This document shows positions 1 to 64,000 of a stretch of 64,000 nt of DNA, one piece after another; the first letter of the stretch is position 1; each line of letters starts with the position of its first letter. Source of the DNA: Mucilaginibacter sp. JRF (GTDB taxonomy: Bacteria; Bacteroidota; Bacteroidia; Sphingobacteriales; Sphingobacteriaceae). The stretch lies in contig NZ_JADFBY010000001.1 of the NCBI RefSeq assembly GCF_015223065.1, positions 1,178,001 to 1,242,000 of the forward strand. The letters are read 5' to 3'. The translations under genes and the position numbers were made by a program. The notes beneath the pieces were generated by a model that did no database searches, was not told the DNA's origin, and saw only the letters and a list, made by a program, of their open reading frames with translations.

Positions 1-426
1 AATACTGCCATCTTTAGTTGCGGCAATATCACGCCCTTCCCGGTAAACTAAGCCATCAGCATTGGGCGGAAAGTTGATTGATGTAACAACTGTATCATTC
101 TTTAAATGACGAACAGGCCCATCAAAATCAGCCACAAGTAACGAACCATCTCTTTTAACAAATATGCCGTAAGGCCCGGCAAAGCGTGCATTAGCGCCAT
201 TACCATCAACACTACCATACTGACCGGCCTGACCGGCAATGATGCGGTATTGACCCGGGGTGAGCGCGTGGGCATAAAGCACATCAGACATGTTTACATC
301 AGGGTCGACAGGAATAAGCGGGCCTTCCTCATCTGATGTAGCGACCTTGTTTGCACCATCTTTTTTACATGATGTTACAAATAGAAAAGTAACGATCGCG
401 AGCGCGATCAACAGATTGTTTTTCAT
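1..426 (-). CDS. NHL-repeat lipoprotein, 3' part cut off by window edge
   Basis: The frame is open from ATG at 426 to the left window edge, so the C-terminus is missing. The N-terminus is a lipoprotein signal (hydrophobic stretch ending FLFVTSC, lipobox VTSC, then KKDG), so the protein is probably anchored in the outer membrane or exposed on the surface. After about 40 residues comes an NHL-type repeat (GSVDGNGANARFAGPYGIFV, then LLVADF), the start of a six-bladed beta-propeller. NHL propellers usually bind proteins or ligands; some are lyases. Nothing here gives a specific function. A perfect -7 box lies upstream on this strand at 482-489. Confidence 0.8.
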   Translation of the reverse strand, partial: MKNNLLIALAIVTFLFVTSCKKDGANKVATSDEEGPLIPVDPDVNMSDVLYAHALTPGQYRIIAGQAGQYGSVDGNGANARFAGPYGIFVKRDGSLLVADFDGPVRHLKNDTVVTSINFPPNADGLVYREGRDIAATKDGSI

Positions 427-749
427 AGCGATACAATTTTAGGTTTTAACTGGTTATTTGGTTTGTAATTATTGGTTAAAGCAAACCTAATGTTTAAATC
501 AAAATCATCTATTCACAAATGTGGCTACAACTGTTTTGCCCACAAATATGCCTCCTTGAGTAAAATTCACTTGACTTAATCCTAAGCAGATAAAATTGAC
601 GAAATATAACTTTCACGAGAAAAATGCACAGACTAAATCCATCAAAATTTCACATTGGTTACACAATTAATTACCAACAGAGCATAGGTACTATATACAT
701 GTAATTAAGGTAGTTATGTTTGTACAGTATTCATTCAACCCCGGTCACA
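427..749. promoter_or_regulatory. Divergent intergenic region with two -7 boxes
   Basis: This AT-rich gap lies between the divergent lipoprotein and the secreted hypothetical. TAGGTTTG is read on the minus strand at 482-489 and TATGTTTG on the plus strand at 715-722; both fit the Bacteroidota -7 consensus TAnnTTTG and would start transcripts with leaders of about 50 and 25 bases. No matching -33 TTTG at the usual spacing was found for either. I see no gene or strong hairpin in the rest of the gap. Confidence 0.45.
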
Positions 750-1313
750 ATGAAAAAGTTAGTTTTACTCACAGCAGCTATATTGAGCATTCAATTTGCA
801 CATGCTCAAACCGCCAAAACAGCAGTTGAAGCACCTAAAGGTAGTTTCGAAAACTTTTCGGAAACAGCGGGCAATAAGATAAAGCAGGAGATATTTGATG
901 TGGCCAACGTGAGGGGTATTGATTTCCAGGTGCTCAAGTTAACCAACACAACAAACAACGATTATAAGGCCGGATTACGCATTGCTGCCCGTTTAGGTTC
1001 GGGAGGTTCAAGGAGCTCGTACAATACTGTTTTAGATATGGATGAACTGAATGAACTGCAAAAAGTAATTGAAAACCTGACAACAGAGTCAATTGACAAA
1101 ACCAACACTTTTGCCAACGGCGAATGCTGCTACATGTCAAAAGGCGGCTTTTTAGCTACTACATTTAACGAGTCAGGCAATAAAATGACTGGCTACCTGG
1201 TGTTACAACTTAAACAATACAGATCAGGCTCAAAAGCCTACATGGCCGCTAAGGATTTGCCTAAACTGCGAGATGCAATTGCCGCTGCAAAAGTAAAATT
1301 GCAGAGTTTGTAA
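750..1313 (+). CDS. Secreted hypothetical protein, 187 aa
   Basis: I do not recognise this family. The start is taken at ATG 750 because it begins a clean signal peptide (MKKLVLLTAAILSIQFAHAQ, cleavage after AHA); an upstream TTG at 720 would only add residues in front of the signal. The mature protein is about 168 residues, mixed alpha/beta by appearance, with a central GECCYMSKGG segment carrying two adjacent cysteines, and an Ala/Lys-rich C-terminal helix. Probably periplasmic or outer-membrane associated. It has its own -7 box at 715-722 and an imperfect terminator-like hairpin just after the stop. Confidence 0.75.
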   Translation: MKKLVLLTAAILSIQFAHAQTAKTAVEAPKGSFENFSETAGNKIKQEIFDVANVRGIDFQVLKLTNTTNNDYKAGLRIAARLGSGGSRSSYNTVLDMDELNELQKVIENLTTESIDKTNTFANGECCYMSKGGFLATTFNESGNKMTGYLVLQLKQYRSGSKAYMAAKDLPKLRDAIAAAKVKLQSL

Positions 1314-1335
1314 GTACTTCTCCTCCTGTCACAAC

Positions 1336-1361
1336 ACCAAAAGCTAAACTTGGCTTTTGGT
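1336..1361 (+). terminator. Intergenic hairpin after the secreted hypothetical
   Basis: Perfect 9-base inverted repeat ACCAAAAGC / GCTTTTGGT with an 8-base loop, 22 bases after the stop codon and 19 bases before the next start. There is no T-run after it, so it may be a weak terminator or an mRNA-stabilising structure between two co-transcribed genes. Confidence 0.45.
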
Positions 1362-1380
1362 ACTACCTGTTTAAACTTAA

Positions 1381-2454
1381 ATGACAAAACAAGCGGGTAA
1401 AAGACTACAGTGGATAGATGCCTTAAGGGGTATCGCCGCGATCATGGTCGCTGTGGTTCATTTATCGCTATTTGTTAAAGAGAGTATTGTCACTCACCCC
1501 TCTGCGGCTTATTACTTTATAGTAACAGATTTCTTTAATTGGGGTAAGATTGGCGTCGTCATCTTCTTCCTGATCAGTGGCTATGTTATACCTCAAAGCT
1601 TATACAGATCGAATAACAAGAATTTTATAATCAATCGCTTGTTCAGGCTATATCCGGCATACTGGGTATCAATATTGTGCTTTTGTGTATTGTCTACAAC
1701 ATCACCCTCATTTGAAAAGTTGCTATTTAATATCACCATGTTCCAAAAGTTTTTTGGGGTGAAAGATATTATTGGAGTATTCTGGACCTTGCAAATCGAG
1801 CTGGTATTCTACATCATTTGTATAACACTACATCACTATAATCTTTTACGAAACAGTAAATTCGTACTAAAAACCTATTACATTCTGTTGGTGCTAAGTA
1901 TTGTTATGGCTGCGTTAAGATTTGTTTTGCATGTAAAATTACCCGTATCGTTATTTACAGGATTAACGATCATGTTTTTAGGTATGCTTTGGCGAAAGAA
2001 TGACTCGGGTGCAAGTAACACTATTTCAGACAATGTATTGAGTAGTGCCATATTCGCATTTATTGCCGCTTTTCTACCAATATCAATACTGGCGTACTCT
2101 AAAAACTTCGGGAATAATGAAACTTGGTACAGCTACTATGTATCGTACCTAACTGCGTTGGCCGTATTCAAACTATTTTCATTAGTAAATTATCCCGGCA
2201 GGGTATTGATCTATTTAGGATCGATAAGTTATTCCATGTATTTATTGCACCCTGTATTTGGTATCATCCTGCCCCTTAAAATATGGCCAAAGACTTATCT
2301 TCAGGATCATCCATATATACTTATAATAAGTTTTTGGATATGTGTTTTAACAGCATCTTCAATCAGTTATTTCCTGATCGAAAAACCATTCATCTACATG
2401 GGTAAAAAATTGATAAGCTTATCAAAAAAGAAAAGCTTTGAAACCGCTTTATAG
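1381..2454 (+). CDS. Acyltransferase 3 family membrane protein (OafA/YrhL-like)
   Basis: A 357-residue integral membrane protein with about ten hydrophobic segments. It opens with the family signature of acyltransferase-3 proteins: RLQWIDALRGIAAIMVAVVH, in which the R/D and the histidine about 17 residues later are the conserved positions. A second conserved stretch, SYSMYLLHPVFG, lies near residue 285. These enzymes move acyl groups, usually acetyl, across the inner membrane onto sugars of O-antigen, exopolysaccharide or peptidoglycan. The acceptor cannot be told from the sequence. It is convergent with a second acyltransferase at 2547-3584, and the two share a bidirectional terminator. Confidence 0.9.
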   Translation: MTKQAGKRLQWIDALRGIAAIMVAVVHLSLFVKESIVTHPSAAYYFIVTDFFNWGKIGVVIFFLISGYVIPQSLYRSNNKNFIINRLFRLYPAYWVSILCFCVLSTTSPSFEKLLFNITMFQKFFGVKDIIGVFWTLQIELVFYIICITLHHYNLLRNSKFVLKTYYILLVLSIVMAALRFVLHVKLPVSLFTGLTIMFLGMLWRKNDSGASNTISDNVLSSAIFAFIAAFLPISILAYSKNFGNNETWYSYYVSYLTALAVFKLFSLVNYPGRVLIYLGSISYSMYLLHPVFGIILPLKIWPKTYLQDHPYILIISFWICVLTASSISYFLIEKPFIYMGKKLISLSKKKSFETAL

Positions 2455-2477
2455 CATCAGAATTTCATCCATAAAAA

Positions 2478-2521
2478 AAACATAAGTATTAACCCTTTAA
2501 TTGGAGCTAATACTTATGTTT
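2478..2521. terminator. Bidirectional terminator between convergent acyltransferases
   Basis: Perfect 14-base arms AAACATAAGTATTA / TAATACTTATGTTT around a 16-base loop, with an A-run on the left (U-run for minus-strand transcripts). It sits 23 bases after the plus-strand stop and 25 bases after the minus-strand stop, as expected for a shared rho-independent terminator. Confidence 0.8.
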
Positions 2522-2546
2522 CAAATAGTTGTGTCAATATTGAAGT

Positions 2547-3584
2547 TTAAGCCAAAGCCTGAGCTTTCTGGCGTTCGTCCCTTTTATCGTTAACCTGGAA
2601 GAACCATGACAGGTAAGCGCTTTTCATACAGAATTGATATACGTAATAAGGTATCACCAATCCTAAAACGGTACCTGCAACAATATGGATAGTGGGATCG
2701 CTTATCTTTAAAAATTTGCTCAGTACTATTCTTGAACCGCTGGCCACCAAAATGTGCATCAAATATATACCGATGGATGCCTTGCCATATGCTTCTAAGA
2801 AGTTGAACATCCTAATCTTTTGAGCTCTGTATGATATTTGAGCGATCAATAATGTACCGACAATGCCTGTAAACACCAAAAGCAGATCGGTTACATAAGC
2901 TGTTGTATGCTGATTGATGAAATAAAAGTATTCGGCTACGCCAAACAAAACTACCAACGGAAACGCCCATTTACCCCTTGCCAGTTTTGCTAATTGATCT
3001 TTGTTTTGGCCGATAGCTATACCAAAGTTAAAGAAGGCAAGGTATTGGAATACAGTTGTAAATGGATCAATATCAGCATGTATCACATAACTAACCAACC
3101 ATACCAGGCATGATATTAGCAAGGCGAATTTAGGAGCAAACCGGTATATCAGGTAATTAATAACATTGATAAAGAACAATGTATATAAGAACCAGAATTG
3201 TGCTCGGGGAATGATCAGACAGGTAAATAGCGCTGAAAACGGTACCTTATCATTAGTGTAATTACTCAGCACTACCTGAACCATGGTTTGAATAAGCGAC
3301 CAGATGATGAATGGATGCAACAACGTTTTTGCTTTTTTCAGCATAAAGCCATTGCTATCCTTCCTGAATGAGCTTTCAAAAAACAGTCCGGATACTATGA
3401 AGAACAGCGGCATATGAAAGCTATAAACAAAGGTATCTGAGATATCAAAGAAAGAGGCATTCACCATACCCGCGCTGTTTAGTCCTCTGAGTACGTGACC
3501 ATAAACTACGAGTATAATACCTATACCCTTTGAATAATCAACCCATTGGAGTCGATTACCTGACAATGTTGGTTTGCTAATCAT
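2547..3584 (-). CDS. Acyltransferase family membrane protein (fucose O-acetylase-like)
   Basis: 345 residues and about ten membrane segments. The N-terminus NRLQWVDYSKGIGIILVVYG followed by H is the acyltransferase-3 signature in the form seen in NolL/fucose 4-O-acetylase-like members (D-x-x-K-G-I-x-I-x-x-V-x-x-H). It continues with SFHMPLFFIVSGLFF, also typical. It is only distantly similar to the convergent neighbour, so the pair is not a recent duplication. Likely role: acetylation of a surface sugar; substrate unknown. Its upstream region (3585 onwards) is shared with the divergent MFS gene. Confidence 0.88.
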   Translation of the reverse strand: MISKPTLSGNRLQWVDYSKGIGIILVVYGHVLRGLNSAGMVNASFFDISDTFVYSFHMPLFFIVSGLFFESSFRKDSNGFMLKKAKTLLHPFIIWSLIQTMVQVVLSNYTNDKVPFSALFTCLIIPRAQFWFLYTLFFINVINYLIYRFAPKFALLISCLVWLVSYVIHADIDPFTTVFQYLAFFNFGIAIGQNKDQLAKLARGKWAFPLVVLFGVAEYFYFINQHTTAYVTDLLLVFTGIVGTLLIAQISYRAQKIRMFNFLEAYGKASIGIYLMHILVASGSRIVLSKFLKISDPTIHIVAGTVLGLVIPYYVYQFCMKSAYLSWFFQVNDKRDERQKAQALA

Positions 3585-3927
3585 TTAGATAGTGGTGTTT
3601 TATCCGGATTTCTGTTGCAATTTTCACAAAACCGGCTGGTAAAATATTTAATTATTTTATCAGAAGTGAAAATACTACAATTAGCACGGAGAGGCGAGAT
3701 GAGTCCATCACACAAACAGGTACATAATTATTGCCCATTTCTCAACAATTAATCATTATGACATATTGTGATACACAATCGTGTAACTTGTATACTATGA
3801 AATTTAATTTTCAGTGAAATAGAATTAGAAAATTATTAGAAATCAATAATCGATCTTATACCTACAATTTATCAGATAAAGTAATGCCCATTTGCAAAAA
3901 AACAAATAGTGTGTTTTTTACACTTTA
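3585..3927. promoter_or_regulatory. Intergenic region with overlapping palindromes
   Basis: An AT-rich gap between divergent genes. At 3765-3779 lies a perfect palindrome ATTGTG-ATA-CACAAT; overlapping it at 3772-3785 is TACAC-AATC-GTGTA. A third small inverted repeat AGTGT / ACACT spans 3908-3924, just upstream of the MFS promoter. These could be repressor sites for the exporter or the acyltransferase. No regulator is encoded directly beside them except the AraC gene beyond the MFS gene. Confidence 0.35.
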
Positions 3928-3961
3928 TTGGCAAAACATGATGTTTAAACCGCTATTTTTG
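3928..3961 (+). promoter_or_regulatory. Promoter of MFS exporter gene
   Basis: TTGG at 3928-3931, a 22-base spacer and a perfect -7 box TATTTTTG at 3954-3961. The predicted start of transcription is about 3965, downstream of the ATG at 3964, which argues for translation from the ATG at 3985. Confidence 0.5.
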
Positions 3962-3984
3962 GGATGATAAAATTAGCCCCACTG

Positions 3985-5169
3985 ATGAAAAAGAGTTTAT
4001 TCCCCTTAATGCTTGGCGGTTTAGGTATAGGCACTACCGAATTTGTAATGATGGGCTTGCTGCCTGATATTGCCGCAAACATGCACATCAGCATACCATC
4101 GGCCGGTCACCTTATATCAGCTTACGCGTTGGGTGTGGTAGTTGGTGCTCCCCTATTGGTTATGATGAGTAGCAATTATCCGCCTAAAAAAGTATTGCTT
4201 GCTTTAATGCTAATTTTTACGGTGTTTAACACTGTTTCGGCTTTCGCGCCAAGCCATGTTACCTTGTTACTTGCCCGTTTTTTTGCAGGATTACCACACG
4301 GTGCCTTTTTTGGTGTAGGTTCGGTAGTAGCAAGCCGGTTGGCTGATAAAGGCAAACAGGCTCAGGCTATTTCTATGATGTTTGCCGGTTTAACTATCGC
4401 TAATTTGGCTATGGTGCCGCTGGGTACCTGGGTTGGGCATACTTTTTTATGGCGATACACCTTTGGTATAGTTGCCGCCATTGGTTTAATAACATTGCTG
4501 TTCATCGCTATATGGTTACCTCCACTTTCTGTTAACAGAAGCGGCGATACCAGATCAGAAATGCAGCTATTCAAAAATCCTGAAGCCTGGCTGATCATCC
4601 TCATTACAGCCATTGGCACCGGCGGCTTGTTCGCCTGGATAAGTTATATAGCGCCGCTAATGACAGAAGTTTCTCGCTTCTTGAGCGGCAGCGTATCGGG
4701 TATATTAGTATTGGCTGGCTTTGGTATGGTAGTAGGTAATATAATCGGCGGCTGGCTGGCCGACAGAATTCAGCCTGTAAAAGCCTGCGCATGGTTGCTT
4801 ACCGCTATGGCTTTAACATTGCTTTGTATTTATTTCTTCTCGGGTAATCAAGTACTTTCATTGGCATTAACATTTATTGCCGGTGCATTATCTATCGCGT
4901 TGGCATCGCCAATACAAATACTCATGATCAACACCGCCAAAGGTGCCGAAATGCTGGGTGCCGCGGTTACACAAGCTGCTTTTAACATTGGTAACGCATT
5001 AGGCGCTTTCTTCGGTGGCTTACCTATTGCGGCAGGTTTGGGTTATGCCACACCATCATTAGTTGGTATGGTGATGGCCTTGTGTGGTGTGGGTTTCGCT
5101 GTAATGCTGATAAAACGCAGAACAAGCGAAAAAACTATACTTGAGCATGTGGCTGTCGAGGCGGATTGA
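3985..5169 (+). CDS. MFS transporter, AraJ/YdhP-like DHA1 family exporter
   Basis: 394 residues and twelve hydrophobic segments. The first helix carries GLGIGTTEFVMMGLLPDIA, the hallmark of the AraJ/YdhP/chloramphenicol-exporter group of drug:H+ antiporters (G-I-G-T-E-F-x-x-x-G-L-L-P). The repeat in the second half includes GGWLADR. The start at 3985 (MKKSLFP) is preferred over ATG 3964 because the -7 box ends at 3961 and because relatives begin with a short basic segment directly before the first helix. Substrate unknown; members export sugars, purine nucleosides or drugs. A divergent AT-rich region with palindromes lies upstream, and an AraC gene follows 188 bases later from its own promoter. 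Confidence 0.88.
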   Translation: MKKSLFPLMLGGLGIGTTEFVMMGLLPDIAANMHISIPSAGHLISAYALGVVVGAPLLVMMSSNYPPKKVLLALMLIFTVFNTVSAFAPSHVTLLLARFFAGLPHGAFFGVGSVVASRLADKGKQAQAISMMFAGLTIANLAMVPLGTWVGHTFLWRYTFGIVAAIGLITLLFIAIWLPPLSVNRSGDTRSEMQLFKNPEAWLIILITAIGTGGLFAWISYIAPLMTEVSRFLSGSVSGILVLAGFGMVVGNIIGGWLADRIQPVKACAWLLTAMALTLLCIYFFSGNQVLSLALTFIAGALSIALASPIQILMINTAKGAEMLGAAVTQAAFNIGNALGAFFGGLPIAAGLGYATPSLVGMVMALCGVGFAVMLIKRRTSEKTILEHVAVEAD

Positions 5170-5308
5170 TCAGCGCTCTGAATATTATTAAAACATCTTG
5201 TAAAATAAAGTTGCCGCTGCACAGTTTAATACTATGACGAACATCAGGTATTAAGCTGTGAGTTGATTAAACATTGCGGCATATTTATCGGTTTCTTCAA
5301 TATCGCTC

Positions 5309-5339
5309 TTGATTATTACGATCAGGTACGATACATTTG
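5309..5339 (+). promoter_or_regulatory. Promoter of the AraC regulator gene
   Basis: TTGA at 5309-5312, a 19-base spacer and a perfect TACATTTG at 5332-5339, 17 bases before the ATG at 5357. The geometry fits the primary sigma promoter of Bacteroidota. Confidence 0.55.
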
Positions 5340-5356
5340 ACTAACCAAGATCATGG

Positions 5357-6274
5357 ATGAATAGTAACAGAATTCCCCTCAGATCACCTAAATTAACCGA
5401 TAAGAACTCTCTTAAAACGTTAATAGAAAACCGGACAGTATATTGCCTGGATAAGTGCGAACTAAACTTGTTTGAAACTTACCAGCATGGCTTGCTTGTG
5501 CCGCTTAAATTTAATGACGTGGTTATCACCAGCATGCTGCGTGGTAAAAAGGTGATGCATTTGTTTGATGAACCGGGCTTTGAATACATACCCGGCGAAA
5601 GTGTGCTGATACCCGGCAATGTAGGCATGGAGATAGACTTCCCCGAAGCTACCGAACAAAACCCTACGCAATGCCTGGCATTAGCCATAAGTCCTGAAAA
5701 GATAATAGCTACACTCAACTTTTTGAACGAGCGTTATCCAAAACAAAACGGTTCACATTGGGAGCTTAATTTTGATAAATACTATCTGTATAATAACACC
5801 CATCTGGCTACAACCATTAATAAGCTTACTTATGAGTGCATGAGTAACTCGGTAGCTAAAGATGCGTTGGTTGATATTACATTGAGCGAATTATTGGTCC
5901 GCGTTATTCAAAGCCAGGCGGCACAATCAGCGCCGGGTAATAAATTAGGATTAGTACATACCATAGGCGAATTTGTACGTGATCATATAACCGACAACAT
6001 CAACCTTAAGAGCATCAGCGAAAAGGCGTGTATGAGCAGCGTATCAATATACCGATACTTTAAGCGCGAACTGGGTGTAAGTCCGATGGAATTTGTATTG
6101 ACGGAGAAATTGAGATTCGCCAAAAACTTATTGAAAGACCCGGCGATACGCATTAATGAAGTTTGCTTTACCAGCGGATTTAAGGATTGTAATTACTTTA
6201 TCCGTCTGTTTAAAAAACATGAGGGTGTTACGCCAAAGCAATATCAGCTATTGTGCAACACACAGGCATCTTAG
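5357..6274 (+). CDS. AraC-family transcriptional regulator
   Basis: 305 residues. Residues about 20-190 form the AraC_N-type ligand or interaction domain (LFETYQHGLLVPLKFNDVVI, ESVLIPGNVGMEIDF). The C-terminal 100 residues hold two helix-turn-helix motifs (NLKSISEKACMSSVSIYRYF and INEVCFTSGFKDCNYFIRLF) ending in GVTPKQYQ, the canonical AraC/XylS tail. It is convergent with the DUF779 gene (6-base gap), and AraC–DUF779–aldehyde dehydrogenase is a recurring arrangement. The inferred target is the aldehyde dehydrogenase promoter, where direct repeats suited to an AraC dimer occur at 8289-8325. The out-of-frame ATG at 5353 is not used. Confidence 0.9.
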   Translation: MNSNRIPLRSPKLTDKNSLKTLIENRTVYCLDKCELNLFETYQHGLLVPLKFNDVVITSMLRGKKVMHLFDEPGFEYIPGESVLIPGNVGMEIDFPEATEQNPTQCLALAISPEKIIATLNFLNERYPKQNGSHWELNFDKYYLYNNTHLATTINKLTYECMSNSVAKDALVDITLSELLVRVIQSQAAQSAPGNKLGLVHTIGEFVRDHITDNINLKSISEKACMSSVSIYRYFKRELGVSPMEFVLTEKLRFAKNLLKDPAIRINEVCFTSGFKDCNYFIRLFKKHEGVTPKQYQLLCNTQAS

Positions 6275-6280
6275 TTAATA

Positions 6281-6658
6281 TTATTCTTCGATGTATCGTA
6301 ACGGAGTGAGGTTGCCTTGCTCCTCCTCGGTAAATAACCGCGACTCGATAATAAAGCGTTTGCCCATAGGTATCTCCAGCGAAAAACTGGCTCCCCGCCC
6401 ATCAACCACGTTAATGGTAAGATGCGTATGCTGCCAGTACTCAAACTGATCGCGGCTCATCCAAAATTCGCAGCCCTCTATCTCGCCCAGGCAAACATCA
6501 CTATAGCCCAATTTAAAATCTCCTTTCGGGAAACACATGGGCTGGCTACCATCACAACAACCGCCACTTTGGTGAAACATGAGTTCGCCATTACGTTCTT
6601 TTAATTCGGCTATCAGCGCTACAGCTTTCGGTGTAACATCAATTCGGTTATACTCCAT
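6281..6658 (-). CDS. DUF779 domain-containing protein
   Basis: 125 residues covering the whole DUF779 family. Conserved features visible are the cysteine-rich HQSGGCCDGSQPMCFP near residues 29-44, DVCLGEIEGCEFWMSRDQFE, and WQHTHLTINVVDGRGASFSL. The clustered CCxG and C residues look like a metal-binding site. The family is typically encoded beside acetaldehyde/aldehyde dehydrogenases, as here (72 bases downstream of the ALDH stop), and is thought to support that enzyme, but its biochemical role is not established. A hairpin with U-run lies between the two genes, so expression from the ALDH promoter may be partly attenuated. Confidence 0.9.
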   Translation of the reverse strand: MEYNRIDVTPKAVALIAELKERNGELMFHQSGGCCDGSQPMCFPKGDFKLGYSDVCLGEIEGCEFWMSRDQFEYWQHTHLTINVVDGRGASFSLEIPMGKRFIIESRLFTEEEQGNLTPLRYIEE

Positions 6659-6681
6659 AGTAAATTATTAAAAAATAACAC

Positions 6682-6704
6682 GCCACAGGTTATACACCTG
6701 CGGC
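6682..6704 (-). terminator. Attenuator-like hairpin between ALDH and DUF779 genes
   Basis: Inverted repeat of eight pairs plus one mismatch (GCC-A-CAGGT / ACCTG-C-GGC) followed on the minus strand by GTGTTATTTTTTAATAA. It lies 24 bases before the DUF779 start, so it would reduce rather than abolish readthrough from the ALDH gene. Confidence 0.5.
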
Positions 6705-6730
6705 ATGTTGATATTACAGCTATATATTAA

Positions 6731-8233
6731 TTAAAAGAAGCCCAGTTTGTTTTTATCGTAGCTTACCAGCATGTTTTTGGTTTGGCGATAGTGTTCCAGC
6801 ATCATCTTGTGGTTTTCGCGACCAAAGCCCGATTTTTTGTAGCCGCCAAACGGCGCATGTGCCGGGTAAGCATGATAGTTGTTTACCCACACACGGCCTG
6901 CCTTAATGGCTCGGGGTACTTGATATAGTTCATGCGCATCTCGTGTCCAAACACCGGCGCCTAAACCATACAGTGTATCGTTAGCTATTTCGATAGCCTC
7001 CTCGGTAGTTTTAAAGGTGGTAACGCACACCACCGGGCCAAATATTTCCTCCTGAAAAATGCGCATTTTGTTGTTGCCCTTAAATATGGTTGGCTGTATG
7101 TAATAGCCTCCCTCAAGTTCGCCTTCCAGGCGGTTTATCTCGCCACCGGTTAGCAATTCAGCACCTTCTTCTTTACCAATTTTAAGGTACGATTGTATCT
7201 TTTCGTACTGATCGTTACTGGCCTGTGCACCTATCATGGTAGTTTTATCGAGCGGATGGCCTACTTTAATGCCCTTTGTACGCTCAATAACCCGACTGAT
7301 GAATTTGTCGTAAATATCCTCATGCACTAAAATGCGCGATGGGCAAGTACATATCTCACCCTGATTAAGCGCGAACATTACAGCCCCCTCAATAGCCTTG
7401 TCAAAGAATGCATCATTGGCATCGCCAACTGATTTAAAGAAGATGTTAGGCGATTTACCGCCAAGCTCCATTGTACTCGGAATTATGTTTTCGGCGGCAT
7501 ACTGCATAATCAGGCGACCGGTTGTTGTTTCGCCGGTGAATGATACCTTGGAGATACGTGGCGATGTAGCCAATGGTTTACCGGCCTCTACCCCAAAGCC
7601 GTTAATTATATTGATAACACCGGGAGGTACAACATCCTGCAACAGCTCCATTAAAACGATGATAGATACCGGAGTTTGCTCAGCGGCTTTAACCACGGTA
7701 CAACAACCGGCAGCAATTGCCGGAGCTATTTTCCATGTGGCCATTAGCAGCGGGAAGTTCCACGGGATGATCTGCCCTACAACACCTATCGGCTCATGTA
7801 ATACTATACTGATAGTATTTTCGTCGTGCTCGCTTATGGTACCTTCTTCGGCACGGATAACGCTTGCGAAGTATCTGAAATGGTCAACGCACAGCGGCAG
7901 ATCGGCGGCAAGGGTTTCGCGTACGGGTTTGCCGTTATCAATAGTTTCTACAGCGGCCAGGTATTCAAGGTTGGCCTCAATGGTATCAGCTATTTTGTTC
8001 AATATACCACTACGGTAAGCCGGTGAGGATTTGCTCCATGTGGCAAACGCCTGATGCGCGGCTTCCAAAGCCAAATCAACATCCTCTTTTGTTGAGCGAG
8101 CAGCTTTGGCTATCAGTTTACCATCAATGGGCGATGTATTATCGAAATACTCTCCCTTAACAGGCGGAACAAATTTGCCTCCAATAAAATTGTCATACTT
8201 ATCCTTAAAGGATGGACGTGCTATTATACTCAT
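6731..8233 (-). CDS. Aldehyde dehydrogenase family protein (AldB/ExaC-like)
   Basis: 500 residues, normal length for NAD(P)+-dependent ALDH. Catalytic Cys295 lies in [11 protein letters not shown], general-base Glu256 in MELGGKSPN, the oxyanion Asn in IIPWNFPL (about residue 159), and the NAD-binding FTGETTTGR follows at 232-240. The C-terminal [13 protein letters not shown] motif is intact. The NQGE-x-CTC form is typical of AldB/ExaC-type acetaldehyde or short-chain aldehyde dehydrogenases. It is probably a cytoplasmic tetramer that oxidises acetaldehyde or related aldehydes to acids. Lactaldehyde from rhamnose is a conceivable substrate but RhaD already has a dehydrogenase domain. Upstream AraC-type repeats suggest induced expression. 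Confidence 0.93.
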
Positions 8234-8256
8234 AACTGGGTTTGGTTTTAATTAAC

Positions 8257-8268
8257 AAACCAAAGTTA
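8257..8268 (-). promoter_or_regulatory. ALDH promoter -7 box within a palindrome
   Basis: TAACTTTG (minus strand, 8261-8268) matches the -7 consensus and would give a leader of about 20 bases. It overlaps the right arm of an inverted repeat TTGGTTT / AAACCAA at 8242-8263. No -33 TTTG is present at the right distance, as often seen for activator-dependent promoters. Confidence 0.5.
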
Positions 8269-8288
8269 TCGCCCGGCAAAGTTGTACA

Positions 8289-8350
8289 GTAGCACTATTC
8301 TTTCAATTTGTAGCAGTAATCTTTCGCTTACAGAATTACTTTGAATTACT
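8289..8350 (-). promoter_or_regulatory. Putative AraC-type operator: direct repeats upstream of ALDH
   Basis: GTAGCACTATTCTTTC at 8289-8304 and GTAGCAGTAATCTTTC at 8310-8325 match at 14 of 16 positions with a 21-base period (two helical turns). Beyond them GAATTACT occurs at 8333-8340 and 8343-8350 with a 10-base period. Tandem sites just upstream of the promoter are the usual arrangement for AraC-family activators; the neighbouring AraC gene is the obvious candidate. Confidence 0.5.
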
Positions 8351-8445
8351 ACAATTTGAACAATTGTTAATTTAATTTTCGAACCATCAAACTTTCCTCG
8401 ATTACTGGTGTTCTATGTCAGTATTGTGCTTATGAGAGCTTAGAT

Positions 8446-8476
8446 GAGGCGCACTGATTTGGTTCGGATGCGCCTC
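8446..8476 (-). terminator. Hairpin after the rhamnose operon
   Basis: Perfect 8-base arms GAGGCGCA / TGCGCCTC with a 15-base loop, about 58 bases after the kinase stop. It is GC-rich but lacks a U-run on the minus strand, so it may mark the 3' end of the operon through RNA structure rather than act as a classical terminator. Confidence 0.4.
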
Positions 8477-8533
8477 CATCGTCCACCAATTCCAATCAAA
8501 TCTTCTCAGATTTTCCTGTAAAAACTTTTTGCG

Positions 8534-9937
8534 TTACGTAGTCATTTTTATCGCATCATCAGCAATAACACTGTATTGCTTTATGGCGATAAGTCCGTTT
8601 GGTTGCGGTTTACTATTCCAATGTTGGTGTATTGATAAGGCTGCCCCCAATGCCGTAGCCTGTGCAACCGATGCCGCGCAAACTTTTATATCAGGATAAG
8701 CCATAGACATTAATTGCATAAATACCCGGTTTTTGCTGAAGCCGCCATCCACAAAAATATGTTTAACCGGCGCGCCATTCATCACCCATTTTATTGACGC
8801 GGTTTGCTGTTGCATTATATCTATCAGCAATTGGTGATAGGCCTCTATATCATTAGCAAATTGTTCCAAATCACGATCATTAAAGGCTATTGGGTTAACA
8901 TTACCATTTTGATCCGCTTCAACCGGAACCTTTTTATTTAACTGATTTACCAGATCTGTATCAAACGCTATATTTTGATATTTATCTGCTGATTGGCCAA
9001 AGTGTTTGGCTATACGCTGTGTTTGCACCTCGCACTCGTGCCCGGCGAATAAGCGAGATGCCTTTACCGGCAAACCCTCATACTGTATGTAATTAAGGCA
9101 ATCATTATGCAAAGCCTCCGCTGTTAATGGTGTATGATCAAAAGGATTGAGGCAGATATTCCAGGTACCTGTTGAAAGCAGTACAAAAGGCTCATTAAAG
9201 CTTACCAGATAAGGTATCAACGCCGATGAACTATCGTGCAAACCGATGCCGGTTTTAATATTATGATCGTGAAATGTGGTATCAAAAATCTTATCGCCGG
9301 GTAATATCGGCGCGAGTTTATCTTCAAGGCCCTCCGCATAAATCCAATCATGATATTGATCATCAGCAAAATTCCATAAGGCGGTATGGCAGCCAATGCT
9401 GGTCATATCCGTTGCCGGTTTAGCGGTTAACAAATAGCTCATGTATTGCGGCAGATGCAACGCATATTGCATACGTTCAAATAACTCCGGCTGCTCATGT
9501 TTAAAGCGATACAGTTGAAAACCTGAATTAAGGCTACCCAATGCCGGTGAAGCCGTTTGCTCAGCTAATTGGTCTTCATCGCCATAAGTGCTATAAAATC
9601 GCTCCTTTAATTCATCCGGAAACGGTTTCAGATAGTTATACAGCTGGGTTAAAGGAGCGCCCTGTTCATCTATATAAACTAAACTGGCGCCATAGGTAGC
9701 AAAGTTAACGGCCTTTATCTCAAAATCGGGTAAGCTTAGCGCATCCTGCAAAGAGATAGTTACCCATTGGCGCAAACGTGCAAGGTCTTCGCATGGCATA
9801 CCATCTTCATCCGTGATCTCGTCAAACTTTACACAGCGCTCATGTACAATCTTATAGTCATCGTCAAACAGAAAGAGCTTTTTATTGGTCTTGCCGATGT
9901 CAAAAATAGCTATAACAGGTTGCGGCTGCTTTATCAT
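8534..9937 (-). CDS. rhaB: FGGY-family carbohydrate kinase, probable L-rhamnulose kinase
   Basis: 467 residues. The N-terminal phosphate loop is IAIFDIGKTNKKLFLF, and the second domain has LLSTGTWNICLNPF and, near the end, HIFVDGGFSKNRVFMQLM with ATALGAALS, the FGGY/ASKHA ATP-binding elements. It is the last gene of a minus-strand operon with rhaT, rhaD and rhaI, and its start overlaps the isomerase stop by 4 bases (translational coupling). From context it phosphorylates L-rhamnulose to L-rhamnulose-1-phosphate. It is divergent from classical E. coli RhaB, so the symbol is assigned by function and position rather than close similarity. Confidence 0.85.
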   Translation of the reverse strand: MIKQPQPVIAIFDIGKTNKKLFLFDDDYKIVHERCVKFDEITDEDGMPCEDLARLRQWVTISLQDALSLPDFEIKAVNFATYGASLVYIDEQGAPLTQLYNYLKPFPDELKERFYSTYGDEDQLAEQTASPALGSLNSGFQLYRFKHEQPELFERMQYALHLPQYMSYLLTAKPATDMTSIGCHTALWNFADDQYHDWIYAEGLEDKLAPILPGDKIFDTTFHDHNIKTGIGLHDSSSALIPYLVSFNEPFVLLSTGTWNICLNPFDHTPLTAEALHNDCLNYIQYEGLPVKASRLFAGHECEVQTQRIAKHFGQSADKYQNIAFDTDLVNQLNKKVPVEADQNGNVNPIAFNDRDLEQFANDIEAYHQLLIDIMQQQTASIKWVMNGAPVKHIFVDGGFSKNRVFMQLMSMAYPDIKVCAASVAQATALGAALSIHQHWNSKPQPNGLIAIKQYSVIADDAIKMTT

Positions 9938-11208
9938 AGGCCGGTAGCTACGGTTTTCAATCCCCTTTCTTTCACCAGTTCATCGCGCACACTCAGCTTA
10001 CGGAATGCCGCTATCGGATCAATAGCCCCACCTGCACGCAAACGAGCTTCGGCAAGTAATGGGCGCACATCGGTACGATAGGCTTGCTGTAATATTTCCT
10101 GCGCTTTGGCCACATCATTATTTTGCTGAGCAGCTTTAAGTTCAGCCTGATCAATCAGTAATGCCTGCGCATAAGCTATCTTGATAGCTTCTACTGATTG
10201 TAGCAGATCCTCAATAGGATCTTTAACATTGTGCGATGCATCTATCATCCAGCCTATACCTGTTGCGTGATCTAATCCGCGTGCATCCATACCCTCAACC
10301 AATTCGTTAAATATCAGGAATAGTTGATATGGGTTGATGCTACCTACGGTCAAATCATCATCGCCATACTTTGAATCGTTAAAATGGAAACCTGCCAGCT
10401 TACCCTCCATCAGTAATAGCGATACTATTTGCTCGATATTGGTATTAGGTAAATGATGACCCAGATCAACCAACGTACTTGCCTTTTGGCCAAGCTTGTT
10501 TGCTAACAGGTACGATTGCCCCCAATCGCCAATAGTGGTTGAGTAAAAGTTGGGTTCAAACGGTTTGTATTCTATCCACACCTTCCAGTCATCGGGCAGT
10601 GCATCGTATATCTCCTGCAAGCTTTCGAAAGTATTTTGAAACGCCCCGCGGAAATTTAACTGACCCGGAAAGTTTGAACCATCGGCCAGCCAAACTGAAA
10701 GTGCTTTTGAGCCAAGCTCAACACCGTACTTTATAACCTCTATATTATGCTCAACCGCCTGCCTGCGTACAGCCTTATCTACATGATGCAGTGAGCCGAA
10801 TTTATAACTCAGCGCCTGATCTTTCTGATCCTGAAAGGTATTGGAGTTTACCGCGTCGAAATGCAGGCCTAACTGCGAGGCCAGGAATTTTATTGACGAT
10901 GCATTATCCGGAATATCCCAAGGGATATGCAATGATATAGAATTGCTTGAACGGTTAAGGGCGTGTATCAAACCCACATCCTCAATTTTTTCCTCCAAAC
11001 TGCGAGGCTCCCCCCCTCCCGAAAAACGACCAAAACGTGTACCGCCCGTACCAAGCGCCCAGCTGGGTATAGCGATATTAAATGCTTCGAGTTTCTCAAC
11101 AACTTTAGCGGCATTGGCAATCTCGCCCGATATATAATTGTATTTACGCTGATGCGCGGAGAGCGCATCGCTATTCATATCTTGTATTACTTGCTTCTCT
11201 AATTGCAT
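9934..11208 (-). CDS. rhaI: L-rhamnose isomerase, RhaI (TIM-barrel) type
   Basis: 424 residues with a TIM-barrel xylose-isomerase-like fold. Recognisable stretches are IPSWALGTGGTRFGRF near residue 48, LVDLGHHLPNTNIEQ near 250, and GFHFNDSKYGDDDLTVGSIN near 280; these supply the His, Asp and Glu ligands of the divalent metal site in the RhaI family (the Gram-positive/Bacteroidota alternative to RhaA). It converts L-rhamnose to L-rhamnulose in the cytoplasm. It lies between rhaD (65-base gap containing a strong hairpin) and the kinase (4-base overlap). Confidence 0.92.
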   Translation of the reverse strand: MQLEKQVIQDMNSDALSAHQRKYNYISGEIANAAKVVEKLEAFNIAIPSWALGTGGTRFGRFSGGGEPRSLEEKIEDVGLIHALNRSSNSISLHIPWDIPDNASSIKFLASQLGLHFDAVNSNTFQDQKDQALSYKFGSLHHVDKAVRRQAVEHNIEVIKYGVELGSKALSVWLADGSNFPGQLNFRGAFQNTFESLQEIYDALPDDWKVWIEYKPFEPNFYSTTIGDWGQSYLLANKLGQKASTLVDLGHHLPNTNIEQIVSLLLMEGKLAGFHFNDSKYGDDDLTVGSINPYQLFLIFNELVEGMDARGLDHATGIGWMIDASHNVKDPIEDLLQSVEAIKIAYAQALLIDQAELKAAQQNNDVAKAQEILQQAYRTDVRPLLAEARLRAGGAIDPIAAFRKLSVRDELVKERGLKTVATGL

Positions 11209-11231
11209 ATAGGTATTTATTAGAATATTAG

Positions 11232-11260
11232 CCGGGCAGAAAATTGGTGGTTCTGCCCGG
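11232..11260 (-). terminator. Intercistronic hairpin between rhaD and rhaI
   Basis: Perfect 10-base GC-rich arms CCGGGCAGAA / TTCTGCCCGG around a 9-base loop, ending 23 bases before the rhaI start. No U-run follows on the minus strand. It more likely protects or processes the operon mRNA, or tunes rhaI and kinase levels relative to rhaD, than ends transcription. Confidence 0.5.
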
Positions 11261-11273
11261 TGTAATTTACAAT

Positions 11274-13394
11274 TTAACGCACAAAACCGGCAGCCACGCC
11301 ACCATCAACATTGATCACATTCCCGGTTGATTTATTTAACAAACCGCCCGTAATGGCAATACAGGCATTGGCAATATCATCAGGCAATATAACCTCGTTA
11401 AGTAAGGTACGTTTAGCATAATAAGCCGGTAACTCATCTACAGTAATGCCATAGGCCTTGGCACGACCTTCGGCCCAGCCGCCTGCCCAAATGTTACTGT
11501 CGCTTATAACCGCGTCGGGGTTTATCACGTTCACACGTATCTTGTCGGCACCCAGTTCGGCAGCATTCAATCTACTTAAATGCAATTGTGCCGATTTGGC
11601 GCTGCCATAACCCGCGTTGTTAGGGCCGCTAACCAAAGCATTTTTGCTTACAATATTGATAACATCGCCACCTATGGCTTGTTTTTTCATAACAGCAACG
11701 GCCGCCTGTGTAACAAAGAACTGGCCTTTTACCAATACATCATACAGCAGGTCCCAATCTTTTTCGGTATGATCGGCTATGGTTTTTGAGATGGATAGGC
11801 CGGCATTGTTCACCACAATATCAACCCCGCCAAATGCAAGGGCAGCGGTATCAAACGCGGCCTGTATCTGGTCGGCTGCGGTAACGTCCATAACGGCGGT
11901 AGCATAACTATCCTTGCCAAACTGGGTTTTAAATTCCTCAGCGGCACCATCAAGGCGTTCGGCATTCATGTCGTTCAAGATCACCACGGCTCCTTCCTGC
12001 ACAAACTTTTTGGCTATAGCCTTGCCTATACCGCCCGCGCTACCGGTAACTAGCGCTATACGGCCTGATAATATTTTTGGCTTAGGCATACGCTGCAACT
12101 TTGCCTCCTCAAGCAACCAGTATTCAATATCAAAAGCTTCCTGGCGTGGCAGTGAGGTATATTCAGAAATAGCCTCCGCTCCTTTCATCACATTAATAGC
12201 ATTGATATAAAATTCAGCGGCAACGCGTGCGGTTTGCTTATCCTTAGCGAAGGTGAACATACCCACCCCTGGGTATAATATAACCACCGGGTTAGCATCT
12301 CTGATGGCCGGGCTATTGTCGTGCTTACAGGTGTTATAGTAATCGGTATACATTTGGCGATAAGCCTCAAACGCCGGGTTTAGTTGAGCCTTTATGGCTT
12401 CCACATCGCTCAGGTCGGCTGTTTTGTCCAGTTCCAGTACCAGCGGACTTATCTTGGTACGTAAAAAGTGGTCGGGGCAACTGGTACCCAGCGGCGCTAA
12501 ACGTTCCTGATCATTTGAGTTGATGAATTCCAGCACACGTATGTCATCAGTAAAATGACCAACCATACATGTTTTTGATGAGCAAAAACCACGTAATACC
12601 GGCGCTAATGCAGCAGCCTGTTTTTTACGATCAGCCTCATCCAAACTTTCAATTTTTTGACCACCAAAAACAGGGCCTTTCTTGCCGTAGTTCTGCTCCA
12701 GATATTCAGCGCATTTTTCAATTACCTCAAGGGTATTGATATAGCTTTCGTAAGCGGTATCGCCCCAGGTAAATAAACCATGCGAGCCAAGCATTATACC
12801 ACGTATACCCGGGTTAGCATCAAGGCAGGCTTTAAGTTGCAAGCCAAGCTCAAAACCGGGTTTTTTCCACTCAACCCAGCCTATGGTACCACCAAACAGT
12901 TCTTCAGTTATTTTTTTACCATCCTTTGCTGCCGCGATTGCAATTGCTGCGTCGGGGTGCAGGTGGTCAATATGTTTAAACGGTAAAAAGCCGTGCAGCG
13001 GTGTATCAATTGACGGAGCTTTTGATGACAGATCAAATATGCAATGGTTAAACAATTCAACCATCTCATCCTCAAATTCAACACCACGGTAAATATTTTT
13101 CAGGCTACGTAACCTGTCAACATATAAAGCGGCCAGTCCGCTTTTCTTTAATGTGCCCAGGTCACCGCCCGAACCTTTAACCCACATCACTTCTACATCG
13201 GCACCCGTTAGCGGATCTTTAGCTATAACCTTGCACGATGTATTGCCGCCACCATAATTGGTAAGCCGCAAATCGGCCCCTAACAGGTTGGAGCGATATA
13301 TTAAAAGGGCAACTTCATCCCCGGCCAATTTAGCGGCCTCGGCTTCGTCCCATAAATAACTTACATGCTTAAATTGAGTTGTGCTGATCGACAT
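11274..13394 (-). CDS. rhaD: Bifunctional L-rhamnulose-1-phosphate aldolase / lactaldehyde dehydrogenase
   Basis: 706 residues, full length for the fused RhaD (also called RhaEW) family. Residues 1 to about 420 are a class II aldolase/adducin domain with the Zn-binding histidines in FLPFKHIDHLHPDA and LGSHGLFTWGD. Residues about 440-706 are a short-chain dehydrogenase with the Rossmann motif TGSAGGIG (about 450), catalytic Ser in NIVSKNALVSG and Tyr/Lys in YGSAK (about 596). The first domain cleaves rhamnulose-1-phosphate to DHAP and L-lactaldehyde; the second oxidises lactaldehyde to lactate. It follows rhaT by 28 bases and is thus in the same operon. Confidence 0.95.
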   Translation of the reverse strand: MSISTTQFKHVSYLWDEAEAAKLAGDEVALLIYRSNLLGADLRLTNYGGGNTSCKVIAKDPLTGADVEVMWVKGSGGDLGTLKKSGLAALYVDRLRSLKNIYRGVEFEDEMVELFNHCIFDLSSKAPSIDTPLHGFLPFKHIDHLHPDAAIAIAAAKDGKKITEELFGGTIGWVEWKKPGFELGLQLKACLDANPGIRGIMLGSHGLFTWGDTAYESYINTLEVIEKCAEYLEQNYGKKGPVFGGQKIESLDEADRKKQAAALAPVLRGFCSSKTCMVGHFTDDIRVLEFINSNDQERLAPLGTSCPDHFLRTKISPLVLELDKTADLSDVEAIKAQLNPAFEAYRQMYTDYYNTCKHDNSPAIRDANPVVILYPGVGMFTFAKDKQTARVAAEFYINAINVMKGAEAISEYTSLPRQEAFDIEYWLLEEAKLQRMPKPKILSGRIALVTGSAGGIGKAIAKKFVQEGAVVILNDMNAERLDGAAEEFKTQFGKDSYATAVMDVTAADQIQAAFDTAALAFGGVDIVVNNAGLSISKTIADHTEKDWDLLYDVLVKGQFFVTQAAVAVMKKQAIGGDVINIVSKNALVSGPNNAGYGSAKSAQLHLSRLNAAELGADKIRVNVINPDAVISDSNIWAGGWAEGRAKAYGITVDELPAYYAKRTLLNEVILPDDIANACIAITGGLLNKSTGNVINVDGGVAAGFVR

Positions 13395-13422
13395 ATATTC
13401 TGTATTGTTTTATTTTACTTAT

Positions 13423-14502
13423 TTATTTTAATGAGTTACCGTAACCAACAAATAATACCGATATAACAATGGTTAGTATACCGGCTACCAATGTTGTTAC
13501 GGCTTTTTTACTTACGCCTTTCCATTCCTTTAAGGCAAGGCCCCATAAATTGGCTATCAGTATAATTGATGCCATGTGCAATATCCACGAACTGGCTCCA
13601 TTACCCAGCTTACTTTCGCCCATGCCATAAAAAAAGAATTGCAAAAACCATGTTGTACCTGCCAGGGCCGAAAAAAGATAGTTTTTAAATAACGGCGTAT
13701 TGCTATCAGTATAATTTGAAAATGTTTTGTTACGGGTGTTCAATATCATGCACCATATAAAGTTGGTGGTTAAACCTCCCCACAAAATCACTATATAAGT
13801 AACATTGTTTGAGAATAAAAAGTTGCCCTCCCCGGGGTGCTGCAACTGCCATGCGGCATTGGCTACATCGGCCATACTTTTACCGGCCTCAATACCAAAG
13901 TTAAAGCAGGCACTTAATACGCCCGACACAATGGCTACCAATATTCCCAGGCCAAAACGGTATTCTTTATTACCAGAATCAACCTGACCTTTTGCGTTCA
14001 GGTCACGCTCTTTTAACGTACCTGCCCTGCCGCAAATTATAATGCCCAATACACATATCAGTATACCCAGCAGCACCATTTGGCCCCAATGCGTATTGAT
14101 CATTTCGGTGATACTGGTTTTGTCTTCCTCCGGGAATATGTTATAATATAACGATGGTATTATCGACCCAAATACCGCGCATAGCCCTAATATTATAGTG
14201 CTGCCTAATGATACCCCCAAATAACGTACACCTAAACCATACGTTAAGCCACCTATACCCCATAGTAGGCCGAAAAAGTAAGTCAGGAAAAGTATTTGTC
14301 CGTTGGTTTGCGCTATTATTTGGCTGTAGTTGGGTATGGTTAACCATGCTGCTATGGGTGGTACTATTAACCACGAAAATATACCTCCTACTATCCAAAA
14401 ACTCTCCCAGGCCCAGCCTTTTACTTTTTTATAAGGGATGTAAAAACTTCCCGAAGCAAAACCACCTATAAAGTGGTAAATAATACCGAAGATAATTTGC
14501 AT
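13423..14502 (-). CDS. rhaT: L-rhamnose/proton symporter RhaT
   Basis: 359 residues with ten predicted membrane helices, matching the RhaT family from the first segment (IIYHFIGGFASGSFYIPYKK and VKGWAWESFWIVGGIFSW) to the last. RhaT imports L-rhamnose with protons across the inner membrane. It is the first gene of the rha operon; the divergent GntR-type regulator starts 170 bases away, so the shared intergenic region should hold the control sites. Confidence 0.95.
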   Translation of the reverse strand: MQIIFGIIYHFIGGFASGSFYIPYKKVKGWAWESFWIVGGIFSWLIVPPIAAWLTIPNYSQIIAQTNGQILFLTYFFGLLWGIGGLTYGLGVRYLGVSLGSTIILGLCAVFGSIIPSLYYNIFPEEDKTSITEMINTHWGQMVLLGILICVLGIIICGRAGTLKERDLNAKGQVDSGNKEYRFGLGILVAIVSGVLSACFNFGIEAGKSMADVANAAWQLQHPGEGNFLFSNNVTYIVILWGGLTTNFIWCMILNTRNKTFSNYTDSNTPLFKNYLFSALAGTTWFLQFFFYGMGESKLGNGASSWILHMASIILIANLWGLALKEWKGVSKKAVTTLVAGILTIVISVLFVGYGNSLK

Positions 14503-14611
14503 GTAGTGTTAGGTATAAATTGATTTTAATAGGTATGCCCCGGTTAAAGGCACAATGCCAAGGTAAATTTAATAAATATGCCAACTATCCTTAACTGTCC
14601 CCAATAGATGG

Positions 14612-14641
14612 TTTACATTCACTTTTTTATTTATTACTTTG
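14612..14641 (+). promoter_or_regulatory. Possible promoter of the GntR regulator gene
   Basis: TTTA at 14612-14615, an 18-base spacer and TTACTTTG at 14634-14641 (one mismatch to the -7 consensus), 31 bases before the ATG. On the other strand TACCTTGG at 14558-14565 could be the rhaT -7 box. A short palindrome GGCA-CAA-TGCC lies next to it at 14549-14559. Confidence 0.35.
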
Positions 14642-14672
14642 CCCTGCACCAAACCAATATAACCTATAATTA

Positions 14673-15701
14673 ATGCGCAACTATCTTAAAATACTTACTA
14701 TTGACGAGTACAGCATTACACCTAAATACCTGCAACTGGTAAATGGCTTTATTGCCGGCATTACAGCCAGACTGATACAACCCGGTGATGTGCTGCCCTC
14801 TATCAACGATCTGAGTTTTGCGCTTGATGCCTCCAGGAATACTATTGAACGTTTTTATAATGAACTAAAGCGCAACAACATCATTGGCACCGTACCGGGC
14901 AAAGGCGCATTTGTACTCGACCTTACACTGCACCATAAGTTGAAGATACTTTTGCTATTCAACAAGTTGAGTGCCCACAAAAAAATCATATACGATGCCT
15001 TTGCTGAAACCTTGCATGAACGCGCGGCCATAGATTTTTATGTATATAACAACGATTTTTTACTATTCAAAAAGATACTGAGCGATAAGATAGATAAGGA
15101 TTATAACAAGATAGTAGTGGTGCCGTATTTTTTAGATAACGAAGAAAAGGCTGCCCAATTAATAGACTCGATACCTAAAGAAAAATTGGTTGTTATGGAT
15201 AAACTGATAGCCAACCTTAATGGTGAGTACGCAGCAGTTTATGAGGATTTTGAACAAGATATTTATAACGCCCTAACCGAATTACTTAGCGCGCTTACAA
15301 AGTACGAAACTATCAAGATCATCTTTCCGGAGAGCACCTATTATTCGGAAGGCATTATTCGTGGGTTTAAGAATTTTTGTGTGGATCATTATTTTGCACA
15401 TGAGGTAATACCCGGTATTGAGAATGAGGTTTTTAAGCCGGGGACGGTTTACATCAATATTGTTGAGGATGACCTTGTTCTACTGATCCAACGGCTACAA
15501 AAAACCGATCATAAAATTGGTGAAGATATAGGCATCATATCCTATAATGAAACCGCTATAAAACAGATCATATTAAATGGCATAACCACCATCTCAACCA
15601 ATTTCAGGATGCTTGGCGAAAAAACAGCCGAAACCATCCTCAACAATGAGCAAACACGCTACGCTATACCTTTTACCGTGAATTTGCGGGCGTCGTTATA
15701 A
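14673..15701 (+). CDS. GntR-family regulator with LacI-like effector domain, probable rhamnose regulator
   Basis: 342 residues. The first 75 residues are a GntR winged helix (FIAGITARLIQPGDVLPSIN, then ASRNTIERFYNELKRNNIIG and PGKGAFVL). The remaining part resembles the periplasmic-binding-protein-like domain of LacI/AraR proteins (KTAETILNNEQ near the end), so it is AraR-like in architecture: GntR head, sugar-binding body. It is divergent from rhaT, which points to control of the rha operon in response to rhamnose or an intermediate. Direction of control (repressor or activator) cannot be told. Confidence 0.88.
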   Translation: MRNYLKILTIDEYSITPKYLQLVNGFIAGITARLIQPGDVLPSINDLSFALDASRNTIERFYNELKRNNIIGTVPGKGAFVLDLTLHHKLKILLLFNKLSAHKKIIYDAFAETLHERAAIDFYVYNNDFLLFKKILSDKIDKDYNKIVVVPYFLDNEEKAAQLIDSIPKEKLVVMDKLIANLNGEYAAVYEDFEQDIYNALTELLSALTKYETIKIIFPESTYYSEGIIRGFKNFCVDHYFAHEVIPGIENEVFKPGTVYINIVEDDLVLLIQRLQKTDHKIGEDIGIISYNETAIKQIILNGITTISTNFRMLGEKTAETILNNEQTRYAIPFTVNLRASL

Positions 15702-15711
15702 GGGTATTATG

Positions 15712-16843
15712 TTACTGAGCAGTCTTCCCAAGGCGTATCTGGATGTTGTTGCCTCCCTCTGCACGGTGTACGGAATTGACGGCACCTACTTCGTTTTCGT
15801 TAATTTCATACAACGCGGGCCATAATGTTTTGTCCCAGGCCGGGGCTACGGTTTTCCAGCTTTTACCAAGATCATTACTTATGGATATATTGCTTGAATT
15901 TGATGTCACCACTAAAGCACCGCTTTTAAGCGAAAGCACATACGGCCCACCAAGCTGATCAGCAATCTTATCGCCCAAGCCTACCGGCCAGTTAAAACCA
16001 TCATCACTTATTTTGCTGTATATGTTGCAAGCTTCGGGGCCGCATATTTCATACACAACAATGTATTTGCCGTTTTTCATCTTTGTCCACACCGGCATGC
16101 CCGGCCTTGAAGCACTGTTACCCGGCGTGTGGGCTACCCAAATTTCATTACCCCAGCTTTTACCCATATCCGGACTTATTTTTTGCGAGATGATCTGGCT
16201 ATATGATGGATTTTCAACCACATGTTTTTCATTGGCGTACATTACGGCCAATCTGCCATCAGCTAAAAAATAAAAATGAGGTTCGTAAATGCCTTTATCG
16301 GGTTTACCCAGTTCGCCGGGTTTGCCATGTGTTTCATCAATAATACTCAGTTTTTTCCAGTGCCTGCCCTTATCGGTACTTTTGTAAACTAGGCAACACA
16401 TACGATTCCTGCCAACGTACTGACCGACATGACAGCAGGATATTCCCGTTAGGAAGTTCTATCATCTGGGCATTGTCCAGATCACGTCCCGGGTCTGATA
16501 TTATGCTGACGGGTTTCCATGTACGCCCATTGTCCTTACTTTCTGAAAACTGTAACTCAAGCCCCCCTTTAGGGTCATTTTTATAACCATTATTGCGTGA
16601 TATGGTATACCCGGCTATCCATCTGCCATCCTTAAGCTGCAACAAACGGCAGTATTGCGAACCATACATACCATGGCGACGGATATTAGCGCCATTGGCA
16701 CCCTTTACATTGCCAGCATCTGTAAAAACGGGCTCGTTATTCACCAGTATCTTTGAATCCCATTTAATAGAATCAATTTTAACCTGCTGTGCAAATAAGT
16801 TTGCTTGCCATGTAAGTGATAACAGAAGTAATATTTTTTTCAT
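15712..16843 (-). pseudogene. Sialidase-like BNR/Asp-box protein interrupted by a one-base frameshift
   Basis: Two overlapping frames make one gene. The first (start 16843, signal peptide MKKILLLLSLTWQANLFAQQ) stops at 16370; the second continues from about 16401 to 15712. Removing one base (T at 16390 on the plus strand) joins RWQESYVLP to VYKSTDKGRHW, giving a 376-residue protein. It has five Asp-boxes: SKDNGRTW, STDKGRHW, SPDMGKSW, SDDGFNW and SNDLGKSW, typical of six-bladed sialidase-fold propellers. It would be a secreted glycan-active or binding protein; sialidase activity itself is not shown. Either a true recent mutation or a sequencing error. The stop lies 11 bases from the GntR stop (convergent). 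Confidence 0.85.
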
Positions 16844-17067
16844 AAGCGTATAGTTTTTGTTGCTGGCAGCCCTGGTAAATGCTGTACTTAACAAGTTAGT
16901 TTAATTGGTTTTATTGAACTTGGTTTGTTGCCTAAAATAATGGTTTTCTGATGAATTGGCACCAGCAAATAAAGCTTAAGGGTTACAAAATATAAAACAA
17001 CAGGCATTCATGTGCATAGCATTTGGCATTTATCAGTATCTTCATGCACCTTTTTGCAATTACATAT

Positions 17068-20000
17068 ATGCCGGTGCCTGTAAAAAAAATACTGCTAAAA
17101 ACGCTTAAAATAAGCGCTATCACTATTGTAAGTTTGTTGGCTCTGATGTTTCTGCTGCCCTACCTGTTTCCTGAAACGGTTACGCAGAAAATAAAACAAT
17201 GGGCAGGCAACAGCATCAACGGTAAAATATCATTTACCGACACACGCTTGTCATTCTTTAAAAAATTCCCATCGTTAACCCTTACGCTGAATGATTTTGT
17301 ATTGAACGGCAGTGCTCCGTTCACAAAGGACACATTGGTTTCGGCGAAGGAAATATCATTGGCAATTGATATTTCATCGGTATTTAAAAGCAAGATCAAC
17401 ATCAACAAAATATACCTGAGCAACGCGTTGTTTAACATTCAGGTTGATAGCACCGGCAATGCCAATTACAACGTGTATAAATCAACCGGGGCTAAAGCTA
17501 ATAACCCGGCTGATACGGCGAGCGCATCATTAGGAATAGAGCAGATATTGGTTGAGAATAGTCGTTTGGTATATAATGACCGCTCTATGCCGATGCAGAT
17601 CAATGCCCGAGGCTTTAACTATAAAGGCAATGGCGATCTGAGTAAAGACGTATTCGACCTGTATTCACATACCGATGCCACATCTGTTGATTTTTATTAT
17701 GGCGGCAAGGCTTACGTGCTCAACAAAAAGGTTAACGCCGATCTGGTAACCAGCATCAATACCAAATCTTTAGCGTTTGCATTTCAAAAGAATGACCTGC
17801 TGATCAACCAGCTTCCGGTGAATTTCAAGGGGCGGTTCGAGTTTTTGAAGGATGGTTACGATATGAGTTTCAAGATACGATCTGACCAAAACAACCTGAG
17901 CGATATTTTCACCGCCATACCCGATGAGTACGCCAAACTGGCCCACGGAATTGATGTTAGAGGTAATGGAATTATTCAACTCAACCTTATCGGTAAATAC
18001 ATAGCCGCCAAAAACATTATGCCCGATCTGAGCCTGAGTATGAACATCAGGAATGGTTACGTGGGCAATAAAAGCACTCCTGCCCCTGTTAAAAACCTGT
18101 ACCTTAATATGGATGTTAAGCTACCCGCCTTAAACCCTGATAGCTTGAACCTGAATGTTGACTCGATCTACTTCAACATCGGTAAAGATTATTTTGGTTC
18201 GGTATTAAAAGTGAGAGGTATACAATCGCCATATATTTTTGCCAAGGTAAATACCGAGATCGATCTGGAGCAATGGTATAAGGCGTTTGGCATTAAACCG
18301 TTCCAGGTTAAGGGTCGGTTTGGTATGCATCTATTGGCCGATGGCAAGTACACCACCGGCATAAAACGAACAGGCTTAAGGCAAAAGGTGGACACCGTAA
18401 TAACCAGCATTCCTAAATTCACAATACGTTCAAAGTTCAGAAACGGCTACGTTAAATACACCATACTCCCCGAAGCACTAAAGAATATCAGCTTTGACCT
18501 TAATGCATCCTGCCCCGATAATGATATCTCAAACGCCAAAGTTGAGATAAGCAGCCTGAATGCCGAAGCGCTTAATAATTACATTAAAGGCTATCTCAAC
18601 TTTAGCAATAAAGCGGGTGCACTTATTAACGCGGGCATCAAAGCCAAATTTAAACTGGATGATATTAAAAAATTCTATCCGCTGGATAAGAGTATAGACG
18701 TACGGGGTGATATTAATGCCGATCTGCAAACTAAAGGCCATTACATTCCGGCTCGTAGAGTATTCCCGGTTACTAATGCTCACATTGCATGGGTTAACGG
18801 TTATTTTAAAACTCAATACTACCCAAACCCGGTACAAAACATACAGGTAAATACTGATATTTATAACAATACAGGCTCGTTGAAAGGCTTAAAGGTTAAC
18901 ATCAAACCAGTATCATTCAATTTTGAGGGGCAGCCATTTTTACTGCGAGCCAACCTCCGCAACTTTGATGATCTGGACTATCAGCTTAGCTCAAGGGGTA
19001 GCCTTGATATTGGTAAAATATATCGAGTATTCGCCATGAAGGGTTATGATGTTAAGGGTTTCATCAGCACCAACTTTTCGTTAAAAGGCAAACAAAGCGA
19101 TGCCACAGCGGGGAGATACGATAAGCTTGATAACTCGGGCAGCATGAAGGTGCGTAACATTACATTACGATCGGAATTGTTCCCTAAACCATTCGTTATA
19201 AAAACAGGAGTATTTAGCTTCAACCAGGATAAAATGAACTTTGACCAGTTCAGGGCTAAGTATGGTAAATCAACCCTGGTGCTTAACGGTGCCTTGTCAA
19301 ATGTTATTGGTTATGCACTTCAACCTAAATCGCCACTTAAGGGCGAATTTAAGCTAAACAGCGATTTAATTATAGCCGATGATTTTATGGCTTTTGCAGG
19401 GACACCAGCTACAGAGAAGCCGAGCAAGACAAACGGCACAGGTGTTATTTTAATACCTGAAAACCTTGATCTTGGTTTTACCGCCAACGTAAAGAAAGTT
19501 AAATACAACGGACTTGATATTAACGATGCCAAAGGCCAGATGAACATCAGCAACGGTAAGCTGATGCTTAAAGAAACAGGTTTTACAATGATAGGCGCAC
19601 CGGTAGTGATGGATGCAACCTATGGCAGCCTTAGTCCGCAAAAAGCACATTTTGATTACCATATTGATGCCAAAGAATTTGATATACAAAGAGCATATCG
19701 CGAGGTAAAATTGTTTCATGATATGGCTTCATCAGCGGCTTATGTGCATGGTATAGTATCATTAAATTACCAGTTAAGCGGTAAGCTTAATGGCGATATG
19801 ATGCCGATATACCCATCATTAAAAGGTGGCGGTGTCTTATCAGTAAAAAAGGTAAAGGTGCGTGGGTTTAAACTATTCAGCGCGGTGGGCAAAAAAACCG
19901 GGCGCGATAGTTTAGGTCGTGGCGATATAACCAAGGTGGATGTTAAAACAACCATCGCCAACAATATAATCACCATTGAACGTACCAAGATGCGCATGGC

Positions 20001-20232
20001 AGGTTTCCGTCCGCGTATTGAGGGACAGATAAGTTTCAGCGGTAACCTTAACCTTAAATTCAGGCTTGGCTTACCACCCTTTGGTATATTAGGCATACCG
20101 ATGACCATTACCGGAACTCAGGAAAAACCTAAGATACGCTTGGGCAGAGGTAAGAAAGAAGATGAATTGCAGGAAGAAAGGAAGAAGAATAAGCAACTCA
20201 ATTCCATAAACGAAGAACCCTTCAGGCGATAA
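17068..20232 (+). CDS. AsmA-family protein, large membrane-anchored
   Basis: About 1054 residues. One N-terminal membrane helix (KILLKTLKISAITIVSLLAL) is followed by the AsmA N-terminal domain (SFTDTRLSFFKKFPSLTLTL) and, at the end, an AsmA_2-like C-terminal region (GGGVLSVKKVKVRGFKLFS ... GILGIPMTITGTQEKPKIRL). The long middle is beta-rich repeats, as in bridge-like AsmA/TamB proteins believed to move lipids between inner and outer membrane. The tail after residue 1030 is Lys/Glu-rich. ATG 17068 is chosen because it directly precedes the basic segment before the helix; ATG 17044 and TTG 17023 are in frame and possible. It stands alone, with the GH106 gene convergent. Confidence 0.87.
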   Translation: MPVPVKKILLKTLKISAITIVSLLALMFLLPYLFPETVTQKIKQWAGNSINGKISFTDTRLSFFKKFPSLTLTLNDFVLNGSAPFTKDTLVSAKEISLAIDISSVFKSKININKIYLSNALFNIQVDSTGNANYNVYKSTGAKANNPADTASASLGIEQILVENSRLVYNDRSMPMQINARGFNYKGNGDLSKDVFDLYSHTDATSVDFYYGGKAYVLNKKVNADLVTSINTKSLAFAFQKNDLLINQLPVNFKGRFEFLKDGYDMSFKIRSDQNNLSDIFTAIPDEYAKLAHGIDVRGNGIIQLNLIGKYIAAKNIMPDLSLSMNIRNGYVGNKSTPAPVKNLYLNMDVKLPALNPDSLNLNVDSIYFNIGKDYFGSVLKVRGIQSPYIFAKVNTEIDLEQWYKAFGIKPFQVKGRFGMHLLADGKYTTGIKRTGLRQKVDTVITSIPKFTIRSKFRNGYVKYTILPEALKNISFDLNASCPDNDISNAKVEISSLNAEALNNYIKGYLNFSNKAGALINAGIKAKFKLDDIKKFYPLDKSIDVRGDINADLQTKGHYIPARRVFPVTNAHIAWVNGYFKTQYYPNPVQNIQVNTDIYNNTGSLKGLKVNIKPVSFNFEGQPFLLRANLRNFDDLDYQLSSRGSLDIGKIYRVFAMKGYDVKGFISTNFSLKGKQSDATAGRYDKLDNSGSMKVRNITLRSELFPKPFVIKTGVFSFNQDKMNFDQFRAKYGKSTLVLNGALSNVIGYALQPKSPLKGEFKLNSDLIIADDFMAFAGTPATEKPSKTNGTGVILIPENLDLGFTANVKKVKYNGLDINDAKGQMNISNGKLMLKETGFTMIGAPVVMDATYGSLSPQKAHFDYHIDAKEFDIQRAYREVKLFHDMASSAAYVHGIVSLNYQLSGKLNGDMMPIYPSLKGGGVLSVKKVKVRGFKLFSAVGKKTGRDSLGRGDITKVDVKTTIANNIITIERTKMRMAGFRPRIEGQISFSGNLNLKFRLGLPPFGILGIPMTITGTQEKPKIRLGRGKKEDELQEERKKNKQLNSINEEPFRR

Positions 20233-20248
20233 CTTGAAGGGTTCTTCG
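20211..20248. terminator. Bidirectional terminator overlapping the end of the AsmA gene
   Basis: Perfect 14-base arms CGAAGAACCCTTCA / TGAAGGGTTCTTCG with a 10-base loop. The left arm encodes the last residues of the AsmA protein and the loop contains its stop codon. The GH106 stop lies 6 bases beyond, so the hairpin also serves the minus strand. Confidence 0.75.
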
Positions 20249-20253
20249 TTTGA

Positions 20254-23200
20254 TCACTTTTCAACCGATATAGTTACCGGGCCAAGCAATCCGCTGTTTC
20301 TTAGCGGTGCAGCTTTATCGGGGCCGCTTATGGTCCATGTTTTTCGTTGATCTTCGGGCAGGGCGGCATCATAAACCAACCTGTTGAACCAGGTACTGGT
20401 TACTTCAACCTGTAATGAGTTTTTGCCGTTAACAATGGCATCGCTAACATCCAACCGGTAAGGTGCCGACCATACCGTGCCCATATCCTTTCCGTTCAGG
20501 GTTACTTTAGCTATCATGGCAACATTGCCCAGGTCAATTGAATAATGATCTGCCTTTTGATCCGCTTGTACATTAAAGGTTGTTGAGTAGACTGCCGTAC
20601 CCGAAAATGCTTTAGCTTCGGCTGACATATCCATATCCTTCCAAGGTTTTAATTCATTCACTTGTATAGCTTTTGGCGCGCCCCATCCATCCGGGAAAGC
20701 GATATTCCAACCATCTGTAAACTTTATAACGGAGGCCGTTTTCAAATTCCGGATATTGCCTGATTTGGAATTATGGTCAAAAACAACAAAGCAAGAACCC
20801 GCCTGCGGCAGATCAAGTTGCAAAGATGTTCTATCTCCGTTTACTTTACTCTCGAGTGGAGTTACCTTGCCCGTCACAGGGTCCCATAGTTCAATATTTC
20901 CGGTGTTTCTGAAACTGAGCGTTCCGGTGAATGGCCCTCCTTTAGGCGCGGTCACAAAATACCAGTCGGCACCCTCTGTTTTGCGGTGCGTCCAAAGCGC
21001 ATTGCCTCCTGTAACATCAGGGCTGATATTTAACTTTACTAATGCATCATTTAAGCTCATCCGGGAGAATATCGCCCCCTTGCCTATCCGTCGCATACCT
21101 GTTGTTTTTGTATCACCCCAAATATTTTTTACAGCAATATTAAATCGCACCTGAGCTTTGATGCCACCGCTAAGGGTTACTAATTCTTTTGGAGCATTGC
21201 CAATTACAGTTGCACCGGCACGTATCAGGTCATACAGCTTTTCGAGGGTTTGGGGTAGCATGTGCGTTGTTTCGGGCAGCCACAATACACGGTATTGTAT
21301 ACCCTCGGGAGTAACCAGCATACCATTTGCTACGTTAAGCCTGTTAAGCAAAACATCAGGATTACAATAATCATACTTAAAACCATCCGGAAAAGGCGCA
21401 TGCTGATCGGGTTTATGGCCGATCTCGTCACCCAGATACCAAAGCACATCTGATACCGGCTTGCCCCGCTCCTGCATATAGCTGCAACGGGCAAAATACG
21501 CGTTGAGTTGCGGCATATGTTTCCACCAGGTTTGCTGCCTTAAAAACGGTGTGCCGATGTTTGATCCAAAAGATGTACCCGGCTTGAGCGAATCGGCTTT
21601 GGGGTTGTGGGTGTAGGTATGATAAACTAAATGCGTCACTCCTTCAACCATATTAATGTTAGCCACCTCTTTCAGCATAGGCCACTGCTCATCCCAGGTA
21701 AGTTCAAATGAGGTAAATGCTTCGGCACCTAAGCGGGGTTTACCATACATGCGCGCTGCCGATGCTGCCGGTTTTATAGGTTTAAAGTTGAGCGAGCCTA
21801 CAAAGTAATTGTTAAAGGGCTGCCAAAATTCGCACATGGGCACATCAGCGAACTTATAATACTCTAAAATATCGGCAGGAAAAACATCTCCCGCGGCTGT
21901 TTCGTAGGATACGGCCAGGTTGTTGGCTTTGGCCAATTGCGACATACGCCCGTAGAACTTATTGGTGTACAGATCGTTGATGGTATAGCGCCAGTCGTGC
22001 AAGAAACGAAAGGTGGTTTCCTGATCCTTTAGCACATAGCCAAATATAGCGGGCAGCCACTTCCTTAGTTGATAGCCCGATATGCGGCTAAACTCAGCCT
22101 CCATATTATCCGTCCAGGTTTGTGTTTCGCATTCCCAGCTATCCATCAGCATACCCTTTAACAAACCTCCGCTCAAGGCACCATTATTACCCGAAAGCTT
22201 ACCAATGTACCCTGCAAAATGAGCGTTTGCCCCAGCTTCCGAAAGTTTGTTTGATTCCCATCCGGTACCTTCCGGCGGCGCGGGACCGTTTTGCTTACCT
22301 GTGTTTACGTGGCCTATGCGCAGTATTGTCCATTTCCCTGCCGGGGCTTTCCATTTCAGGTTGCCGTCGGTATCGGTCATTTTAGTTATATCGATGATCT
22401 GCGCAGGGTCGATATATGTTTTTTTCGATTGATTATATTTTACGCCATCGCGGTCAATGTTTCGCAGCGTCCACCCGGCCTCGGCCTCCCAGTTGTTTTT
22501 GCGTGATGCCGAAAAGAAACGGATATACTTAAGCGTCATATCGTGCTTGTTCTCTATCCATATTTTAACTTTCTTAACTCCCTTTGTTTCCGAACAGGCA
22601 AGCGTAACCGGCTGCCCATCCTGAAAATTAGCCGCCGGGACATCGGTGCTCAACATCTGTGCTGTTTTGCCATTAGCCAGCAAAGCTTCAACCTTTATCC
22701 TGACGCCGGGAGCATAGTTCCAGGCATGGCTCATGCTGTTCACACTGGGCAATTCAATGGTACGGATAGTTACTGTATCGGCAAATGTGGCCTCGGCTGT
22801 ATATGGTTCCCCGTTTTCGGCAGCAGCCAGGCGTACAGTTTTTTCGGTACTGCTTGTTAGTACATCGGCCCATGCAATGTTGCCGCTACCCTGTGCCTGT
22901 TGTGGCATAAGTGGTTTGCCTGAATCTCCGGCGGGTGTCGGGAAAGCCAATACGGTAATATCCTTATAATCGCGCCAGGCTTCGGTACTGGGTTGTGGTT
23001 TATCTAAATGAATGGTTAACACACCTTTGCCTCCGGTTATGTCGGTTCTGCTCCAGGCCAGATGGCGCATAGCGTTGGCCGGTTTTATCCACGGGCCACC
23101 GGCCATAGCCCAACCCGGGCAGTTTTGCATAGTAAACCGTAAGCCTAAACGCTGGCTCTCTACCGCGGCATGGTGAATGGCATCCTCCCACAACGGACTA

Positions 23201-23532
23201 AGACAAGCTATCTGAGGTGTAACACCCGGCCAGGGGCCACCAAACTGACCATGAAAGAGTTGTATACCCGAAATACCCGACCGTTGGATAGCCTCCAGAT
23301 CAGCCGTTAAGCCCGGTTTAGAAACATTCCCGCCTATCAGGTGAAACCAGGTTTCGGGATAATAAACCTTATCGGGCGAGCGAAAGGCAATCTTATCATT
23401 ATCGCTAAAAGCGCTGTTAAGCTGCGCAGCTGGTGGCACTATGGGGCTAACCTGTGCGAATAATGTGTAGGCGGTTAGTATAACTTGAAATGCAACAAAT
23501 AATGAGATAATGAGCCGGTTTTTGAAGCGCAT
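20254..23532 (-). CDS. GH106-type alpha-L-rhamnosidase, secreted
   Basis: 1092 residues, in the usual range for GH106. A signal peptide (LIISLFVAFQVILTAYTLFA then Q) precedes the family's first conserved block: YYPETWFHLIGGNVSKPGLT, ADLEAIQRSGISGIQLF and TMQNCPGWAMAGGPW. Further blocks are LKGMLMDSWECETQTWTDNM and GAEAFTSFELTWDEQWPM, which contain the acidic residues expected in the active site. The C-terminal 150 residues form a jelly-roll carbohydrate-binding-like domain (GNVAMIAKVTLNGKDMGTVW, NSLQVEVTSTWFNRL). It releases terminal L-rhamnose from plant or algal glycans in the periplasm, feeding the rha operon. It is monocistronic with its own promoter at 23572-23600. Confidence 0.9.
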   Translation of the reverse strand: MRFKNRLIISLFVAFQVILTAYTLFAQVSPIVPPAAQLNSAFSDNDKIAFRSPDKVYYPETWFHLIGGNVSKPGLTADLEAIQRSGISGIQLFHGQFGGPWPGVTPQIACLSPLWEDAIHHAAVESQRLGLRFTMQNCPGWAMAGGPWIKPANAMRHLAWSRTDITGGKGVLTIHLDKPQPSTEAWRDYKDITVLAFPTPAGDSGKPLMPQQAQGSGNIAWADVLTSSTEKTVRLAAAENGEPYTAEATFADTVTIRTIELPSVNSMSHAWNYAPGVRIKVEALLANGKTAQMLSTDVPAANFQDGQPVTLACSETKGVKKVKIWIENKHDMTLKYIRFFSASRKNNWEAEAGWTLRNIDRDGVKYNQSKKTYIDPAQIIDITKMTDTDGNLKWKAPAGKWTILRIGHVNTGKQNGPAPPEGTGWESNKLSEAGANAHFAGYIGKLSGNNGALSGGLLKGMLMDSWECETQTWTDNMEAEFSRISGYQLRKWLPAIFGYVLKDQETTFRFLHDWRYTINDLYTNKFYGRMSQLAKANNLAVSYETAAGDVFPADILEYYKFADVPMCEFWQPFNNYFVGSLNFKPIKPAASAARMYGKPRLGAEAFTSFELTWDEQWPMLKEVANINMVEGVTHLVYHTYTHNPKADSLKPGTSFGSNIGTPFLRQQTWWKHMPQLNAYFARCSYMQERGKPVSDVLWYLGDEIGHKPDQHAPFPDGFKYDYCNPDVLLNRLNVANGMLVTPEGIQYRVLWLPETTHMLPQTLEKLYDLIRAGATVIGNAPKELVTLSGGIKAQVRFNIAVKNIWGDTKTTGMRRIGKGAIFSRMSLNDALVKLNISPDVTGGNALWTHRKTEGADWYFVTAPKGGPFTGTLSFRNTGNIELWDPVTGKVTPLESKVNGDRTSLQLDLPQAGSCFVVFDHNSKSGNIRNLKTASVIKFTDGWNIAFPDGWGAPKAIQVNELKPWKDMDMSAEAKAFSGTAVYSTTFNVQADQKADHYSIDLGNVAMIAKVTLNGKDMGTVWSAPYRLDVSDAIVNGKNSLQVEVTSTWFNRLVYDAALPEDQRKTWTISGPDKAAPLRNSGLLGPVTISVEK

Positions 23533-23571
23533 ATTAGGTTATAAATTAGATAGATAATGGAGAGTATCTAC

Positions 23572-23600
23572 CAAATATAATTATTTGATGCTTGCTCAAT
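23572..23600 (-). promoter_or_regulatory. Promoter of the GH106 gene
   Basis: Minus-strand ATTG (23597-23600), a 17-base spacer and a perfect TATATTTG (23572-23579), 39 bases before the ATG. It gives the rhamnosidase an expression unit separate from rhaT-rhaD-rhaI-kinase. Confidence 0.5.
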
Positions 23601-23648
23601 GCTAAAATGCTTTTCCTTTTTAATACTCAAGTATCGCCACAAACAAAA

Positions 23649-23680
23649 AATCTCCGGATAGAACTTGCCTACCGGAGATT
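23649..23680 (-). terminator. Terminator of the TolC-RND-adaptor operon
   Basis: Perfect 9-base arms AATCTCCGG / CCGGAGATT with a 14-base loop, followed on the minus strand by a run of U residues (plus-strand A-run at 23643-23650). It lies 48 bases after the adaptor stop and is a convincing rho-independent terminator. Confidence 0.8.
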
Positions 23681-23728
23681 CAACACACAACGCCAACATA
23701 TTTACAGGTTGGTTTATCTTTCTGTATT

Positions 23729-24838
23729 TTATTTTGCCGAGGCTATCTTTACCTCGCTGCTATCACGTAATTCTTCTGACGCGGTTTTAATGATATTGTC
23801 GCCCGCGTTAAGGCTGCCAAAAACCTCGGTTTGATCATTAGCTTCCCTACCGGTTTCAACAGGCACCCAGTAAGCTTTACCTCCTGATACACGTATTACA
23901 TAAACACCTTTGGTTGAATTAAGCACCGCCTTTGTAGGCACTATAAAAGCTTCGGTGCCATTTAGTGGCACATGCACCTCGGCCACCATACCGGGTAATA
24001 GCTTTTTGTCTTTGTTGATCACGTCCATCTCGGTACGTTGGGCACGCAGGCGTGCATCTAAAGCGCCCGAAAGGCGACTTACTTTAGCTGTAAATGTTTC
24101 GCCGGGGAATGCCTTAATGGTAAAGCTAACCTCGCTTTTACCGGCCAAAGCACCGGTGTAGCTTTCGGGCACGCTTATGGCTAAGCGTAACTTGCCTTGC
24201 TCCTGCAAAGTAAACACAGGCAATTCCGATCCCTTACCTGATGGGCCTACATAGGCACCCGCGCTAACATTACGCGCGGTTATCACACCATCAAAAGGGG
24301 CGCGTATTTGTAAATAGTTGCGGTTATCGCCCACCTCGCGATAAGCTGCCTTGGCCGATTCAAGCTGTGCAAGGTCCGAGTTTTGTTTTGCTAATGCCAG
24401 ATCAAGCTCATTGGGCGATACCGTGCCCGGTGTTTTGCTGGTTTCGAGCAAACGCTCATAAGTAGCTTTGCTGGCCTGATAAACCGCCTCCTGTGAGCGC
24501 AGGCGTGATTGGGCCCCGGATAGTTGCGAGTTATATTCCGGTGCTTCCATCACAGCTAATAACTGTCCCGCCTTAACCTCTGAACCTATATCAACATAAA
24601 GCTTTTTGATAAAACTGCTTACCTTGGCATAAAGGTCCACCTGTTGGTAGGCCACCAGTTCACCCGGTACAGAGAATGAGCTGTTGAGTACGCCTTTTTT
24701 TAATGATACTATTTCCTGCGTTGCGGCTTCTTCAGTAGCGCCTTCCTTTTTCTCCTCGGTAGCATGCGACGCGCAGGACTGTACAGCCACGGAAAACGCC
24801 AGGAAACTAATTATATTTAATACTTTTAACTTGTTCAT
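23729..24838 (-). CDS. RND efflux periplasmic adaptor subunit (lipoprotein)
   Basis: 369 residues. The lipoprotein signal ends AVQSC. Membrane-fusion-protein layout: beta-barrel start VSLKKGVLNSSFSVPGELVA, lipoyl half LYVDIGSEVKAGQLLAVMEA, an alpha-hairpin (residues about 95-160, SQLSGAQSRLRSQEAVYQAS), second lipoyl half APFDGVITARNVSAGAYV, then beta-barrel and membrane-proximal domains. It bridges the RND permease and TolC. It overlaps the permease gene by 4 bases and is last in the operon, the reverse of the more usual adaptor-first order. Confidence 0.92.
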   Translation of the reverse strand: MNKLKVLNIISFLAFSVAVQSCASHATEEKKEGATEEAATQEIVSLKKGVLNSSFSVPGELVAYQQVDLYAKVSSFIKKLYVDIGSEVKAGQLLAVMEAPEYNSQLSGAQSRLRSQEAVYQASKATYERLLETSKTPGTVSPNELDLALAKQNSDLAQLESAKAAYREVGDNRNYLQIRAPFDGVITARNVSAGAYVGPSGKGSELPVFTLQEQGKLRLAISVPESYTGALAGKSEVSFTIKAFPGETFTAKVSRLSGALDARLRAQRTEMDVINKDKKLLPGMVAEVHVPLNGTEAFIVPTKAVLNSTKGVYVIRVSGGKAYWVPVETGREANDQTEVFGSLNAGDNIIKTASEELRDSSEVKIASAK

Positions 24839-27800
24839 ATTGTGTTGTTGTTGGCTTTGTTGGTGTTTACATAAAACTTGCTTTCTTCATCTTCAGGGTC
24901 GAGCGATACGCTTTGGGTAGTTGCCTTACCCTGCCCCCAGGCAAATGCCAGTGGTAGTATAAATAAGGCTGCGAATGTCGAAGCGATAAGTCCGCCTACT
25001 ACCGCCCTGCCCAATGGCGACGATTGATCGCCCGCTTCACCTAATCCGCTAGCCATTGGTATCATACCCACCACCATAGCCAGTGCTGTCATCAGGATGG
25101 GGCGCATACGCAAGGCGGCGGCTTCGAGAGCTGATTTTGTCGAATCGCCATTATGTTTACGCAACTGCTCAGCATTGGTAATAAGCAGTACCGCGTTTGA
25201 TATAGATACACCTACCGACATGATCATACCCATGTACGATTGCAGGTTAAGTGTTGACCCGGTAAGCATCAGCAATGCAAGCGACCCTAAAATTACAGCG
25301 GGCACGGTAGCCAATACCACCGCTGATACTTTAAAGGACTGGAAGTTGGCGGCCAGCATTAAAAAGATAACCACAATGGCCACTATCAAACCACTTTCTA
25401 AGCTATCCATAGTATCGGTAAGGGTTTGGCTAAGGCCTATCATTTCCACATTCAAACCACGAGGTAATTCGCCAAGGGATGCTATGGCTTTTTGAACATC
25501 CTTAGTAGCATGGCCTAAGTCCTTATCATTCAGGTTTGCTGTTACTGATAGTACCGGCATAGCACCAAGGTTGTCATTCTCACCATAAGTAGTGCTTGGT
25601 GTAATAGTAGCTACATCGCTTAGTACCGGGCGGGCTGCATTTTTTAGTAATGGAGTTTCGCCAATATCGGTCAGGCTGCTCATTTTGCTTTCGGGTACTT
25701 GTATTTGTACACTGTAGCTGTAGCCCGATTTTTCATCAACCCATATATTTTTCTCGGTAAAACGGGATGATGAGGTTGAAGCGACAAGCGAACGTGAGAT
25801 ATCATTCATATCAACCCCTAACTGGGCTGCACGTACACGATCAACCTCTACATTTATTGACGGGTATTTGGTTGATTGCCCCAGCTGCACATCACGCAGA
25901 TATTCAATTTGCTTCAGCTTATCTATCACCTTTTGGGCATAAGCCTCATTAAGTGTTTTGTTTCGACCTGATACACGTACCTCAACCGGTGTTGGCGAAC
26001 CCTGACTCAGAATCTTATCAGTAAGTTCTATCGGCTCGAATGATAGTTTAAGCTCGGGCATATCCTTACCTATACGGGCGCGGATCTTTTCTTTCAATTC
26101 ATCCAAATTGGCGTGATAGTCCTCCTTTAATGCCACTTGAATTACAGCCTCGTGCGGTTGTGCCATCCATAAAAATATCGGGCTTATAGAAAACAACGAC
26201 GGGTGCGTACCCACGTAAGCAGATGTTATGGATATATTTTCAGGGCCGGTAATGCTCTTTATAGCGTTAATGGCATTGAGGGTTTTATTCTCGGTTGTTT
26301 CGATACGGGTACCTTCGGCGGCACGTAATCGAACCTGAAATTGCCCGCCGTTCACCTTTGGTAACACATCACGACCAATGCTGCCCATCATTAGCCCTGC
26401 GGCTAAAATGGAGATAAGCAGGTAGCCGATAACTATGCTGCGCCTGTATGGCAGTATTCGTTCAATAAAGCTCATATAACGCTGGCGGATACGCTCAAAC
26501 CGGCTTACTTTTTCTCCCTCGTTGTGCTTAAACAGCTGTTCTTTTTGCGCCCAGGTATCGTGTTCGCCATCACCGTTCAATCCGGATGCAGCGAATTCCT
26601 CAGCATCGGTCATATCCTCACCTGATGGTTTTTTGTGGTGCTTAACTGTCATTATCCAGTTGGCCATTACCGGCACAAAGGTTTGCGCCAAAAAATACGA
26701 CACAACCATACTGAAACCAATAGCCAGCGCTAACGGCAAAAACAATGAACCCGGTATACCACCCATTGAGAACGCAGGCGCGAATACCGCCAAAATACAG
26801 AACAGAATGAGCAACTTAGGGAAAGCGATCTCCTTACAGGCATCCCATATAGCTAAGGCCTTGGGTTTACCCATATCAAAATGCTGGTGAATATTCTCGA
26901 TAGTAACTGTGCTTTCATCAACCAAAATACCGATGGCCAATGCCAGTCCGCTAAGCGTCATGATGTTGATGGTTTGGCCAAACAAGCTCAAGAACAACAC
27001 CGCCGAAATAATAGCGATAGGTATGGTCAATATCACGATACAGGCACCGCGAACATCACCCAAAAACAGCAATACCATTAAGCCGGTAAGTATAGCGCCA
27101 ATGGCTCCCTCGCTCAATAGGCTTTTCACCGAGTTGATCACGTAGGTACTCTGGTCAAACTCGTAGCTTACTTTAACATCATCCGGTAGCTGACTTTGGA
27201 TGCGAGGAATGGCTTTTTTAAGATTTTGAACCACCTCCCAGGTAGAGGCATCAGCACTTTTGGCTACGTTAAGATAAACCGAACGCTTGCCATTCACTAA
27301 GCCATAGCCTACGGTAACGTCGGCACCATCCTCAACCTTGGCAACATCGCGCAGGTAAAGGTTTTGTACGCCTCCTTTAAACAGCGGTATGTTCTCAAAA
27401 TCCTTAATTGTATGCTCGGTGGTATTGGTTGGGGTGATATAGTTTTTATCGCCAATACGAACGTTGCCCGATGGCGCTGTTAAGTTATTTACCCGCAATG
27501 CTTCAACCAACTGATCAGTGGTCATGTTGTGTGAGCGCAGCATCTCCGGGTCGGCCTTGATCACCACTGTGCGCACGTTACCACCAAACGGAGGTGGCGC
27601 CACCAAACCCGGAATTGTAGTGAATGATGCCCTTACGTATACGTTAGCCAGGTCGAGCAACTCGTTATTACCGCGTTTGTTACTGCTCAATACCAACTGC
27701 CCTACCGGCAATGTTGAGGCATCAAAACGAATGATAAATGGCGGGTTTGATCCCGGTGGGAAGATAGCCTGAATACGGTTGGCAAAAGCGCTTACCTCGG

Positions 27801-28116
27801 CAGCGGCTTGCGCCATATTGGTGCCTGGGTAAAAGTTGATCTTCATGAGGGTTAAACCCTGTATATTTTTGGTTTCGATGCTTTTTACACCGTTTACAAA
27901 CAGCAATATATTAATGTACTGCTTACCAAACATGGCCTCCATTTGCGATGGAGTATAGCCCGAAAACGGGTGCGACAGGTAAATAACCGGCAGATCAAGC
28001 TTTGGGAATATATCAACCTTTATGGTAGTAGCCGATTTGATGCCGAAAAACAGCAGCCCGGCCACAAGCACCATAATAGTGATGGGTTTACGAAGCGCAA
28101 AACGAATTAAATTCAT
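24835..28116 (-). CDS. RND efflux transporter permease subunit (AcrB family)
   Basis: 1093 residues with twelve membrane helices and two large periplasmic loops. The first helix segment is NLIRFALRKPITIMVLVAGL; helix 4 has LALAIGILVDESTVTIENIH with the proton-relay acidic residue, and the second half has GMIMSVGVSISNAVLLITNA. A hydrophilic insert around residues 505-540 (GEDMTDAEEFAASGLNGDGE) and an acidic cytoplasmic tail are present. It is a proton-driven exporter of hydrophobic or amphiphilic compounds; the VDES rather than VDDA motif at helix 4 sets it apart from classical drug pumps. Substrate unknown. Co-transcribed between tolC and the adaptor. Confidence 0.94.
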   Translation of the reverse strand: MNLIRFALRKPITIMVLVAGLLFFGIKSATTIKVDIFPKLDLPVIYLSHPFSGYTPSQMEAMFGKQYINILLFVNGVKSIETKNIQGLTLMKINFYPGTNMAQAAAEVSAFANRIQAIFPPGSNPPFIIRFDASTLPVGQLVLSSNKRGNNELLDLANVYVRASFTTIPGLVAPPPFGGNVRTVVIKADPEMLRSHNMTTDQLVEALRVNNLTAPSGNVRIGDKNYITPTNTTEHTIKDFENIPLFKGGVQNLYLRDVAKVEDGADVTVGYGLVNGKRSVYLNVAKSADASTWEVVQNLKKAIPRIQSQLPDDVKVSYEFDQSTYVINSVKSLLSEGAIGAILTGLMVLLFLGDVRGACIVILTIPIAIISAVLFLSLFGQTINIMTLSGLALAIGILVDESTVTIENIHQHFDMGKPKALAIWDACKEIAFPKLLILFCILAVFAPAFSMGGIPGSLFLPLALAIGFSMVVSYFLAQTFVPVMANWIMTVKHHKKPSGEDMTDAEEFAASGLNGDGEHDTWAQKEQLFKHNEGEKVSRFERIRQRYMSFIERILPYRRSIVIGYLLISILAAGLMMGSIGRDVLPKVNGGQFQVRLRAAEGTRIETTENKTLNAINAIKSITGPENISITSAYVGTHPSLFSISPIFLWMAQPHEAVIQVALKEDYHANLDELKEKIRARIGKDMPELKLSFEPIELTDKILSQGSPTPVEVRVSGRNKTLNEAYAQKVIDKLKQIEYLRDVQLGQSTKYPSINVEVDRVRAAQLGVDMNDISRSLVASTSSSRFTEKNIWVDEKSGYSYSVQIQVPESKMSSLTDIGETPLLKNAARPVLSDVATITPSTTYGENDNLGAMPVLSVTANLNDKDLGHATKDVQKAIASLGELPRGLNVEMIGLSQTLTDTMDSLESGLIVAIVVIFLMLAANFQSFKVSAVVLATVPAVILGSLALLMLTGSTLNLQSYMGMIMSVGVSISNAVLLITNAEQLRKHNGDSTKSALEAAALRMRPILMTALAMVVGMIPMASGLGEAGDQSSPLGRAVVGGLIASTFAALFILPLAFAWGQGKATTQSVSLDPEDEESKFYVNTNKANNNTI

Positions 28117-28125
28117 CAGTATATA

Positions 28126-29529
28126 TTAAAGTTCATTTAAAAACAGGTTGAAATCTCCATTGGCGGCTGATTTTAGTAATAGTGCCTGCCACACGTTATT
28201 GTAAGCGATATCGCGATCAGTTTCAGCACGGGTTAACGCGTATCGAGCCTGCACAACATCTACCAGATTTGATAATCCGCTACGATACATCACTGATTTT
28301 TGCAGCCAGGCATCTGATGCGGCTTTGATCTGCACCGGTACTTCGCGGTAATTAGTGAGGGCGTTAACTATTTTTTTGTCGGACAGGGAAAGCTGCGCGC
28401 TTATCTCCTGCCTGGCCAAATTATACTCATCCTGCAAGCCACGACTGATAAAACGCTGCGCTTTTACCTGCTTTGATACCCGCAATGGCTGCGTTAAGTT
28501 CCAGGTAACACCTACACCAATAAGATAGTTAGACCGAACAGGCTTGATACCATCGTAATAATTAGTAGTATAAACACTCTGATCGGATGCGTAAGTACTT
28601 GAAAAACCTGAGCCCCTTGTTTGGAATACGCCAACTAACGAAAATGTAGGATAATTGAATGTACGGTAATATGCCGCCTGCCTGTCGCTTACATCAACAC
28701 GACTTTTATACCATTTTAGTAAAGGGTGATTCTCGTCGGCATCAGTACCGTTTATCCCGTTAGTAGCTGAAAGGCCTTGTGGTATACGGCCAACAAAAAC
28801 GGTATCCAGTGCAAAATCCTGATTATCGCTGCCTATCAATACAGCCAAACGCTTGGCCTGCTCCTGCTCGGCATCAACGGCTTGTTGTAATACAATCCGC
28901 GCGCCTGACACTTCGGCATTAGCCTGCGATGAATCAACACCGGCTATCATGCCACCTTTGGCACGGGCTACAACAACCTGTCTGAAGGTATCGGCTCGAC
29001 TTAGATTTTTTCGGTACGAACTTGTAAGGCGTTGTGCGGCAAGCAGGTTTAAGTAAGCCCCGGCAACCTTAACCTGGTGCTGGAAAATTTCCTGCTTTAA
29101 ATCGTTACTGTCGCGCTGTGCAACTGCCTGTGCGGTTTTAATACGCTCGCTAAAGCGACCGAAAGCAAAGAAATCCCAGTTAACGTTAGCCAGGTACAAG
29201 GCACCAAAAGCGGCATTCCAGTTTTGATTGGCGAGTGGTAAGCCCGATGAGGCTACACCTAAACCGCCAAAACCATACAATGGGCCATTTTGTCCGTTAA
29301 CAGTTCCATAGTCCTGCTGGGCACCAATGTTTAAGTTGGGCAGGTACTCGCGTTTAGCCTGTGCAACACCTGCCTTTGAGGCATCGGCATAGTTAGCCTT
29401 GGCCTTGATGGTACCGTAGTTGGCTACGGCTTGTTGCAGGGCATCCCTTAAAGTGAGTTTTTGTTGGGCTGATGCCCGGATGGCCAAAAGCATGGCCATA
29501 AAAATTAACAGTGATCTTGTGATATTCAT
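28126..29529 (-). CDS. TolC-family outer-membrane efflux protein
   Basis: 467 residues from ATG 29529 (MNITRSLLIFMAMLLAIRAS, signal peptide cut before QQK); an upstream TTG would add three residues. The OEP repeats are visible as long helices with KLTLRDALQQAVANYGTIKA at the start and LSNLVDVVQARYALTRAETD near the end, the typical second-half motif. It forms the trimeric outer-membrane channel for the RND pump, 9 bases downstream. The first gene of the efflux operon, 118 bases after the histidine kinase, so readthrough from the two-component genes is possible. Confidence 0.93.
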   Translation of the reverse strand: MNITRSLLIFMAMLLAIRASAQQKLTLRDALQQAVANYGTIKAKANYADASKAGVAQAKREYLPNLNIGAQQDYGTVNGQNGPLYGFGGLGVASSGLPLANQNWNAAFGALYLANVNWDFFAFGRFSERIKTAQAVAQRDSNDLKQEIFQHQVKVAGAYLNLLAAQRLTSSYRKNLSRADTFRQVVVARAKGGMIAGVDSSQANAEVSGARIVLQQAVDAEQEQAKRLAVLIGSDNQDFALDTVFVGRIPQGLSATNGINGTDADENHPLLKWYKSRVDVSDRQAAYYRTFNYPTFSLVGVFQTRGSGFSSTYASDQSVYTTNYYDGIKPVRSNYLIGVGVTWNLTQPLRVSKQVKAQRFISRGLQDEYNLARQEISAQLSLSDKKIVNALTNYREVPVQIKAASDAWLQKSVMYRSGLSNLVDVVQARYALTRAETDRDIAYNNVWQALLLKSAANGDFNLFLNEL

Positions 29530-29647
29530 GTAAAGCAACCAATTGCGGAATCAAGGTTGATCCTTAAGCAAGGTTACTTTACGTTTTTGAAGCAAATTTG
29601 AAGCTTGATACCAAATTGACTACCCATTTATCAATCTGACAAAAATA

Positions 29648-30973
29648 TTACGCAATTGCTGTGTTTTTATCAAACACGATCTCCGTTTCTGTCGACTGTT
29701 CTTCTATTACCATGCTGGGTTCAGCGAATACCACATGCAGGGTGTGTATTCCATCCAAATATGTATAGGTAACGTCCAGATTATTTACAGCACATATCTG
29801 TTTAACAATAGATAAGCCAAGCCCAATACTATCGGCGCTTTGATTACTCTTTTTAAACCGCTGGAATAATTCTTCGGGTTCCGCTTCTGGTGGTAAACCG
29901 GTGTTGCTTACAGTAAGGCTGTTTTTGGTAAGTGTTATACTTAGATCGCCATTATCAATATTATAACGTATAGCATTGCTTAATAGGTTGCTTACCAATA
30001 TCTCGGCCAGTACAGGATGTATCTGTACATAAACCCGTTTATCTACATTTTTAGTAACCGATAGGTTTTTCAGCTGAATCCAGTTTTCGTACTGGCTGAT
30101 AACCGAATTGGTGATGGTGCAGAAACGCACATTCTCCTGCGTTTCGTACTCCTGATTATCAAGCTTGCAAAGCAATAATAACGAGCGATTTATCTTCACT
30201 AATTTATCAATAGCGTTCTGCATATCGTTTATCAGCAAGGCCTGGTTCTCATTTATCGGGGTATCGGCCAGCAACTCAAGCTTACTATGAATAACGGCTA
30301 ATGGGGTTTGCACTTCGTGCGAGGCATTTTCGCTAAACTCCTTCATGTGGCCATAATCTTCAATAGCCTTGTCGGTCATTTTTTTCAGAAAGAAATTCAA
30401 CTCCTTAAATTCCTTGGTATTGGTGTTCGCGAACTCTAATTTCTCTTTTTGATGCAGACTAAAATTCTGAATATTATGCAATGTTTTTTGGAATGATGAC
30501 AGCACCAGTTTTGAGATCAATCTGCCGGTTAAAGCCACACATGCGGTAATGAGCAGCATCTTCCAAAAAAGCGCCTTTAACATCCCGCTGATGATCAACT
30601 CACCCGGTGCAATGTAATTATAGGTTGATACGCGGTAAACATCATTATTAATTTTATAAAATGATGCTACATCTAACCGGGTTTCGTCGCGTTTGAGGTG
30701 TTTATTGTAGAAACAGAACTTGGTTGTTTTGGTGGCTTGAGCAGGCATGCTTCGCACCTTATTAATGGCTATCGGCCTGTCGAGCATATAACGGTGAGGA
30801 GGCTGGCCGGCCTTTAATTGCTGAGCAACCTTATCATTAACATCCGTCATGCGCTCCACTTCGGAGTTATAAATATTACCGCGAATACTATTGTATGATA
30901 TGACCATGCTGAGCGGTGTCGCCAAAAACAACACTACCACCAGCCAAAGGGTAAGTTTATCTACTAATTTCAT
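29648..30973 (-). CDS. Sensor histidine kinase (two-component)
   Basis: 441 residues. Two membrane helices (LTLWLVVVLFLATPLSMVIS at 8-27 and about 130-155) enclose a small periplasmic sensor of about 100 residues. The HisKA box FSENASHEVQTPLAVIHSKL has the phospho-accepting His219; the ATPase domain has N-box NLLSNAIRYN (Asn333) and G-box IGLGLSIVKQI. The first bases overlap the response-regulator stop (4 bases). Given tolC-RND-adaptor directly downstream, it probably senses the efflux substrate or envelope stress, comparable in layout to CusS-type systems; the ligand is unknown. Confidence 0.92.
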   Translation of the reverse strand: MKLVDKLTLWLVVVLFLATPLSMVISYNSIRGNIYNSEVERMTDVNDKVAQQLKAGQPPHRYMLDRPIAINKVRSMPAQATKTTKFCFYNKHLKRDETRLDVASFYKINNDVYRVSTYNYIAPGELIISGMLKALFWKMLLITACVALTGRLISKLVLSSFQKTLHNIQNFSLHQKEKLEFANTNTKEFKELNFFLKKMTDKAIEDYGHMKEFSENASHEVQTPLAVIHSKLELLADTPINENQALLINDMQNAIDKLVKINRSLLLLCKLDNQEYETQENVRFCTITNSVISQYENWIQLKNLSVTKNVDKRVYVQIHPVLAEILVSNLLSNAIRYNIDNGDLSITLTKNSLTVSNTGLPPEAEPEELFQRFKKSNQSADSIGLGLSIVKQICAVNNLDVTYTYLDGIHTLHVVFAEPSMVIEEQSTETEIVFDKNTAIA

Positions 30974-31665
30974 AACACTGCATCCGCCGAGCGGAATTTA
31001 TAGCCTAAACCGTAAATGGTATCAATATAATCGTTGCCATTCAACAGGTTTATTTTACGGCGAAGATTTTTAACATGCTGATATACAAAATCTAAATTAG
31101 CTAAATTATCAGTATAATCACCCCAAAGGTGTGCCGCAATGGCTTGTTTTGACAATACCCTGTTACGGTTCACCAGAAAGTACATCAACAACTCAAATTC
31201 CTTGCGGGTAATATCAAGTAGCTGACCATTTATAAATGCCTCAAAAGTAGCTGTGTTCAAACTGATCTCATTATAGCTGATCAGCTCAGTATTATTGCCA
31301 TTGAGCTTTTTACGACGATATATGGCACGTAAGCGGGCATGAAGTTCAGAGAGATGGAAGGGTTTAGTTATATAATCGTCGGCACCGGTTTCGAGGCCCT
31401 TTATCTTATCGTCAAGCGCATCCTTTGCCGAGATGATGAGTACGCCACTTTCTATATTCTCGTCCTTTATAAACTTCAACAGATCGATACCGTTACCATC
31501 GGGCAGCATAATATCCAGCAAAATACAATCGTACGAGAATGATATGAGTTTATCTTTCGCCTCGCTAAAAGTAGGCGCAAGCTCGCAAACATACCCTTCG
31601 GACGAAAAGAAGTTGAGTATGCTATCCGCAAGCTCCCGGTTATCTTCCAGCACAAGTATCTTCAT
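30970..31665 (-). CDS. OmpR-family response regulator
   Basis: 231 residues. The receiver domain has the acidic pocket LVLEDNRE, phospho-acceptor Asp51 in CILLDIMLPDGNG and Lys in YITKPFHLSELHARL. The C-terminal winged helix (residues about 130-228) includes FELLMYFLVNRNRVLSKQAI and VYQHVKNLRRKINL. It overlaps the kinase gene by 4 bases. Expected target: the tolC-RND-adaptor operon. The -7 box TATCTTTG at 31671-31678 ends only 5 bases before the ATG, so its mRNA is almost leaderless. Confidence 0.95.
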   Translation of the reverse strand: MKILVLEDNRELADSILNFFSSEGYVCELAPTFSEAKDKLISFSYDCILLDIMLPDGNGIDLLKFIKDENIESGVLIISAKDALDDKIKGLETGADDYITKPFHLSELHARLRAIYRRKKLNGNNTELISYNEISLNTATFEAFINGQLLDITRKEFELLMYFLVNRNRVLSKQAIAAHLWGDYTDNLANLDFVYQHVKNLRRKINLLNGNDYIDTIYGLGYKFRSADAVL

Positions 31666-31670
31666 AAAAT

Positions 31671-31678
31671 CAAAGATA
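31671..31678 (-). promoter_or_regulatory. -7 box of the two-component operon, next to the start codon
   Basis: A perfect TATCTTTG on the minus strand, 5 bases from the response-regulator ATG. No -33 TTTG at 17-22 bases was found. Confidence 0.45.
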
Positions 31679-31920
31679 TATCATAAATCTGTATGAATTT
31701 TGAATTGGTTTTTATAGAAACAAGGCAATAGCAGGTCGAATATTATCATAATTCAACTATCCACTTAAAAATCGAATTCTTATTATTTTCTTAATAATTT
31801 CTAGTAATTTTTTAATACTTACAATCAATGTAAGTATATTTTACAAAATCATTAATAAAAGTACCATAATTCAGAATTTCTCCAGTATTGACCGGCAGAT
31901 TAGGATAAATTATTATTCCT

Positions 31921-33312
31921 ATGAAAAATTACTTTACACTGATCATGTTCCTGACCATTCCTATTTTGGTTAGCGCGCAAACAATCGACAGCCTGTCATT
32001 CATCAAGTCAAAACGCATGTCTGATGCTGATCTGGAGAAAAAGAAAGAGGGCAGTTTTATAACGGGTTTGCCCGATCTGTCATCCGACCCGGTAACTGGT
32101 TTTGGATTTGGGCTACGTACCAATGTGTTCTTTAACGGGCAGCGAAATAATCCGCTGTTTCCATATACGCCGTATCTGATGAAGTTAAAGGCTAATGCCG
32201 CTTATTATACCTCAAATGCCCGGGAATTAGTTTTGGGCCTGGATATACCTTATTATAAAGGCACTCGCTGGCGTTTCCGGGTAGATCTGAAACTACAACA
32301 AAACCCTGCCAATCTTTATTTTGGCCTTACTGAGCAAACTTTAAGTAATTTGAGTTTACCATCTAACCCGGGTGTAACTTTTGATAAATATGCGGATTTT
32401 GATAAAGCAAGAAAGACATTAAGACCCGGCGGACCTGGCGAAGCTACACAGGTTACAGATGCACTATCCAACCGCTTCAGGGAAACCGAATTTATGCTGA
32501 ACTTAAAAGCCGACTATGCCCTGGGGCAAAAAGGCAAATTCCGGATCATGGGTGGTTATGAAATACAGCATTTGAGTTACAAAACCTTTGAGAATTTTGA
32601 AACTGGCGCTATACAACCTGATAACGGCGAAGGTTTAAAAGCACCAAATGGGTTTTCTTTATTACGTAGAGATTTTGATCAGGGTATGGCATCCGGTTTG
32701 AATGGCGGCTGGGTTTCGCTGATCCAGACCGCGCTTATTTATGATGTAAGAGATTTTGAACCCGACCCTACCCGTGGCGCTTATGTTGAGCTGGCCAACG
32801 AGTTCTCCGATCAGATCATCGGATCTCAATTCTCGTTTGACAAAGTATTTATACAAGGCCGATATTATCAGAAATTACCTTTTGGCAAACGTACAGTGCT
32901 TGCCGGGCGTGCCGCGGTAGGTAATATATTTGGCAGCAACGCTCCTTTTTTTGAATATCAAGACCAATGGTCGCCGGATGGAAGTATTAACTCGTTGGGC
33001 GGCAAACAATCATTAAGAGGATACCGGGCAAACAGGTTCCTTGCCAGATCATTATGGTTTGCAAACCTCGAGTTGCGGATCAGATTAGCGGAAGCCAGAC
33101 TGGGCAAGCAACGTTTCGGTTTTGGAGTTGCTCCGTTTGTTGATGCCGGAACAGTAAGAGATCGCTGGCAGGATCTGAACTTCAAAAACATCAAAACCTC
33201 TTATGGTGCAGGTGCCCGTATTGCCTGGAATCAATCAACCATTATTTTCTTTGACTATGGCTTATCAAAAGAAGATAAATTATTCTTCTTCGGCATAGGT
33301 CAGGCTTTTTAA
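31921..33312 (+). CDS. BamA/TamA-family outer-membrane beta-barrel protein
   Basis: 463 residues. A signal peptide (MKNYFTLIMFLTIPILVSAQ) leads directly into a surface-antigen/D15 type barrel without visible POTRA repeats. Family features: early FITGLPDLSSDPVTGFGFGL, central YDVRDFEPDPTRGAYVEL, then GGKQSLRGYRANRF (the RGY motif of Omp85 barrels) and a C-terminal strand FFFGIGQAF ending in phenylalanine. Omp85 members insert or export proteins; POTRA-less ones are of unknown role, perhaps lipid or protein translocation. A terminator follows, then a PepSY-like gene. Confidence 0.87.
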   Translation: MKNYFTLIMFLTIPILVSAQTIDSLSFIKSKRMSDADLEKKKEGSFITGLPDLSSDPVTGFGFGLRTNVFFNGQRNNPLFPYTPYLMKLKANAAYYTSNARELVLGLDIPYYKGTRWRFRVDLKLQQNPANLYFGLTEQTLSNLSLPSNPGVTFDKYADFDKARKTLRPGGPGEATQVTDALSNRFRETEFMLNLKADYALGQKGKFRIMGGYEIQHLSYKTFENFETGAIQPDNGEGLKAPNGFSLLRRDFDQGMASGLNGGWVSLIQTALIYDVRDFEPDPTRGAYVELANEFSDQIIGSQFSFDKVFIQGRYYQKLPFGKRTVLAGRAAVGNIFGSNAPFFEYQDQWSPDGSINSLGGKQSLRGYRANRFLARSLWFANLELRIRLAEARLGKQRFGFGVAPFVDAGTVRDRWQDLNFKNIKTSYGAGARIAWNQSTIIFFDYGLSKEDKLFFFGIGQAF

Positions 33313-33353
33313 CGCTTAATTGCTAAAACTGCTTAACTACAGAATGTTTCCAG

Positions 33354-33382
33354 AAAAAACACAGAATCCAGTGTTTTTTTTT
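33354..33382 (+). terminator. Terminator after the outer-membrane barrel gene
   Basis: Perfect 9-base arms AAAAAACAC / GTGTTTTTT with an 8-base loop, continuing in T. It ends 15 bases before the ATG of the next gene, so the downstream gene is either fed by readthrough or started from an unrecognised promoter. Confidence 0.65.
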
Positions 33383-33397
33383 GATAAAAAACAAACC

Positions 33398-33859
33398 ATG
33401 AAAAAGACATTTCTATTAGGCGCTGCCTTACTATTATGTGCGCCATCATTTGCTCAAAAAGCGATAGTTGTACCAGCCGCTGTCAAGAGTACATTTACAA
33501 AATCCTTCCCAAATGCTAAGGCTGTTAAATGGTCGAAGGAGAACGATGCGGAGTTCGAAGCTGAGTTTACAAATGGTAGTGTAAAACAGGCCGCCAACTT
33601 TAAAACAAGCGGCACTTTGGTAGTAACCGAAACTGAAATAAAGAAAAGCGCACTGCCGGCCGTTATAACAGCTGTTGTTAACAAGGAATTTACAGGTTAT
33701 AAAATTGAAGATATAGAAAAGGTTGAAAAACCCGGTAAACCGAGGTACTATGAAATGAAAGTAGAAAAAGGAGAGCAAAGCTATCTGATAGAAATATCGC
33801 CGGAGGGTAAGATACTTAAGAAAGAAAAAGAAGGTAAAGAAGAAAAGGACAGCGATTAA
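33398..33859 (+). CDS. PepSY-like secreted protein
   Basis: 153 residues from ATG 33398, which starts a clear signal peptide (MKKTFLLGAALLLCAPSFAQ); the in-frame ATG/TTG codons farther up lie within the terminator hairpin. The mature part has two copies of the PepSY-like (BLIP-like) fold: VVPAAVKSTFTKSFPNAKAV with the K-W-S-K motif and the second half AVITAVVNKEFTGYKIEDIE. The C-terminus is Lys/Glu-rich. Periplasmic; such proteins are thought to bind peptides or inhibit proteases, but the function here is unknown. Confidence 0.85.
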   Translation: MKKTFLLGAALLLCAPSFAQKAIVVPAAVKSTFTKSFPNAKAVKWSKENDAEFEAEFTNGSVKQAANFKTSGTLVVTETEIKKSALPAVITAVVNKEFTGYKIEDIEKVEKPGKPRYYEMKVEKGEQSYLIEISPEGKILKKEKEGKEEKDSD

Positions 33860-33884
33860 TGGTATAAAAACCATGTTCTTACTC

Positions 33885-33915
33885 AAAGGCATCCTTAATC
33901 GGGGTGCCTTTTTCA
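33885..33915 (+). terminator. Terminator of the PepSY-like gene
   Basis: Stem AAAGGCA / TGCCTTT extended by wobble pairs (TCC with GGG), followed by TTTTTC. It lies 26 bases after the stop codon. Confidence 0.65.
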
Positions 33916-33926
33916 TATATCAAAAA

Positions 33927-33957
33927 AAAGCCGTTAGATCTACGATCTAACGGCTTT
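33927..33957 (-). terminator. Terminator of the tRNA-Ser gene
   Basis: Perfect 14-base arms AAAGCCGTTAGATC / GATCTAACGGCTTT around a 3-base loop, with a U-run on the minus strand, 12 bases beyond the tRNA 3' end. Confidence 0.85.
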
Positions 33958-33968
33958 GAATATTAATC

Positions 33969-34058
33969 TGGCGGTGAGGGAGGGATTCGAACCCTCGGTA
34001 CAGTTTCCCGTACGTCAGTTTAGCAAACTGATCCTTTCGGCCTCTCAGGCACCTCACC
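33969..34058 (-). tRNA. tRNA-Ser(GCT)
   Basis: 90 bases including an encoded CCA end. Acceptor stem GGTGAGG pairs with CCTCACC, discriminator G; T-arm GAGGGTTCGAATCCCTC; long variable arm (GTACGGGAAACTGTAC) as in all class II serine tRNAs; anticodon loop TTGCTAA with anticodon GCT (plus-strand 34022-34024), reading AGC/AGT. It has its own promoter (34092-34121) and a strong terminator. Confidence 0.96.
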
Positions 34059-34091
34059 ATTTTTAAGTACGCCTCGTTTTTTTGAGGTCTG

Positions 34092-34121
34092 CAAATATAG
34101 TAAAAGTGCATACCTGTCAAA
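34092..34121 (-). promoter_or_regulatory. Promoter of tRNA-Ser
   Basis: Minus-strand TTTG (34118-34121), an 18-base spacer and TATATTTG (34092-34099): both boxes match the consensus exactly. Expected start near 34088, giving a leader of about 29 bases before the tRNA. Confidence 0.7.
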
Positions 34122-34138
34122 AAAAAAAGTGAGCTTTT

Positions 34139-36202
34139 TTAATATTCTATTCGCACATGGTAAATACTCATCAGCATGCGCTTAAAAATCGTTTTAATAG
34201 TTTCAATATCCTTTAACGTTATGTTGCTGTCTTTCAGCTGGTCCTGATCGAGTTTGTATTTTACAATACGATCAACCAGATCACTTATCGATTTTTGATC
34301 CGGCTCTTTTATTGAGCGAGATGCGGCCTCAACTGAGTCGGCAAGCATCAAAACACCGGTTTCTTTTGAAAAAGGGATAGGCCCGGGATAGCGAAAAATG
34401 TTCTCATCGATGAATTTTTCAGGAAAATTCTTCAAAAACGATTGATAAAAATAGTCGACCCTGGTGTTACCATGATGCGTACGGATAAAGTCGGTAACAA
34501 TATCGGGCAGGTTTGATTTACGCGCCATCTCGATACCTTTACTCACGTGGCGAATGATGATCTGCGCGCTTTCCTCATAAGGCAATTTATCGTGCGGATT
34601 GAATGAGGAGGTTTGGTTCTCGATAAAAAATAAAGGATTCTCTATTTTACCTATATCATGGTACAATGCCCCTGCCCTAACCAACAAAGCATTTCCACCT
34701 ATAGCATATATGGCGTTCTCGGCGAGGTTAGCCACCTGTAACGAGTGCTGAAAGGTACCTGGCGCGGTAAACGCCATTTCGCGCAGCAAAGGTGAATTGG
34801 TATTGGTCAGCTCGATCAGGGTAATATCTGATGTTAAACCGAATAATTTCTCGAAAGCATAAATAAGCGGATATGCCAGCAAGGTTAAAAGCACGCTTAC
34901 GGTGAATGGTATAAAATCAAGCCAGTCTATAGTAGCTATACTCCCCTGCCTGATGAATGATATACCTAAAAACGCCACCAGGTATGTAGCCGTGATGATC
35001 AGAGCCGAGGTTAGGAATTGCTCACGACGTATCAGGTTTTTGATGGTATAAATGGCCACCATACCAGCGGTGATCTGGTAGTAGGCAAATTCAAAGCTAT
35101 TGGGCACAAAGAAGCCTGCTATCAGTACTACCAATAGGTGGATGTAAAGTGCCAAACGTGTATCAAACAATATGCGGATGATGATCGGCACAATACAATA
35201 TGGTATATAATATAATGTAGGTATTTGCAGCATTATGGCGATGGACAGTGTGGCCAGCATTGCAGTAACCACCATCAGTATCAATCCTACCAAACGGTTA
35301 TCCCCATAAATATCCCGCCTGAACAGGTATAGGAATACCATTAATAAGGTAATAGCCAAACCCACCAACAGAAACCTGCCGAACAAAACTAAATTGCCGT
35401 TACCTTCAATTCGAGCATTGTCCTCAAAAGCTTTTTTGTACGATTGCAGCTTTTGAAAAACATCATCGTTTACTACCGCACCTTTGGTTACAATGGTTTC
35501 GCCGCTTTGTACCATACCACGGGTAATGGATAAGTTATCTACGGCTTCTTTTTCCAGCTTGGCAGTAAACTTCTCGTCGAAGGTTAAATTAACCATCAGT
35601 CTGTCGCCGATCAGGTCTAACAAAAAAGCCTTGTCAATATCCTTGCGTGCATTCAATGTCTGTTCACAATAATTAAGAGCCCTGTCGCGGGTGAACAGAT
35701 CATTTATATTGCGATCAACAGATATATTATTATTGATAACACTAATGTTTAACGCTTCGCTACGCTGGTGTTTTTGGTTAACCTTTATAATGCCTTTGTT
35801 ATAAACATCACTAAGCAAATTAACGCCAACGGCCAGGTATTTCTCTTTTTGCACTTCGGGCAAACCGGCGGTGTGCCATTTAATTTCAAGATCATTCCTG
35901 AAACCTTCAATTTGTTGCTTTCCTAAATCCCTGTCAAAACGATAAACAGGGGTTATACTGGCTAACGCGGTTTTTCGGTCGTTCTCTATTTCCTGCGGAG
36001 TTTTTAAAATGGCAAAGCTGTAAGGAGATATCAGCTCCTTTTGATTCCATATCCTTCCTTTTTCAAACTCGTACCTGAATTGGGCCTGTTTAGGCAGGGC
36101 CGCAACAATAAGGCATACACTGCCCAGTATCATTAAAAACTTAATGTTGCGGGCATATTTACGCCATAAGGCTTTTCGTCGGGATGTAGAGATCTGTACC
36201 AT
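34139..36202 (-). CDS. 7TM-HD family phosphohydrolase (PgpH-like c-di-AMP phosphodiesterase)
   Basis: 687 residues. One N-terminal membrane helix, a large extracytoplasmic domain (7TMR-HDED, residues about 50-280), seven membrane helices (about 285-480), then a cytoplasmic HD domain with LYHDIGKIENP (HD near residue 515), FNPHDKLPYEESAQIIIRH and THHGNTRVDYFY. This architecture is that of PgpH, which hydrolyses cyclic di-AMP to pApA and so affects osmotic and cell-wall homeostasis. Both metal-binding His/Asp sets are present, so it should be active. Stand-alone gene; divergent from the SPFH cassette. Confidence 0.92.
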   Translation of the reverse strand: MVQISTSRRKALWRKYARNIKFLMILGSVCLIVAALPKQAQFRYEFEKGRIWNQKELISPYSFAILKTPQEIENDRKTALASITPVYRFDRDLGKQQIEGFRNDLEIKWHTAGLPEVQKEKYLAVGVNLLSDVYNKGIIKVNQKHQRSEALNISVINNNISVDRNINDLFTRDRALNYCEQTLNARKDIDKAFLLDLIGDRLMVNLTFDEKFTAKLEKEAVDNLSITRGMVQSGETIVTKGAVVNDDVFQKLQSYKKAFEDNARIEGNGNLVLFGRFLLVGLAITLLMVFLYLFRRDIYGDNRLVGLILMVVTAMLATLSIAIMLQIPTLYYIPYCIVPIIIRILFDTRLALYIHLLVVLIAGFFVPNSFEFAYYQITAGMVAIYTIKNLIRREQFLTSALIITATYLVAFLGISFIRQGSIATIDWLDFIPFTVSVLLTLLAYPLIYAFEKLFGLTSDITLIELTNTNSPLLREMAFTAPGTFQHSLQVANLAENAIYAIGGNALLVRAGALYHDIGKIENPLFFIENQTSSFNPHDKLPYEESAQIIIRHVSKGIEMARKSNLPDIVTDFIRTHHGNTRVDYFYQSFLKNFPEKFIDENIFRYPGPIPFSKETGVLMLADSVEAASRSIKEPDQKSISDLVDRIVKYKLDQDQLKDSNITLKDIETIKTIFKRMLMSIYHVRIEY

Positions 36203-36256
36203 TTATTGTGTTAACCTCTCAAAAATAATATAAGTTTCTGTGTTGCGTATTTTTTC

Positions 36257-36296
36257 TTGCATTTATCAAATAGTATTTGATATCTTTATGATATCA
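36257..36296 (+). promoter_or_regulatory. Promoter and twin palindromes upstream of the SPFH cassette
   Basis: Two perfect palindromes abut: TCAAATA-G-TATTTGA at 36266-36280 and TGATATC-TTTAT-GATATCA at 36278-36296. GATATC recurs with an 11-base period (36279 and 36290). The likely -7 box TATCTTTA (36281-36288, one mismatch), with TTGC at 36257-36260, lies inside the second palindrome, so a bound protein would block RNA polymerase. The ribbon-helix-helix protein encoded at the end of the cassette is a natural candidate. Confidence 0.55.
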
Positions 36297-36318
36297 TTTT
36301 AAAATCAAAACCAACATC

Positions 36319-37176
36319 ATGGAAAACGAAAAAATAATCAATCCGCCATCAGGATACGCCACATTCGCCTTGTTCTTAGCGCTCATTGCAGCATCAGGCA
36401 TTTTGATATGGCAAGGTATGCCGGTTATCGGCGTAATTGTATTTGTAATAGACTTTTGCCTTGTACTACCCGGACTGGTAATAGTTAACCCTAACGAATC
36501 AAAAGTGCTTACTTTGTTCGGTAAATACACCGGCACCGTAAAAAAGGACGGCTTTTTCTGGGTGAATCCATTTACAGTAAAAAAGAAAGTATCGTTACGT
36601 GCATTCAACCTAAACGGCCAGCAACTTAAGGTTAACGATAAGGTGGGCAACCCTATTGAAATTGCCGCGGTAATTGTTTGGCGGGTGAGTGATACCGCCG
36701 CCGCTGTTTTCTCGGTAGAGAATTATACGCAGTATGTAAACATACAAAGTGAGGCAGCTGTCCGTCATCTGGCTAATTCATTCCCTTATGATCATTTTGA
36801 GGATGAGGAGGCATCAATTACGCTGCGCGATGGTGCCGAACATGTTAGCATACTGCTTGAAAAGGAACTAAACGAAAGACTGGCCCGTGCCGGTATTGAA
36901 GTACTTGAAGCCCGCATATCACACCTGGCTTATGCGCCCGAAATTGCCAACGCTATGTTACAACGCCAGCAAGCCACAGCCATTATAGCCGCCCGTAAGC
37001 AAATAGTTGAAGGCGCAGTTGGTATGGTTGAAATGGCGCTCGATAAGCTATCAGCCAAAAACATTGTTGAGCTGGATGAAGAACGCAAAGCCGCTATGGT
37101 AAGTAACCTTTTAGTAGTACTGTGTGGCGAACGCAACGTAGCTCCGGTAGTAAACACAGGCACCCTTTATCATTAA
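36319..37176 (+). CDS. SPFH/band-7 domain protein, membrane anchored
   Basis: 285 residues. Two hydrophobic segments near the N-terminus ([16 protein letters not shown] and [20 protein letters not shown]) precede the SPFH core ([48 protein letters not shown]), then a helical region ([40 protein letters not shown]). SPFH proteins build ring-like scaffolds that organise membrane domains and proteases. It is the first gene of a three-gene unit; the next starts 10 bases after its stop. It probably acts as a membrane microdomain scaffold; partner and trigger are unknown. Confidence 0.92.
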
Positions 37177-37186
37177 TATCAGGCTT

Positions 37187-37705
37187 ATGTTCAGCAAATT
37201 TAATAACCGAAACATCAGCAAGCTATACATGCAGCGGCATGGCTGGGTAAAGCCTGAGTTTGAACTTAGGGATGATGTTTACAGCTATGGCAAGTTAACG
37301 TTCAAAACCGTATCTATAAAACACGCCGGTACTGCTACGCTTGCCGATGGTTTGTTGAATTTCAAACTCGAGGGCTTTTGGCAAAAGCGGGTTAGTGTTG
37401 TTGATGGGAATGATGTACTTGTAGGTAAACTAAAAATAAAAGCGTTTAGTTCGACAGCGGAATTTATATTGGCCGATGGCACTATCTTTTATTTAAAGCG
37501 CTCATCATTTTGGAAAGCGCGCTACACTTGGCGGAGTGATGCGCATGGCCCCTTACTGCATATACACTGCCATGCGTTTACTAAAACCGATGAGGTATTT
37601 ATTGAACAAAGCACGGCTCCATTAGCTTGGGTGCCATTACTCTCGTTCGTAGGGTTTTATCTTATTATAACTAAACAACGCCAGGCGGCAGCCGCGGGTG
37701 TATAA
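37187..37705 (+). CDS. Hypothetical beta-rich protein with C-terminal membrane segment
   Basis: 172 residues, family not recognised with certainty. The central part (residues 20-140) is a run of beta-strand hairpins, e.g. VSVVDGNDVLVGKLKIKAFS and FILADGTIFYLKRSSFWKAR, whose ddG-turn pattern loosely recalls the LURP/Tubby-like fold. A C-terminal hydrophobic segment (LAWVPLLSFVGFYLIIT) could anchor it in the membrane, followed by KQRQAAAAGV. Position between the SPFH gene (10 bases before) and the RHH gene (9 bases after) implies a joint function. Confidence 0.75.
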   Translation: MFSKFNNRNISKLYMQRHGWVKPEFELRDDVYSYGKLTFKTVSIKHAGTATLADGLLNFKLEGFWQKRVSVVDGNDVLVGKLKIKAFSSTAEFILADGTIFYLKRSSFWKARYTWRSDAHGPLLHIHCHAFTKTDEVFIEQSTAPLAWVPLLSFVGFYLIITKQRQAAAAGV

Positions 37706-37714
37706 AGTAATAAT

Positions 37715-37882
37715 ATGGCTGAAAAAAAAGCATTTATATTACGTATCAATCCCGACATGCTAAAGGAAGTGGAGGGCTGGGCAGCAGAGGAATTCAGAAG
37801 CACCAACGGGCAGATAGAATACCTTTTGCAGCAGGCCCTCAACGCGCGTAAAAAAACTAAAAAGAAAAAGGATACACCCTGA
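37715..37882 (+). CDS. Small Arc-like ribbon-helix-helix DNA-binding protein, 55 aa
   Basis: ATG 37715 to TGA 37882. The strand AFILRINPDMLKEVEGWAAE followed by STNGQIEYLLQQALNAR is the ribbon-helix-helix fold of Arc/MetJ-type regulators: a short beta strand with alternating residues (KAFILRI), helix A and helix B. The tail KKTKKKKD is basic and could contact DNA. At 55 residues it is a complete RHH monomer that would act as a dimer. It starts 9 bases after the previous stop, so it is part of the SPFH operon and may autoregulate it through the palindromes at 36266-36296. Confidence 0.85.
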   Translation: MAEKKAFILRINPDMLKEVEGWAAEEFRSTNGQIEYLLQQALNARKKTKKKKDTP

Positions 37883-37961
37883 GCATTATCCTCAGACTGG
37901 TAGAGTCCATAATTACAGGCAACAATTTTCGTTTACCTTTATACGTTGCCAAGCTACATTT

Positions 37962-38885
37962 ATGAAGAAAGTACTACTTATTATTTCGGCTGTTTTGTTA
38001 ATCCCTATGCTATCAATGGCTCAAAACGGGATCAGCAGCCGCGATTTGCAACAGCTAAATACTTATCGCGATAGCCTGAAAAATCTCGGCGCCAAGTTTA
38101 TTAATGATCAGGATGATATGGAGCGTAAGAATGCCAATTATCAATTCATCCGTACATTGGTAAGCGCGCTTAAAACGCCGAATTCATTTAATTACCCGTT
38201 TGATAGCGTGAAAGCCATAAGCGTAATCAACGCGCCCGACAACCGCTTTCGCATATTTACCTGGCATGTTATGAACCAGGATGGCAGCTATCGTTTTTAT
38301 GGCACAGTGCAAATGAACACCGGCGGCGCGTTAAAAATGTTCCCGCTGGAGGACTACTCCCCCATGCTTAAAAACCCCGAAGATTCAGTTACCGATAACC
38401 GCAAATGGTATGGCGCTCAGTATTACAAGATCATCCCTGTAAAAAATGGCGCTACCCCACATTATGTTTTGCTGGGTTGGAAGGGCAACACAGTTGTATC
38501 TACCAAAAAAGTTATTGAAACCATCTCCTTCAACAGAAATGGCGAACCCGTATTTGGCGCACCTGTTTTTGTCGCCAAAAACAAGACCCGTAAACGTGTT
38601 GTATTTGAATACGCCCGCCAGGCATCCATGCTGTTAAGGTATATCCCTGATGAAAACATTATCGTGTTTGATCATCTTGCCCCGCCTGATCAGCGCTCGG
38701 AAGGTAAACCCGAAACCTTTGGCCCCGATTTGAGCTATGATGCTTATAAATTAACCAACGGTAAATGGACATTTACTGAAAATCTGGATATGCGTAATAT
38801 CGCTACCTCACAGGATCAAAACGAATATCTCGACCCTAAAAAACAAGCCGTTAAGGATAGGCAACAGGTGCCATCAAAGCATTAA
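37962..38885 (+). CDS. Secreted hypothetical protein, 307 aa
   Basis: I do not recognise a named family. A signal peptide (MKKVLLIISAVLLIPMLSMA, then Q) is followed by a helical stretch (RDLQQLNTYRDSLKNLGAKF) and a beta-rich body with FRIFTWHVMNQDGSYRFYGT, YVLLGWKGNTVVSTKKVIET and FNRNGEPVFGAPVFV. The RIFTW and GNGEPVFG elements look like those of widespread conserved Bacteroidota periplasmic proteins of unknown role. The C-terminal 40 residues are polar and probably flexible. It lies 79 bases after the RHH gene and is probably a separate unit. Confidence 0.75.
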   Translation: MKKVLLIISAVLLIPMLSMAQNGISSRDLQQLNTYRDSLKNLGAKFINDQDDMERKNANYQFIRTLVSALKTPNSFNYPFDSVKAISVINAPDNRFRIFTWHVMNQDGSYRFYGTVQMNTGGALKMFPLEDYSPMLKNPEDSVTDNRKWYGAQYYKIIPVKNGATPHYVLLGWKGNTVVSTKKVIETISFNRNGEPVFGAPVFVAKNKTRKRVVFEYARQASMLLRYIPDENIIVFDHLAPPDQRSEGKPETFGPDLSYDAYKLTNGKWTFTENLDMRNIATSQDQNEYLDPKKQAVKDRQQVPSKH

Positions 38886-38949
38886 TATTAAGCTTATTAA
38901 ATAGTACCGAATTTTAGCGGCACTAAGTGTAACACTTTCAACATTTAAT

Positions 38950-38978
38950 TTTGATTTCGGGTATTTATGCTATTTTCG
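38950..38978 (+). promoter_or_regulatory. Promoter of the POT transporter gene
   Basis: TTTG at 38950-38953, a 17-base spacer and TATTTTCG at 38971-38978 (one mismatch), 20 bases before the ATG. Confidence 0.45.
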
Positions 38979-38998
38979 CAAAACCTCATAAAATTTAA

Positions 38999-40480
38999 AT
39001 GGCAGAAACATTAACCCCAGCTACAACTCCAAAAGGTAAAATACCACGCAGTATTCCTTTCATTATAGGTAACGAATTTGCGGAGCGCTTTAGCTTTTAT
39101 GGCATGCGCAGCATACTGGCTATATTTTTGGTAAACCAGTTTTTTAATCCTAACAAAATACCTGCACTTACCGCACAGGCCGAAGCGCAATCAAATTACT
39201 ATAACCACCTTTTTTCAACCCTGGTATATTTTACTCCATTATTGGGTGCTATAATGGCCGATTGGTTTTTTGGCAAGTACAGGGTTATATTAATGGGATC
39301 AATAATTTACACCATCGGTCACTTTATACTATCAATGTATGATGAAAGCTTAAGCGGTTTCATATTCGGCTTAGTTGTTATCGCTATTGCAGCTGGCGGT
39401 ATAAAATCATGCGTATCAGCCAATGTTGGCGATCAGTTTGATCATAGCAACTCAGGCTTAATGAGTAAAATATACAGTTGGTTTTATTTCAGTATCAATG
39501 CAGGTTCAACCGTTAGTATGTGGTTAGTGCCGGTATTGTATAAAAACTATGGCTCAGCCATAGCATTTGGCGTACCGGGAATACTAATGGCATTAGCTAC
39601 CGTCATATTTTTCTTAGGTCGTAAAATGTATGTTAGACTGCCGGCAAGTGGTATTAAAAAAGAAAACTTTATAACAGTTAGCTTTTATGCTTTTAGAAAC
39701 GGTTGGAAAACAGCCGAACAACATTATGGCCAGGAACGCGCAGATGCTATTCGTTCAATATGGCGAGTTATGAGTGTATTTGCTTTTATACCTGTTTTTT
39801 GGGCGCTTTGGGACATGAACAGTGCAGAATGGGCTTTACAAGCGGCTAAGCTCGATCTAAACCTTGGTATATTCGGCTGGAAAATATTACCATCACAATT
39901 ACAAGTTGCAAATGCCATCTTCTTACTATTATTGATCCCTGTATTCAATTACGGAATCTATCCATTGGTTGAAAAACTTGGTATTAAGGTCACGCCATTG
40001 CGTAAAATTGGTGCTGGTTTATTTGTTACAGGTTTTAGCTTTGTAGTTATCGCTCTGATACAAACCAGTCTGCAAAATGGCCATCAACCATCAATGTGGT
40101 GGCAAATATTGGCTTTCATTATTCTTTCTGCTGGTGAGGTTATGGTATCTATTACGGGTTTGGAGTACGCTTACACGCAATCGCCACCATCAATGAAAAG
40201 CACCATGACCGGTATATGGTACCTTACTTATTCGGTAGGTACATTCTTTACTACGCTGATCAACAAGAACATTTCTGAAAAAGGCTTTTTCGCATACTTT
40301 GAGGGCGATAAATACTTTTGGCTCTTTGTAGGTATTATCGGTGTTTTCTTTGTGTTGTTCTTATTTGTTAGTCCGCATATAAAGGAACGCAGCTATTTGG
40401 CCGATGATACCATTGGTGGAGCCTTAGATATTAAAGGCAATAAAACACAGGAAATTCATCCTGATAACCCGATTGTTTAA
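38999..40480 (+). CDS. POT-family proton-dependent oligopeptide transporter
   Basis: 493 residues and twelve to fourteen membrane helices. The first helix has NEFAERFSFYGMRSILAIFL, the PTR signature with the E-x-x-E/R-F-x-Y-G motif that carries proton-coupling residues. Further on are YSWFYFSINAGSTVSMWLVP (PTR2 signature 2) and LEYAYTQSPPSMKSTMTGIW. Imports di- and tripeptides with protons across the inner membrane. It precedes the mannosyltransferase gene by 50 bases, probably without functional connection. Confidence 0.94.
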   Translation: MAETLTPATTPKGKIPRSIPFIIGNEFAERFSFYGMRSILAIFLVNQFFNPNKIPALTAQAEAQSNYYNHLFSTLVYFTPLLGAIMADWFFGKYRVILMGSIIYTIGHFILSMYDESLSGFIFGLVVIAIAAGGIKSCVSANVGDQFDHSNSGLMSKIYSWFYFSINAGSTVSMWLVPVLYKNYGSAIAFGVPGILMALATVIFFLGRKMYVRLPASGIKKENFITVSFYAFRNGWKTAEQHYGQERADAIRSIWRVMSVFAFIPVFWALWDMNSAEWALQAAKLDLNLGIFGWKILPSQLQVANAIFLLLLIPVFNYGIYPLVEKLGIKVTPLRKIGAGLFVTGFSFVVIALIQTSLQNGHQPSMWWQILAFIILSAGEVMVSITGLEYAYTQSPPSMKSTMTGIWYLTYSVGTFFTTLINKNISEKGFFAYFEGDKYFWLFVGIIGVFFVLFLFVSPHIKERSYLADDTIGGALDIKGNKTQEIHPDNPIV

Positions 40481-40530
40481 AAAATTTGTTTGCTTTGCAT
40501 ACTTTTTTTTAACGATAGCGTTTACCTGTA

Positions 40531-41262
40531 GTGCCTGATAGTATTGTAATAATTCCTACTTATAACGAGAAGGAGAACATTGAGCGAATGATACGTAAAG
40601 TGTTCTCCCTCCCGCATGATTTCCATATCCTTATTGTTGATGATGGCTCGCCTGATGGCACCCAGCAAATAGTTGAGAGCCTGCAAACCGAATATACCGA
40701 TCGCCTTTTTATGGAGAGGCGGGCAGGTAAGCAAGGTTTAGGTACAGCCTACATTCATGGCTTTAAGTGGTGCATAGCCCGGCATTACGATTTCATTTTT
40801 GAAATGGATGCCGATTTTTCGCACAACCCTAACGATTTGTTAAAACTGCGCCAGGCTTGTATTGATGGTGCTGATGCCTCCATTGGCTCACGCTATATAA
40901 AGGGCGTCAACGTGGTAAACTGGCCCATGAGCAGGGTTTTGATGAGCTACTTCGCATCAGTATATGTACGCATGATTACCGGTATTGATATTCAGGATTT
41001 CACCGCTGGCTTTATGTGCTACAAACGCAAGGTGCTTGAAACCGTACAGCTCGACAAAATAAAGTTTGTGGGTTACGCCTTCCAGATAGAGATGAAGTAC
41101 ACCTCCATTAAACATGGTTTTAAGGTGGTTGAGGTACCAATAATTTTCACCGACCGTACTGCCGGCGAATCAAAAATGTCGACCCGTATATTTCGCGAAG
41201 CATTTTTGGGCGTGATACAAATGCGCATAAACAGCATATTCCGTAAATACCCGGAGGGTTAA
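40531..41262 (+). CDS. Polyprenol-phosphate mannosyltransferase (DPM1-like GT2)
   Basis: 243 residues, GTG start at 40531. A GT-A fold of family 2: SIVIIPTYNEKENIERMIRK, nucleotide-sugar and metal motif EMDADFSHNP (DxD at about residue 94), IGSRYIKGVNVVNW and DFTAGFMCYKRKVL, all DPM1-like. There is no C-terminal membrane domain, matching bacterial single-domain DPM synthases. It transfers mannose (or another hexose) from a nucleotide sugar to undecaprenyl phosphate on the cytoplasmic side, a donor for glycan or protein O-mannosylation, a known trait of Bacteroidota. Confidence 0.9.
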   Translation: MPDSIVIIPTYNEKENIERMIRKVFSLPHDFHILIVDDGSPDGTQQIVESLQTEYTDRLFMERRAGKQGLGTAYIHGFKWCIARHYDFIFEMDADFSHNPNDLLKLRQACIDGADASIGSRYIKGVNVVNWPMSRVLMSYFASVYVRMITGIDIQDFTAGFMCYKRKVLETVQLDKIKFVGYAFQIEMKYTSIKHGFKVVEVPIIFTDRTAGESKMSTRIFREAFLGVIQMRINSIFRKYPEG

Positions 41263-41293
41263 AACTGATCATTCATTAAAGTAGTATATATAT

Positions 41294-41320
41294 AAAAGTC
41301 CGTTTAATACGGGCTTTTTT
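41294..41320 (+). terminator. Terminator after the mannosyltransferase gene
   Basis: Stem AAAAGTCCGT / ACGGGCTTTT (one G-U pair) with a 5-base loop, then T-run, 31 bases after the stop. Confidence 0.75.
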
Positions 41321-41424
41321 GCTTTAATAAGACTGATTGTGATGCGTGAAATAAATTAATAAAAAATTATTCTGCTGATAATCTGCCAACTATAGCATAT
41401 AGTATATATTTAAGTTTGCAGCCT

Positions 41425-41455
41425 ATTGCAATTAACCATTAAAAACTTACTTTTG
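41425..41455 (+). promoter_or_regulatory. Upstream tandem promoter (P1) before tRNA-Pro
   Basis: ATTG at 41425-41428, a 19-base spacer and TACTTTTG at 41448-41455 (perfect -7 box). It resembles P2 base for base over much of the spacer and reads into 41460-41595, where I see no gene. Confidence 0.5.
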
Positions 41456-41554
41456 CATGCGCTTCAGAAAAAACAACTACTGTTTAGCAAAGCGAAGTAC
41501 TTTAACATAGCAAAGCATTACATCAGGAAACTGATAAAAATGATTAAATTTTAT

Positions 41555-41585
41555 TTTGCATTAAAGCATTAAAATTTTACCTTTG
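41555..41585 (+). promoter_or_regulatory. Promoter (P2) of tRNA-Pro
   Basis: TTTG at 41555-41558, a 19-base spacer and TACCTTTG at 41578-41585; both boxes are exact. The start of transcription would be a few bases before the tRNA at 41596. Confidence 0.75.
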
Positions 41586-41595
41586 CAAACCCTTT

Positions 41596-41669
41596 CGGGA
41601 TGTAGCGTAGCCCGGTATCGCGCCACATTTGGGATGTGGAGGCCGCAGGTTCGAATCCTGCCATCCCGA
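41596..41669 (+). tRNA. tRNA-Pro(TGG)
   Basis: 74 bases. Acceptor CGGGATG pairs with CATCCCG; discriminator A; anticodon loop TTTGGGA between stem halves CCACA and TGTGG, anticodon TGG; T-arm GCAGGTTCGAATCCTGC. CCA is not encoded and must be added afterwards. A strong terminator follows at 41688. Confidence 0.96.
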
Positions 41670-41687
41670 CGATACCATTAAAGTATT

Positions 41688-41719
41688 AAAGCCTGTAGAT
41701 TTTATCTACAGGCTTTTTT
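41688..41719 (+). terminator. Terminator of tRNA-Pro
   Basis: Perfect 13-base arms AAAGCCTGTAGAT / ATCTACAGGCTTT with loop TTT, then TTT, 19 bases after the tRNA. Confidence 0.85.
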
Positions 41720-41784
41720 GTTTATCCCCTATTTTTCTTAAAACCCTTGAGTTTGTGGTGTGTTACTTCGATAAATACACTACC

Positions 41785-42042
41785 ATGTTCAAATTCAAAA
41801 AACCAATAACGAAACCGACCATAATTAAAAAAGGCGCATTAGCCGTTGGTGCAAATGCAGCTGGTGCTATTGCTACCGGCGCAGTGGCTTTTGGCAGTTT
41901 AGCTGTGGGTGCCATAGCCATAGGCGCGCTTGCTGTTGGAGCGTTCAAACTGGGGCAACTATCCGTTAAAAGAGCCAGGATAAATAACCTGCATATCGAC
42001 AAGTTGACTATTGATGAGCTTGAGGTAAAACACCAGCATTAA
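41785..42042 (+). CDS. 85-aa Gly/Ala-rich pentapeptide-repeat mini-protein
   Basis: Start taken at ATG 41785; the frame is open farther up but that region overlaps tRNA-Pro and its terminator. From residue 17 to 81 the protein is 13 successive pentapeptides in perfect register, beginning GALAV-GANAA-GAIAT and changing after residue 61 to charged units NNLHI-DKLTI-DELEV. The third and fifth positions are almost always hydrophobic and the first is Gly in the first nine. This fits a short beta-solenoid or a membrane-associated beta structure. The N-terminus (MFKFKKPITKPTIIKK) is basic. No signal peptide or named function. Its stop codon abuts that of the next, convergent gene. Confidence 0.7.
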   Translation: MFKFKKPITKPTIIKKGALAVGANAAGAIATGAVAFGSLAVGAIAIGALAVGAFKLGQLSVKRARINNLHIDKLTIDELEVKHQH

Positions 42043-44244
42043 CTACTTTTCAATAATTACTTTATTTACGTGATCTCCACCATCATACCTGGTATGCACA
42101 ACGTAAATACCCTGACCAAATTTGCTACTATTTACCGTTAAAGTATTTTGCCCCTTATTTATTTTTATTGCCGACCGGTACACATTCAGCCCCTGCAATG
42201 TGGTAAGGTAAACCTCGCCATTACCGGCAGTTTCTGCTTTAAAGCTGATGTTGATTACACTGTTGGCCGGGTTCGGGTATATCTGTACGCTGTTTTCCGG
42301 CGTAATAGCTGCGGTATCGGCATCTATAGCTAAAGTTTGCAAAGTATTGGGCTGTATGTAAGGTGATAGCCTTGAACATGGAATTGGCAGCTCAGTTGTG
42401 CCATTGGGTAGTTGCCATTTTACCGACAGGTTATCAGAACCCCCATTCTCTTTATGCAATGCCTCTATATAATATTTGCGACCCGCTGTTAACCTGATAG
42501 TGGCTGATTTTTGCGATGGATATTTAGTATACACACGCGATAATGTATATGCTGTTGTAGATGCTATTTTTCTCTTGTTGGCAACGGTGGCATCCGTACT
42601 CAGCCAAAGCTCGGCAGCGTCATCGGCGGCAAGCCAAAAGGTATAATTTCCGGTAGCCGGGGCTGTAACATACCCCCTTATGCGAACACCGTAATTATCG
42701 CCTACCCCTATCGGCGCTTCAAATGATGTAAGCCTGGTTACTGACGATGGATTGTTAGGGTAATTGCTGTTACTTGTCAAATCGCTAACCTTGCTGCCTG
42801 TAATATTATTGTACTGCTCGCGGGTTATGTAAGCATTCGCATCGCATGCTACCGCTTTCGGCATTTCAACCTTCCATATTTTGGGTGATGACCCACCAAG
42901 CTCAAGCACATAAATAATATTGCCCACCATCTCGGCATCTACAGGGTTGTTGAAGCCGCCAACAATGCGTTGCGTTTGCATTTTATAGTTATCGGTAGCG
43001 GCATCATATATCAACTGGATATGCAGCAGATCCTGCCCAGGGTCATCAAACGGGCCCATCTCAACAGATGTTGGCGTAGCGCCCTTTGTCCAGCCCATCA
43101 CAAAGCCGTGGCCTTTAAATTCATCCGTAAGTAAACTATCACGGTCAAACACCAAACCCAGCGGTGAGCGGTGGCTGGTGAATGTGCCGAACTTCAAGCC
43201 ATCGCCATTAGCATCACGAATGGCTCCCGTTGCCGGGTCACGGTATTTATCGGCATAAGCACCAATGTTGATGATTGGCCCGGTAAAAGTTCTGTTTGGT
43301 CGTTTTGGGTAAGTTGGGTCGTTATAGAAAAAGCCTTTTTTGAACCCGGTGCTACGTGGATCAATAAGCTTATCTTTTGATGGATCGTATCCCGCGAATT
43401 GCATCGGCGTTTCATTGCCACCCATTACCCACGGGAAACCGTAAAACCTCCCCTGCCTTATCCAGTTCATTTCATCCGGGTCGTCGCGATCACCTGAGTT
43501 TTCGCAGCCGTACAGGTTTCCGTTACGGTCAAATGCCAGGTCGAAGGAGTTACGTGTGCCATCAGCATATAAATACCCCAAAGCTACCTGCTGTGCCGAA
43601 TCATTAGGCAGAATGATGTTATTAGAATTTATAGGGATGCGGAATATGGCCGATGTTAATGGCTGCTCGCGCAAACCCGGTGCAAGCCCGGCGCGGGTTT
43701 GTATCTCACCATGATCGGTGCGTGAGCCACTGCTCAAAAATATATAATTACTATCCGGACTGATAACCATGCCGCTATAGCCATGATTGTAAGCAGTATT
43801 GGTATAGCCATACTTTTCGGTTGTTAAAACCGGCGACCATACGCGGGTGCCGTTGGCCTGCAATACTCCCTTAACTATCTTGCCCTCGTAACTTATACTA
43901 TCGGCATTACGGTTGCCTATTAAAAAAAGTGTATTGCCCTTAAATGCCATACCCTGTAGTAGAGTGATGTTATGGTCGGCTTTGGTTGCCCGCTTTACGC
44001 TGGTGTTATTAGCCAATACCTCATACACATCGCCATTTTGGTTTACAAAGAATAAGTGTCCTGAAACAGGATCGCGTGCTAAGCGGGAACAACCCGAGGG
44101 CACGTTCAATAATGCAGTAACCTTAATATCTGACCGTGTTGCCGCCGGAACGCTTTGCGCCGATACAACGTTTGCCATAAGCAAACCAATTGCCAGCCAC
44201 AGGAAGAACCTGCCCGCTTGGATGCTTTTGTAGATGTTTATCAT
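42043..44244 (-). CDS. PQQ-dependent sugar-dehydrogenase-like propeller with PA14 and T9SS sorting domain
   Basis: 733 residues. Signal peptide (FFLWLAIGLLMANVVSAQ), then a six-bladed glucose/sorbosone-dehydrogenase-like propeller to about residue 460 (YNHGYSGMVISPDSNYIFLS, CENSGDRDDPDEMNWIRQGR, FYGFPWVMGG). Residues about 470-630 are a PA14 domain (GVRIRGYVTAPATGNYTFWL, DDAAELWLSTD). The last 80 residues are a type IX secretion signal (VQIYPNPANSVINISFKA ... GIYVVHTRYDGG). Likely secreted or surface-attached and sugar- or glycan-binding; enzymatic activity is inferred only. Confidence 0.88.
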   Translation of the reverse strand: MINIYKSIQAGRFFLWLAIGLLMANVVSAQSVPAATRSDIKVTALLNVPSGCSRLARDPVSGHLFFVNQNGDVYEVLANNTSVKRATKADHNITLLQGMAFKGNTLFLIGNRNADSISYEGKIVKGVLQANGTRVWSPVLTTEKYGYTNTAYNHGYSGMVISPDSNYIFLSSGSRTDHGEIQTRAGLAPGLREQPLTSAIFRIPINSNNIILPNDSAQQVALGYLYADGTRNSFDLAFDRNGNLYGCENSGDRDDPDEMNWIRQGRFYGFPWVMGGNETPMQFAGYDPSKDKLIDPRSTGFKKGFFYNDPTYPKRPNRTFTGPIINIGAYADKYRDPATGAIRDANGDGLKFGTFTSHRSPLGLVFDRDSLLTDEFKGHGFVMGWTKGATPTSVEMGPFDDPGQDLLHIQLIYDAATDNYKMQTQRIVGGFNNPVDAEMVGNIIYVLELGGSSPKIWKVEMPKAVACDANAYITREQYNNITGSKVSDLTSNSNYPNNPSSVTRLTSFEAPIGVGDNYGVRIRGYVTAPATGNYTFWLAADDAAELWLSTDATVANKRKIASTTAYTLSRVYTKYPSQKSATIRLTAGRKYYIEALHKENGGSDNLSVKWQLPNGTTELPIPCSRLSPYIQPNTLQTLAIDADTAAITPENSVQIYPNPANSVINISFKAETAGNGEVYLTTLQGLNVYRSAIKINKGQNTLTVNSSKFGQGIYVVHTRYDGGDHVNKVIIEK

Positions 44245-44438
44245 TTTGTGGTGTGTTTAATAAAATTGGTTGCCGTGTATCAAGTATCAGCTAAATACAA
44301 AATGCTGTGATAGTTTATATTGTTCAGGAGGTGCTTAAAGTTAGCTGTGGTAAAATTTAATATTATGGGCAAACACAGGTTGTATATTAAATTGTGATAC
44401 CCTGTTTTACACATCACTATTCAAACTCGTATCAACAA

Positions 44439-44467
44439 AAAAAGACACCCTTTTGAGGTGTCTTTTT
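44439..44467 (-). terminator. Terminator of katG
   Basis: Perfect 11-base arms AAAAAGACACC / GGTGTCTTTTT with a 7-base loop; minus-strand U-run follows. It lies 24 bases beyond the katG stop. Confidence 0.85.
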
Positions 44468-44490
44468 AATTGTAAGATCAGTGTTCGGCA

Positions 44491-47022
<2,532 letters not shown>

Positions 47023-48585
47023 TTACTGTTTCACCTTCTTAGGCTGATACAACTGGTTATAAAATATAGATAAACCATAATTGGCAGATCGCCATTTGGT
47101 ATCAAGGCTATCAGGTACAGCGCCGGGACTTTGGGCAAAATGCCCGGTTATAATATCCAGATCACCATCGCCATCAACATCAGCCTTTTCAAGCGTGAGC
47201 GTTTTAATGGGCGTTGCGTTTTTTGTGGTGTACGATTTAAATTTGAAAGCCTTATTATCTACATTCTCCAGGTAAATGAATGATTCATCTATCAGCTTTG
47301 TAAATTCCGGAAAGAACGCGGTAGCCACCAGGTCGGTATCGCCATCCTTATCAAAATCATCAGCCAGCACACGGGTAACACCATATATAGGGTAAAAATA
47401 TTTCTCGCTGAACTTACCATTGCCATTATTTATATTGATGCGGATGCCATGATAAGGCTTTAAAATATTGGAGTAATCGGCATTGTCGCCATGTACGGTA
47501 ATAATGTCGGTTTTACCATCGCGATCAAAATCAGTAAGCACCATATCAGTAGTGCCATAATTCGGCGGAAAGCGTAACACCCTGCTTGATGTGAATTTCA
47601 GTTTATCCTTTTGATAAAATACATACACACTTTCATCGCCTTGCGAAAACATGGCTACAATATCCTTTTTGCCATCACCGTTCATATCCCGTATATAGCA
47701 TTTTACCGCGCCGGGCAGCTTCAGCAATACTTTTTCTGAATAGTTGCCATTAGTTTTCTTTTTGCTGAATAATGATAGTTGACCTGTTTTGTTACCGAAG
47801 CTGCAAACTACTATCTCGGGCAAGCCATCGCCATTCATGTCATCAACAGCTATACTAACCGGCCGGTGCAGTGCAGGCAAAAGCGTTGGGTTGGTGCCAT
47901 TGACGTATTGAGATATTAAACCCGTGCTTAATTCTGTTGGATATAGTTTGCCTATTTGTGTGAGGTACGTAGTATCATTTTTAAACACGAAACTAACTGC
48001 CGGACTTGATGTATTAATCGTCCCGGTTACTCCTCTCCCATATTTCCACCTTAAAACTTTGTTGTTGAGTGTGCCTATCCACAAGGTTTGTTTGGCATTG
48101 TTGTACTTCAGGCCGGTTATTAACGATGGTTGCTGCCCATCAAGCACAATATCCTGCCGTTTAAATGCTTTTAACGGGGCGTTACGAGTGAGGCGTGATT
48201 CATCTATCACTACAGTATCCGGCGCGTTGCTGACAATATAATCGCTGAGCTTTTTCCAGTCCGCATCACTCATGGCCGGCTGATCAGGGATAATATAATT
48301 ATTGTTCACTATCTTCTTTTCTTCGGCAGATAAGCCTCGCAGCGGATCGTATGCCGGATAGATAATACCCAGCCTGGCAGCCATAACCGGTAATACATGG
48401 TTATGCCATATCTGTTTAGTTAAACTGGCAGGATCGGGCAACATGTGGCACGCGCTGCAATTTTTTATAAATAATGCCCGCCCATCATCGTCAGCAATAT
48501 GGCTATGTTGGGTATCAAAGGAAATTAGACTGAGCGAAAACACAGCAAATAAAAGACCTGCAATAATGAAAGCTTTAAAGCTCAT
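47023..48585 (-). CDS. Cytochrome c domain fused to FG-GAP/VCBS repeats, secreted
   Basis: 520 residues. An N-terminal hydrophobic signal is followed by a c-type heme motif CSACH (Cys43, Cys46, His47) with LPDPASLTKQIWHNHVLPVM as the rest of a small cytochrome domain (to about 110). The remainder is a seven-bladed-type propeller with Ca-binding FG-GAP repeats: DMNGDGLPEIVV, DMNGDGKKDIVA, DFDRDGKTDIIT, DFDKDGDTDLVA and DVDGDGDLDIIT. Probably periplasmic or surface electron-transfer protein docked on a propeller; the partner is unknown. Confidence 0.88.
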   Translation of the reverse strand: MSFKAFIIAGLLFAVFSLSLISFDTQHSHIADDDGRALFIKNCSACHMLPDPASLTKQIWHNHVLPVMAARLGIIYPAYDPLRGLSAEEKKIVNNNYIIPDQPAMSDADWKKLSDYIVSNAPDTVVIDESRLTRNAPLKAFKRQDIVLDGQQPSLITGLKYNNAKQTLWIGTLNNKVLRWKYGRGVTGTINTSSPAVSFVFKNDTTYLTQIGKLYPTELSTGLISQYVNGTNPTLLPALHRPVSIAVDDMNGDGLPEIVVCSFGNKTGQLSLFSKKKTNGNYSEKVLLKLPGAVKCYIRDMNGDGKKDIVAMFSQGDESVYVFYQKDKLKFTSSRVLRFPPNYGTTDMVLTDFDRDGKTDIITVHGDNADYSNILKPYHGIRININNGNGKFSEKYFYPIYGVTRVLADDFDKDGDTDLVATAFFPEFTKLIDESFIYLENVDNKAFKFKSYTTKNATPIKTLTLEKADVDGDGDLDIITGHFAQSPGAVPDSLDTKWRSANYGLSIFYNQLYQPKKVKQ

Positions 48586-48720
48586 CTATTTTATCGATGA
48601 TGTGAAGTGATCACCGGTAATGTAGACAATAAAGCAGCGGCAATAGTTGTAACACCATAACATGTTTGATACAATGCACCTGTATTACAATTGCATGATA
48701 ATGCAACCTTATTTTAGAAG

Positions 48721-49578
48721 TTATATATACTTGCTTAAATTACCCATAACTTGTTGCTTATACATCACTCCAAACAAAATAAGATGTACCAGTAATGGGT
48801 ATATATTCCATAAAGCCAAGCGTTGCTGCCAGCCTGTAGCTAATGGAAAAGCATCGTTATATGCAGTGTAGAAATCATTACTGAAGCCACCAAATAGTGT
48901 GGTCATGGCGATATCAAACTCCCGGTGTCCGTAGCTTACCGCCGGATCGATCAGGTAAGGTTTACCGTTATTTGCTATGAGGTAATTGCCTCCCCACAAA
49001 TCGCCATGAATAAGGCTCGGTGCTTCTTCATCAAACAGGTTAGCGAGGTTATTATACAGTTTATCGAACTGCTTAAGGTCATTATTATTAAGTAGGCTTT
49101 TATCTACTGCTAACTTAACCATGGGCATCAGGCGTTCCTCAATAAAAAAATCAGCCCAGCGGAGGTATTGTTTATTGCTTTGATGTAACGAGCCCATATA
49201 ATTATTGTAGGGCAAGCCAAAGCTATCGGCACTTACACGGTGCATAGTGGCTAATTGTTCGCCCAACGCTTGCATATCACTTGCGTTGGCACTTTTAGTA
49301 TCGAGCCATTCAAGCAACAGGTAACTATTATAGCCTGCATCGCTTTGTAATATTACCCGTGGGGTAGCTATAGTATTGGTTGATGCTATCAGGCTTAGTC
49401 CTTTTGCTTCGGCAGCGAACATGCCGGGGAAGCGGGTTTTGCTGTTTATCTTTATAAAGTAGGTATCGCTATCGGTATGCAAACAATATGCATCATTAAT
49501 ATCGCCGCCACTTACGGGCTCATAGCGAATTATATGTTCGTTTAATTGTTGTTCAACGGCGTTAAGTAATGCTTTCAT
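48721..49578 (-). CDS. Fructosamine kinase family protein
   Basis: 285 residues from ATG 49578 (MKALLNAVEQQLNEHIIRYE); a start at 49632 would reach into the divergent lepA promoter. Kinase-like fold of the fructosamine-3-kinase/APH type: YFIKINSKTRFPGMFAAEAK (Lys of the ATP site), LLLEWLDTKS (hinge), catalytic loop SLIHGDLWGGNYL, metal-binding LIDPAVSYGHREFDIAMT. It phosphorylates sugar-amine adducts (deglycation of proteins); the exact substrate is unproven. Divergent from lepA. Confidence 0.92.
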   Translation of the reverse strand: MKALLNAVEQQLNEHIIRYEPVSGGDINDAYCLHTDSDTYFIKINSKTRFPGMFAAEAKGLSLIASTNTIATPRVILQSDAGYNSYLLLEWLDTKSANASDMQALGEQLATMHRVSADSFGLPYNNYMGSLHQSNKQYLRWADFFIEERLMPMVKLAVDKSLLNNNDLKQFDKLYNNLANLFDEEAPSLIHGDLWGGNYLIANNGKPYLIDPAVSYGHREFDIAMTTLFGGFSNDFYTAYNDAFPLATGWQQRLALWNIYPLLVHLILFGVMYKQQVMGNLSKYI

Positions 49579-49642
49579 AAAGCTAAATTTAGCGTTAATA
49601 AATATCCGTAACAGGCCGTGCAAATTTATCATTGCAAAAAGC

Positions 49643-49650
49643 TATTTTTG
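49643..49650 (+). promoter_or_regulatory. -7 box of lepA, almost at the start codon
   Basis: A perfect TATTTTTG, 8 bases before the lepA ATG, implying a 5' leader of only a few bases. No -33 TTTG at normal distance. Confidence 0.45.
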
Positions 49651-49658
49651 CGGTTCTG

Positions 49659-51446
49659 ATGAAGCACATTCGTAACTTTTGTATTATCGCCCACATTGAC
49701 CACGGCAAAAGCACTTTAGCCGATAGGTTACTTGAATATACTAACACCATTACCCAGCGCGAAAGCCAGGCCCAGTTGCTTGACGATATGGATCTTGAAC
49801 GCGAACGCGGTATCACCATTAAAAGCCATGCCATACAAATGGACTATGAGCTCGACGGTGAAAAATATACGCTGAACCTGATCGATACTCCCGGACACGT
49901 GGATTTCTCATACGAGGTATCACGTTCAATTGCAGCCTGTGAGGGTGCCTTATTGATTGTTGATGCCGCACAAGGTATACAGGCACAAACTATCTCGAAC
50001 TTGTACCTGGCGCTGGACAATGATCTGGAGATAATCCCGGTACTGAACAAAATGGACCTGCCCGGCGCTATGCCCGAGGAGGTTAAAGACCAGATTGTTG
50101 ATCTGATAGGTTGTAAACGTGAGGATATTTTAGCGGCATCCGGCAAAACCGGTATGGGTGTGCACGACATTTTACGCGCCATTATTGAGCGTGTGCCCGC
50201 CCCTGTTGGTGATCCGGAAGCACCGTTGCAAGCCTTGATATTCGACTCGGTTTTCAACTCGTTCCGTGGTATCATCGCTTACTTTAAGGTGGTTAACGGC
50301 GAGATCCGCAAAAATGATAAAGTAAAATTCGTAGCTACCGAAAAGCAATACCTTGCTGATGAGGTGGGTACCTTAAAATTACGTCCGCTGGCTAAGGATG
50401 TTATTAAAACCGGCGACGTAGGTTATATCATATCAGGTATTAAGGAAGCGCGTGAGGTTAAGGTTGGTGATACCATTACCCGCGTTGACCGCCCGTGTGC
50501 CGAAGGTATACAAGGTTTTGAGGAAGTAAAACCAATGGTATTCGCCGGTATTTACCCGGTAGATACTGAAGATTACGAGGAACTGCGCGAATCAATGGCC
50601 AAGCTGCAACTAAATGATGCTTCACTGGTTTTCGAACCGGAATCATCAGCGGCTTTAGGCTTTGGTTTCCGTTGTGGTTTCCTGGGCATGTTGCACATGG
50701 AGATCATCCAGGAGCGTTTAGAGCGTGAGTTCAACATGACGGTAATTACTACCGTTCCCAACGTATCGTACATCGCATACACTACCAAAGGCGACGGTCT
50801 GCTGGTAAATAACCCGTCTGACCTACCCGACCCAAGCAAGATTGATTATGTAGAGGAGCCATTCATTAAGGCTACCATCATCACCAAATCTGAATTTGTG
50901 GGCCCGGTAATGTCATTGTGTATCAACAAGCGTGGTGTTATCGTTAATCAATCATACCTGACATCCGACCGTGTGGAACTCATTTTTGAGATGCCAATGG
51001 GCGAGATCGTATTTGATTTTTATGATAAGCTGAAAACCATATCTAAGGGTTATGCTTCGTTTGATTACCATCAGATAGGCTACCGCCAGTCGGATCTGGT
51101 AAAACTGGACATACGCCTGAATGCCGAGCCTGTGGATGCGCTATCATCATTGATACACCGCAGCAACTCTTACGATTTTGGTAAAAAGATATGCGAGAAA
51201 TTGAAAGAGCTTTTACCTCGCCAGCAGTTCGAGATCGTGATACAGGCGTCCATCGGTGCCAAGATCATTGCCCGCGAAACGGTAAAAGCCATGCGTAAAG
51301 ACGTAACCGCTAAATGTTATGGTGGTGACATATCGCGTAAGCGTAAATTATTAGAAAAACAAAAAGCAGGTAAAAAACGCATGCGCCAGGTAGGTAACGT
51401 AGAGATACCTCAAAGCGCGTTTATGGCGGTGCTTAAATTGGATTAG
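49659..51446 (+). CDS. lepA: Elongation factor 4 (LepA)
   Basis: 595 residues from ATG 49659 ([20 protein letters not shown]); the alternative TTG at 49632 is not supported. GTPase motifs: G1 [11 protein letters not shown]2 RGITIKSH, G3 DTPGHVDF, G4 NKMD. Domains II, III and V and the LepA-specific C-terminal domain ([34 protein letters not shown]) follow. It back-translocates or remobilises stalled ribosomes, mainly under ionic or cold stress. Followed by a large inverted-repeat element and folD. Confidence 0.97.
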
Positions 51447-51552
51447 CCCCCCTGCCCCCTGAAGGGGGTGTTGTCAACGGCTGTATATTGCTTCTCATTA
51501 GGGGATTGAGGAGCCAAACTTTTATTCCCCCTTTAGGGGGTTAGGGGGCTTA
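51447..51552. repeat. Composite G/C-run inverted repeat element (REPIN-like)
   Basis: The 106 bases between lepA and folD begin with GCCCCCCTGCCCCCTGAAGGGGG and end with CCCCCTTTAGGGGGTTAGGGGGCT; the ends are inverted copies matching at about 20 of 24 positions. Each end is itself a hairpin (CCCCCT-GA-AGGGGG; CCCCC-TTTA-GGGGG). This looks like a pair of REP-type palindromes, non-coding and probably mobile with a transposase elsewhere in the genome. Similar C/G-run palindromes are known from Sphingobacteriaceae intergenic regions. Confidence 0.7.
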
Positions 51553-52434
51553 ATGAATTTATTAGACGGAAAATACGTATCAGAAAAACTTAAGGTGGAG
51601 ATAGCCGAACAAGCGGCTGTAATTTTAGAAAAAACCGGCAGAAAGCCGCATCTGGTGGCGGTATTGGTTGGGCACGATGGTGGCAGCGAAACCTATGTGG
51701 CCAGCAAGATGAAGAACTGCGAAAAGGTGGGTTTTAAATCGACACTGGTGCGTTATGAAGATACCGTTACCGAGGAAGAACTGCTGAAAAAAGTAGAGGA
51801 GCTTAATGCTGATGCCGATATTGACGGTATTATTGTTCAGCTACCTTTACCAAAACACATCGACCCGGAGAAGGTAACCGAGCGTATTGATCACCGTAAG
51901 GATGTTGATGGCTTTCACCCGGTAAATTTGGGCCGTATGCAGCGTAATTTGCCATCATTCATTCCGGCTACACCTTATGGTATTACGCTGATGCTTAAGG
52001 AGTATGGCATTGAAACCGCGGGCAAACATTGCGTGGTGGTTGGTCGTAGTAATATTGTTGGTTCGCCAATGAGCATATTGATGGCTCGCAACACTCAACC
52101 GGGTAACTGTACCGTAACTATTTGCCATAGCCGCACGCCTGATATCAAAAAATTTACGCTGGATGCTGATATATTGATCGTAGCCATCGGTAAAAAGAAT
52201 TTCATCACGGCCGATATGGTTAAGGATGGTGTGGTAGTGATCGATGTAGGCATGAATCGCGAAACATCAACCACAACAAAATCGGGCTATAAATTATATG
52301 GCGATGTTGATTTTGAGAACGTGGCGCCAAAATCATCATGGATAACCCCGGTACCGGGCGGCGTTGGTTTGATGACCATCGTCGGACTACTAAAAAACAC
52401 TTTAGCTTCGGCCAATAAAGAAGTTTATCAATAA
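51553..52434 (+). CDS. folD: Methylene-THF dehydrogenase / methenyl-THF cyclohydrolase FolD
   Basis: 293 residues. The N-terminal domain has [20 protein letters not shown] with catalytic Lys, [10 protein letters not shown] and [13 protein letters not shown]; the C-terminal Rossmann domain has [17 protein letters not shown] and [10 protein letters not shown]. Makes 10-formyl-THF from 5,10-methylene-THF in the cytoplasm for purine and formyl-Met synthesis. Its start directly follows the repeat element; a bidirectional terminator overlaps its stop codon. Confidence 0.97.
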
Positions 52435-52477
52435 ACAAAAACGGCTCGCTTTAATTATAAGGCGAGCCGTTTTTGTT
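52434..52477. terminator. Bidirectional terminator after folD
   Basis: Perfect 16-base arms AACAAAAACGGCTCGC / GCGAGCCGTTTTTGTT around a 12-base loop, with flanking A- and T-runs. It begins at the last base of the folD stop and serves the glycosyltransferase gene from the other side. Confidence 0.88.
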
Positions 52478-52493
52478 ATGAGGATGCACTCTC

Positions 52494-53531
52494 CTACTTG
52501 TAAAAGAATTCAGCAGGTATATCGGTAAACTTTGTTTTCTTTCCCACAAAAAAGGCCGATACTATACTGCCTTTATACATTCCCGTAAGCGATTTAATAC
52601 TGCCGCGCTTATCCCCTTTTTGCTTTGATGATTTGAACAACTGCCTCACAAAGTTTTGATGGGCTTTGCTCACCGCCCAGGCATCCTTACGTTTACCCTC
52701 GCCCAAAAAGCGGAATAACGCCAGCAGATCCAGCCAAAAACGCAGACCAATAACAAAAGTAGCCCGGCCAAACGGCAGGTTATTCTTTAACAGCAATAGA
52801 TTGTTACGGAAGTTAAGATAGGTTTTGAATGGATTTTCGGTATTTAATGTACCACCGCCAACATGGTAAACGTTTGATTCGGCGCAATACATTACCTTGT
52901 AGCCCATGTTCTTTAATCGCCAGCAAAGATCGATCTCCTCCATGTGGGCGAAGAAACGCTCATCAAACCCACCCGACTGCTGCCAATATTTCTTTTTGAT
53001 GAACAGCGCCGCGCCCGATGCCCAAAAAACTTCACCCGATTGATCGTACTGACCCTTGTCCTCCTCTATCTCATAAAATATTCGTCCACGGCAAAACGGA
53101 TAACCTAAGTGATCAATAAAACCACCGGCAGCACCGGCATGCTCAAACATCTTTTTATCAGCATACGAGCGTATTTTTGGCGATGCAGCGGCGATCAACT
53201 CATCGCTTTCCATTAAACGGATAACAGGTTCTATCCAGTCGGGCTGTACCTCAATATCTGAATTTAGCAGGATGAAATAATCAGCATCTACTTTATCCAA
53301 CACGCGGTTATATCCGCCAGTAAAGCCATAGTTCTCATCATTTTTGATAATAGTTACCGATGGATAAACGCTCGAAACCCACTCTACCGAACTATCGGTT
53401 GAGCCATTATCGCCAAGTACAATTTCAAGGTTTTGCCATGTTGAGGCTATTACCGAAGGCAAAAATTGCTGAAGGTGTTTAAGGCCGTTCCAGTTTAAAA
53501 TAACGGCGGCAACTTTTGGTGTATAATTCAT
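52494..53531 (-). CDS. Glycosyltransferase family 2 protein
   Basis: 345 residues. GT-A fold with VAAVILNWNGLKHLQQFLPS, LGDNGSTDSSVEWV, NYGFTGGYNRVL and the DxD-like LLNSDIEVQPDW (about residue 95); then ASGAALFIKKKYW and FAHMEEIDLCWRL, the GT2 acceptor-site motif seen in rhamnosyl- and other polysaccharide transferases. A membrane-associated C-terminus follows. Probably builds LPS or exopolysaccharide. Its start overlaps by one base the stop of the upstream LpxL-like gene (TAATG). Confidence 0.92.
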   Translation of the reverse strand: MNYTPKVAAVILNWNGLKHLQQFLPSVIASTWQNLEIVLGDNGSTDSSVEWVSSVYPSVTIIKNDENYGFTGGYNRVLDKVDADYFILLNSDIEVQPDWIEPVIRLMESDELIAAASPKIRSYADKKMFEHAGAAGGFIDHLGYPFCRGRIFYEIEEDKGQYDQSGEVFWASGAALFIKKKYWQQSGGFDERFFAHMEEIDLCWRLKNMGYKVMYCAESNVYHVGGGTLNTENPFKTYLNFRNNLLLLKNNLPFGRATFVIGLRFWLDLLALFRFLGEGKRKDAWAVSKAHQNFVRQLFKSSKQKGDKRGSIKSLTGMYKGSIVSAFFVGKKTKFTDIPAEFFYK

Positions 53532-54412
53532 TAATGCTTATCCTCCGGCTTAAATTTCCACCGCCTGTGCGTCCAAAGCCAGTAGCGGGGTTCTTGCCTT
53601 ATCATGTTCTCTAAATATTTTACGTGAAGTTCAGTAACCTCATATTCGGCCGTTTGTTTTGGATTTTCGGTAAGGGGTACAAACGTACAGGTGTAATACC
53701 CTCGCTTTACCCGCTTAACATCACAAAACACCACTACCGAATTCATCATCTTGGCCAGTTTCTCCACCCCTAAAAAAACCGCTGTAGGCTGATTTAAAAA
53801 TGTGGTAAAATAATGCGCCTCGTGGCGTACCGGTGTTTGATCAGCCACCAAAACGGTTATCGAAATTTGCCTGCGCACCTCGCTGAGTTTACGCAGGGTA
53901 TTTTTCATGGCCACCAGCGTAGCTCCAAATCGAGATCGTACGTATATGAAAAAACTTTCAAATGTCTTATTAGTAAGCGGCTTGTAAACTATGATTCTTG
54001 GTTTATCAGTAATTTTACCTAAACGTAATGCCGACATTTCCCAATTACCGTAATGCCCTACTGCCCCTATCACACTGCGGTTTTGATCAAAGTAATTTTC
54101 AATCAACTCCATGTTTAAAATTTTGATGCGCTTAAGTAATTGCCCTTCCGAAAGAGTTATACCCTTTACTATCTCCACCATCAAGTCAGCAAAATAGCGA
54201 AAAAAATCGTATTCAATTTTACTTCTTTCCTCGTCGCTCTTTTCGGGGAAGGCATTGCGCAAGTTTTGCTGAACCACCTTGCGCCTGTAGCCTGTAACAT
54301 AGTATATTACAACAAAAACAACATCAGCAATGAGGTACAAAAACCAAAAAGGCAACAACGATACCAGGTATAAAAAACCGATACCTATATATGAAAGCCC
54401 TTTGTTTATCAT
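53531..54412 (-). CDS. Lysophospholipid acyltransferase family protein (LpxL/HtrB-like)
   Basis: 293 residues. One N-terminal membrane helix (IGIGFLYLVSLLPFWFLYLI) and the acyltransferase core: VGHYGNWEMSALRLG with the HxxxxE catalytic motif (His near residue 118), VYKPLTNKTFESFF, LVADQTP and FFTTFLNQPTAVFLG. The C-terminal YWLWTHRRWKFKP is the WLWxHRRW motif of LpxL-type lipid A late acyltransferases. Adds secondary acyl chains to lipid A at the inner membrane. Operon with the GT2 gene (1-base overlap) suggests a joint role in LPS. Confidence 0.92.
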   Translation of the reverse strand: MINKGLSYIGIGFLYLVSLLPFWFLYLIADVVFVVIYYVTGYRRKVVQQNLRNAFPEKSDEERSKIEYDFFRYFADLMVEIVKGITLSEGQLLKRIKILNMELIENYFDQNRSVIGAVGHYGNWEMSALRLGKITDKPRIIVYKPLTNKTFESFFIYVRSRFGATLVAMKNTLRKLSEVRRQISITVLVADQTPVRHEAHYFTTFLNQPTAVFLGVEKLAKMMNSVVVFCDVKRVKRGYYTCTFVPLTENPKQTAEYEVTELHVKYLENMIRQEPRYWLWTHRRWKFKPEDKH

Positions 54413-54448
54413 TTATTTCTGCGAAATTTGACCACAAACATAAAATAT

Positions 54449-55060
54449 ATGATCGATAAAGGCGCAGTACTCCCCTTGTTTTATCTACCACCGGTATCAT
54501 ACTTTACACAATTTAATAAGTATAAGCCCGATGTATGGATAGAGCGTGAGGAGCATTTCCCGAAGCAAACCTATCGTAACCGCGCCAATATATACTCGCC
54601 CGATGGTGTTTTAAGCTTGGTGGTGCCTGTTATTAAAGGTTCAAAAAAACATACTAAAATAAAAGATGTACGCATTAGTTATGATTTTAACTGGCAGCGT
54701 TTACACTGGATGAGCTTGCAGGCTTGCTACCGTCGTTCGGCTTATTTTGAATATTACGAGGATGATTTCTCGCCGTTTTACGAGCAAAAGATCGAATACC
54801 TGTTCGACTATAATCAGCAAGTGCTGGAGCTGATACTAAAGCTGCTGAAAATAAAAACCGATATTAAGTTCACTGAAAGCTATGAGGCGCAATATCCGGA
54901 CGTTGCCGATCTGCGTGATAGCATCCACCCTAAAAAAGGATTGATCACGGATAATAAACCATATTTTCAGGTATTTGAGGAGCGTAATGGTTTTGTACCC
55001 GATCTGAGTATTGTCGACCTGCTTTTTAATCAAGGGCCGCAAGCACAGTTGTACTTGTAA
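54449..55060 (+). CDS. WbqC-family protein
   Basis: 203 residues from ATG 54449; TTG 54428 is in frame but less likely. The WbqC-like core is clear: GAVLPLFYLPPVSYFTQFNK, DVWIEREEHFPKQTYRNRAN, LVVPVIKGSKKHTKIKDVRI and WQRLHWMSLQACYRRSAYFE. WbqC proteins occur in polysaccharide gene clusters, probably acting on sugar nucleotides or amines; a catalytic role is not established. It is divergent from the LpxL/GT2 pair. Confidence 0.88.
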   Translation: MIDKGAVLPLFYLPPVSYFTQFNKYKPDVWIEREEHFPKQTYRNRANIYSPDGVLSLVVPVIKGSKKHTKIKDVRISYDFNWQRLHWMSLQACYRRSAYFEYYEDDFSPFYEQKIEYLFDYNQQVLELILKLLKIKTDIKFTESYEAQYPDVADLRDSIHPKKGLITDNKPYFQVFEERNGFVPDLSIVDLLFNQGPQAQLYL

Positions 55061-55084
55061 GCATATTATTTATCATAAAACAAT

Positions 55085-55115
55085 TTTGCTTTTGCTAATT
55101 TTATTAGCATTTTTG
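55085..55115 (+). promoter_or_regulatory. Polymerase promoter with palindromic operator in the spacer
   Basis: TTTG at 55085-55088, exactly 19 bases, then CATTTTTG at 55108-55115 (one mismatch to the -7 consensus). The perfect palindrome TGCTAA-TTTTA-TTAGCA occupies 55093-55109, between and touching the boxes, so a bound repressor would block initiation. The GTG start lies 4 bases after the -7 box. The palindrome plus T-run could also act as the WbqC terminator. Confidence 0.6.
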
Positions 55116-55119
55116 TTTT

Positions 55120-56400
55120 GTGAATCAAAACTCCATAGAGGCCCGGACAGAAGCGCGTGTACTGTTTATTGATATGAACAGCTTTTTCGCGCGTTGCGAG
55201 CAGCAGGTAAACTACTGGCTGCGCAACCGCCCTGTGGGGGTTTGTGTGTACACTGGTAAATATGGTTGCGTGATCTCCCTATCAACCGAGGCTAAGGAAC
55301 GCGGCATAAAAGCCGGTATGCGCCTGAATGATGTAATGGCTCAATGCCCTGATTTTATCCCGGTAGAAAGCAACCCTACCCACTACCGCGATTTCCATAA
55401 AAAGATAATAAACGTTGTACGTAATTATTGCAATGATGTGGTACCCAAAAGTATTGATGAGGCCATTGTTAACCTCACCCATTACGACCATACCACGCCC
55501 TTTGAAATTGCCAAACAGATACAGCATGATATTTTAAACAAGGTAGGCGATTGGCTTACCTGCTCTATAGGTATTGCGCCTAATGCCTTTTTGGCTAAAC
55601 TGGCATCGGTACAAGGAAAAAAACGTGGTGGCCTGGTAATGATAACGCCCGATAATATTGATGATATCTTACGCCCGTTAAGACTTGGCGATCTGCCCGG
55701 CATAGGCAACAATATGAGTTACCGGCTGGAACGTAACGGCATTAAAACACCGCTTGAGATGCGCTATGCTACCCCGCAAAGGTTAAAAGCCATATTTAAA
55801 AGTATTGATGGTATTTACTGGCACTATCGCCTCAATTTTATTGAAACCAATATTGTGGCGCATGATTACCGAGGCATGCAGGCCATGCGACAGATTTCTG
55901 CTGAGAAGCGTAAGAATATTGAGTATATCGACCAATTATTCATGACCTTGTGCCTTACGTTGGAGAAACGGATGGTGCATCATAAGTTTTATTGTAAGTC
56001 GATTGGTTTTACTGCCCGCTATGAGGATGATACACGTTGGGATGATGCCTTTACCATTACCACACCCGTACAGGACGCTGTTAGCCTGATGCGCATGATA
56101 CGCCTGCGAATAGATAAATTCCGTGAGAAAACAGGATGCGGACCAGTGCTGAATACCTACGTTACCCAAATGCGTGTAGCCGTTACCAATTTTGTTGACA
56201 ATGGCGATATGCTGTACAGCTTGTTTGAAGATATGGAGCAAAAACAAACCGCCCTGAAAACCATGCACGCCATTAAAAGTAAATTTGGTGCCGATAAGCT
56301 GGTGCGCGCTGTTGAAATGACCGACGGCAAGGTGATAAAAGATGTGATAGGATTTGGCTCGGTAAAGGACCTTACCGATCTGGATTATAAGATGGTTTAG
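55120..56400 (+). CDS. Y-family DNA polymerase (DinB/UmuC-like)
   Basis: 426 residues, GTG start at 55120. Palm motif VLFIDMNSFFARCEQQ (Asp18), second carboxylates in PKSIDEAIVNL (Asp113, Glu114), then CSIGIAPNAFLAKLASVQGK, helix-hairpin-helix LPGIGNNMSYRLERNGI and the little-finger domain. The S-I-D-E motif is intact, so it should be active. It copies damaged templates at the cost of fidelity; no umuD-like gene is adjacent and no beta-clamp motif was identified with certainty. The -33/-7 spacer holds a palindrome, as expected for damage-inducible control. Confidence 0.92.
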   Translation: MNQNSIEARTEARVLFIDMNSFFARCEQQVNYWLRNRPVGVCVYTGKYGCVISLSTEAKERGIKAGMRLNDVMAQCPDFIPVESNPTHYRDFHKKIINVVRNYCNDVVPKSIDEAIVNLTHYDHTTPFEIAKQIQHDILNKVGDWLTCSIGIAPNAFLAKLASVQGKKRGGLVMITPDNIDDILRPLRLGDLPGIGNNMSYRLERNGIKTPLEMRYATPQRLKAIFKSIDGIYWHYRLNFIETNIVAHDYRGMQAMRQISAEKRKNIEYIDQLFMTLCLTLEKRMVHHKFYCKSIGFTARYEDDTRWDDAFTITTPVQDAVSLMRMIRLRIDKFREKTGCGPVLNTYVTQMRVAVTNFVDNGDMLYSLFEDMEQKQTALKTMHAIKSKFGADKLVRAVEMTDGKVIKDVIGFGSVKDLTDLDYKMV

Positions 56401-56502
56401 AGAACCGCAGGCTATAAAAAAATGCATACTGTTTTTTTTACGAACCAACTAAAACGGTTATCTTAGTGTTGTTAAAATTTAAACCTTATCGGTATTTAAG
56501 AA

Positions 56503-57039
56503 ATGGAAAGCTCTCCTATTATCCCCCAGCAAGTAAACAGTAACTGTACTGTCTGCTCCACTGCAATTGTACTCGACAACAGTTTTTGCAATAATTGTGG
56601 TTATCCCTTAAAAGGCACTGAAGAAGAACAAAACAGTTTTTTAGCCAATCGTATGTCAATGGAAATAGACCTTGACGCACATGCTGCAAGCATGAAAAAG
56701 GCTGGCAATTCATTGTACTGGATAGCAGGTTCGTTCACAATATTCGGCTTTATTATGTACTTCATGAACCAGGAAGCTGAAGATGCCGGATTTACGCTTG
56801 GACTAAACATTGTACTATCGGGCATATTTGTTTTACTTGCCCTGTGGAGCCGCAGCAAACCGTTAACAGCCTTTATAGTAGCACTAACGCTTTATGGATT
56901 GATCATTATACTAAATGCTGTAGTTGATCCTAAATCAATAGCGAGTGGCCTCATTATAAAAATATTTATCGTTACCTGGCTAATAAGAGGTATGAAAGCG
57001 GCTATGGACGCCGAAAAGATCAGAAAAGTTTTGAATTAA
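56503..57039 (+). CDS. Zinc-ribbon membrane protein, 178 aa
   Basis: An N-terminal zinc ribbon, NCTVCSTAIVLDNSFCNNCG (residues 13-32, two CxxC pairs), then a linker and four hydrophobic segments (YWIAGSFTIFGFIMYF, LGLNIVLSGIFVLLALW, LTAFIVALTLYGLIIIL, IIKIFIVTWLIRG). The ribbon should lie in the cytoplasm. Function unknown. It is one base from the CPBP gene, which has the same architecture, so the two are co-translated and probably form one complex. Confidence 0.85.
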   Translation: MESSPIIPQQVNSNCTVCSTAIVLDNSFCNNCGYPLKGTEEEQNSFLANRMSMEIDLDAHAASMKKAGNSLYWIAGSFTIFGFIMYFMNQEAEDAGFTLGLNIVLSGIFVLLALWSRSKPLTAFIVALTLYGLIIILNAVVDPKSIASGLIIKIFIVTWLIRGMKAAMDAEKIRKVLN

Positions 57040-57040
57040 G

Positions 57041-57841
57041 ATGGATCTGAATACATCCGAGATCATTCAAAATACGGAAAAACAGCTGTGCAACAATTGC
57101 ATGGCTGTTGTTATTACCGGCAGCCGCTACTGCGGCGCATGTGGCCATAGCCAAACTGATGATGACGTACCCGAAACAACATACAGAATAAAACAGCTTA
57201 AACAAGTGGGGCTGTTTTTTGGCATACACTTGTTACTATGTTGCCTGATAAATTTTGTGGATTATTTTGATGATCTGTTTTGGCTTGCCATATTTGATGC
57301 AACGCTTGCCCTGGTTAATATAACATTTGTTGCCATTAACTGGCAAGTTGTTAAAACATACCTTAAGTGGCCCGATTTTTCGCTACAGAAACTTTCGCTG
57401 TATTTAGGCATCGCCTTAATATTATCAATGTTTACTCATTATACCATTACCTGGTTAAACGAAACATTGTTTGATAAAAGCATTAACTACTATTATGCTT
57501 TCGCACACTTAAAGTACGGTAAGATATTGCTGATATTGACAGTAGCAGTGTCGCCGGCACTGTCTGAAGAACTTGGCTTTAGGGCCTACCTCATAAATGC
57601 ACTCTTAAAAATAGTTGACCTTAAACAGGCTATCTTTATTTCAGCAGCCCTGTTCTCATTAATTCATATGAGTATTATATCACTTTATTGGTTATTGCCT
57701 TTCAGCATTTTTTTAGCGTACATTTTTATAAAAGAAAAAACCATGTGGTACGGTGTATTCATTCATTTCGCTTTTAACCTTGTCACCTGTTTATTTGACA
57801 TAAGCAGTGATTCTTTGATAGATAACTTATTGATAAAGTGA
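57041..57841 (+). CDS. CPBP-family intramembrane metalloprotease with N-terminal zinc ribbon
   Basis: 266 residues. N-terminal zinc ribbon QLCNNCMAVVITGSRYCGAC (residues 16-35), followed by about seven membrane helices with the CPBP/Abi motifs: EELGFRAYLINALLK (motif 1, EExxxR, near residue 176), FSLIHMSII (motif 2 His) and WYGVFIHFAFNL (motif 3). These set the active-site Glu/His of the Rce1-like family. Possible roles: processing of prenylated or bacteriocin-type peptides, or immunity. Paired with the preceding zinc-ribbon protein. Confidence 0.9.
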   Translation: MDLNTSEIIQNTEKQLCNNCMAVVITGSRYCGACGHSQTDDDVPETTYRIKQLKQVGLFFGIHLLLCCLINFVDYFDDLFWLAIFDATLALVNITFVAINWQVVKTYLKWPDFSLQKLSLYLGIALILSMFTHYTITWLNETLFDKSINYYYAFAHLKYGKILLILTVAVSPALSEELGFRAYLINALLKIVDLKQAIFISAALFSLIHMSIISLYWLLPFSIFLAYIFIKEKTMWYGVFIHFAFNLVTCLFDISSDSLIDNLLIK

Positions 57842-57984
57842 CTTTAATATCATTTACTAACAAATAAATAATATTATCCTTTACGAATGAACATAGTAAA
57901 TATTATTTAAATCATATAACAATAGTTAATTTGTATTAAAATTGCATTAGAAATAGTATAATTCATTATTCAAATTCGATTTTT

Positions 57985-58077
57985 TGTACTACTATTGTAC
58001 CAGCAGACACCTGTCTGCTATGTGATAAGGTTTAGGTTTGAAGGCCCTAGCAGCGAGTGCGTGGGGCTTTCTATTTT
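57985..58077 (+). ncRNA. Possible structured RNA or long 3' UTR with terminator
   Basis: The 236-base gap holds a perfect hairpin AGCAGACA-CC-TGTCTGCT (58002-58019) and a terminator-like stem AAGGCCC / GGGCTTT (58041-58047, 58064-58070, one G-U pair) followed by CTATTTTTT. A near-consensus -7 box TACTATTG (57991-57998) precedes it, so a transcript of about 75 bases is possible. It could instead be the 3' end of the CPBP mRNA, whose stop is 143 bases before. Confidence 0.35.
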
Positions 58078-59286
58078 TTAAACCTTACGTTGCGGTATCG
58101 TAACAGTAAAGACACTACCCTCGCCCGGTGTAGAGGCGATGTCCATGTTTCCGCTTAAGCTCTCTATCAAATCTCTTACTAATGAGAGGCCAAACCCATA
58201 ACCATGCTCGCCAAAGGTACCATCGGTTGATGTACCTTCGCCGGCTAAAATTGACGCGATCTTATCCGGGCACATACCCACGCCATTATCGGCAACGGTA
58301 AATATCAGTGTGTTTTGCATGCCCCCCAAGTGCAGATCAATACCCACAGCCACCCCTCCACCTTGCGGAGTGAATTTGATTGAGTTTGATACTATGTTGC
58401 CGATGATCTGCAATATTTTATTTTTCGAGAATGGCACATTTTCTGTATCGGCATTAGTAGTAATAGTTAGATGTATACCCTTATTCAGCGCTTGCGGTAC
58501 ATAAAGTTTCTCCAGTGTATCCTTCAGTACTAACTGATTGAATGAGTTGGCGCGCGCCCTTAATCTGTATGATTCAGTATTTAATATTTCGTCGGCAAGT
58601 TCAAGTATAGAGTTACCGCTTTTTGAAATTAAATTAATAAACTTTATCATCTCATCCAGCGTATTTTCTCTACCCTGATCGGTAATGATGTTGGCCAGCC
58701 CAATGATGCCTCCTACCGGCCCTCGAATGTCATGAGCTACACGCATCTTGCTCTCCATAGCCTCGGCAGCTTCCCGTTTCAAATCCTGGGCATGTTTATA
58801 TAGCTGTAAGCGACTTACAATTTCGTCAGCTATTAATTTCAGCATCTCTACCTTTTCGGCACTAAGATGCTTGGTTTCGGTATCCATTAAACAAAGCGCG
58901 CCAATATTATTTCCGTGGGCTGTGCGTAGCGGCACACCAAAATAATACCTAAGGTTTGGGGCACCGCTAACATAGGCTTTGTCCCTAAAGCGCTCGTCTA
59001 AGGTAAGGTCGCCAACCTCAAAGTTATCATCGCCCAGTATGGTATACTGGCATACACTTTCTTCGCGCGGCAATTGCTCAACAGGCAGGCCATACCTTGA
59101 TATTGACCATAAGGTATAAGTGTCTATAAGATTGATCAGAGATATCTCGGTACCGGCTATTTTTGCCGCGAGGGTAGTAAGATCTTTAAATTGATCCTGC
59201 ATACTGCCATAGTCAAGGTCGTAATCAGAAAGTTCAATGATCCTTTCTACCTCTTTTGCAGGTATCGGTAACGTATCAGCTTGCAT
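58078..59286 (-). CDS. GAF-domain sensor histidine kinase
   Basis: 402 residues, no membrane helix: a cytosolic sensor. GAF domain about residues 25-165 (ISLINLIDTYTLWSISRYGL, REESVCQYTI, YYFGVPLRTAHGNNIGALCL). DHp helix MRVAHDIRGPVGGIIGLANI with His185. ATPase domain with N-box IVSNSIKFTPQGGGV, G1 VADNGVGM and G2 HGYGFGLSLVRDL. The GAF domain has the DRGWFKAR-like layout of light/redox sensor GAFs but no obvious chromophore Cys. No response regulator is adjacent, so it is an orphan kinase. Confidence 0.92.
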   Translation of the reverse strand: MQADTLPIPAKEVERIIELSDYDLDYGSMQDQFKDLTTLAAKIAGTEISLINLIDTYTLWSISRYGLPVEQLPREESVCQYTILGDDNFEVGDLTLDERFRDKAYVSGAPNLRYYFGVPLRTAHGNNIGALCLMDTETKHLSAEKVEMLKLIADEIVSRLQLYKHAQDLKREAAEAMESKMRVAHDIRGPVGGIIGLANIITDQGRENTLDEMIKFINLISKSGNSILELADEILNTESYRLRARANSFNQLVLKDTLEKLYVPQALNKGIHLTITTNADTENVPFSKNKILQIIGNIVSNSIKFTPQGGGVAVGIDLHLGGMQNTLIFTVADNGVGMCPDKIASILAGEGTSTDGTFGEHGYGFGLSLVRDLIESLSGNMDIASTPGEGSVFTVTIPQRKV

Positions 59287-59494
59287 AATTTAAAGTATAA
59301 TAATAAATGGCTTCAATTACGTTTACGATTTGTATATGAATGGGTTGCAACATAATTGTCATTTAATCAGTTCCATAATTTAGTTCGCTTTGGCTAAAAG
59401 CCATATCAAAAATCGGCGCAAACAAAGTGCCAACACGTGTATTAAACGATAAATTATATCCATTTTAGGGCTGTAGGTAATCGTAAAAAATTAC

Positions 59495-59502
59495 TAATTT
59501 CG
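59495..59502 (+). promoter_or_regulatory. -7 box of ruvB, close to the start codon
   Basis: TAATTTCG (one mismatch), 6 bases before the ruvB ATG, again implying a near-leaderless mRNA. No -33 TTTG at the expected distance. Confidence 0.35.
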
Positions 59503-59508
59503 TTGGCA

Positions 59509-60531
59509 ATGAATGAGCATCTCGACCCGGCACGTGAACGTTTAAGTCCTGTTGAACGCGATATTGAAAAGGTATTGCGCCCGCAGGCATTTGAAGATTT
59601 TACTGGCCAGCATAAAATATTAGCCAACCTTAAAATATTTGTACAGGCTGCCCGCCAGCGTGGCGAAGCGCTTGATCATGTATTGCTGCATGGCCCTCCG
59701 GGTTTGGGTAAAACCACCCTATCGCACATTATCGCTAATGAGATGGGCGTGGGTATTAAAATAACATCAGGCCCGGTACTTGATAAGCCCGGTGACCTGG
59801 CAGGCTTATTAACCAATCTGGAAACCGGTGATATTTTATTTATTGATGAGATACATCGTTTGAGTCCGCTGGTTGAGGAATACCTGTATTCGGCAATGGA
59901 GGATTTCAAGATAGATATTATGCTGGAGAGCGGCCCCAATGCCCGTTCGGTACAGATAACACTTAATCCGTTCACATTGGTTGGTGCTACTACCCGTTCG
60001 GGATTGCTTACTGCACCATTACGTGCAAGGTTTGGCATCAATGCGCGTTTGGAGTATTATGATGCCAAGTTACTTACCACTATTTTGATGCGTTCATCAT
60101 CCATCCTGAATACTGAAATTACAGATGAAGGCGCTTACGAAATTGCCCGCCGCAGCCGTGGTACCCCACGTATAGCTAACGCCTTGTTACGCCGTACGCG
60201 CGATTTTGCCCAGATAAAAGGTAATGGCAACATTGATACCGAAATAGCCCGCTACGCCCTTAACGCCCTTAACGTTGATGAGCATGGGCTCGACGAGATG
60301 GACAACAAGATATTATCCACCATTATTGATAAATTTAAGGGTGGGCCTGTTGGTGTAAAAACCATAGCCACCGCAGTGGGCGAAGATGAAGGAACCATTG
60401 AGGAGGTTTACGAACCCTTCCTGATACAAGAAGGTTTTTTAATGCGTACCACCCGTGGCCGCGAGGTTACCGAAGCTGCATACAAACATTTAGGCAAAAT
60501 AAAACCGGGCGGCGCTCCTTCCCTGTTTTAA
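59509..60531 (+). CDS. ruvB: Holliday junction branch migration helicase RuvB
   Basis: 340 residues from ATG 59509 ([12 protein letters not shown]). AAA+ ATPase with Walker [13 protein letters not shown], Walker [11 protein letters not shown], sensor 1 [12 protein letters not shown] and arginine finger APLRARFGI. The winged-helix C-terminus ([40 protein letters not shown]) binds DNA. It drives branch migration with RuvA in recombinational repair. ruvA is not in this window. Followed by the Gfo/Idh/MocA gene after 21 bases. Confidence 0.97.
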
Positions 60532-60552
60532 TTATATAACCTATCTATCCTA

Positions 60553-61638
60553 ATGAGAATGAAACATATAATTTGCGCTGTAATACTTGTATTCAGCATA
60601 TTTACTTCAGCATCTGCACAACGTAAGTTAAAAGTGGTTGTCGCGGGCCTATCGCACGATCATGTGCATAATGTAATGAACCAATACCGTAAAGGCGAGG
60701 TTGATATAGTTGGCGTTGCCGAACCCAATAAAAAGCTTTGGGATAAGTACAGCAAGTTATATAATGTACCTAAAAACATTTTTTACAGCGATTTAAAACA
60801 AGCATTGAAGGCTCAAAAACCGGATGCTGTTTTAGGTTACAACGCGGTAGCACAACACGTTGATATTATTGAAACCTGTGCCCCGCTGCATATACCCGTA
60901 ATGGTTGAAAAACCATTGGCCGCTACCCTTACGCAAGCGCAGCGCATACAAACACTTGCCGATCAGTATAAAATAAAAGTGCTCACCAATTACGAAACCA
61001 CCTGGTACAATTCGTTCAAGGAGGTTTACGATCTGGTAAAGAGCGATAGCATAGGCACTGTACGCAAAATGGTGGTACATGATGGCCACAAAGGCCCGCG
61101 CGAAATTGGTTGCAGCGAGGAGTTTTTAAGCTGGCTTACCGACCCGGTATTGAACGGCGCGGGTGCCCTAAACGATTTTGGCTGTTATGGCGCCGACCTG
61201 ATGACCTGGATAATGAAAGGACAAAAACCCATTGCCGTTACCGCTATAGCCCGCCATTACAAGCCCCAGGTATACCCCAAGGTTGAGGATGATGCCACCA
61301 TATTGGTTGAGTACCCGAATGCTATGGGGCAAATTGAAGCCTCATGGAACTGGCCGTTTAATATTAAAGACTGGGAAGTTTTTGGCAGCACTGGTTATCT
61401 GCATGCCCTTGATGGTAATAATTTGCAAGTACGCTTAAAGGAGAACAGCAGCAATACACGTAAAGCCGCACCATTAGCTGCACCGTTTAATGATCCGCTA
61501 TTGTATTTAGCCGCCGTGCTTGATGGTAAGATAGATGAAAAGAACGACCAGGCATCACTCGAATATAACATGATAGTTATGCAGATTTTGGACGCTGCCA
61601 AGCGTTCCATCGAACAGGGAAAACGCATAGTTTTATAG
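60553..61638 (+). CDS. Secreted Gfo/Idh/MocA-like protein
   Basis: 361 residues. N-terminal signal MKHIICAVILVFSIFTSASA (ATG 60553 or 60559), then a Rossmann-type domain starting KLKVVVAGLSHDHVHN and a C-terminal alpha/beta oxidoreductase domain. MVEKPLAATLTQAQRIQTLA (EKP motif, about residue 118) is the Gfo/Idh/MocA hallmark. The usual GxGxxG/A is replaced by GLSHDHVH, and the signal is Sec-like without twin arginines. It may be a periplasmic oxidoreductase with a non-standard or absent cofactor. Probably in the same transcript as ruvB (21-base gap). Confidence 0.82.
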   Translation: MRMKHIICAVILVFSIFTSASAQRKLKVVVAGLSHDHVHNVMNQYRKGEVDIVGVAEPNKKLWDKYSKLYNVPKNIFYSDLKQALKAQKPDAVLGYNAVAQHVDIIETCAPLHIPVMVEKPLAATLTQAQRIQTLADQYKIKVLTNYETTWYNSFKEVYDLVKSDSIGTVRKMVVHDGHKGPREIGCSEEFLSWLTDPVLNGAGALNDFGCYGADLMTWIMKGQKPIAVTAIARHYKPQVYPKVEDDATILVEYPNAMGQIEASWNWPFNIKDWEVFGSTGYLHALDGNNLQVRLKENSSNTRKAAPLAAPFNDPLLYLAAVLDGKIDEKNDQASLEYNMIVMQILDAAKRSIEQGKRIVL

Positions 61639-61723
61639 TCGCTTTTTATTTTTTACTCCTACCGGTTTTATGCGCCTGAATTTTATATTTTAGCGCCCTT
61701 TAAAATTTATTGTATTTATTTTT

Positions 61724-62572
61724 ATGCTAAAGCAATTTATTGCTATCACCTGTTTGGCGGGCTTTTTGTTTACAGCCTGTCAATCAGTATCTAACGGTAA
61801 TTTATCTACGGATAGTCTTTCAAATACAGGTTCATCAACCGATTCAATAAAAACTGTACACGCAAAACCTGCTGATGCAACAACCATACTTTCGAGGCCA
61901 CAAGTGCCTGTAATTTGCTATCACCAAATACGTGAATGGCGGCCGCGTGATTCGGAAAGCGCTAAGGATTACATCATCGAACCTGAAAACTTCAAGGCAC
62001 AAATAAAAATGCTGGCCGATAGTGGCTACCATACCATTTTGCCCGGTCAGTTATATGATTACCTGGTGTACGGCAAAGAGCTGCCAAGCAAGCCGGTAAT
62101 GCTTACGTTTGATGATACCGACCTTGACCAGTATACCATAGCCGCACCCGAACTTAAAAAGTATGGCTACAAGGCTGTGTATTTTATCATGACGGTATCA
62201 ATAGGCCGGACAAATTACATGAATAGCGAGCAGATCAAAGAATTATCTGACGAGGGTAATATCATCGCCAGCCATACCTGGGATCATCATAACTTTAAAA
62301 AGCTTACCGGCGATGATTGGAAAATACAATTAGATAAACCAACCAAACGCCTTGAAGATATAACCGGTAAAAAGATTGAATACTTTGCCTACCCTTTCGG
62401 TTTATGGAATACCGATGGTTTACCCGAATTAAAGATCAGGGGCATTAAGCTGGCTTTCCAACTATCAGCCAAACGCGACCAGCAAGATCCGTTGATGACC
62501 GTTCGTCGCATATTGGGCAGCGGCCACTGGAGCGCGAAAACATTGCATAATAACATGAAAAATAGCTTTTAA
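61724..62572 (+). CDS. Polysaccharide deacetylase family lipoprotein
   Basis: 282 residues. Lipoprotein signal ending LFTAC (lipobox), then a Ser/Thr-rich linker and the NodB/PgaB domain: VPVICYHQIREW, MLTFDDTDLDQYTIAAPEL (motif 1 with TFDD), IIASHTWDHHNFKKLT (motif 2, HxxxxH metal ligands), YFAYPFGLWNTDG (motif 3). It removes N-acetyl groups from a polysaccharide, probably extracellular or periplasmic PNAG-like or peptidoglycan. A strong terminator follows. Confidence 0.9.
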   Translation: MLKQFIAITCLAGFLFTACQSVSNGNLSTDSLSNTGSSTDSIKTVHAKPADATTILSRPQVPVICYHQIREWRPRDSESAKDYIIEPENFKAQIKMLADSGYHTILPGQLYDYLVYGKELPSKPVMLTFDDTDLDQYTIAAPELKKYGYKAVYFIMTVSIGRTNYMNSEQIKELSDEGNIIASHTWDHHNFKKLTGDDWKIQLDKPTKRLEDITGKKIEYFAYPFGLWNTDGLPELKIRGIKLAFQLSAKRDQQDPLMTVRRILGSGHWSAKTLHNNMKNSF

Positions 62573-62577
62573 CAACC

Positions 62578-62618
62578 AAGCCCGAATTGATTAATACTTC
62601 GGGCTTTGTTGTTTTTAG
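62578..62618 (+). terminator. Terminator of the deacetylase gene
   Basis: Stem AAGCCCGAA / TTCGGGCTT with an 11-base loop, then TTGTTGTTTTT; begins 6 bases after the stop and reaches the 3' end of the convergent small gene. Confidence 0.8.
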
Positions 62619-62818
62619 TTATCAGTTTTAGTCCGTTCTTCTACCGGAGGCCCCGGGTCGCCACTATCATTATCGGGTGTTACGGTATGTACACGCTCGT
62701 CATCATCTTTCTTTTGCTCGGTGGGTTGATTACCCTTGGCCAGATCGTGTTCATCTTTACCATTTTCAGTCGTTTCCTTTTTAGGATCGCTGTTGTGATC
62801 ATTATTCTCAGTCGTCAT
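62615..62818 (-). CDS. Small disordered acidic/polar protein, 67 aa
   Basis: ATG 62818. Almost wholly polar (Asp, Glu, Lys, Asn, Thr, Pro): TTENNDHNSDPKKETTENGK ... DPGPPVEERTKTDN, with no hydrophobic core, so it is probably intrinsically disordered. Its start overlaps the end of the SpoIIAA-like gene by 11 bases. No named family. Such proteins may be stress-related hydrophilins or small binding partners. Support comes from the tight overlap with its neighbour rather than from similarity. Confidence 0.55.
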   Translation of the reverse strand: MTTENNDHNSDPKKETTENGKDEHDLAKGNQPTEQKKDDDERVHTVTPDNDSGDPGPPVEERTKTDN

Positions 62819-63200
62819 AGGTATTTAGTTTTATATCCTTTCGGGCTATCCATTGTATAGCCTTGTCCATTTCATTCAAATTAAACTGCCTTGATATTCC
62901 GGGTATCAAAAACCTGAAAAAGCGTGTAATACTGCGTATCATGTTATCGTCGGTAACCACGGCTACCTTATTCCAACGGGCATAATATTTTATGATCAGC
63001 ATGCTGTAAGCTAACATAGCTCCTACTGTAAAATCAGCCAGTCCGCTTTCAGCCAACAGCAAATAATTTACTTCCTGTTGCGTGCCCGCCATGCTGTTTA
63101 AAAGAGGCTCGAGTGTATTTTTTATATCTTTACCGGTTATCCTACCAACAGTGTGTATACCTACTACATGTCCCGGCAACTCATCTATCACACTTAACAT
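62808..63200 (-). CDS. SpoIIAA/STAS-like protein (DUF3478-type)
   Basis: 130 residues, the whole SpoIIAA-like (PF11964-type) domain: MLSVIDELPGHVVGIHTVGR, LNSMAGTQQEVNYLLL, AYSMLIIKYYARWNKVAVVT, and C-terminal FLIPGISRQFNLNEMDKAIQ. The fold resembles anti-sigma-factor antagonists but lacks a clear phosphorylatable Ser. Possibly CRAL-TRIO-like lipid binding; role unknown. Overlaps the small disordered gene. Confidence 0.82.
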   Translation of the reverse strand: MLSVIDELPGHVVGIHTVGRITGKDIKNTLEPLLNSMAGTQQEVNYLLLAESGLADFTVGAMLAYSMLIIKYYARWNKVAVVTDDNMIRSITRFFRFLIPGISRQFNLNEMDKAIQWIARKDIKLNTYDD

Positions 63201-63325
63201 ATCCTGGTATATACTATTATCATAAACATCTGCATAAATTAATTAACCATTGAGCAAACAACATACCATTGCATGCCCTAACACGATTAATTGTAATAAT
63301 TACAGATTTATGTACCTGGTAAAGG

Positions 63326-64000
63326 TCAACTGTCTAATTTTTCGGAGATGTTTTTGATTGCGCGATCGAGGCTTTCGGCAGAGTGATGGAGATCTTTAAT
63401 AATGCGGTCACCTTCATCATTGGTAAGGCTTTTATCTTGAACCAAATCAACCAGGCCTAATATATTCGACAGGTGCCTGCGCACTTCGTGCGAATTTATA
63501 AAAGCAAGTTCCTGCTGTTTATTTTTATATATGAGTTGCTCGTAATAGCGTTTTTGCCTTACGCTGCGGTAGAACATAATGATAATGGCCACCAATAATC
63601 CGGATACAACTACGGCAAAGGTGAGCATCAGGCGCTGGCGTTTATATTGTTCCTCTCGCCGTATAAAATCGCCTGCTATTTGATCTATCTTCATTTCGGA
63701 TGAAATGTTGGCTACCTGTACCATATGGTCGGTATGATCTTGCAGGTTAGTTAGCGCCAATGAGAGATATTTTGCAGCCGATGCCCTATCGCTTTCACTT
63801 AAAGCTATTTGCCCAAGCATCTGATATAAATGATGTTTAAGAAAAGGATTATGATCCTTGCCGATAGCTTTAAAAACTGTATTGATAGTTACCTTGGCCG
63901 AATCATTCATACCTGCCTTATGATAGGCATCAGCCAAGTAGATCAGATCCTCATCACCAAAACTGAATTGACTATCATTTCGTAAGGTATTTATGTCGTT
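63326..64000 (-). CDS. TPR-containing membrane protein with histidine-kinase DHp-like helix, N-terminus cut off
   Basis: The frame is open to the window edge (64000), so the N-terminus is missing. The visible part has TPR-like helices (DEDLIYLADAYHKAGMNDSA, HLYQMLGQIALSESDRASAA), one membrane helix (LMLTFAVVVSGLLVAIIIMF near residue 142 of the visible part) and a DHp-like helix FINSHEVRRHLSNILGLVDL with a histidine in H-box position. No ATPase domain follows; the protein stops about 40 residues later (SESLDRAIKNISEKLDS-type helix). This is an unusual, catalytically incomplete kinase-like end, or a phosphotransfer/scaffold protein. Confidence 0.72.
   Translation of the reverse strand, partial: NDINTLRNDSQFSFGDEDLIYLADAYHKAGMNDSAKVTINTVFKAIGKDHNPFLKHHLYQMLGQIALSESDRASAAKYLSLALTNLQDHTDHMVQVANISSEMKIDQIAGDFIRREEQYKRQRLMLTFAVVVSGLLVAIIIMFYRSVRQKRYYEQLIYKNKQQELAFINSHEVRRHLSNILGLVDLVQDKSLTNDEGDRIIKDLHHSAESLDRAIKNISEKLDS

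Follow-up and report, generated by a model that had tools for sequence, protein, structure and literature searches.

Within the window, by which we mean the whole 64,000-nt stretch of Mucilaginibacter sp. JRF DNA that was analysed, the gene of a Y-family translesion DNA polymerase lies 59 nt downstream of wbqC and in the same direction. NCBIfam DinB/UmuC models also match the polymerase, every one of them under its cut-off, and the nearest relatives are those of Mucilaginibacter sp. UR6-1 (94% identity) and M. limnophilus (89%). We take GTG 55120 as the start codon because it is the sole ATG, GTG or TTG between an in-frame TAG (55105-55107) and the catalytic motif FIDMNSFF. Ahead of this codon the sequence runs TTTG, 19 bases, CATTTTTG and a further 4 bases, and the gap between the two promoter elements holds a palindrome with 7-bp arms and a 3-nt centre, which includes the dyad CTAA-TTTTA-TTAG (55095-55107). 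Upon re-checking, the positions given in the original prediction for these elements, the palindrome and the GTG were all correct. Its description of the palindrome as exactly filling the spacer was right about location but not about extent: 15 of the 19 bases are covered, and the final CA serves as the first two bases of the -7 box. The box itself departs from the TAHHTTTG consensus by a C in place of T at -12. A promoter scan of 54800-55400 found no classical sigma-70 promoter.

Table 1. Features of the polymerase locus, the putative repressor gene and the genes behind the 15 TRCTAA-N5-TTAGYA sites of the same genome (G, C and L numbers are our handles for genomes, contigs and loci)
Feature	Position	Strand	Basis or remark
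-33 element TTTG	55085-55088	+	sequence; TTG conserved there over 42 operator-aligned promoters
Operator TG-CTAA-TTTTA-TTAG-CA (putative; Bacteroidetes non-canonical LexA)	55093-55109		motif recurrence; published CTAA-N5-TTAG
-7 element CATTTTTG	55108-55115	+	consensus TAHHTTTG (available text of PMC6847099), one mismatch at -12; 2 bp common with operator
GTG start codon; predicted transcription start at first base (probably leaderless)	55120-55122	+	4 nt past the -7 box
Y-family translesion DNA polymerase, 426 aa (site target)	55120-56400	+	Pfam IMS PF00817 (4e-38), IMS_C
CI-type HTH_3 + S24 putative repressor gene (site target)	G000:C4:92797-93567 (L057:1168-1941)		HTH_3 PF01381 (4.8e-13), Peptidase_S24 PF00717 (1.2e-9)
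Two umuDC operons (site targets)			in one, operator and umuD separated by a 72-aa ORF
dinB (site target)			PRK02406 above cut-off
recA (site target)
imuA-like gene (site target)			behind a 102-aa ORF; ImuA model under its cut-off
SRAP gene (site target)
PA0069-family radical SAM gene (site target)			labelled splB-like
UDG-linked radical SAM gene (site target)			TIGR03916
tcmP behind site	C5:54156		not a recognised repair gene
ORFs without recognised function behind sites	C3:117543, C4:222510, C7:30084
Site with no gene found behind it	C1:71124

The exact dyad TGCTAA-N5-TTAGCA occurs six times in the 4.9-Mb genome of the strain, against none for a reversed-pattern control, and allowing G or A at the second half-site position (TRCTAA-N5-TTAGYA) gives 15 sites against 1. 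Genus-wide, 751 sites were counted against 141 for the control in 61 genomes, with an excess in every one of the 61. In a search of 21 genomes of relatives, the exact motif was found 44 times against 6 for the control across 13 genus genomes, one of which (G007) has none; the count in eight genomes of other families was 0, which says little since the control there was also 0. Inside the window, tolerating two mismatches brings the number of matches to 7, against a shuffle mean of 4.94 and with 26 of 100 shuffles reaching 7; this is chance level, and therefore only the exact site is meaningful inside the window. The pattern TNNTAA-W5-TTANNA (52 against 37 in the strain's own genome) was uninformative. 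One-mismatch sites lie upstream of dprA and of radA, which we do not claim as targets because the corresponding search of this genome (33 against 11) makes many such sites background.

SOS or repair genes, core SOS genes among them, stand behind 10 of the 15 sites (Table 1). The original prediction had pointed to lexA, recA and umuDC-like genes, and the genome scan agrees with it, finding recA, two umuDC operons, dinB, an imuA-like gene and an S24 repressor gene. The PA0069-family protein is here called splB-like, a label of our own based on its relation to COG1533.

Several individual sites have features of their own. Two operators flank one umuDC operon (L009:2064-3990 and L066; G000:C11:121661 and 123789), one standing before the 72-aa ORF that leads into umuD and the other before the SRAP gene after umuC. 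The gene tcmP (TIGR04474, three-Cys-motif partner; L063:1501-2366, G000:C5:54156) has an operator and a perfect TAATTTTG box abutting its ATG, and an exact operator precedes a reading frame of roughly 200 aa for which Pfam gave no match (L007:3463-4101, G000:C7:30084), where TATTTTTG ends 3 nt before the ATG. Operators also stand ahead of two small proteins, one of 86 aa in this genome (L061:1543-1803, G000:C3 near 117585) and one of 117 aa from a different genus within the family (L234:1526-1880), which have in common a similar DPxxxQWYxPEE stretch; neither gave a Pfam hit, nor the former an NCBIfam hit, and we list the pair as a candidate new SOS protein.

Four S24 proteins are encoded in the strain's genome: two UmuD-like proteins, a CI-type protein and one further protein. 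Pfam scans at E 0.001 detected a LexA DNA-binding domain in none of the four. The CI-type protein joins an HTH domain to the S24 domain, and its gene has TACTAACAATTTTAGTA in its own promoter, 12 nt before the ATG. It retains the residues expected for self-cleavage (A106-G107, S143 and K182), and among 30 repressor loci, this one included, the Ala-Gly bond, the GDSM serine and the YKR lysine are kept in all, as is an operator 10-13 nt before the start codon (28 located by script, 2 by eye). Orthologs with 79-89% identity are present in 56 other genus genomes out of 61 searched; the four genus genomes in which no close ortholog was found are all incomplete (58-83%). A search against solved structures gave matches to the HTH domain only. 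As for the remaining S24 proteins, both UmuD-like proteins show the S24 domain alone in Pfam, with no HTH, and were rejected as the repressor, and the fourth protein (L059, C2:502500) was not taken as the regulator because its locus has no exact CTAA-N5-TTAG site.

Conservation of the promoter was followed in two overlapping sets of relatives. A close polymerase ortholog is present in 22 of the 61 genus genomes, own genome included, and the operator precedes all 22, with a gap to the start codon of 9-11 nt in 20 of them, 14 nt in one and 30 nt in one. Of 67 polymerase loci in a wider homolog search, 41 have the operator near the start and 26 (30-59% identity) lack it there. In 25 of these no operator lies within 200 nt, whereas one distant homolog (L136, 53% identity) has two operators farther off, 123 and 146 nt ahead of the polymerase. 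In another relative, the polymerase gene is represented by two overlapping frames, apparently through a frameshift (L088, G054:C1:672116-673401). The window locus and the 41 others make a set of 42 promoters, whose counts are not independent events because several of the loci are the same contigs as in the close-ortholog set and all are related. The operator ends 9-12 nt before the start codon in 41 of these promoters and 30 nt before it in one; the start codon is GTG in 32 and ATG in 10, and an in-frame stop within 21 nt excludes any other upstream ATG, GTG or TTG start in 32. The -7 box reads CANNTTTG in 35 of the 42, with C for T at -12 in most orthologs, and its distance to the start is 4 nt in 30 promoters, 5 in 7, 3 in 4 and 6 in 1, all within 3-6 nt when boxes are located by a loose pattern that admits a degenerate one (AATTTTAA, L125) and one ending in A (L098). 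The promoter with the 30-nt operator gap (L120) nonetheless has a TATATTTG box ending 4 nt before its ATG. Ahead of the gene, the best conserved columns are those of the operator, the -7 box and the -33 TTG. On the upstream side of the operator this TTG (1.68, 1.09 and 0.92 bits) is the most conserved block once the single adjoining base is set aside; within the 14 nt before the operator, 37 of the 42 promoters have TTG and 20 have TTTG.

The same arrangement was sought elsewhere as a composite pattern, CTAA-N5-TTAG-NANNTTTG-N3-6-RTG, which gave 97 hits against 1 control hit in the 61 genus genomes, with at least one hit in 57; because the pattern was written after the promoters had been seen, this count describes the layout against a control and does not amount to an independent prediction. 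Among the 15 sites of the strain's own genome, the layout fits three (the polymerase, one umuD and the PA0069-family gene), and the dinB, recA, SRAP, imuA-like and repressor sites fall outside it. The 49 composite loci inspected (37 of the 97 genus hits, 4 from two further genus genomes and 8 from outside the genus) comprised 25 at splB-like genes, one of them outside the genus, 8 at the polymerase, 6 at UDG-linked radical SAM genes and 1 at umuD, with 9 left without a gene assignment (2 in the genus and 7 outside); these four gene types account for 39 of the 41 genus loci. Outside the genus, 290 genomes yielded 8 hits of the pattern, distributed over 7 of them, and 13 control hits (counted by eye). 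The layout there is background for that reason, with the exception of one genome from another genus of the same family (G205, one of five genomes of that genus), in which it is found at a splB-like gene and at a small protein.

We read the palindrome as the SOS operator of the chromosomal CI-type HTH + S24 repressor, a non-canonical LexA, and give this reading, drawn from sequence comparison, a probability of roughly 0.9. A repressor dimer would sit on CTAA-N5-TTAG inside a sigma-ABfr promoter. There it would overlie the greater part of the spacer together with the edge of the -7 box, and so exclude RNA polymerase from the polymerase gene. Upon DNA damage, RecA filaments would trigger self-cleavage of the repressor at Ala106-Gly107, as we infer because the cleavage residues are conserved, and the freed operator would then allow the translesion polymerase to be made. 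The transcript would most likely begin on the start codon itself, giving a leaderless mRNA, since the -7 box ends 4 nt before the GTG.

Among well-studied Gram-negatives, a leaderless message that starts on GTG is uncommon. The -7 element TAHHTTTG of Flavobacterium johnsoniae spans -12 to -5 and stands 4 or 5 nt from the transcription start in the available text of PMC6847099, and applying this distance here would place the start on the G of the GTG or one base later. We therefore lean towards a leaderless polymerase message, and the leaderless GTG start of the original prediction is backed by the -7/start geometry conserved in related promoters. The operator part of our reading is also compatible with transcription mainly from a promoter farther upstream, for example together with wbqC, in which case the mRNA would be leadered and the -33/-7 match incidental. 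The co-directional wbqC would through co-transcription produce just such a leadered form, the -7 box departs from consensus by its C at -12, within the regulon the layout is confined to 3 of the 15 sites, and leadered messages predominate in the phylum: in the available texts of PMC6847099, PMC9723704 and PMC7366714, Bacteroidetes transcripts are mostly leadered and leaders of 10 nt or less a minority, with figures of 13% of analysed transcripts with leaders of at most 10 nt, 5.5% leaderless and about 3.7% under 10 nt. Nevertheless, wbqC adjoins upstream in just 6 of the 42 loci, and the succession of TTG, 19 bp, CANNTTTG, 4 nt and start codon is still kept; moreover, of the 48 ORFs in the window that reach 150 aa, only the polymerase and one other have a [CT]AHHTTTG box placed 3-6 nt ahead of a possible start. 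We consider the farther promoter unlikely to be the main source of the message.

Far less probable is that the bound S24 protein activates transcription after damage instead of repressing it. The main text of PMC8565304 leaves this formally open, stating that activation cannot be discarded without data from a non-cleavable mutant, but the operator also sits in the repressor's own promoter, and at the polymerase it overlaps the spacer and the -7 box, where a bound protein should block rather than recruit RNA polymerase; steric repression is favoured on account of this overlap. Equally implausible is the alternative raised in the original prediction, that the palindrome is an intrinsic terminator of wbqC, for although it is an inverted repeat lying 32 nt past the wbqC stop with five T residues immediately after it, its stem has only 2 G-C pairs instead of being G+C-rich, its folding is no better than that of shuffles (z -0.49), a terminator scan did not call it, 36 of the 42 loci keep it with no wbqC upstream (up to 2 kb examined; 172 bases at one locus), and it recurs ahead of SOS genes.

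If the palindrome is indeed the operator of the S24 repressor and the message leaderless, a subset of Mucilaginibacter SOS genes would be built as compact modules in which operator, -7 box and start codon are fused in about 30 bp, these being the Y-family polymerase, the PA0069-family and UDG-linked radical SAM genes and, in the strain's own genome, an umuDC operon. Derepression would then yield a leaderless mRNA, mostly with GTG at the polymerase, independent of leader-dependent initiation, a mode possibly favoured in damaged, stressed cells, and the GTG together with the off-consensus -7 box would keep the mutagenic polymerase low; we regard the chances of this wider proposal as evenly balanced. 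A literature search, judged by title, found no such promoter description for Mucilaginibacter, nor a paper joining leaderless mRNA, the SOS response and LexA in Bacteroidetes. The analysis thus supplies the base-level promoter anatomy of a known, little-studied SOS system, and, should the mRNAs be leaderless, would connect leaderless translation with the SOS response in a phylum that lacks Shine-Dalgarno sequences.

The point of reference for the system as a whole is P. actiniarum, presumably a Pontibacter. Its CI-type HTH + S24 repressor binds CTAA-N5-TTAG in EMSA and its predicted target genes are induced by mitomycin C, according to the main text of Sanchez-Osuna et al. 2021 (PMC8565304), which places the motif upstream of umuDC, recA, recN, dinB, ruvB, splB and other genes in Bacteroidetes and names Sphingobacteriaceae as one of the families whose regulons are large. 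For the window site, a LexA-like repressor acting at a non-classical box had been anticipated, and rightly so, although both the repressor and the box were already published there; this kind of system is known. From canonical LexA (E. coli CTGT-N8-ACAG), which is likewise an S24 repressor on SOS promoters and from which the same working is expected, the system differs in its box, the window site reading CTAA-N5-TTAG in place of the classical sequence, and in its DNA-binding domain, the S24 proteins of this genome being without the LexA domain in Pfam. The leaderless mRNAs described in the available texts for F. johnsoniae, F. psychrophilum and B. thetaiotaomicron resemble the predicted polymerase message in that their start codon coincides with the transcription start expected from the -7 rule; they are a minority of transcripts in those species, whereas the layout here marks a small set of repair genes, mostly with GTG at the polymerase. 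With the regulon of PMC8565304, as its main text presents it, the window site agrees letter for letter in motif and spacing, the targets umuDC, dinB, recA, splB, SRAP, imuA, the UDG-linked system and the repressor itself are held in common, and the repressor has the same architecture (HTH_3 + S24, Ala-Gly bond, Ser-Lys dyad). The terms "leaderless", "start codon", "transcription start", "RNA polymerase" and Mucilaginibacter do not occur in that main text. The motif described here is longer (TRCTAA-N5-TTAGYA) and is positioned both within a -33/-7 promoter and against the start codon, and the fusion of operator, promoter and start codon, with the leaderless GTG message that it predicts, is likely the new element.
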